A model generated the notes under the pieces. That model ran no database searches. It was not told the origin of the DNA and saw only the letters and a program-made list of their open reading frames with translations. Below, piece after piece: positions 1 to 22,188 of a stretch of DNA of 22,188 nt (the first letter of the stretch is position 1; the number at the start of each line of letters is the position of its first letter). The position numbers and the translations under genes are program-made. Origin of the DNA: a virus; IMG/VR virus record IMGVR_UViG_3300036715_001107, positions 1-22,188 of that record; one strand, given 5' to 3'.

Positions 1-745
1 ATGCACCTGAGCTTATATCAGCTGCTGGGCTACCTAGTGTTGGGAGAGAGACATTTGCATAACTAATTAAGTTACGCTGTAGTGCAAATAATTGCCAAGG
101 ATTAGCTGAAAGTGATACAGGGTCAACCCTTCCTTGGATGTACATGAATAAGGAAATACTCCCATTGAACCCCGATGTTAGCGTATCAGAACATCCAATA
201 TAGGTTGTTGTTCCAGCAGCATTTGTAGTAACCGTACCTGCGGAAGCACCTGATTGATTTACTCCATCAATGTAGATAAACCAGCTTATTCCATCAAATC
301 CATAGCATACTTTAAGTAATGTGCCAAGAGTTACGGCATTAATAGTTGATACCCTTGCGGATATAGAACCTGTTGATGTACTAGATACTATAGAAAGTTT
401 ACCTGATGTGCCTATGGTGAAAACCACATTATTTCCATTGGCAGAATAGACGACTATTCTGCCAGTGACAGCTGTAGGATTACATACTAAAACTGATGCC
501 CACGGTGTAGTTGGATTTACAAAACTAGGTGTGGCTAATGTACCTCTATCGGGAAGTGTGCTAACAAAAGTCCGTGTTAAACCTATTTGACCAACGCTTT
601 TAGTCGTTCCTGTATATGTAACTTGTTTCCCTGTACCAAAAATATCATAGTCTGAAACACCCAGCAGGAATCCATAAGCTCTGGATGCAATTGGAGCAAC
701 TTGACAAATACTTTGTGGTTGGCTTGTGCGTGGGGCTATAGCCAT
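1..745 (-). CDS. LamG/concanavalin A-like virion protein, partial (runs off left edge)
   Basis: The minus-strand frame is open from an ATG at 743-745 to the window edge, about 248 codons without a stop. The protein begins MAIAPRTSQPQS. Around residues 145-225 it shows the pattern of a LamG/concanavalin A-like jellyroll: a strand ending GFDGISWFIYIDG, a YIGC strand, then FNGSISLFMYIQGR followed by SANPWQLFA. That ending is common in phage LamG proteins. Such domains often sit in tail or head-decoration proteins and bind glycans; a surface role here is inference. It starts 1 bp after the stop of the preceding gene, so it is translated as part of the late operon. The C-terminus is outside the window. 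I am confident it is coding and fairly confident of the fold. Confidence 0.82.
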   Translation of the reverse strand, partial: MAIAPRTSQPQSICQVAPIASRAYGFLLGVSDYDIFGTGKQVTYTGTTKSVGQIGLTRTFVSTLPDRGTLATPSFVNPTTPWASVLVCNPTAVTGRIVVYSANGNNVVFTIGTSGKLSIVSSTSTGSISARVSTINAVTLGTLLKVCYGFDGISWFIYIDGVNQSGASAGTVTTNAAGTTTYIGCSDTLTSGFNGSISLFMYIQGRVDPVSLSANPWQLFALQRNLISYANVSLPTLGSPAADISSGA

Positions 746-746
746 A

Positions 747-1196
747 CTAAGCTACCGTATTGCTGATTTCAGAAGTACGAACGGTTCCAGAAGTGAGCGC
801 GACGCCAAGGTCATTTTTTAGGATGACTTTAAAAGCATAAGGAACATAGCCCAAGGAATAAAATACGCTAAATGTTCCGATCTGAGTGACGGAGGATGTG
901 TTCATTGGAACAGTACCTAAGAAGCGCAAGTTAGTCTCATCTGTCGTCGTTGTACCAGAAGTCGGCCCCGATCGGAAAGTAGAGCCATCTAAAGATTCTT
1001 GAATAAACGCGACAAGCTGCTTATTACCTGCGGGCGTACCAGTCGTAGCTGCACTAACCTCCACAATAACATCGATAGGTTGATTAGTATTGGGAGTATA
1101 AGTATTTGATACAACGTAGGTAGCAGAGGCAAGAGTAGATAAACCAGTGACAGTTAGGGCTACTGGTGCTGCTACAATTTGTTTTACGGTAGCCAT
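747..1196 (-). CDS. Putative virion protein of beta-sandwich type, function unknown
   Basis: 149 residues, rich in Thr, Ser, Val and Gly, with alternating hydrophobic strands and no membrane segment. The central part (QPIDVIVEVSA, GNKQLVAFIQESLDG, then VPYAFKVILKNDLG) resembles small beta-rich proteins encoded beside LamG proteins in many phage late regions. The start ATG shares one base with the stop of the gene before it (TAATG), and its own stop is 1 bp before the LamG gene. This suggests coupled translation and related roles in the particle. I cannot assign a precise function; a tail or capsid accessory protein is the best guess. Confidence 0.75.
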   Translation of the reverse strand: MATVKQIVAAPVALTVTGLSTLASATYVVSNTYTPNTNQPIDVIVEVSAATTGTPAGNKQLVAFIQESLDGSTFRSGPTSGTTTTDETNLRFLGTVPMNTSSVTQIGTFSVFYSLGYVPYAFKVILKNDLGVALTSGTVRTSEISNTVA

Positions 1197-1594
1197 TATA
1201 GTCCTTCCAGTGCTTGCGCAATCTGTGTTGCAGATACAGGGTCATCCAAGAAGCCCAACGCTTGCATGTTCGAAATACCTTGTGCGTAGGTGGGAAGTGC
1301 TACAGCTAACGCATCCATTTGAGCTTGTAAATATGCGTTGCCCAAATCGAGTCTTCCAGCATTAATGAGAACCATTGTCCATTTAATATTGGCATTCGAC
1401 GCGCCCATGGATTCCAGCGTGTCTAGAAAATCACCTCCCAACCCGTTAAACTCAGAAAGGAAAGTACCTACACCCACCTCTGTTTTAATACGCTTAATAC
1501 GACCTACCGAGACAAGTGCAGCAATTGCACCATCGTCTCGGTTAGCCAGCATTTCTGCTGTGCATTTAGCTTGGATTTCAGCAAGGAGAGTCAT
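1196..1594 (-). CDS. Conserved phage protein, unknown function (late operon)
   Basis: 132 residues beginning MTLLAEIQAK and followed by a mostly helical protein. The opening and the pattern of a dispensable-looking Ala-rich body with GRLDLGNAYLQAQMDALA recall a small phage family found among virion genes, but I know of no defined role for it. It lies 2 bp after the preceding gene and overlaps the next start by one base. No membrane segment, cysteine cluster or enzyme motif is visible. It could be a head-tail or tail accessory protein; that is inference from position only. Confidence 0.75.
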   Translation of the reverse strand: MTLLAEIQAKCTAEMLANRDDGAIAALVSVGRIKRIKTEVGVGTFLSEFNGLGGDFLDTLESMGASNANIKWTMVLINAGRLDLGNAYLQAQMDALAVALPTYAQGISNMQALGFLDDPVSATQIAQALEGL

Positions 1595-1596
1595 AA

Positions 1597-1788
1597 TTAC
1601 TCTGCCAAAAGCTCAATCTGATTTTCATTGAAATAACGCGATGCACTTGCACCTTCAGAGTCTTTCCATTCAACCAAAAATTGTAATTCGCCTGTTTCTG
1701 GGTCTGCATGAAATCCTGTAACCACACCTTTAATCTGTGTGGTAATCACTTGCTGGATTTCGTCACCTTTTTTAAATTTAACAGCCAT
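1597..1788 (-). CDS. Small SH3/Tudor-like beta-barrel protein, unknown function
   Basis: 63 residues starting MAVKFKKGDEIQQV. The frame extends upstream inside the preceding gene, but the ATG at 1786-1788 is chosen because it follows that gene's stop by 1 bp. The sequence KKGDEI, IKGVVTGFHAD, LQFLVEWKD and ENQIELL fits five short strands of an SH3- or Tudor-like barrel, as in small proteins that begin with a K-x-G-D strand. The fold call rests on this pattern alone. The role in the particle is unknown. Confidence 0.7.
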   Translation of the reverse strand: MAVKFKKGDEIQQVITTQIKGVVTGFHADPETGELQFLVEWKDSEGASASRYFNENQIELLAE

Positions 1789-1789
1789 G

Positions 1790-2362
1790 TTACATGCTCC
1801 CTGTATATGTGACGTTAAGTGTGTCCAAGTTAGCAACAGCTTTATTACCACCAGTAAAATCCCCTGCGCTGTAAAGCGTTCCTGTTGTAGAGTCAATTGA
1901 TGCACTACCTGCCATATTCATAAAACAGCCCGCTACAGTACCAGAGCTTGTAATTGCAAAAGAAGCAGCAGCACTCATTACTTTGGAACCAGCAGAAGCA
2001 GCAGACCAAGCAGGTGTCTTGCGAGAACCTGTGTAGGTTGGTGCGTTAGCTAGTCCCTGCTCCAACCAAGCAGCGTGAGAGGCTTGTGTATCGCCAATTA
2101 CAGCAGTTCCTACACCCTTTAAGCCCATTACAAGAGCAGCAGTATAAGCCGATCCTGCAAATAGTGTATCTAGTGCAAAATTTTTGCCAACAGTTGTAAC
2201 AAGGTTAGGCATTGTTTCCGACCATTTAATATTACCGTCTTTATCTAAACAAACAACATCATAACGGCCGTGAGCACGCATTTCTTCAGAAAGACTACCA
2301 CTCTTGCAGATACCAGCACTTGTGCCGTCTTCCGCATTTAACTTTTCAATTTCGAGTTTCAT
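1790..2362 (-). CDS. Putative head-associated structural protein downstream of coat gene
   Basis: 190 residues. The N-terminal part has a charged segment, then RYDVVCLDKDGNIKWSE and PNLVTTVGKNFALDTLF, a pattern I recognise from phage virion proteins encoded near the coat gene. The C-terminal two-thirds is rich in Ala, Gly, Ser and Thr and likely beta structure. A leader AGG lies about 7 bases before the ATG at 2360-2362. The position after the coat gene suggests a decoration, head-fibre or head-completion role, but no motif proves this. Confidence 0.7.
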   Translation of the reverse strand: MKLEIEKLNAEDGTSAGICKSGSLSEEMRAHGRYDVVCLDKDGNIKWSETMPNLVTTVGKNFALDTLFAGSAYTAALVMGLKGVGTAVIGDTQASHAAWLEQGLANAPTYTGSRKTPAWSAASAGSKVMSAAASFAITSSGTVAGCFMNMAGSASIDSTTGTLYSAGDFTGGNKAVANLDTLNVTYTGSM

Positions 2363-2391
2363 AATTTACCTGCAAGTGTGGTTAATAAATA

Positions 2392-2601
2392 TTACTGCGC
2401 CCAAGGCTGTTTAGCTTCAGCTTTAGCAGCAGCTTTTTCAGCTTTTGTCAAAGGCTTAACTTGTTCAACTTCGCCTTCTTTGTTGAACAATTTGTGAATT
2501 TCTTCATCAAAGTCTTCTTCATTGATTACAATGTAACCAGAAGGGTTTTCTTCGGAAACTTCACTTTGAATTTTTACTACAGGACAAGAATGTTGTGACA
2601 T
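2392..2601 (-). CDS. Small acidic/lysine-rich protein after coat gene
   Basis: 69 residues beginning MSQHSCPVVKI. A TTG codon four residues upstream is possible, but the ATG at 2599-2601 is preferred because GGAG sits 6 bases before it. The middle is acidic (NEEDFDEEIHKLF) and the tail is Lys/Ala-rich (KAEKAAAKAEAK). Small proteins with such tails often follow phage coat genes; none of the motifs is diagnostic. It lies downstream of the coat-gene terminator, so it is probably expressed at a lower level than the coat protein. Confidence 0.65.
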   Translation of the reverse strand: MSQHSCPVVKIQSEVSEENPSGYIVINEEDFDEEIHKLFNKEGEVEQVKPLTKAEKAAAKAEAKQPWAQ

Positions 2602-2630
2602 GATATGCTCCAAACTATATTAGAATTATA

Positions 2631-2662
2631 AATAAACCCCAAACCGAAGTTTGAGGTTTATT
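2631..2662 (-). terminator. UUCG hairpin terminator after coat gene
   Basis: On the minus strand a 14-bp stem (2662-2649 with 2644-2631), containing one G-T pair, is closed by C-TTCG-G, the very stable UUCG tetraloop. The 3' arm ends in GTTTATT and runs into a T/A-rich stretch. It sits 14 bp after the coat stop codon. A full six-T tract is missing, so it may terminate only in part or protect the 3' end of the coat mRNA. Confidence 0.8.
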
Positions 2663-2675
2663 CGTATTGTAGCTA

Positions 2676-3821
2676 TTAACCCAGAAGGATTGCGCTGTGC
2701 TGTTGCTTGACACCCTTAACACCCCATGCAGCAGAAACTTCATACTGCATTTGGCGATAAGCAGCATACATTGCAACTTCGAAGCTAATACCTGAACGTG
2801 GATCAGTTATAACCATACGATCGATAGCCATATCGCCTTCGTTTGGTAACGCAGGGGCACGAGTTGCAAGAACCAAGGAGCTACGGCAGAATGCAATGTT
2901 TGTTGTTGCAGTATTGCCAATAGTCATTGCTGTTGCAGAAGTAGGGATTGCTTGACGCAAGCCTGGAGCACCAATTGAAATAGTGCCAGGAGAAGCTACA
3001 CCTGCCACAACAACATACTTATTAGTGTCACCAGCAAAAGTAACTGTGTCACCTGCAAGCACTGTGCCAGTACCAGTAATCAAAGGAATATCTGTTACGC
3101 CAACAGCAAAACCAGCAGCAGTAGAAGTATAAGCAGTGCCTGTACCCTTAGTTGCAGCAGCAATACCAGCGGACTCATGGAAAGAAAAACCATGAACGTC
3201 AATTAGCTCACCTGAACGCAAAGTTAAATCCGTACCAGATTCGTTTGCTTTTGTTAACTGTGTTAATGTGCGCAATTTTGCACCAGCACTTGTACCAATA
3301 ACCATACAACGATCTGAAAGCGGAGCACCATTATCGTCCAAAATCTTACGAACGTTTGCAGTATCAGACAAATCAGTTGCAAACGGTGTACTGCCAGCAG
3401 TACCATAAGAACGGCTTGATGCTACAACAGCAGCGCGAATTAAGTCAACTTCCATTTCGTTTACAAGCGTGCGGATTGCTTGTGTAATCTGGTCTTGTTG
3501 AATACGTGCAGCACCATTACCAGCGTTATTAACGCCTAGTGTTTGTTCGCCGTTCCACAAGAATGGAACACGGCGAGATTTGGTAATGGTGAGTTGTGTA
3601 CCGTCAACAATTTGATCGCCATCGTTAGGTGGCAATTGGCCAGGGGTAATGTCTGTTGCAACACTTTGACGAGTATTGAAAGACTGGACAACTTGACCTA
3701 CTGCTACGCGACTTACGTCTGCATCAAGTGTTGCGCAAGGAATTGCACCCACTAATTCGCGGGAAACAACATCCAACGATTTAAACAGTGGGCCAATTAG
3801 ATTGGTGAGTGTATTTGCCAT
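2676..3821 (-). CDS. Major capsid protein, P22 coat-protein type (HK97 fold)
   Basis: 381 residues. The opening MANTLTNLIGPLFKSLDVVSREL, the segment VPFLWNGEQTLGVNN near residues 85-100, DQITQAIRTLVNEMEVDL near 110-127, and the end with AFCRSSLVLATRAPALP, DPRSGISFEVAMYAAYR and a final SAILLG match the P22-like coat family. Residues about 235-300 form a Gly/Thr/Val-rich beta insertion, which suits the inserted domain of this group. It forms the icosahedral shell around the scaffold and joins the portal vertex. AGGA lies about 10 bases before the start. It follows the scaffold-like gene by 15 bp and is followed by a strong terminator, as expected for the most abundant protein. Confidence 0.92.
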   Translation of the reverse strand: MANTLTNLIGPLFKSLDVVSRELVGAIPCATLDADVSRVAVGQVVQSFNTRQSVATDITPGQLPPNDGDQIVDGTQLTITKSRRVPFLWNGEQTLGVNNAGNGAARIQQDQITQAIRTLVNEMEVDLIRAAVVASSRSYGTAGSTPFATDLSDTANVRKILDDNGAPLSDRCMVIGTSAGAKLRTLTQLTKANESGTDLTLRSGELIDVHGFSFHESAGIAAATKGTGTAYTSTAAGFAVGVTDIPLITGTGTVLAGDTVTFAGDTNKYVVVAGVASPGTISIGAPGLRQAIPTSATAMTIGNTATTNIAFCRSSLVLATRAPALPNEGDMAIDRMVITDPRSGISFEVAMYAAYRQMQYEVSAAWGVKGVKQQHSAILLG

Positions 3822-3836
3822 GATTTTTAGTTCCTA

Positions 3837-4631
3837 TTAATCTATAATTTTGATACCGCTTGCAATAATTGCTCCTTTTTCGTGAGCAGGAATATTGTCA
3901 AAATCGGCGCGTTTAATTACTTTACCAGTGCCACTGGAATCGCGGACACCACTTGAACCGCTACCGCTTGTACCCATTGGGAACCAGTGAGGCTTGAGTT
4001 CTTTTTGCAAATCGAACCATTCGGAAGGACTGAACGGGGACTTACCGTCTTTTCCTAGCACTGGAACACCTTCGGTATCCAGTTGTACTGCATTGCCTTT
4101 AGCATCCAACGAAAAAATGTTACGAGCGTGTAACAAAGCATCGTCTACTGCTGCTGTATGTAAACCTTTTGCAGCTTGACGAATCTGGTTGTCCAATACG
4201 CTACCCTTGTAAGTATCCGCACGAGCAGCTTCAGCTTTAGTCAATAAACGCTCTGCTTCTAACTGCGCCAAGTGGTCAGCTCTCATGCGCTCTGTGTACT
4301 TATGAATAACTTCGTTTTTACGACCTTCTGAAAACGCTTTAATATCTTCATCGTGATCTAAACGATTTTGTATTTCTTTAATCTTTTCAGGATCAATGTC
4401 CCCAAATAACTTCAAACGATCGCTTGTTGTTTTCATTTTACCAAGCAATTCAGCATTCTTTGTTTTTAAACCCGAAGTAGCTGCTTCCACTGCTGCATCA
4501 ATCTTTGCTTGCAAAGCTATTGCTGCTTGTTGTGCAGCTAACGCTGCTTCTGCTGCTGGATCGTTTTCACGTATTTCTAAAACTGTTGTCCGGTGACTTG
4601 TGCTGTATGCTGCTTTTTTATTTGAGTTCAT
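3837..4631 (-). CDS. Capsid scaffolding-like protein
   Basis: 264 residues. Residues about 25-140 are Ala/Glu/Lys/Leu-rich and predicted helical or coiled coil (AALAAQQAAIALQAKIDAAV, then KTKNAELLGKMKTTSDRLK). The C-terminal third contains SPSEWFDLQKELKPHWFP followed by a Gly/Ser linker and a short basic end. This architecture and the place between portal and coat gene are typical of phage scaffolding proteins, which direct coat assembly and are then released. A strong AAGGGG site lies 7 bases before the ATG. I see no protease domain. The family cannot be named from sequence alone. Confidence 0.75.
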   Translation of the reverse strand: MNSNKKAAYSTSHRTTVLEIRENDPAAEAALAAQQAAIALQAKIDAAVEAATSGLKTKNAELLGKMKTTSDRLKLFGDIDPEKIKEIQNRLDHDEDIKAFSEGRKNEVIHKYTERMRADHLAQLEAERLLTKAEAARADTYKGSVLDNQIRQAAKGLHTAAVDDALLHARNIFSLDAKGNAVQLDTEGVPVLGKDGKSPFSPSEWFDLQKELKPHWFPMGTSGSGSSGVRDSSGTGKVIKRADFDNIPAHEKGAIIASGIKIID

Positions 4632-4656
4632 TTAATTCCCCTTGGGAGTTGATTAA

Positions 4657-4671
4657 AAGGACTTAGTCCTT
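4657..4671. repeat. 15-bp palindrome in scaffold-gene leader
   Basis: AAGGACT and AGTCCTT face each other around a single T. It lies 26-40 bp before the scaffold start codon, in the 5' leader of the transcript from the putative late promoter at 4708-4736. It could be a leader hairpin or a protein-binding site; nothing shows which. Confidence 0.4.
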
Positions 4672-4707
4672 ACAAGTGTAATCCTTAAGAATAGATTTAC
4701 AGTAGCG

Positions 4708-4736
4708 AGTATATTACTCCAAGAAAAACAATGCAA
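4708..4736 (-). promoter_or_regulatory. Putative late promoter for scaffold and coat genes
   Basis: Read leftward: TTGCAT (4736-4731), a 17-bp spacer, then TATACT (4713-4708), five of six matches to the sigma-70 -10 box. The first box is extended on both sides as CTTGCATTGTTT, the same 12-mer found before the terminase genes. Its -35 part is weak for plain sigma-70, which would fit an activator-dependent late promoter. Confidence 0.6.
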
Positions 4737-4754
4737 GCATTATTTGCATTGTTT
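4726..4754 (-). terminator. Hairpin with T-run after portal gene
   Basis: A perfect 11-bp inverted repeat (4754-4744 with 4736-4726) with a 7-nt loop is followed on the minus strand by TTCTT; counting the arm end, five T in a row precede the C. The stem is AT-rich, so termination would be modest. Its 3' arm contains the -35-like box of the promoter above, so termination of the portal transcript and initiation of the scaffold/coat transcript share DNA. Confidence 0.5.
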
Positions 4755-4771
4755 CATATATGACCACACAA

Positions 4772-6274
4772 TTATTTATTTTGAAGCTGTGTTATCGTTG
4801 GAGCAGGTGTTGCGGGAGTTGCTTTTCCTTTAGGTGACTTAACTTCCTGATTGCCCGGAGTTGTTGGCGCATCTAGCATAGGAGGTGGATTTGCGTCAAG
4901 TTCTTTCTGCTCCTCTTCCACTGTTTTATCCGTAGGAACAATTTCACCCTTCTTCAAATTAGCAAACATTGTGTCGTAACTGTACGCACCATTTTGCCAT
5001 CCAGCAATAATAGCAGTAAGCGTTAACGCATCCATTGGTACAGCAAAGAAGTCTCTGTTCAAAGCAAATTTAACATCTTTCGTTGGCGCACCAGCAAATT
5101 CACAAAATGTTTTTAAAGCTTTCTCAACACCAATAGAAATAGCTTGTGCAACACTGGATAACATACTTTGCTCACCGCCACGGTGTATAGCTGCTGTATT
5201 AGCGGACTCTACCCCACCCTTTTGTGCTTCTAGCATACGAGCGCCAAGAACTGCCATATAATTTTCTTTTTTACTTAGGTTATCGCATAGGGACTGCAAA
5301 CCCTGACCAGTAAATTCCAAATAGGTAGCTTTAGCATCAGGTCTTGGAAATACCCAAGCTGTCATGCTGCCAATATAAAAACTTGTATTTTCAGTTTCAG
5401 GTGTATAGCCGCTAATGACTGGAGTTGGTAACCCTGTGAAGTGACAACCATGCTCGTAGTCCGCTGTTGTTCTGTAATGAGATAAATTCATATCTACTAA
5501 GTCAATAAGTGGCGGTTCATCTACGCACCAGCTAACATCATCAACACCAATAAACTGGAAAGGTATTGTGGTTAGAAGTTTACCACCAACCATAGGGAAA
5601 GAGGTACTCTCTAAAACGTCATCGCCTTTTTCGTTTATTGTAAAGATACGAACGCGGTACATAACGTCTGTACCATCAGCAGTATCTATTAAATCTAAAA
5701 CACGGTATTGTATTTTATCAGCATCCGCAAATTCGTTAAGTGCTACGCTGACAATTTCTTTCAAAACAACTTTGGAAAGAATTGTTTTATTTTTGATAGT
5801 CTTTGTTTTCCAATTTATAATACTTTGCGCTTTATAAAGTTTCATTGACGGACGGAAATTACCTATAATTGCGTCCGCTGCTGTAGCGCCTAATGGCGCA
5901 ATAGGGAAATCCACAAATACACCAACACGCCCTACCTTTAAGCATTCCTCGGAAAGCTCCAAAGCAAAGATATGTAAGGACGTACCAGACATTGTAATGT
6001 CTTCAGTCATTTCCTTAATAACTTCGGGAACTATTACCGCTGGAGGTTTGCGAAATAGCATACCTTGCAAGCCTACCACTGTTCGCCAAGTTGCATTGTA
6101 AAACGGGGTTCGTCCCAAATAAGACGAATAGTCTTTAGCGTTCTGTTCGCCTAAAGCAGGGAGGTATGCTGTACCCATAGCATGTATAGCATCTTGCCCA
6201 TCGCAAACGTCTGTACAACGAGACCATTTGTTTAGCATGAGTGTATATTCGGGATGTTGGTGTGCAACTGTCAT
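4772..6274 (-). CDS. Portal protein (DUF4055 type)
   Basis: 500 residues. The N-terminus has HPEYTLMLNKWSRCTDVCDGQDAI, YLPALGEQNAKDYSSYLGR and FYNATWRTVVGLQGMLFRKPP, the hallmark opening of DUF4055 proteins, which are encoded beside terminases and act as portals. The portal is the dodecameric ring at one capsid vertex through which DNA is pumped and to which the tail attaches. The C-terminus is Pro/Thr/Lys-rich and probably disordered. It starts 1 bp after the large terminase stop. No frameshift or missing part is visible. Confidence 0.88.
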   Translation of the reverse strand: MTVAHQHPEYTLMLNKWSRCTDVCDGQDAIHAMGTAYLPALGEQNAKDYSSYLGRTPFYNATWRTVVGLQGMLFRKPPAVIVPEVIKEMTEDITMSGTSLHIFALELSEECLKVGRVGVFVDFPIAPLGATAADAIIGNFRPSMKLYKAQSIINWKTKTIKNKTILSKVVLKEIVSVALNEFADADKIQYRVLDLIDTADGTDVMYRVRIFTINEKGDDVLESTSFPMVGGKLLTTIPFQFIGVDDVSWCVDEPPLIDLVDMNLSHYRTTADYEHGCHFTGLPTPVISGYTPETENTSFYIGSMTAWVFPRPDAKATYLEFTGQGLQSLCDNLSKKENYMAVLGARMLEAQKGGVESANTAAIHRGGEQSMLSSVAQAISIGVEKALKTFCEFAGAPTKDVKFALNRDFFAVPMDALTLTAIIAGWQNGAYSYDTMFANLKKGEIVPTDKTVEEEQKELDANPPPMLDAPTTPGNQEVKSPKGKATPATPAPTITQLQNK

Positions 6275-6275
6275 G

Positions 6276-7760
6276 TTAAGCTCCGCCGATTCTAACTTTA
6301 AATACTTTATGGTCTGCTGCTAATACGCGATAACGCATTTCATCAGCAATATGATCTTCTACATCTGTATCAATATCGTCAGGGTCTTTTGTGTCCCTTG
6401 CAATATGTGGTATTGTACGAATAAAATCTCTACAGGTGTCAAAAATAACTAAGCCGGGCTTATCTGTATCGTCTTCACCTGTTGCAGACAAACGATCTCT
6501 AGTTAGTTCCCAACCATTCTTTCTACTGCCGGGTTTCTTATCAGCTGGGTTCCAAAACACACCTTCCGACTCCATGTTCTGCCCAATAGACGCATCGTCT
6601 GTTACAGCGTAAATTGCACTATCTGCAGGCCCTATATTAACACGGTTTTCAATCCGCATTAAACGTTCTCTAGACATAATACCAATGGCAACATTCTTTG
6701 CTGTCATTCTTAAACCTTCGTTTGGCTTGCCTGTACTACCGTACCACTCACCAATGCGAATAAGTGTGCCACGAGGAAAGCTACGGTTAGTGCCATCTTT
6801 CATTATAGCGTCAGTACCATCCGTCTGCGCCCACCAGCCAACACTAAACGGTTTACTGGAACCCCAATCGAATGCTCTATCAATTTTCCAGCTAGAGGGA
6901 ATATCAAACGGTTTACAAACATGCTTTTTAGCATTCCACAAATCATCGAACATACCACCAGACGTAATATCCCAACTACCTTCTAGCCAAGCTTTACGTT
7001 TATTCTCATCCGTAATAGATGCAAGTGTTTGTATGTACTCTTCGCCTAAGTACGGGTTCTCTTTAATAGAGCCAAACAAAGCGACACGCTTATTACCTTT
7101 AGGGTCAGTAATAACTTTCCCGTAAGGTGCAGGGTCAATAAAATAATTTTTAACCCACGCATGGCCAACACCATAAGGGTTAGTTGAACTACGAATAAGA
7201 CGAGGTATGTGTGGTAACTCTGCTGTGCCTTGGAAACTAGAACGATTTGTCGACTTCATAGACTCATAGCAAGCAATGGAAGGCCAACTTGTAAGTTCTT
7301 CCCATCCAACAAATGGGTACTCGTGTCCATGGTATGACCAATAGTCTTCCTCATTTTCAAATGCACGTAACAGTAACTCTTCGCCAGTAGGCCAAACCCA
7401 TTTAAGATTGCTACTTCCTGCAAGAAAGCGAGGTGCTTGTGCTGAACGATTAAACCACCTTTTAGACTTAGCGATAATATCGTCCAAGTGTTTGTAGTTT
7501 CGTCGAAATATAACGCCCCGCCAGTAATCTCCATAACCTCGTCCGCAATATTGAGCAAACGCCATTAGCATTGCATCGGTTTTTCCAGGCCCCCTTGTTC
7601 CAGCAAAACAAACTTCTCTAATCGGGCTTTGCAAAAATAAACTTTGAGATCCGGGCAGTGCTTTCCAGACTGGCGGAATAATGAGTTTATTTTGCGGTAA
7701 AGCAAGCGTATTAGATTGCGGTAAAGCCAGCATATTAGAGCTTGGAGCAAAAACTGACAT
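6276..7760 (-). CDS. Terminase large subunit (packaging ATPase and nuclease)
   Basis: 494 residues. Walker A is GTRGPGKT at about residues 54-61 and the Walker B/catalytic Glu segment is PFVGWEEL at 149-156. The nuclease half has its acidic triad in FDWG (Asp298), GPADS (Asp380) and VEDHIADEMRY (Asp469/Asp473), giving an RNase H-like fold. Together they translocate DNA into the prohead and cut it at the headful or cos site. The N-terminus carries a short repeat, LALPQSN then LALPQN. The start codon shares one base with the stop of the small subunit. Confidence 0.93.
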   Translation of the reverse strand: MSVFAPSSNMLALPQSNTLALPQNKLIIPPVWKALPGSQSLFLQSPIREVCFAGTRGPGKTDAMLMAFAQYCGRGYGDYWRGVIFRRNYKHLDDIIAKSKRWFNRSAQAPRFLAGSSNLKWVWPTGEELLLRAFENEEDYWSYHGHEYPFVGWEELTSWPSIACYESMKSTNRSSFQGTAELPHIPRLIRSSTNPYGVGHAWVKNYFIDPAPYGKVITDPKGNKRVALFGSIKENPYLGEEYIQTLASITDENKRKAWLEGSWDITSGGMFDDLWNAKKHVCKPFDIPSSWKIDRAFDWGSSKPFSVGWWAQTDGTDAIMKDGTNRSFPRGTLIRIGEWYGSTGKPNEGLRMTAKNVAIGIMSRERLMRIENRVNIGPADSAIYAVTDDASIGQNMESEGVFWNPADKKPGSRKNGWELTRDRLSATGEDDTDKPGLVIFDTCRDFIRTIPHIARDTKDPDDIDTDVEDHIADEMRYRVLAADHKVFKVRIGGA

Positions 7761-8314
7761 TATTTCATTTCAAATGGTTGAGCTTCATCGGGTGCAACAT
7801 TAGTTGAGCCTACTAAAGCGTCCTGTTGTGCCGCAGCTTGCTCTTCCCATTGCTCAGGTGTCAATAAGCCAGGAATGACAAATGTACCAGCGCCAGTTAA
7901 GTTTGCGGTCAGTTCTGTTTTAACAGGAACGTCCATACCATGTAGAGAAGCAAGTTTTGCTAAAGCTGTTACGCGAGCAGCTTGACTACAGCCTGGCCCT
8001 TTGTATGCAGCTTCTTTAAGCAAAGATGTAATAATAAACTGCTTCATGTCCGCAGAATCTTCTTCAGCTGGACTACCTACTGTAACTTTAGAACGTTCTT
8101 TTTCGTTAATGCGGTTCAGTACATATGCTTCTTCTAAAAAGCGAGTGCTATATTCCTTAGCATGAATTGGGCCGTAGCCGATACGTGTACACGCAGCTAA
8201 AGAATCGTAATCAATTAGGTATGCATCTACGAATTGATTACGCAATGCTTTTTCAGCGCCGGACAAGTTGTCCATCACTGGTAATTTCATTGGTTGATAA
8301 TCGTCTTCGGACAT
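7760..8314 (-). CDS. Terminase small subunit
   Basis: 184 residues. Residues about 20-75 (RNQFVDAYLIDYDSLAACTRIGY followed by AKEYSTRFLEEAYVLNRI) form the helix-turn-helix region typical of small terminases that recognise the packaging site. The centre is helical and probably oligomerises. The Gln/Glu/Ala-rich tail after TPEQWEEQ is likely the flexible contact to the large subunit. Position directly before the large subunit, with a TAATG overlap, supports the call. The pac or cos site itself cannot be identified here. Confidence 0.85.
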   Translation of the reverse strand: MSEDDYQPMKLPVMDNLSGAEKALRNQFVDAYLIDYDSLAACTRIGYGPIHAKEYSTRFLEEAYVLNRINEKERSKVTVGSPAEEDSADMKQFIITSLLKEAAYKGPGCSQAARVTALAKLASLHGMDVPVKTELTANLTGAGTFVIPGLLTPEQWEEQAAAQQDALVGSTNVAPDEAQPFEMK

Positions 8315-8345
8315 AATATTCCCGCTTGCATTGGATAATGTTTGG

Positions 8346-8375
8346 AGTGTATTGCAGAAATGCGAAACAATGCAA
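8346..8375 (-). promoter_or_regulatory. Putative late promoter for terminase-portal operon
   Basis: Read leftward: TTGCAT (8375-8370), 18 bp, then TACACT (8351-8346). The upstream box lies in the 12-mer CTTGCATTGTTT, shared exactly with the scaffold promoter. It is 32 bp or more before the small terminase start, a normal leader length. Confidence 0.5.
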
Positions 8376-8453
8376 GTAATATTTGCTTTATTTCGTACCG
8401 TAGCGTTGCGCTATGGGGTATAGGTTGTGTTTAAAAATGCAGTTTGGTAGTAA

Positions 8454-8482
8454 GTAGCACGCTACATTGCGCAACGTGCTAC
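8454..8482. repeat. Inverted repeat between late operon and upstream minus-strand genes
   Basis: GTAGCACG (8454-8461) and CGTGCTAC (8475-8482) form an 8-bp stem around a 13-nt loop that itself holds the palindrome TTGCGCAA. It lies just after the stop of the unknown gene at 8495-8887. No T-run follows on either strand, so it is a weak terminator candidate or an RNA-end structure. Confidence 0.45.
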
Positions 8483-8494
8483 AGCGTGTTTAAA

Positions 8495-8887
8495 TTAACG
8501 CCAATTTCCAATATGCCAAACTATTATTTCTGGTCTAGTCGTTATTTCTTCCACTATTTCTTGATAAATTGCATGTTGCGCTTCTGTGCGAGCTCCTGTA
8601 TGAAGTATAACCACACTAACTTTAGAATTCGGTCTGCAATGTCCTTTTAAAGTTACTTTTGAATATAACCTTTGATAATTATTTATAGGGAAGTGAATAC
8701 AGTCTATAAAGTCTTCTACAAAGCGTCCGCTATCTCCATAAATAAGAATTTTAGTAGAGTCTAACAAAGCTATTCTTAATAAATTAAGCCAAAATTGCGC
8801 ATTTTCTCTAGGTGCAGCATTACGGCGCAAGCTAGATTCTATTAGCGTTTTTAGAATACCTTCATTTTTTGATAAATTTGTGGTCAT
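8495..8887 (-). CDS. Unknown protein coupled to VRR-NUC nuclease
   Basis: 130 residues starting MTTNLSKNEG. The ATG overlaps the stop of the nuclease gene (ATGA), and this decides the start over a TTG five codons upstream. The C-terminal half alternates strands and helices (KILIYGDSGRFVEDF, KVSVVILHTGAR, EIIVWHI), suggesting a Rossmann-like alpha/beta fold, but no Walker A or other catalytic signature is present. It is the last gene of the thymidylate synthase group. Function not recognised. Confidence 0.65.
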   Translation of the reverse strand: MTTNLSKNEGILKTLIESSLRRNAAPRENAQFWLNLLRIALLDSTKILIYGDSGRFVEDFIDCIHFPINNYQRLYSKVTLKGHCRPNSKVSVVILHTGARTEAQHAIYQEIVEEITTRPEIIVWHIGNWR

Positions 8888-9267
8888 TTTTGTAAGTACC
8901 AAGTAAGGGTTTCAGCAGCTAATTCCCAACTATCGCAGCAGCGATAAAGGTAGCCGTCTAGTTGAACTTGAGTACCAAAAGCTTTTTGGTTAGCAGATTC
9001 TGATTTAAGTTTTCCAGGCTTCTTCATTTCAATAAAAAGGCCATGAAACCCTTGTCGCGCAACAGGTAGCATTAAATCGCTTACACCAGACTTAACACCT
9101 TCAGCTTTGAGGCGAGCTGCAACAATAATATTACGTTCCCCGCCATTTGGGATTGCAAATAGTTTAGATAGGTCTGGATAGGTTATTGTGTTTTGGGAAC
9201 ACCAGCAAAATAATGCTACTTGGTGCGCATGTTCCGTATTTGGTTTAGCTAAGTCTTGTGGAGACAT
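8884..9267 (-). CDS. VRR-NUC domain nuclease
   Basis: 127 residues, the size of a stand-alone VRR-NUC protein. Seen in order: Glu12 with HQVALF, the IPNGGERN segment (39-46), AARLKAEGVKSGVSDLMLP with Asp64, GLFIEMKK with Glu80 and Lys82, then a Gln-rich segment and DGYLYRC. These are the E, D, ExK and Q elements of the PD-(D/E)XK fold in VRR-NUC enzymes. Phage members are thought to resolve branched DNA or act in replication and packaging. AAGGA lies 7 bases before the ATG. It follows thymidylate synthase by 27 bp. Confidence 0.88.
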   Translation of the reverse strand: MSPQDLAKPNTEHAHQVALFCWCSQNTITYPDLSKLFAIPNGGERNIIVAARLKAEGVKSGVSDLMLPVARQGFHGLFIEMKKPGKLKSESANQKAFGTQVQLDGYLYRCCDSWELAAETLTWYLQK

Positions 9268-9294
9268 TATAGATCCTTAGTCAAAGGTTGCATG

Positions 9295-10158
9295 TTACAC
9301 CGCCATTGGAGCTTTGATTGCTGCTTGTGGATAGTAATTTAGCAGGGTGAAATCGTCTGGACAGATATAGTTTAAAAATTCATCTACACTCATATTGGCA
9401 CGGTTTGGCGGTAAGCACATGTCTAAAGAGGGCAGTTGTGTTGCCGTGCGGGACAGTTGCTCGTCCACTTGCTCAAGATGGTTTATGTAAATATGCACAT
9501 CTGCAAGCATCATTGTTAACGTTCCGGGCTCGTAATTAGTTAAGGCGCTGAGAATATGCAATAGAAGAGCATAGCTTGCAATATTAAAAGGTACACCAAG
9601 AAACATGTCACAACTACGCTGATACATAACCATGTGAAGCTTGCGTGTTGATTGGTGTGGTAATAGTTGAAAAAGAAGGTGGCACGGAGGTAATGCCATT
9701 TGATCAAGTTCAGCAGGATTCCATGCTGTCACAATAATACGCCGAGAATCGGGGTTTGTGCGAACTTGGTTTATTGCATTTTGAAGTTGGTCTATGGAGT
9801 TTTGCTGCCCTATTGTCGCCCACTGGCGCCATTGTACACCATAAATACGTCCAAGGTCATCTTGTTCTTTACGGTTAGGGTTGTCTAACCATTGTTGGTT
9901 TTGGTTTGCATTAGCGTCCCAAATGTTACAACCTAGCGCACGGAAATCTGAAGCATTATCCGTACCACGTAGGAACCCTATAAGTTCGCCTACAACAGCT
10001 TTCCAAGCTAGTTTTTTGGTCGTCATTGCTGGAAAACCTTTTGCCATATCAAACTTGAGCATGGCGCCTGGAATGGTAAGTGTGTCAATACCTGTTCGGT
10101 TACATTGACGAATACCTTCGTTACGAACTTGAGATAGTAGGTCTAAATATTGTTTCAT
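9295..10158 (-). CDS. thyA: Thymidylate synthase (ThyA family)
   Basis: 287 residues, slightly longer than the bacterial enzyme. It converts dUMP to dTMP using methylene-tetrahydrofolate. Visible active-site elements are Arg139-Arg140 (SRRIIVTAWNP), the nucleophile Cys159 in LPPCHLLFQ, RSCD at 181-184, GVPFNIASYA with Asn192, and the HIYINH segment around 222-227. Asn192 corresponds to the residue that selects dUMP; dCMP hydroxymethylases have Asp there, so ordinary dTMP supply is expected. The C-terminus IKAPMAV fits the family. AAGGAG lies about 9 bases before the start. No thioredoxin, folate or dUTPase partner gene is in the window. Confidence 0.95.
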   Translation of the reverse strand: MKQYLDLLSQVRNEGIRQCNRTGIDTLTIPGAMLKFDMAKGFPAMTTKKLAWKAVVGELIGFLRGTDNASDFRALGCNIWDANANQNQQWLDNPNRKEQDDLGRIYGVQWRQWATIGQQNSIDQLQNAINQVRTNPDSRRIIVTAWNPAELDQMALPPCHLLFQLLPHQSTRKLHMVMYQRSCDMFLGVPFNIASYALLLHILSALTNYEPGTLTMMLADVHIYINHLEQVDEQLSRTATQLPSLDMCLPPNRANMSVDEFLNYICPDDFTLLNYYPQAAIKAPMAV

Positions 10159-10178
10159 GCTTGTTGCTCCTTGAGTGG

Positions 10179-10216
10179 TTGTTGTTATTGTTGTTATTGT
10201 TATTGTTGTTGTTATT
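10179..10216. repeat. GTT/ATT simple repeat before thymidylate synthase
   Basis: About 38 bp made of GTT and ATT trinucleotides fills the leader of thyA on the minus strand, 20 bp before the start codon, and covers the stop codon of the upstream membrane-protein gene. On the thyA mRNA it reads as an unstructured AAC/AAT-rich leader. Length variation by slippage is possible. Confidence 0.7.
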
Positions 10217-10382
10217 TAAAAGTGGAATGAATGATATGTAGTAAGCTAGATAGTAAGCCTAATAGAGCGCCAATAACAAGGCAAACTATAGCAAAGATTG
10301 CTAGGCAGATTACAGCTATTAATTTGGAGATTAGGGATATTAGAGCGGAGATGAAGCGGAAGAGGTGGTTAAGTAGTTTCAT
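10212..10382 (-). CDS. Small hydrophobic membrane protein (holin-like candidate)
   Basis: 56 residues starting MKLLNHLFRF. The ATG at 10380-10382 is chosen because TAGGA lies 5-6 bases before it; a longer version would need a GTG. Residues about 11-50 are almost wholly hydrophobic, enough for one long or two short membrane helices, and the ends carry a few charges. Size, membrane nature and the neighbouring membrane-anchored coiled-coil gene would suit a holin, but no endolysin gene is present in the window. The coding call is moderate and the holin idea weak. Confidence 0.5.
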   Translation of the reverse strand: MKLLNHLFRFISALISLISKLIAVICLAIFAIVCLVIGALLGLLSSLLHIIHSTFK

Positions 10383-10509
10383 TGTATTCCTAATCGTAGT
10401 GAAATGGTGCGAGTGAGAGTGCGCTAACCACACAACAAGGTTGTCTAAGTCCTCTTTTGCCTGGAGCGAGGCTAGAAGTTAGTTTTTATGCTGCGGGTTA
10501 GCAAACTGT

Positions 10510-10538
10510 AATGTAACAGGGTGCGTTAGGGAATGCAA
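10510..10538 (-). promoter_or_regulatory. Putative late promoter before small membrane-protein gene
   Basis: Read leftward: TTGCAT (10538-10533), 17 bp, then TACATT (10515-10510). The box is extended to GCTTGCATT, matching the core of the two other leftward sites. It would drive the membrane protein, thyA, the nuclease and the unknown gene. Confidence 0.45.
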
Positions 10539-10539
10539 G

Positions 10540-10791
10540 CTAGATATTATCTCTATTTTGCCTACGTTTATTTTGACGTAATAGATCTCTATCAAGAAAT
10601 TGTAGATCTAGTTGTTGTTGTCGATCTTGTTGTTCTATTTCTTCTAGTTCTTTTAATTTCTGTTTACGTTTAAAATCTTCTTGACTATCCTTGTGGTCAA
10701 TTACATTAATAATAATGATGTAGGAAATTAGAAGAGCACAGCATATCATAAGATATGCTACAATTTGTAATGGCAGAGGTAGATTTAGCAT
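10540..10791 (-). CDS. Membrane-anchored coiled-coil protein (spanin-like candidate)
   Basis: 83 residues. One membrane segment (about residues 7-32, LQIVAYLMICCALLISYIIIINV) is followed by a strongly charged helical tail rich in Lys, Glu, Gln and Arg, likely coiled coil. This topology resembles a short inner-membrane spanin (Rz-type), which is usually longer. No Shine-Dalgarno site is visible before the ATG at 10789-10791; a second ATG at residue 15 is no better. A nested lipoprotein partner was not found. Function is therefore only a suggestion. Confidence 0.45.
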   Translation of the reverse strand: MLNLPLPLQIVAYLMICCALLISYIIIINVIDHKDSQEDFKRKQKLKELEEIEQQDRQQQLDLQFLDRDLLRQNKRRQNRDNI

Positions 10792-11011
10792 AATGGGGGT
10801 GAATATAGTTGTGATGGAGGTGGTAGCTATTATATATGTTAAATAGTTGATGTTCTATATAGATTTATTTTTTATTTTTTTTTGGAATCGGAAATTGGAG
10901 TCTTTGGAGATGTACCCCCCTATTTGATGTTTGATGTTTCAGTTGGGAGGGGTAATGTATGTGGTATAACTGTAACCCATATGTTGCACTAAAGTAACTA
11001 ATTTACTTACA

Positions 11012-11075
11012 GCAATATTGTACCAAAGCAATATTACACCCAAGCAATATTGTACCAAAGCAACGTTGTGCATGT
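11012..11075 (+). repeat. Four tandem 16-bp iteron-like repeats
   Basis: Units start exactly 16 bp apart at 11012, 11028, 11044 and 11060. Units 1 and 3 are identical (GCAATATTGTACCAAA); unit 2 is GCAATATTACACCCAA and unit 4 diverges after GCAA. A strict period with graded decay is typical of binding sites for an initiator or repressor. 16 bp is about one and a half helix turns, so neighbours would lie on opposite faces. Confidence 0.8.
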
Positions 11076-11128
11076 ACTAACATACCACTTCAATACCATA
11101 CCATACCACTTTGCGGTTATATTACAGT

Positions 11129-11156
11129 GCAATATAAGTATTGCTATAAAGCAATA
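11129..11156. repeat. Alternating GCAATA boxes
   Basis: GCAATA (11129-11134), its reverse complement TATTGC (11139-11144) and GCAATA again (11151-11156). The box matches the start of the iterons at 11012-11059, so the same protein may bind both clusters. The arrangement allows two alternative hairpins sharing the middle box. Confidence 0.55.
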
Positions 11157-11182
11157 GCGGTTTAAACGCGCTGTATAGTACT

Positions 11183-11196
11183 TTAACGCGCGTTAA
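11183..11196. promoter_or_regulatory. 14-bp palindrome TTAACGCGCGTTAA, copy 1
   Basis: A perfect palindrome, repeated identically at 11454-11467. A 14-bp exact duplicate of a perfect palindrome 271 bp apart is unlikely by chance and suggests a dimeric regulator's operator, perhaps permitting looping. Confidence 0.55.
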
Positions 11197-11325
11197 GTAA
11201 GCTACCCTCACTACCCTAGCGGCCACCCTAAACAAACGCAGCCTGCGCGGTTTTACCTATGTAAAAACAGGGTTAATAACCCTACCAAAACCCCAAACCA
11301 TACCGTGCTAAGTGGTACGGGTAAC

Positions 11326-11343
11326 TGTTGTATAAATACAACA
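11326..11343. promoter_or_regulatory. 18-bp operator-like palindrome
   Basis: TGTTGTATAAATACAACA: two perfect 8-bp arms around AA. Length and symmetry are like lambdoid Cro/CI operators. It lies 65 bp upstream of the LexA box. No second clear copy was found in the window. Confidence 0.5.
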
Positions 11344-11374
11344 AGCAAACACTTGCCAAGCCAGGTTAGTTGTG

Positions 11375-11405
11375 GTACACGCGCACGCGCACACACACAC
11401 GCACA
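11375..11405. repeat. Alternating purine-pyrimidine tract
   Basis: 31 bp of strictly alternating purine and pyrimidine, mostly CA and CG steps, ending 2 bp before the LexA box. Such tracts can adopt Z-DNA under negative supercoiling. Whether it affects the adjacent promoter is unknown. Confidence 0.55.
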
Positions 11406-11407
11406 AC

Positions 11408-11427
11408 TACTGTACATATATACAGTG
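11408..11427 (+). promoter_or_regulatory. LexA (SOS) box
   Basis: TACTGTACATATATACAGTG agrees with the E. coli SOS consensus at 18 of 20 positions and has the intact CTGT-N8-ACAG core (11410-11425). It overlaps the -35 region of the early promoter below, the usual place for repression by host LexA. It implies a beta/gammaproteobacterial host and induction of the early operon by DNA damage. Confidence 0.8.
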
Positions 11428-11439
11428 CTACACTATATA
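11411..11439 (+). promoter_or_regulatory. Putative early rightward promoter
   Basis: TGTACA (11411-11416), 17 bp, TATATA (11434-11439). Each box is four or five of six to consensus. The -35 lies inside the LexA box. Transcription would start near 11446 and read over the second 14-bp palindrome, boxA and the first early genes. Confidence 0.5.
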
Positions 11440-11453
11440 ACCAAAACAGGTAG

Positions 11454-11467
11454 TTAACGCGCGTTAA
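11454..11467. promoter_or_regulatory. 14-bp palindrome TTAACGCGCGTTAA, copy 2
   Basis: Identical to 11183-11196. It falls just after the predicted transcription start, a position where a bound dimer could block the early promoter. Confidence 0.55.
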
Positions 11468-11561
11468 TATAAGCATACTGTTGTTGCACTAGGTAGATGT
11501 TTAAACTATAGTTATACCTAAGCAAGCGTAGTACCACCACATAATGCTGGTTGGGTTTTAT

Positions 11562-11579
11562 TGCTCTTTAACAATTTAT
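11562..11579 (+). promoter_or_regulatory. rrn-type boxA antitermination site
   Basis: TGCTCTTTAACAATTTAT matches the boxA of E. coli ribosomal RNA leaders over its whole length, including the TGCTCTTTAACA core bound by NusB-S10. It lies in the expected early leader, about 115 bases after the predicted start and 115 bases before the first gene. I see no convincing lambda-type boxB hairpin next to it. A role in read-through of the downstream hairpins is inference. Confidence 0.75.
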
Positions 11580-11615
11580 AAGTATGTGTATATTTTTAAA
11601 CAATGCATATTATAC

Positions 11616-11693
11616 AAAGTAATTTGTTACCTTATTGCAATATTGTAGTAGGGTAACGAGTGCGCTTTGCACTATCACAGTAAAGGTAAAATT
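11616..11693 (+). promoter_or_regulatory. Two-hairpin leader element, copy A
   Basis: AAAGTAAT is followed by a long hairpin (11626-11639 with 11644-11657, 14 pairs including three G-T pairs, 4-nt loop) and a second hairpin AGTGC-GCTTT-GCACT (11659-11673), then an AAAGG ribosome site and ATG. The second-hairpin loop GCTTT equals that of copies B and D. No T-run follows the first hairpin here. Confidence 0.65.
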
Positions 11694-11819
11694 ATGTACA
11701 CAAAATATAAAGCTCACGCGCCTAGTATTTCTTGCTATAAAGACAGGATTGCTCTATTACGTCAGCTTGCATTGCAACATGCACAAAAACCTAACCCACT
11801 TGTAAAGGTGGCAAAATGA
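11694..11819 (+). CDS. Small early protein, 41 residues, unknown
   Basis: Starts MYTKYKAHAPSISCYKDR; basic, with a short helix (RIALLRQLALQHAQ) and no membrane segment. AAAGG lies 7 bases before the ATG and the stop overlaps the next start (ATGA). Too short for family recognition. First gene of the SOS/boxA-controlled operon, a position that often holds host-takeover proteins. Confidence 0.6.
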   Translation: MYTKYKAHAPSISCYKDRIALLRQLALQHAQKPNPLVKVAK

Positions 11820-11932
11820 GCAAAACAATTATGGACGCAACTGTCAAAGCTAACATTGTGTCACACATGTTAGAAAACGGTCGTTATCGTTGCAAGACGA
11901 GAAAGGATGTAGAAATACAATGTTTCAAATGA
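11816..11932 (+). CDS. Small early protein, 38 residues, unknown
   Basis: Starts MSKTIMDATVKANIVSHMLEN and ends CKTRKDVEIQCFK; two cysteines, basic. It is translationally coupled to both neighbours by ATGA overlaps. Coding is supported by this packing only; no family recognised. Confidence 0.5.
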   Translation: MSKTIMDATVKANIVSHMLENGRYRCKTRKDVEIQCFK

Positions 11933-12072
11933 GCAATAATGAATTAATGGATATTTATTTAAGCGAAATTGGAATTATTGGTTTCACAACTCAAATCCTT
12001 CACGCAATGAACGAAATCCAAGCATACACTGAGCGGCAGCGAAACGGGCGCAGAGTGTCCGGATTAAAGTAA
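11929..12072 (+). CDS. Small early protein, 47 residues, unknown
   Basis: Starts MSNNELMDIYLSEIG at an ATG overlapping the previous stop; an in-frame ATG three codons upstream is the alternative. Helical (TTQILHAMNEIQAYTERQR) with a basic end. Its last codons and stop form the first bases of leader element B. No known family. Confidence 0.55.
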   Translation: MSNNELMDIYLSEIGIIGFTTQILHAMNEIQAYTERQRNGRRVSGLK

Positions 12073-12139
12073 TCTTTAATGCTACTCTAACCAGTAGCAT
12101 TTTGGATGCGCTTTGCATCATAACTTTAAAGGAAATAAA
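12066..12139 (+). promoter_or_regulatory. Two-hairpin leader element, copy B
   Basis: AAAGTAATCTT, then hairpin 1 (12078-12086 with 12093-12101, 9 perfect pairs, loop CTAACC) running into TTTT (12100-12103), then hairpin 2 GATGC-GCTTT-GCATC (12105-12119), then AAAGGA and ATG. The 3' arm of hairpin 1 (GCAT) can also pair with the 5' arm of hairpin 2 (ATGC). Confidence 0.75.
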
Positions 12140-12424
12140 ATGGCAGAAATTAAAATTATGTCTTCCCCTCAGGATTTAATAAATGAACCTACAATGTTTA
12201 TTTATGCAATGGGAAAGATTAAACATTGGGATAGTAATGAGGACAAAAATTATTGTTATTCTATCCATGCAGATTCCAGAGTTGCGGACGATGCTCCACC
12301 ACATAAGTTTCCAGGATGGCTGGAATGGCAATTGTGTGTCTGGAATGCAGATAACAATAATCTTGTTATTGCAATCGCTTTAATCCAACGCTCGAAAACA
12401 AGCGAATTTGAATCTCATTCTTAA
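12140..12424 (+). CDS. Early protein, 94 residues, unknown
   Basis: Starts MAEIKIMSSPQDLINEP at the ATG after AAAGGAA; the longer frame would need a TTG inside hairpin 2. Mixed alpha/beta with many aromatic residues (FPGWLEWQLCVWNADNNN). No signal, membrane segment or known motif. Preceded and followed by leader elements B and C. Confidence 0.65.
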   Translation: MAEIKIMSSPQDLINEPTMFIYAMGKIKHWDSNEDKNYCYSIHADSRVADDAPPHKFPGWLEWQLCVWNADNNNLVIAIALIQRSKTSEFESHS

Positions 12425-12501
12425 AGTAATCTTAAATGCAGTTCCTAACCGAGCTGCATTTTGGATGCACTTTCGCATCGTTAATTTAATTAAGGATTAT
12501 T
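12423..12501 (+). promoter_or_regulatory. Two-hairpin leader element, copy C
   Basis: AAAGTAATCTT, hairpin 1 (12435-12444 with 12451-12460, 10 pairs with one G-T, loop CTAACC as in copy B) running into TTTT (12459-12462), hairpin 2 GATGC-ACTTTC-GCATC (12464-12479), then AAGGA and ATG. GCAT of hairpin 1 and ATGC of hairpin 2 can pair with each other instead. Confidence 0.75.
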
Positions 12502-13131
12502 ATGAAAACTCAATCTACGTCTGTTGCAAAGTCTGCAAAAGCACCTAAGATCAAAGCTAACGCGATTCCAAAAGCTGCCAAGGCAGCAATTAAAATGGAA
12601 AGTCTATCTTTAGCGTCTGATGTGCGTGCAGCAATCGCAGAAGCAAACATTCCAAATTTAGATGTACCTATCGCTGCTACTGTTTCACACAATGTTTTCT
12701 CGAATTTGATAAAACAAGCCGAGGGAGCAGTTGTTGAAGTAATCGCAGACACTGTGGCATCAAGTTTTGAAGCCGAACTGGCTGCATTGCAAGCAAAGCA
12801 CGGTTTCACAGGTAATGTAAAATTCACAAAGCCTAAAGCGGAGAAAGCTTTAAAAGTTTCTCGAATTGTGCAAAACGGAATCACACGTCCTGCAGATGGT
12901 ACATTGTGCGGTTTAATCTGGTTAGCTGCTGATCACCACACAACACCAACCTCACCTGCTCAAATCGCCCAACTTAAAGCTGATGTAGCTTTGAAAGATG
13001 TCAACGATCATACAATCAAAACACAGTATGCGCGTTGGAGACAGTTCAACGGTGTAACAGGTCGTCTGCAAAATGTCTCGAAAATTGCAACTCCAACAGT
13101 GTTATCGTTTGGCACAATGCAACCGTTCTAA
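12502..13131 (+). CDS. DNA-binding-like early protein with basic N-terminal tail
   Basis: 209 residues. Residues 1-31 are Lys/Ala-rich, histone-tail-like (AKSAKAPKIKANAIPKAAKAA). Residues about 35-105 are helical. The C-terminal part, NGITRPADGTLCGLIWLAADHH then KTQYARWRQFNGVTGRL, matches a domain pattern seen in several phage and plasmid proteins and resembling a winged helix-turn-helix (RP-x-G-T near the start, QY-x-RWR-x-F-x-G-x-TG near the end). A role in gene control or DNA organisation is inferred. AAGGA precedes the ATG by 6 bases. Confidence 0.75.
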   Translation: MKTQSTSVAKSAKAPKIKANAIPKAAKAAIKMESLSLASDVRAAIAEANIPNLDVPIAATVSHNVFSNLIKQAEGAVVEVIADTVASSFEAELAALQAKHGFTGNVKFTKPKAEKALKVSRIVQNGITRPADGTLCGLIWLAADHHTTPTSPAQIAQLKADVALKDVNDHTIKTQYARWRQFNGVTGRLQNVSKIATPTVLSFGTMQPF

Positions 13132-13206
13132 AGTAATCTTAAATCCAGTTAAGAAATTAGCTGGATTTTGGATCCGCTTTGGATCATAACCAATTAAGGA
13201 AATATT
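13130..13206 (+). promoter_or_regulatory. Two-hairpin leader element, copy D
   Basis: AAAGTAATCTT, hairpin 1 (13141-13152 with 13157-13168, 12 pairs with one G-T, GAAA tetraloop) running into TTTT (13166-13169), hairpin 2 GATCC-GCTTT-GGATC (13171-13185), then AAGGA and ATG. Here the four arm segments are ATCC, GGAT, ATCC, GGAT, where copies B and C have ATGC, GCAT, ATGC, GCAT. Confidence 0.75.
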
Positions 13207-13395
13207 ATGTATAAAACTTTCGATGCTGCTCACAGCGAAGCTGTTAAGCAAAACCTAGCTGACGGATGTGTTGTTCGCATTTGCGCTGTAATTGAAAAAC
13301 GTATCATCCCAGATGGAACAGGTATTGAACATTATGTTTCCGGCTACATTCTGTCCGACTGGTGTGATGGTTCAACTATTCATACTGTCTCGTAA
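13207..13395 (+). CDS. Early protein, 62 residues, unknown
   Basis: Starts MYKTFDAAHSEAVKQN; a short helix then beta strands (CVVRICAVIEKRII, HYVSGYILSDWCDG). Small soluble domain, no recognised motif. AAGGA lies 7 bases before the ATG. The stop overlaps the next start (TAATG). Confidence 0.65.
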   Translation: MYKTFDAAHSEAVKQNLADGCVVRICAVIEKRIIPDGTGIEHYVSGYILSDWCDGSTIHTVS

Positions 13396-13589
13396 TGGCT
13401 CAAGCTAAACCAAAGCCAAAGCAAGACCTTGTAAAGCTAAGGCAGAATGACTCTGGCAAGTGGCAAGCTCTTTTGTGGTCAGGGCAATACAAGATGTATT
13501 TTGTTATGCCCATGTCTACAAATATTGACAAGCTAGCTTGCGTTAACATTGCGATTGCTTTTTTAAATAAGTATGAAATAACTAATTAA
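13395..13589 (+). CDS. Early protein, 64 residues, unknown
   Basis: Starts MAQAKPKPKQDLVKLRQ with a basic, Pro/Lys-rich N-terminus, then a strand pair around GKWQALLWSGQYKMYFVMPM and a helix. No known family. Translation is coupled to the previous gene through TAATG. Confidence 0.65.
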   Translation: MAQAKPKPKQDLVKLRQNDSGKWQALLWSGQYKMYFVMPMSTNIDKLACVNIAIAFLNKYEITN

Positions 13590-13596
13590 GGATCGT

Positions 13597-13845
13597 ATGA
13601 CCACACACTTGCAATTCTATGCTACGAATTCCCGTCAGCGTATTAATCTTTTAATAGACCAATATTCTGAAGGAGGGTTTGAAGCCGCTCGTATTACAGA
13701 ACGCGACACTTTTTACTATACAACGGAGCTGGAAGATATTGGCCCAATGTACATTATGAACGACTTTGGCGATGCAATAATGGTTACCTCTGAAATGCTG
13801 CGTCAAAAATTTGTAATTTACCCTCCTCTTAATGCTCTAACCTAA
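13597..13845 (+). CDS. Early protein, 82 residues, unknown
   Basis: Starts MTTHLQFYATNSRQRIN; AAGGA precedes the ATG. Acidic middle (RDTFYYTTELEDIGPMYI). Soluble alpha/beta protein without recognised motif. 7 bp after the previous gene and 9 bp before the next. Confidence 0.65.
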   Translation: MTTHLQFYATNSRQRINLLIDQYSEGGFEAARITERDTFYYTTELEDIGPMYIMNDFGDAIMVTSEMLRQKFVIYPPLNALT

Positions 13846-13854
13846 GGAATTATT

Positions 13855-14124
13855 ATGGACTCACAACAAATCCTCGCTTGCTGCCTTTTAGAACTTTGCA
13901 AGCAAGACGATATCAAAGATCCTCAATTTGAAGATATTAGCGATAGAGAAGCAGCTTTGATTTTAAAGCTAATTTCTGAAGGTAATCACCATCTGGATAT
14001 TAGGCAAGCTAAGTCTGGTGAAAATTGCGGTAAGCTTTATCCTTGGCCAGTTGCTAATTGCAACTATATTGATCACGATAGCGAAACCTATTTAGAATTA
14101 ACCGCAATCTGGAAAGCAGAGTAA
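13855..14124 (+). CDS. Early acidic protein, 89 residues, unknown
   Basis: Starts MDSQQILACCLLELCKQDD; helical N-terminal half with four cysteines by residue 59, acidic overall. The cysteines are not spaced as a clear zinc site. AAGGAATT precedes the ATG. Its stop region leads into leader element E. Confidence 0.65.
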   Translation: MDSQQILACCLLELCKQDDIKDPQFEDISDREAALILKLISEGNHHLDIRQAKSGENCGKLYPWPVANCNYIDHDSETYLELTAIWKAE

Positions 14125-14185
14125 TCTTATAGCTCTGTGACAGAGGGTTATTGGATCAATTTTGATCAGATGACTAGGAAATACT
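14118..14185 (+). promoter_or_regulatory. Two-hairpin leader element, copy E (diverged)
   Basis: GAGTAATCTTAT, then hairpin CTCTG-TGA-CAGAG (14133-14145), then GGTTATTGGATC and hairpin GATCA-ATTT-TGATC (14154-14167), then AGGAA and ATG. Same order and spacing as copies A-D, with different stems and shorter first hairpin. The cross-pairing of arms seen in B-D is not present. Confidence 0.55.
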
Positions 14186-14416
14186 ATGGTATTAAATAAC
14201 TTTAAAACAGTAGATGTGGATGCTTGGGCGGACTTCCCTAGCGATTATAAAAGCACTAGTTTTGAACGCTCAAACAATACAATGGTTCAAGTGGTAAAAG
14301 GTATCGTAATTGCATACGTGCAATATCCCATGAACGGAATTGAAAAATCATATCACATAATGAATGATGATTCTTTAATTGCGGATCAGAAAATCGTTTA
14401 TAAACTAAATAATTAA
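14186..14416 (+). CDS. Early protein, 76 residues, unknown
   Basis: Starts MVLNNFKTVDVDAWADFP; mostly beta (MVQVVKGIVIAYVQYPMNG). AGGAA lies 6 bases before the ATG. No recognised motif. Followed after 8 bp by the next gene. Confidence 0.65.
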   Translation: MVLNNFKTVDVDAWADFPSDYKSTSFERSNNTMVQVVKGIVIAYVQYPMNGIEKSYHIMNDDSLIADQKIVYKLNN

Positions 14417-14424
14417 GGAATATC

Positions 14425-14619
14425 ATGACAACCTACAAAATTATTCGTTTCTTTAAAAATTCGAAAGTTAGAAATGAAATTGTCGAAACTGGTCTAACTT
14501 TAGAAGACGCTAAAGAATGGTGCATGTCGGACGAAAGCTCTAGCACCTCTTGTAGCGATGCAAAAGGCTATCCGCTTCGCACAAAAGGCGCTTGGTTTGA
14601 AGGCTATGATCCAGAATGA
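14425..14619 (+). CDS. Early protein, 64 residues, unknown
   Basis: Starts MTTYKIIRFFKNSKVRNEIVE and contains GLTLEDAKEWCMSDESSSTSC; reads as a small beta-alpha-beta domain of a kind common among phage proteins with a T-L-E-E-A-x-x-x-C helix. Function unknown. AAGGAAT precedes the ATG; the stop overlaps the next start (ATGA). Confidence 0.7.
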   Translation: MTTYKIIRFFKNSKVRNEIVETGLTLEDAKEWCMSDESSSTSCSDAKGYPLRTKGAWFEGYDPE

Positions 14620-14849
14620 AAAATATCCAAGCCAATATATTAGCTCAAAAAGAAGCACTTAACAAAGTGCTTGACCATCATATGATGCTTAAATTTAAAG
14701 ATGATGGTGCTCGCTACATGGTAACGTATCCTGAAGGTATGTGTTTAGGCGGTTGCCGTGTTCATTATTCTCAAATGGGCAAGATTAAAGCTTTGCAACT
14801 CTTGCTTGAAAAGATGGATTTGCACTGGAAAGAAAGCGGTATTAGTTAG
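14616..14849 (+). CDS. Early protein, 77 residues, unknown
   Basis: Starts MKNIQANILAQKEALNKVLDHH; helical N-terminus, then a strand region (ARYMVTYPEGMCLGGCRVHY) and a C-terminal helix. No clear ribosome site of its own, so it depends on coupling to the preceding gene through ATGA. Confidence 0.65.
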   Translation: MKNIQANILAQKEALNKVLDHHMMLKFKDDGARYMVTYPEGMCLGGCRVHYSQMGKIKALQLLLEKMDLHWKESGIS

Positions 14850-14855
14850 AAGCAA

Positions 14856-14915
14856 GCTTGCAACTATTGCGCAATGCAATTTAAAGCGCTTTGGTTGCAA
14901 GCAAGCTGCATTTTT
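14856..14915 (+). terminator. Hairpin with T-run in gap before 15002 gene
   Basis: GCTTGCAAC (14856-14864) pairs with GTTGCAAGC (14894-14902) around a 29-nt insert that contains TTGCGCAA and GCGC elements; TTTTT follows at 14911-14915. Followed by a perfect 12-bp palindrome, GGGTAGCTACCC, at 14922-14933. A terminator or attenuator is plausible; the 8-nt gap before the T-run makes it atypical. The rest of this 150-bp gap shows no gene. Confidence 0.4.
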
Positions 14916-15001
14916 AAACAAGGGTAGCTACCCTACCCTACCCAAAATTTTAAATGCAACCTAGCGCGTTTAAAACGGTTTAACCAATTAAAGGAATTTA
15001 T

Positions 15002-15238
15002 ATGAATAAGCGATTTCCAATAGGATTGACATTTTTAAAGAAGCATTTTCCTAAAGCGAAAGAAATGACAAAGTATTCGATTTTGAATATTTATACAACA
15101 AAGAACGAAGCTGGTAATGTGGTAAAAATCGAATACCTGATAGAGCATGATTTTCTGGGTATTAGAATTACTGAATTAGTTTGCGATACAAGTATTGCTA
15201 GATGTTTGTCCAATGACCAATTAAAGGAATTAAAATGA
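15002..15238 (+). CDS. Early protein, 78 residues, unknown
   Basis: Starts MNKRFPIGLTFLKKHFPKAKE; basic first third, then beta strands (NVVKIEYLIEHDFLGIRITEL). AAAGGAA precedes the ATG. Its last codons carry the ribosome site of the next gene, which it overlaps by ATGA. Confidence 0.65.
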   Translation: MNKRFPIGLTFLKKHFPKAKEMTKYSILNIYTTKNEAGNVVKIEYLIEHDFLGIRITELVCDTSIARCLSNDQLKELK

Positions 15239-15522
15239 GTGCAACAGCCAGAATGATAGCTGCTTTTCGTCAATCGCAGATTTACTTTGCAAATCACGAA
15301 GCATACGCCGATTGCAATAAACAACGTCTGTGCAGCATGATTGAAGAATTGATTAGTAAGTTGAAGTACGAACAAGACGCAGCTCAAGAGTTTGAAATTA
15401 AAGTGAACGCTTTACAAGATTTGTATCCGGATGAAATGGATATTATTTTTGATAAAGTTTACAGCATGTTGAAAGTTTATAAGCGTGAGCAGTTTGATGC
15501 AATTTTGGGAGAAATAGAATGA
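15235..15522 (+). CDS. Early helical protein, 95 residues, unknown
   Basis: Starts MSATARMIAAFRQSQIYF; nearly all helical (MIEELISKLKYEQDAAQEFEIKV). AAAGGAA lies inside the end of the previous gene. Not recognised; the helical repeats suggest an oligomer or protein inhibitor. Overlaps the next gene by ATGA. Confidence 0.65.
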   Translation: MSATARMIAAFRQSQIYFANHEAYADCNKQRLCSMIEELISKLKYEQDAAQEFEIKVNALQDLYPDEMDIIFDKVYSMLKVYKREQFDAILGEIE

Positions 15523-15725
15523 CCACACCATCTACAGCGACTTTAATTGTTCCGCCCAATTATGAGTTGGCGCTTTATGGCTGGCAGTTTACCCATGTTG
15601 TATTTAAAGATGATGTTTTGTATGCAATGAAATATAATGATGTTATTAAGCAACGAAAAGTGCCTGAGTTCTGGTTGACACCAATGACGTTTGTAAACTG
15701 TATTGATTTTATTTTAAATGGGTAG
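15519..15725 (+). CDS. Early protein, 68 residues, unknown
   Basis: Starts MTTPSTATLIVPPNYELALYGW; mostly beta with aromatic clusters (WQFTHVVFKDDVLYAMKY). GGGAG precedes the ATG inside the previous gene. No known motif. Confidence 0.65.
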   Translation: MTTPSTATLIVPPNYELALYGWQFTHVVFKDDVLYAMKYNDVIKQRKVPEFWLTPMTFVNCIDFILNG

Positions 15726-15729
15726 CATA

Positions 15730-15810
15730 ATGAAAATTAAATTAGACATTGATTGGGTGATATTTATTATTAGTCTTGGATGTGTTTTAGTTGCATTATG
15801 GGTTAGTTGA
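15730..15810 (+). CDS. 26-residue single-pass membrane peptide
   Basis: MKIKLDIDWVIFIISLGCVLVALWVS: a short charged start, then one membrane helix. It starts 4 bp after the previous stop and ends 23 bp before the operon terminator. The ribosome site is weak (GGGTAG). Small membrane peptides at operon ends are common in phages; role unknown. Confidence 0.5.
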   Translation: MKIKLDIDWVIFIISLGCVLVALWVS

Positions 15811-15833
15811 CCACACTGATGCTATAAATAATG

Positions 15834-15861
15834 CCGCGCTAGATGTTTAGTGCGGTTTTTT
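15834..15861 (+). terminator. Intrinsic terminator ending first early operon
   Basis: CCGCGCTA (15834-15841) pairs with TAGTGCGG (15848-15855), eight pairs with one G-T, loop GATGTT, followed at once by TTTTTT. The clearest intrinsic terminator in the window. Confidence 0.9.
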
Positions 15862-16297
15862 ATTGATTGTTTGATATATGCGATTGTTGTTAAAAAAACA
15901 GTTGTTAAATCATGCAACTTTTATGTACTACGTGTTGCTATAACGATAGTTAAGCTAAATAATAAACTATACTATATAAAATATATATATATTTATTATA
16001 TTACTATTTAGTTAGCTGCTAAAGGGTGTTTTTTTTTTTTAATATTTAAAGAAAGAAATAAATTTATTTATTTCCCACCATCACTTTACATCTTTTATAT
16101 TATATTTAAAATGATACTACCATTTATATATTTTTTATATTTTTCCCATAGGTAAATTAATTTTATTTATTTTATAGCTTTATTTTAAATTTATTGTTAT
16201 ATTATTTTGCTTTTAGGTACTAAAACATATTTTACTATAAAACTAAGCAAAAGCATCAACCAAATAATTTAAAAATTTTTATTTTCCTAAGGTCTAT
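15862..16297. other. AT-rich gene-free region, candidate origin
   Basis: About 436 bp with no usable reading frame. It has long A/T runs, an ATATAT core (15980-15991) flanked by AGCTAAAT (15953-15960) and ATTTAG..AGCT (16006-16016), and 12 T in a row at 16029-16040. Strand skew of G against C changes sign across it. This suits an unwinding region or a strong AT-rich promoter; no iterons are present inside it. An AAGG ribosome site for the next gene lies at its end. Confidence 0.5.
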
Positions 16298-17821
16298 ATG
16301 TCAAACACAAATCTAACAATAAAACAGGTTATTCTTGCAACCAGTTTACAAAATGCACTTGTATTTCCCAGATTCCCAATTAGCTTCAATCGCCACGATA
16401 GATGTTTATTCTGGATCGAATATAACAATAGCTTAACAGCTCAACGCTTCGTTTATCAGCATTACGACTCCCACCTAAAACAATGGCAACCAAAACGCAA
16501 CAGTAGGTATCATCAAGTTGTATTAGCATCTCTAAACCCAACATCCCAACTCCTAGATATTATTACAATCAATAACGAGGACGGTTGTCGTTTAATAACC
16601 CATGAGCATCCCGAACCTAAATACTTAGATTTACAAAAAGTAATCGACCAATATTATCTAACCGAAAAACAACAACAAAATCTAAATATAACAAACCCCA
16701 ACCCAACAAACCCAACAAACCCCAACCCAAATGTATTCGGCTTCCTCCACGAACCTATTGTGTGGTTAAGCGAACCATCCTCACAACCATCACCAACAAC
16801 ACCAACAACACCAACTATTTTAAATTCTAATCCCGATATCCAAAACATACCTCACATAAGCTTTGCATATCCTGAAGATTACCAAATAGAACTAGCTAAA
16901 CCAAAAAGGGGAGCGCCTTTAAAAAATAACGATCCTGCTGTGTGGGCTGCTAAAGTTGCAATTGAAGAAGAGAAAACAAAAAGAAGGATTCTTGGAAAAG
17001 CATATACGGATAAAGATTCAACAGACACTAGCTGGATTAGAGCAATGCACCCTAGGCACTTACATAATAAAACTCGTGCGGAACGTGCTATCTGGTATTT
17101 TGACAACGACAAAATAAACCCAGACAATTTACCAATCAAGGAATCTATTAAAGCTTACGACAAAAACTTTAAAGACTCAATTCTATATCTACCATTCTTA
17201 GACAGCTTTACTCAAATTCCAATCGCTAGCGAAATCCGTAATAAAGACTATTGGAGAAATCGTGCCATAGCTTCTCGTGACCTAACACAATTCACTCTCT
17301 TTCACAGCGAGCAACCTTTAAATAAACGCCAACAAGCTCTCACAAAATTTGGCACTATACTTCGTAAGTTAAACGAAGCTTTTAACTTTGACGATCCCGC
17401 TGGCGGTCACTTTGAAAACATCTTAGACGAATGTATTGAAATGTTTCATGCTGGTTTGCTATACACTACATATCCAGATGCAAATGTAGACAATACAGAC
17501 CCAGACATAACATTCCTACTCGCTCAACTTCCCATCATCCGTGAAATCTTTGAACAGTTTGCAATGCAACTTCAACAAACCAAACTAATTAACATTCCAC
17601 ATCCTAACCACATTGGCTCACTTGACCCAAACCCTAACCACACATATCACGTAGGTGGTACTCTACCTATTGAAGTGTTTAAAGCAATGAAGACATTTAA
17701 ATTAGTTATTACACCAAGCTTGGAACCTCATTGGAATAGTATTATAAACGGTGAAAACATCTTTGTTAAAAGCAGAGCTAGAAATGCACTCAGAGCAATT
17801 GTTACCAATAGCCTGCTATAA
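16298..17821 (+). CDS. 507-residue orphan protein with low-complexity linkers and AT-hook-like motif
   Basis: The largest plus-strand gene, not recognised. Residues 1-125 are an alpha/beta domain with many aromatics. Residues 133-145 are an Asn/Pro/Thr repeat and 165-173 a Thr/Pro repeat, making flexible linkers. KPKRGAPLK at 201-209 resembles an AT-hook, a minor-groove DNA clamp, though the usual RGRP core is changed to RGAP. Residues about 210-507 are mostly helical and soluble, with a basic WIRAMHPRHLHNKTRAERAIW segment. Position just after an AT-rich region would suit an origin- or DNA-binding protein; I see no helicase, primase or Rep motif. The coding strand is C-rich and G-poor, unlike the early operon. 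AAGG lies 7 bases before the ATG. Confidence 0.75.
   Translation: MSNTNLTIKQVILATSLQNALVFPRFPISFNRHDRCLFWIEYNNSLTAQRFVYQHYDSHLKQWQPKRNSRYHQVVLASLNPTSQLLDIITINNEDGCRLITHEHPEPKYLDLQKVIDQYYLTEKQQQNLNITNPNPTNPTNPNPNVFGFLHEPIVWLSEPSSQPSPTTPTTPTILNSNPDIQNIPHISFAYPEDYQIELAKPKRGAPLKNNDPAVWAAKVAIEEEKTKRRILGKAYTDKDSTDTSWIRAMHPRHLHNKTRAERAIWYFDNDKINPDNLPIKESIKAYDKNFKDSILYLPFLDSFTQIPIASEIRNKDYWRNRAIASRDLTQFTLFHSEQPLNKRQQALTKFGTILRKLNEAFNFDDPAGGHFENILDECIEMFHAGLLYTTYPDANVDNTDPDITFLLAQLPIIREIFEQFAMQLQQTKLINIPHPNHIGSLDPNPNHTYHVGGTLPIEVFKAMKTFKLVITPSLEPHWNSIINGENIFVKSRARNALRAIVTNSLL
16696..16728 (-). other. G-quadruplex motif on template strand
   Basis: The minus strand has five G-tracts of 4, 3, 3, 4 and 3 (plus-strand C-tracts at 16696-16699, 16702-16704, 16711-16713, 16720-16723, 16726-16728) with loops of 2, 6, 6 and 2. 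This meets the G3+N1-7 rule. It encodes the Asn/Pro/Thr linker of the orphan protein. Confidence 0.6.
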
Positions 17822-17937
17822 ACCAAACAACCAAACAACCGCACAGGTACACCAAATTCGCACCACACTGCATTTAAACCGTGTACCCTATGCGTTACCC
17901 TATACCCAAAATTTAAACAGCTTAAAACCGCTTTAAA

Positions 17938-17987
17938 CAAACCAACCAAACCAAACCAAACCAAACCAAACCAACCAACCAACCAAG
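17938..17987 (+). repeat. CCAAA/CCAA simple repeat before TraR-like gene
   Basis: About 50 bp of CCAAA and CCAA units end directly at the AAGGA ribosome site of the gene at 17999. The mRNA leader would be unstructured; the minus strand is a run of GG pairs. The remaining part of the 177-bp gap (17822-17937) holds further CCAAA units and no gene. Confidence 0.75.
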
Positions 17988-17998
17988 GACTTACCAAA

Positions 17999-18199
17999 AT
18001 GGCAGACGATGTAGACAACACAGATTTAAAGCAACAACAAATGCTCGATGCAGCAATCGAGAACACCCGCAAGATGGCTTCACTAATAACAATTCCTTCA
18101 TTGTGGTTAGCAGGTATCTGTGAATATTGCGAAGAACCAACCGCGCGCCTTGTCAACAAACATTGCGCCCGATGCCGTGATAAACTTAAACTATCCTAA
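17999..18199 (+). CDS. TraR/DksA-like C4 zinc-finger protein
   Basis: 66 residues, close to TraR (73). The N-terminus MADDVDNTDLKQQQMLDAAI matches the short helical start of phage TraR/DksA-like proteins. Cys41, Cys44, Cys56 and Cys59 (CEYCEEPTARLVNKHCARC) form the C4 zinc site with the Arg-rich stretch typical of the family. TraR-type proteins enter the RNA polymerase secondary channel and act like DksA plus ppGpp. A similar role in shifting host transcription is inferred. AAGGA precedes the ATG by 8 bases after a CCAAA repeat. Confidence 0.82.
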   Translation: MADDVDNTDLKQQQMLDAAIENTRKMASLITIPSLWLAGICEYCEEPTARLVNKHCARCRDKLKLS

Positions 18200-18206
18200 C
18201 CACAAC

Positions 18207-18539
18207 ATGACACGCAAACTCCAACACCAAACTCATTATTGGATAAATAATCACAAAGTCTCTCAACAAGTATTCAAATGCGAACCTTCCGGTATGCGTT
18301 TAATCCTTTACCTATACACGTTCTACAACGTAAAGTCTCGTGCAGCTCTAAGCCGTAAAGTTTCTATTGCTGAAGCTACTATTTGTCGCTATTGGTGTGG
18401 TCACCAGTTGCTATCTGAAATATCTTTACTCCGCATTCACGAAGTAACACAACTTCCGGTATCTTTCTTACGTCAACTTTGTGGTGTAACTTATGAATAC
18501 CATTTACAACTTCACTTAAAATTAAAGGCTCCAAAATGA
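18207..18539 (+). CDS. Cro/CI-like helix-turn-helix protein
   Basis: 110 residues starting MTRKLQHQTHYW. The upstream in-frame ATG lies inside the TraR-like gene and is less likely. Residues about 43-68 (VKSRAALSRKVSIAEATICRYWCG) are a helix-turn-helix of the Cro/CI type, followed by LLRIHEVTQLPVSFLRQLCG, an arrangement I know from small DNA-binding proteins of betaproteobacteria and their phages. No Shine-Dalgarno site is visible, so it may be coupled to the gene before (7 bp). It lacks a CI-type cleavage domain, so it is not a LexA-like repressor. Confidence 0.75.
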   Translation: MTRKLQHQTHYWINNHKVSQQVFKCEPSGMRLILYLYTFYNVKSRAALSRKVSIAEATICRYWCGHQLLSEISLLRIHEVTQLPVSFLRQLCGVTYEYHLQLHLKLKAPK

Positions 18540-18826
18540 AAGCTTTCTATTTCTACTTATCCATTGCCTCCTTAGTTCTCTCCCTGCTATCCGTGTTCTT
18601 TACTCTTGGTCGTTTACATACAGCACAAGAACAAAACAACTGTCTCACTGCCTCCATTTCCTACTTAGCTGACAGTACCCCCCTTGCCGAATACGAATCT
18701 AGACTAACTGCTATCAAAACAGTCTGTAAAGTGCAACTACCACCAGACCCAGACTCAGACCCAGACCCAGACTCTACAAACCAAACTCTAAACATCACAA
18801 CCGCACCATATAACACCAAAATATAA
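18536..18826 (+). CDS. Small membrane-anchored protein with Asp/Pro repeat
   Basis: 96 residues. One N-terminal membrane helix (about 4-25), then a short helical part with two cysteines (NNCLTASISYL and AIKTVC) and a tail with a Pro/Asp/Ser repeat (71-80) encoded by a CCAGA(C/CT) hexamer repeat. Could be an exported spanin- or lysis-related protein, but this is only topology. AAAGG precedes the ATG, which overlaps the previous stop. Confidence 0.6.
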   Translation: MKAFYFYLSIASLVLSLLSVFFTLGRLHTAQEQNNCLTASISYLADSTPLAEYESRLTAIKTVCKVQLPPDPDSDPDPDSTNQTLNITTAPYNTKI

Positions 18827-18838
18827 TTAAACATCTGC

Positions 18839-18868
18839 TTTACACCTCTACTTAACTTGCGTTAAAAT
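18839..18868 (+). promoter_or_regulatory. Internal sigma-70-like promoter
   Basis: TTTACA (18839-18844), 18 bp, TAAAAT (18863-18868), each five of six to consensus. An 8-bp inverted repeat, GCTTACTT and AAGTAAGC (18871-18878 and 18891-18898), lies at the predicted start and may be an operator or leader hairpin. Confidence 0.55.
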
Positions 18869-18923
18869 ATGCTTACTTACTAAATAACCTAAGTAAGCAG
18901 CTAACCATAATAAGGTAATACAA

Positions 18924-19322
18924 ATGGCTAATAAAATGACATCCACACCAACCACACCAACAAAACGAATTCCTATTGCAGAAATTCGTCACGCAATCTG
19001 GGCAGCAACACATTCCCGAAATAATCATTGTAATGGTGGTACGCACGATGAATTCATTCGTTGCAATGTACCCGTCATACTCGAGCGCCATCTCACCAAA
19101 TTAACGGAAATACTTCCGCTAATACCAAAACGTTATGAGAAAGAAAAAGAAGACTGCTTTAAAGGTCTTGAACGTTGTAAAGATTTGATTGCTCATTGGA
19201 CTCTGCAACAAACACCGGACAGCATTACATACCGTGACAGAATACAAGGTACGACGCAATATGCAGAATCAGCGTCTACTTGTGTCAAGCCTACGCTAAC
19301 ACTCTGTTCAACCAAACATTAA
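18924..19322 (+). CDS. Protein of 132 residues, unknown
   Basis: Starts MANKMTSTPTTPTKRIPIAEIRH with a Thr/Pro-rich start, then helices (VILERHLTKLTEILPLIPKRYEKEKEDCFKGLERCKDL). Soluble, basic. AAGG lies 9 bases before the ATG. First gene behind the promoter at 18839-18868. No known family. Confidence 0.65.
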   Translation: MANKMTSTPTTPTKRIPIAEIRHAIWAATHSRNNHCNGGTHDEFIRCNVPVILERHLTKLTEILPLIPKRYEKEKEDCFKGLERCKDLIAHWTLQQTPDSITYRDRIQGTTQYAESASTCVKPTLTLCSTKH

Positions 19323-19347
19323 AAACTTAACCCTTACAGGTATTCAC

Positions 19348-19608
19348 ATGCCACACACAACACACAAACAATTAGAATCTATGCTTCAGCGTATCAACAC
19401 AGCTATTGTTGACCCAGACGGTGTATTTGTTCTCGACCGATCTTATGGCGGTAATAAACTTTGTTTCAAAACGCTACATGGTTACTTGGATATTCTTCAG
19501 TGTGTTTATGTATCTAAATCTGCACTTTACGAACTTATGTTTGCATTCTTAAAAGGTGCAACTTTCAAACTTAAAACGAAGGAACCAAAATGCCTACCTA
19601 CCGAATAA
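19348..19608 (+). CDS. Protein of 86 residues, unknown
   Basis: Starts MPHTTHKQLESMLQRINTAI; helix, then strands (GVFVLDRSYGGNKLCFKTL), then a helix. Resembles the small alpha/beta proteins phages encode in runs; no function known. Its last codons contain the GAAGGAA ribosome site and ATG of the following broken gene. Confidence 0.65.
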   Translation: MPHTTHKQLESMLQRINTAIVDPDGVFVLDRSYGGNKLCFKTLHGYLDILQCVYVSKSALYELMFAFLKGATFKLKTKEPKCLPTE

Positions 19609-19891
19609 TGACAGTTGGCGAACAATCTGCAACTGTAGAAGCAACACCTTTCGCCTATCTTGTGCAAGGTGAAAAGTTTAACTTTATTTATCACGAAGCT
19701 ATAACCAGACAAACAGAATTGTAATTACGCATGTTGAATCTGGTCGTAAGGTTTGTGATGTTTCTACTATGCTTTTGCATCGTTATGCACATTGCCGTTT
19801 AGATGCTGTGGAAACAGCTTTGGACGATTTTATTAACAAAACAGGTCAAGCTAGAGTTCGCAGCGTACTAGCAGGCGCTAAACCAATGTAA
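19590..19891 (+). pseudogene. Frameshifted gene (two adjoining frames)
   Basis: A good ribosome site (GAAGGA) leads to MPTYRIMTVGEQSATVE and a 44-residue frame that stops at 19722-19724. A second frame, open from 19682 and with no early ATG, continues as RIVITHVESGRKVCDVSTMLLHR and 45 further residues to a stop at 19889-19891. Joined near 19710-19715 by a one-base loss the product would be about 100 residues and reads smoothly (HEAITRQT then NRIVITHVESGRKVC). No canonical slippery heptamer is seen. A real indel, a sequencing error or unusual recoding are possible. Confidence 0.65.
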
Positions 19892-19895
19892 ATCC

Positions 19896-19947
19896 GCTTG
19901 CTTGTTTGCTTTACGTGCGTTATACTGTATTTGCATTACAAGCAAGC
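19896..19947. repeat. 10-bp inverted repeat flanking a promoter
   Basis: GCTTGCTTGT (19896-19905) and ACAAGCAAGC (19938-19947) enclose 32 bp. The left arm covers the -35 and the right arm lies just after the predicted start, so a bound dimer of dimers or looped protein could cover the promoter below. Confidence 0.6.
19898..19926 (+). promoter_or_regulatory. Promoter for HNH/RadC gene group
   Basis: TTGCTT (19898-19903), 17 bp, TATACT (19921-19926). The -10 is five of six to consensus. It is the only candidate before the run of coupled genes from 19984 on. Confidence 0.6.
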
Positions 19948-19983
19948 AACCCTAAACCAACCCAACAACTCAAGAGGTAACAA

Positions 19984-20214
19984 ATGACACAATTCTCTAC
20001 ACGCATATCAGGTATCCCTTGTCTGATAGACGTAACATACTCAACTAAATTTATGCCAGCTACCTTTAACGATCCTGAATGCGGAGGCGACTTCGAGTAC
20101 ACTGTGCTAACAACCAAGGGCAAGCCTGCTCCTTGGTTGCAAAGCAAGGTAACGGACGAAATTGATGCGCAACTTTATAAAGAGTACCTTGCTACTATAG
20201 ACGAGGACTACTAA
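19984..20214 (+). CDS. Small phage protein, 76 residues, unknown
   Basis: Starts MTQFSTRISGIPCLIDVTYS; beta-rich, with EFEYTVL-like strand (DFEYTVLTTKGKPAPWLQSK) and an acidic C-terminus ending DEDY. Such short proteins occur in many phages but have no known role. AAGAGG precedes the ATG. The next gene begins 1 bp after its stop. Confidence 0.68.
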   Translation: MTQFSTRISGIPCLIDVTYSTKFMPATFNDPECGGDFEYTVLTTKGKPAPWLQSKVTDEIDAQLYKEYLATIDEDY

Positions 20215-20215
20215 C

Positions 20216-20731
20216 ATGAGCGCTCCTCCTAAACGGGGTAATGCAAACCTTGTGCTGAAACGTAAAGCTTATTTTGAAGCTTTTCTAACAGCACGTGGCG
20301 CGGAAGTATTACAGCCTACAAATGAATACGAATTAGTACGTTTTAAGTCTGGTTCTAATACATCTATTATTTACAGTAAAAAAGATGGTCGCTTAACATT
20401 TTACGGTGCAGCGGAAGAAGCTTGGTTCGCTTTTGTAAGCAATAGTGCTTGGCGTGCTTCTATACCTATTCCTAAACGCAATGCGCCAAGCCTTGCTACT
20501 TTGCAAGTGCGTGATAACAATACCTGTTTTTATTGTCTTCAATTAGTCTCTAACGAAGACGCAAGCGAAGAACATTTGTTGTCTCGTACTCATGGTGGCC
20601 CAGATACTCTACAAAATAAAGTCTTAGCTCATAAAGTCTGTAATAGCCATGCTGGGCATTCAGACTTATTTGCTAAGATTCAATTACATACCCAAGCTGT
20701 TTTAGCTTTATATAAAAGGAATACACAATGA
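20216..20731 (+). CDS. HNH endonuclease-type protein
   Basis: 171 residues. The C-terminal half has an HNH layout: Cys104 and Cys107 (CFYC), EEHLLSRTHGGPDTLQNKV with His120 and Asn134, then HKVCNSHAGH with His139, Cys142 and Asn143. CxxC and the second Cys/His pair would hold structural zinc. The N-terminal 95 residues are a separate alpha/beta region. It could be a homing nuclease, or act in packaging or host DNA breakdown; being coupled to the RadC-like gene it is more likely part of the phage's own DNA metabolism. The stop overlaps the next start. Confidence 0.82.
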   Translation: MSAPPKRGNANLVLKRKAYFEAFLTARGAEVLQPTNEYELVRFKSGSNTSIIYSKKDGRLTFYGAAEEAWFAFVSNSAWRASIPIPKRNAPSLATLQVRDNNTCFYCLQLVSNEDASEEHLLSRTHGGPDTLQNKVLAHKVCNSHAGHSDLFAKIQLHTQAVLALYKRNTQ

Positions 20732-21228
20732 CAAATTTTTCAAATAATTTTGGTGCAGATAGTCAACTAAAATTAGACCAAAAAGAAATAGACGATAACT
20801 ATATTAAGTATAGTATTGCTGTTCTTGAAAAACGCCTTACTCAACAAACCATAACCACACTAAGTACACCGGACATAGTTTCCAAATATCTTGTTTTGCA
20901 ACTTGCACAACTTGAGCACGAACTGTTTGGTTGTTTATTCTTAGACATTGAAAACCGTTTAATTATAAACTTACCTATGTTTCGTGGTTCTCTTGCGCAT
21001 GGTAGTGTTTACCCTCGCGAGGTTATTAAAGAAGCTTTAAAGTATAATGCTTCAGCAGTTATTTTCTATCACAACCATCCAAGTGGTAGCATAGAACCCT
21101 CCCAAGCTGACCACACCATCACCAAGAAATTAAAAGCTGTGTGCGAATTAGTAGATGTGCGCGTACTAGACCATATTATTGTTGCAGGTGTAGAAACTTA
21201 CAGCTTTGCGCATCATGGGACGCTATAA
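20728..21228 (+). CDS. RadC-type JAB/MPN domain protein
   Basis: 166 residues. The JAMM metal site is complete: HNHPSG with His115 and His117, then PSQADHT with Ser125 and Asp128. The upstream FGCLFLDIENRLI, FRGSLAHGSVYPREVIKEAL and ASAVIFY are RadC hallmarks. Bacterial RadC is longer and begins with helix-hairpin-helix repeats, which are missing here; only about 55 unrelated residues precede the domain. Despite the name, its biochemical role is unsettled. AAGGAAT precedes the ATG, which overlaps the HNH stop. Confidence 0.88.
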   Translation: MTNFSNNFGADSQLKLDQKEIDDNYIKYSIAVLEKRLTQQTITTLSTPDIVSKYLVLQLAQLEHELFGCLFLDIENRLIINLPMFRGSLAHGSVYPREVIKEALKYNASAVIFYHNHPSGSIEPSQADHTITKKLKAVCELVDVRVLDHIIVAGVETYSFAHHGTL

Positions 21229-21497
21229 TGACACAAACACAACAATCCACAATGCACAGCATCCAAAACCACATGTTGACATCTTTCTTTACTTTGTTTG
21301 TGGTTAGCGTTATGTTCGACCTGTTGGGATTCAATTATGTGCATCGTACAGACCCACGTCTACAACCACAAGCACCAATTGAGGTTTGCACCAGTCAAGC
21401 TGCTATGCAATGGTGGACTAATACGGACAACTTGGTGGATGCACGTAAAAAGCTTTGCTACAATGCGTTAAAACCTAAAGGTAAGCTAAACCCTTAA
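21228..21497 (+). CDS. Small membrane protein, 89 residues, unknown
   Basis: Starts MTQTQQSTMHSIQNHM at an ATG sharing a base with the RadC-like stop (TAATG). One membrane helix at about 18-36 (TSFFTLFVVSVMFDLLGF), followed by a soluble region with two cysteines (IEVCTSQ and KLCYN) and a basic tail. Function unknown. Confidence 0.62.
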   Translation: MTQTQQSTMHSIQNHMLTSFFTLFVVSVMFDLLGFNYVHRTDPRLQPQAPIEVCTSQAAMQWWTNTDNLVDARKKLCYNALKPKGKLNP

Positions 21498-21572
21498 CCC
21501 TACAATTTAAAACGCATAGCACACCGCTACGCAAGCGCAAACAACCTAACCGCAACCGCAACAAGGTACACC

Positions 21573-21665
21573 ATGCAAAATTATTTAATAATCTACGTAA
21601 TTGGTCTTTGCTTAACTATGGTAATATGGTTTTTATTAAACGGTATTAACAAAAAGGACGACTAA
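21573..21665 (+). CDS. 30-residue membrane peptide
   Basis: MQNYLIIYVIGLCLTMVIWF then a short charged end KKDD. One membrane helix. AAGG lies 6 bases before the ATG and the stop directly abuts the next start codon. Similar in kind to the peptide at 15730-15810. Confidence 0.55.
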   Translation: MQNYLIIYVIGLCLTMVIWFLLNGINKKDD

Positions 21666-22145
21666 ATGAAACTAGAACACACAAAAGAATTTAATGTACA
21701 ACACGCCAAAGCTGGCGCCCCTTACGCACAGCGGAACGGACTAGCTGCACGTATTGGAATATGGAATAGTAATCATCCTAATGGCACTATGTTAGTTGGA
21801 ACGCAGACGATTCAAGGGTATGAACACTCTTGTTCGTGGGAAGCTAATGGCAATAATCCAAATGGCACCAAGTCAAATGACTTAGTTATGCTCCCACTAG
21901 GCTACTGCGAAGACAAGCCCGTATTTGTTGGGGATGAGCTTGAGCAAATAAATGGTGACCTTGGTTGGGCTGTTGGTGCTGCTTTTAACAACTTTACAAA
22001 TTTGAGATGGAAACGCACAACACCAGTGATACCAACATTAGGTTCAGTAGAAAAAACAGATATTGAGTATATGCTATCTACTTATCGTGCAGAAATTGAA
22101 GCTTACTGGAAAGCACTTGATGAATTTAAGGGTGTTGGGAAATGA
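21666..22145 (+). CDS. Phage protein, 159 residues, unknown
   Basis: Starts MKLEHTKEFNVQHAKAGAPYAQ. The centre SNDLVMLPLGYCEDKPVFVGDEL carries a K-P-V-F-V-G-D-x-L pattern that recurs in proteins of many proteobacterial phages, with no agreed function. The C-terminus is helical. It overlaps the next start by ATGA. Confidence 0.7.
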   Translation: MKLEHTKEFNVQHAKAGAPYAQRNGLAARIGIWNSNHPNGTMLVGTQTIQGYEHSCSWEANGNNPNGTKSNDLVMLPLGYCEDKPVFVGDELEQINGDLGWAVGAAFNNFTNLRWKRTTPVIPTLGSVEKTDIEYMLSTYRAEIEAYWKALDEFKGVGK

Positions 22146-22188
22146 TCCATATCTTTCACAACTGGTCAAAGTGGTCAGAGTTAGTTAA
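22142..22188 (+). CDS. Partial gene at right edge
   Basis: MIHIFHNWSKWSELV is open to the window end, coupled by ATGA to the gene before. The opening with an FH-x-W-S-KW pattern is seen in other phage proteins, but too little is present to assign it. Confidence 0.5.
   Translation, partial: MIHIFHNWSKWSELV

Follow-up and report, generated by a model that had tools for sequence, protein, structure and literature searches.

A conserved rrn-type boxA heads the early operon in a group of related phages

Antitermination in bacterial rRNA operons involves a boxA in the untranslated leader together with NusB-S10 (NusE), NusA, NusG and SuhB, and the protection this boxA gives is from Rho-dependent, not from intrinsic, termination. 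The locus described here, a stretch of 22,188 bases analysed as a whole and called the window below, shares with this system an 18-nt boxA on the transcribed strand of an untranslated leader and the lack of N and boxB. However, its boxA heads an early protein-coding phage operon and not rRNA. Lambda N/nut and mEp021 Gp17 also operate on early phage operons with a boxA in the leader, but the window and its relatives have neither a conserved boxB nor a consistent N-like protein, and their boxA takes the rrn consensus form. The factor-independent antitermination RNA put of HK022 has two hairpins, and two hairpins are also present in the window. The early control region of the window also contains a LexA-type box. 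The coliphage 186 tum promoter is a LexA-controlled phage promoter of comparable kind. Another is found in GIL01 (PMC6182141). Both of these phages are temperate, whereas neither an integrase nor an S24 repressor was found in the relatives of the window searched, and the LexA box is not generally conserved among them. Finally, suhB carries, like the window, a perfect GYTCTTTAANA in the 5' untranslated region of its mRNA (PMC5725501); there it serves host autoregulation by repression, while in the phage early operon a positive effect is presumed.

The window comes from a virus record in IMG/VR. The genes for scaffold, portal, major head protein, terminase subunits and thymidylate synthase are on its minus strand, and many small early genes without recognisable function are on the plus strand. 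The divergent control region between them (about 900 bp, 10792-11693) holds both boxA and the LexA-like box. At the DNA level, no phage record matched positions 10800-12400. Relatives were gathered via the major head protein, an early protein of 209 aa (12502..13131, plus strand; family phrog_18634/phrog_11298, function not assigned) and the small ORF1 which heads the early operon in relatives and is absent from the window; a search with a 507-aa protein gave no relative. Terminase relatives (about 50% identity) include the siphophages Providencia PSTCR4 and Alteromonas R7M. Homologous leaders were located by a landmark of the divergent control region, ATTTACTTACAGC (11001..11013, plus strand), present in most relatives, with the short sequence ATTTACTTACRG serving as the marker of a homologous divergent region. 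A search of 12 records (five are 69-95 kb long) revealed neither an integrase nor an S24 repressor, though records may be fragments. The phages carrying the boxA leader make up a siphophage clade that is uncultured and apparently virulent.

Several repeats were seen in the control region. Four 16-bp iteron-like repeats of the AGCAATATTGTACCAA type lie directly past the landmark (11011-11074) and could be an origin or an operator array; repeats are likewise present just past the landmark in G042 and G006. The perfect 14-bp palindrome TTAACGCGCGTTAA has two identical copies (11183-11196 and 11454-11467) 271 bp apart, with the LexA-like box between them. Another palindrome, GCGGTTTAAACCGC, is found at similar places in the divergent regions of L161, L164 and L199, and a degenerate form of it is located near 11157 in the window. 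Farther along the early region, a RadC-like JAB-domain protein is encoded at 20728-21228, with an HNH endonuclease (20216-20731) upstream.

The rrn-type boxA TTGCTCTTTAACAATTTAT occupies 11561-11579 of the plus strand, with its core GCTCTTTAACA at 11563-11573. The 18 nucleotides TGCTCTTTAACAATTTAT (11562-11579) are identical to the E. coli rrnH leader, and the site is a perfect match to the gamma-proteobacterial consensus GYTCTTTAANA (PMC5725501). Every other site in the window has at least three mismatches, the chance expectation for the core being 0.02 per window. The sequence-only reading of an 18-nt rrn-like boxA downstream of a LexA-like box was accurate; the measured distance past that box is 134 nt. 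An exact 22-mer from the boxA region had no match in bacterial genomes. A reading frame of 34 aa spans the boxA, with no ribosome-binding site seen for it on reading. When the window was checked for boxC, TGTGT was found after boxA; alignment columns beyond about +6 are not conserved.

Twelve phage leaders, all from phages with this divergent early region, were compared, ten of them found without using boxA. The best forward match to GYTCTTTAACAA reaches 12/12 in the window, G008, G043, G045, G046 and G006, 11/12 in G042, G044, G041 and G005, and 10/12 in G002 and G001. The site is on the early strand: the best reverse-strand match scores only 8 to 10 and is lower in all 12 leaders. Fisher's method, applied to the ten leaders that had no part in finding the pattern, gives a combined p of 1.1e-13 against dinucleotide shuffles, although the tests are not fully independent since the phages share ancestry. 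Two of these ten, G002 (p 0.089) and G001 (p 0.064), are individually weak, and both have mismatches in the core. Columns +1 to +8 past boxA, which played no part in site selection, carry 0.55 bits of information versus 0.21 +/- 0.07 in random blocks (maximum 0.51 of 2000). Beyond them the information falls to the random level. Conservation ends about 6 nt past boxA, and the leader flanks are not alignable. In every one of the 12 leaders boxA stands at the head of the early operon, outside recognisable early genes, either between ORF1 and the next gene or ahead of ORF1 (the transcribed strand being deduced from gene orientation). In sequence, strand and leader position boxA is conserved across the group, and judging by this pattern it is very probably a functional site.

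The 18-nt identity to an rrn leader could also be what is left by chance or by the capture of a host rRNA operon fragment without function. We regard this as barely credible: the boxA is a conserved island in 12 otherwise unalignable leaders, and the window has no Rfam match such as rRNA. The early leader is the only informative place for the comparison. Over the whole contigs of 42 structural relatives boxA was not enriched relative to the reversed pattern, and cultured relatives, reached via the 209-aa protein or the terminase, gave merely scattered matches.

Lambdoid and mEp021-type phages pair boxA with boxB and an N protein, so the conserved site might be half of a nut-like signal, in which a diverged N-type protein of the phage binds an unrecognised boxB along with Nus factors. 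Several relatives do have a hairpin past boxA, the strongest in G041 (z -5.2). Small unannotated ORFs are plentiful, and an isolated Arg-rich one lies within 4 kb in G041, G001, G002 and G042. However, folding of the 70 nt past boxA gave no hairpin common to the 12 leaders, as the hairpins share neither sequence nor position, and in the window the structure is not stable (z -0.1), in agreement with the earlier remark that no clear boxB is seen. Seven of the 11 phages checked, the window included, have no Arg-rich N-like ORF within 4 kb, and the end of conservation about 6 nt past boxA also speaks against a second protein-binding half. We therefore consider a nut-like site unlikely.

As there is neither a conserved boxB nor a consistent N-like protein, the simplest interpretation is a Nus complex made up of host factors alone, and an rrn-type boxA leader that brings about direct antitermination of early transcription by this complex is, on the comparative evidence, the explanation we find probable. 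RNA polymerase would transcribe the boxA as part of the untranslated leader of the early transcript, and host NusB-S10, with NusA, NusG and SuhB, would bind the RNA at boxA and become loaded onto the polymerase. The loaded polymerase would then resist Rho across the long leader, which is untranslated, and across an operon made up of very small genes with untranslated, structured joints between them, apparently with no need for a phage N protein or boxB. Thus NusB-S10 binding and loading, antitermination in the form of Rho resistance, and independence from a phage factor are what we infer from the conserved leader. Susceptibility of the leader to Rho is an assumption, because it is not C-rich in the window (C minus G = -2). 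The boxA part of the earlier suggestion, that the phage uses the host rRNA antitermination complex directly, is strongly supported by the boxA conserved in 12 leaders with no conserved boxB or consistent N-like protein, whereas the SOS control attached to it is not supported (see below).

A boxA can also have a different role, as the one in the suhB leader mediates repression (PMC5725501). By analogy, the phage boxA might exert suhB-like repression, or the abundant leader RNA might act as a decoy titrating NusB-S10 away from rRNA operons, for which the full-strength rrn form in the window would be suitable. Yet a decoy need not precede the early operon, while the head-of-operon position is kept in 12 of 12 leaders, and the degenerate copies in G001 and G002 would make poor decoys. 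A decoy or repressive role is accordingly rather improbable in our opinion, and we prefer direct antitermination by the host Nus complex.

The LexA-like box TACTGTACATATATACAGTG (11408-11427) has two mismatches to the E. coli consensus TACTGTATATATATACAGTA. With 0.01 sites expected per window (up to three mismatches) and 0.0007 per intergenic region (up to two), the 18 of 20 match noted in the sequence-only reading is unlikely to have occurred by chance. The promoter said to underlie it is less convincing. Candidate P1 (TGTACA-17-TATATA, 11411..11439, plus strand) does overlap the box but is weak and is not among the top five scores, and P2 (TTGCAC-17-TATAGT, 11484-11512, plus strand; score 8.3), 57 bp downstream of the box, is better. 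The best promoter score is 8.9 versus 8.8 +/- 1.3 in shuffled sequence, so no candidate rises above shuffled sequence.

LexA might nevertheless repress the early promoter, with DNA damage relieving the repression and boxA then providing host-type antitermination. Such an SOS switch could draw on the improbability of the 18/20 box and on the CTGT-N8-ACAG dyad present in three of the 12 leaders (window, G043 and G006) versus 0.47 expected (p 0.008). An element resembling half a LexA box, TACTGTATAWAAACCCAT, is found at a comparable place in G041, G043 and G045. At least 40 viral stretches (L002-L041) carry the dyad 115-145 nt ahead of GCTCTTTAACAA, and these prophage-like loci resemble the window in having a LexA-type dyad upstream of boxA. 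They belong to different phages and are mostly arranged in another way, so they were rejected as homologues of the window. In most of those examined the dyad is just before a divergent small gene, and the boxA leader is fed by a separate TTGAC-type promoter, which counts against LexA control of the leader. Judging by leaders of this type, the loci are probably from Pseudomonas. The divergent small gene encodes about 105 aa, and the boxA leader is on the other strand.

Within the group of the window, the 18/20 box is unique to the window; the remaining 11 leaders have a weaker dyad (two) or none (nine). Because the 12 records searched yielded neither an integrase nor an S24 repressor, an early promoter under LexA control would need to act on incoming DNA, and repression of incoming DNA by LexA is hard to rationalise. 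ORF1 has no relative among bacterial genomes, and the promoter under the box is, as described, weak. Damage-induced early transcription is thus not supported, and we think an SOS switch on the early promoter quite doubtful: next to boxA it is probably not a shared feature of the group, and the LexA-like box amounts to a lineage-specific addition at most.

Consensus-type boxA copies are also found in phages unrelated to this clade. In the independent phages L230 and L231 a TTGACA-type promoter is followed by the same boxA form as in the window, and 19 other viral stretches contain the 18-mer TTGCTCTTTAACAATTTA, in some cases ahead of apparent tRNA genes. The viral contigs L131, L137 and L140 have an rrn-type boxA shortly before apparent tRNA genes. 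With consensus boxA in the leaders of unrelated phages and prophages, such a leader is not unique to the clade of the window, and the contrast drawn earlier, according to which phages use a degenerate boxA, proves too simple.

The early operon was also described as studded with terminator-like hairpins. The hairpins are present, but they belong to intercistronic pseudoknot elements and not to intrinsic terminators. An alignment of 16 intercistronic elements shows two hairpins with strong covariation: of their 15 pairs, 13 have compensatory changes. The pentamer at the 5' end (AAAGY, AGAGY or AGAAC) base-pairs with the hairpin 2 loop (RCUUU, RCUCU or GUUCU), and permuting the loops between copies 2000 times never matched the observed pairing. 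With a covariance model, 33 copies were detected across 39 related loci (632 kb), including the 16 used to build it; another 726 kb, from structural relatives, added one match (L048, E 1e-4). In the window, all on the plus strand, copies B (12066..12142, 80.5 bits), C (12423..12504, 64.1 bits) and D (13130..13209, 78.1 bits) are part of the model, copy A (11616..11696, 71 bits, E 7e-12) is outside it, and copy E (14118..14188, 30.7 bits, E 0.006) is degenerate. Copy A, located between boxA and the first small ORF, differs from the stop-to-start copies in that it follows boxA. Rfam had no family matching the window.

The upstream ORF ends at the 5' end of the element in 24 of the 33 copies (9% at random), and a start codon is at the 3' end in 32 (27% at random), accompanied in 31 by a ribosome-binding-like sequence; copies within one phage are not independent of each other. 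Instead of a G+C-rich hairpin with a U run directly behind it, the elements extend as far as the following start codon, with a ribosome-binding-like site at their end, and we rejected intrinsic terminators as an explanation; within copies A-E a terminator-like call was obtained only for copy C (12464-12479). Consequently, read-through of terminators B-E would be the wrong test. We would guess that the element controls or couples translation across the joint, and it may be a more novel feature than the boxA leader. Hammerhead-like sequences (CTGATGAG, CGAAAC and a GTC-type core) were also observed at gene joints of related early operons (L122, 4307-4375 and 5346-5417; L123, about 4920-4975; L203, about 4335-4385), L122 matching Hammerhead_3 and RAGATH-1 below the gathering score.

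Our search of the open-access literature gave no report of an rrn-type boxA in the early leader of a virulent phage. Most known cases of Nus-dependent antitermination of early phage transcription are in temperate phages that have an N protein and boxB. We consider it quite possible, if somewhat short of probable, that a virulent clade took over the ribosomal antitermination signal without a phage antiterminator, and did so for an early operon whose stop-to-start joints carry an undescribed pseudoknotted RNA coupling or controlling translation or RNA processing. A conserved boxA without N and boxB would be a simpler route, in which the host rRNA signal is mimicked and a phage factor is unneeded. 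Such a leader would make it testable whether NusB, S10 and SuhB alone suffice on an mRNA operon, and the pseudoknot element at the gene joints adds a new candidate to the regulatory RNAs.
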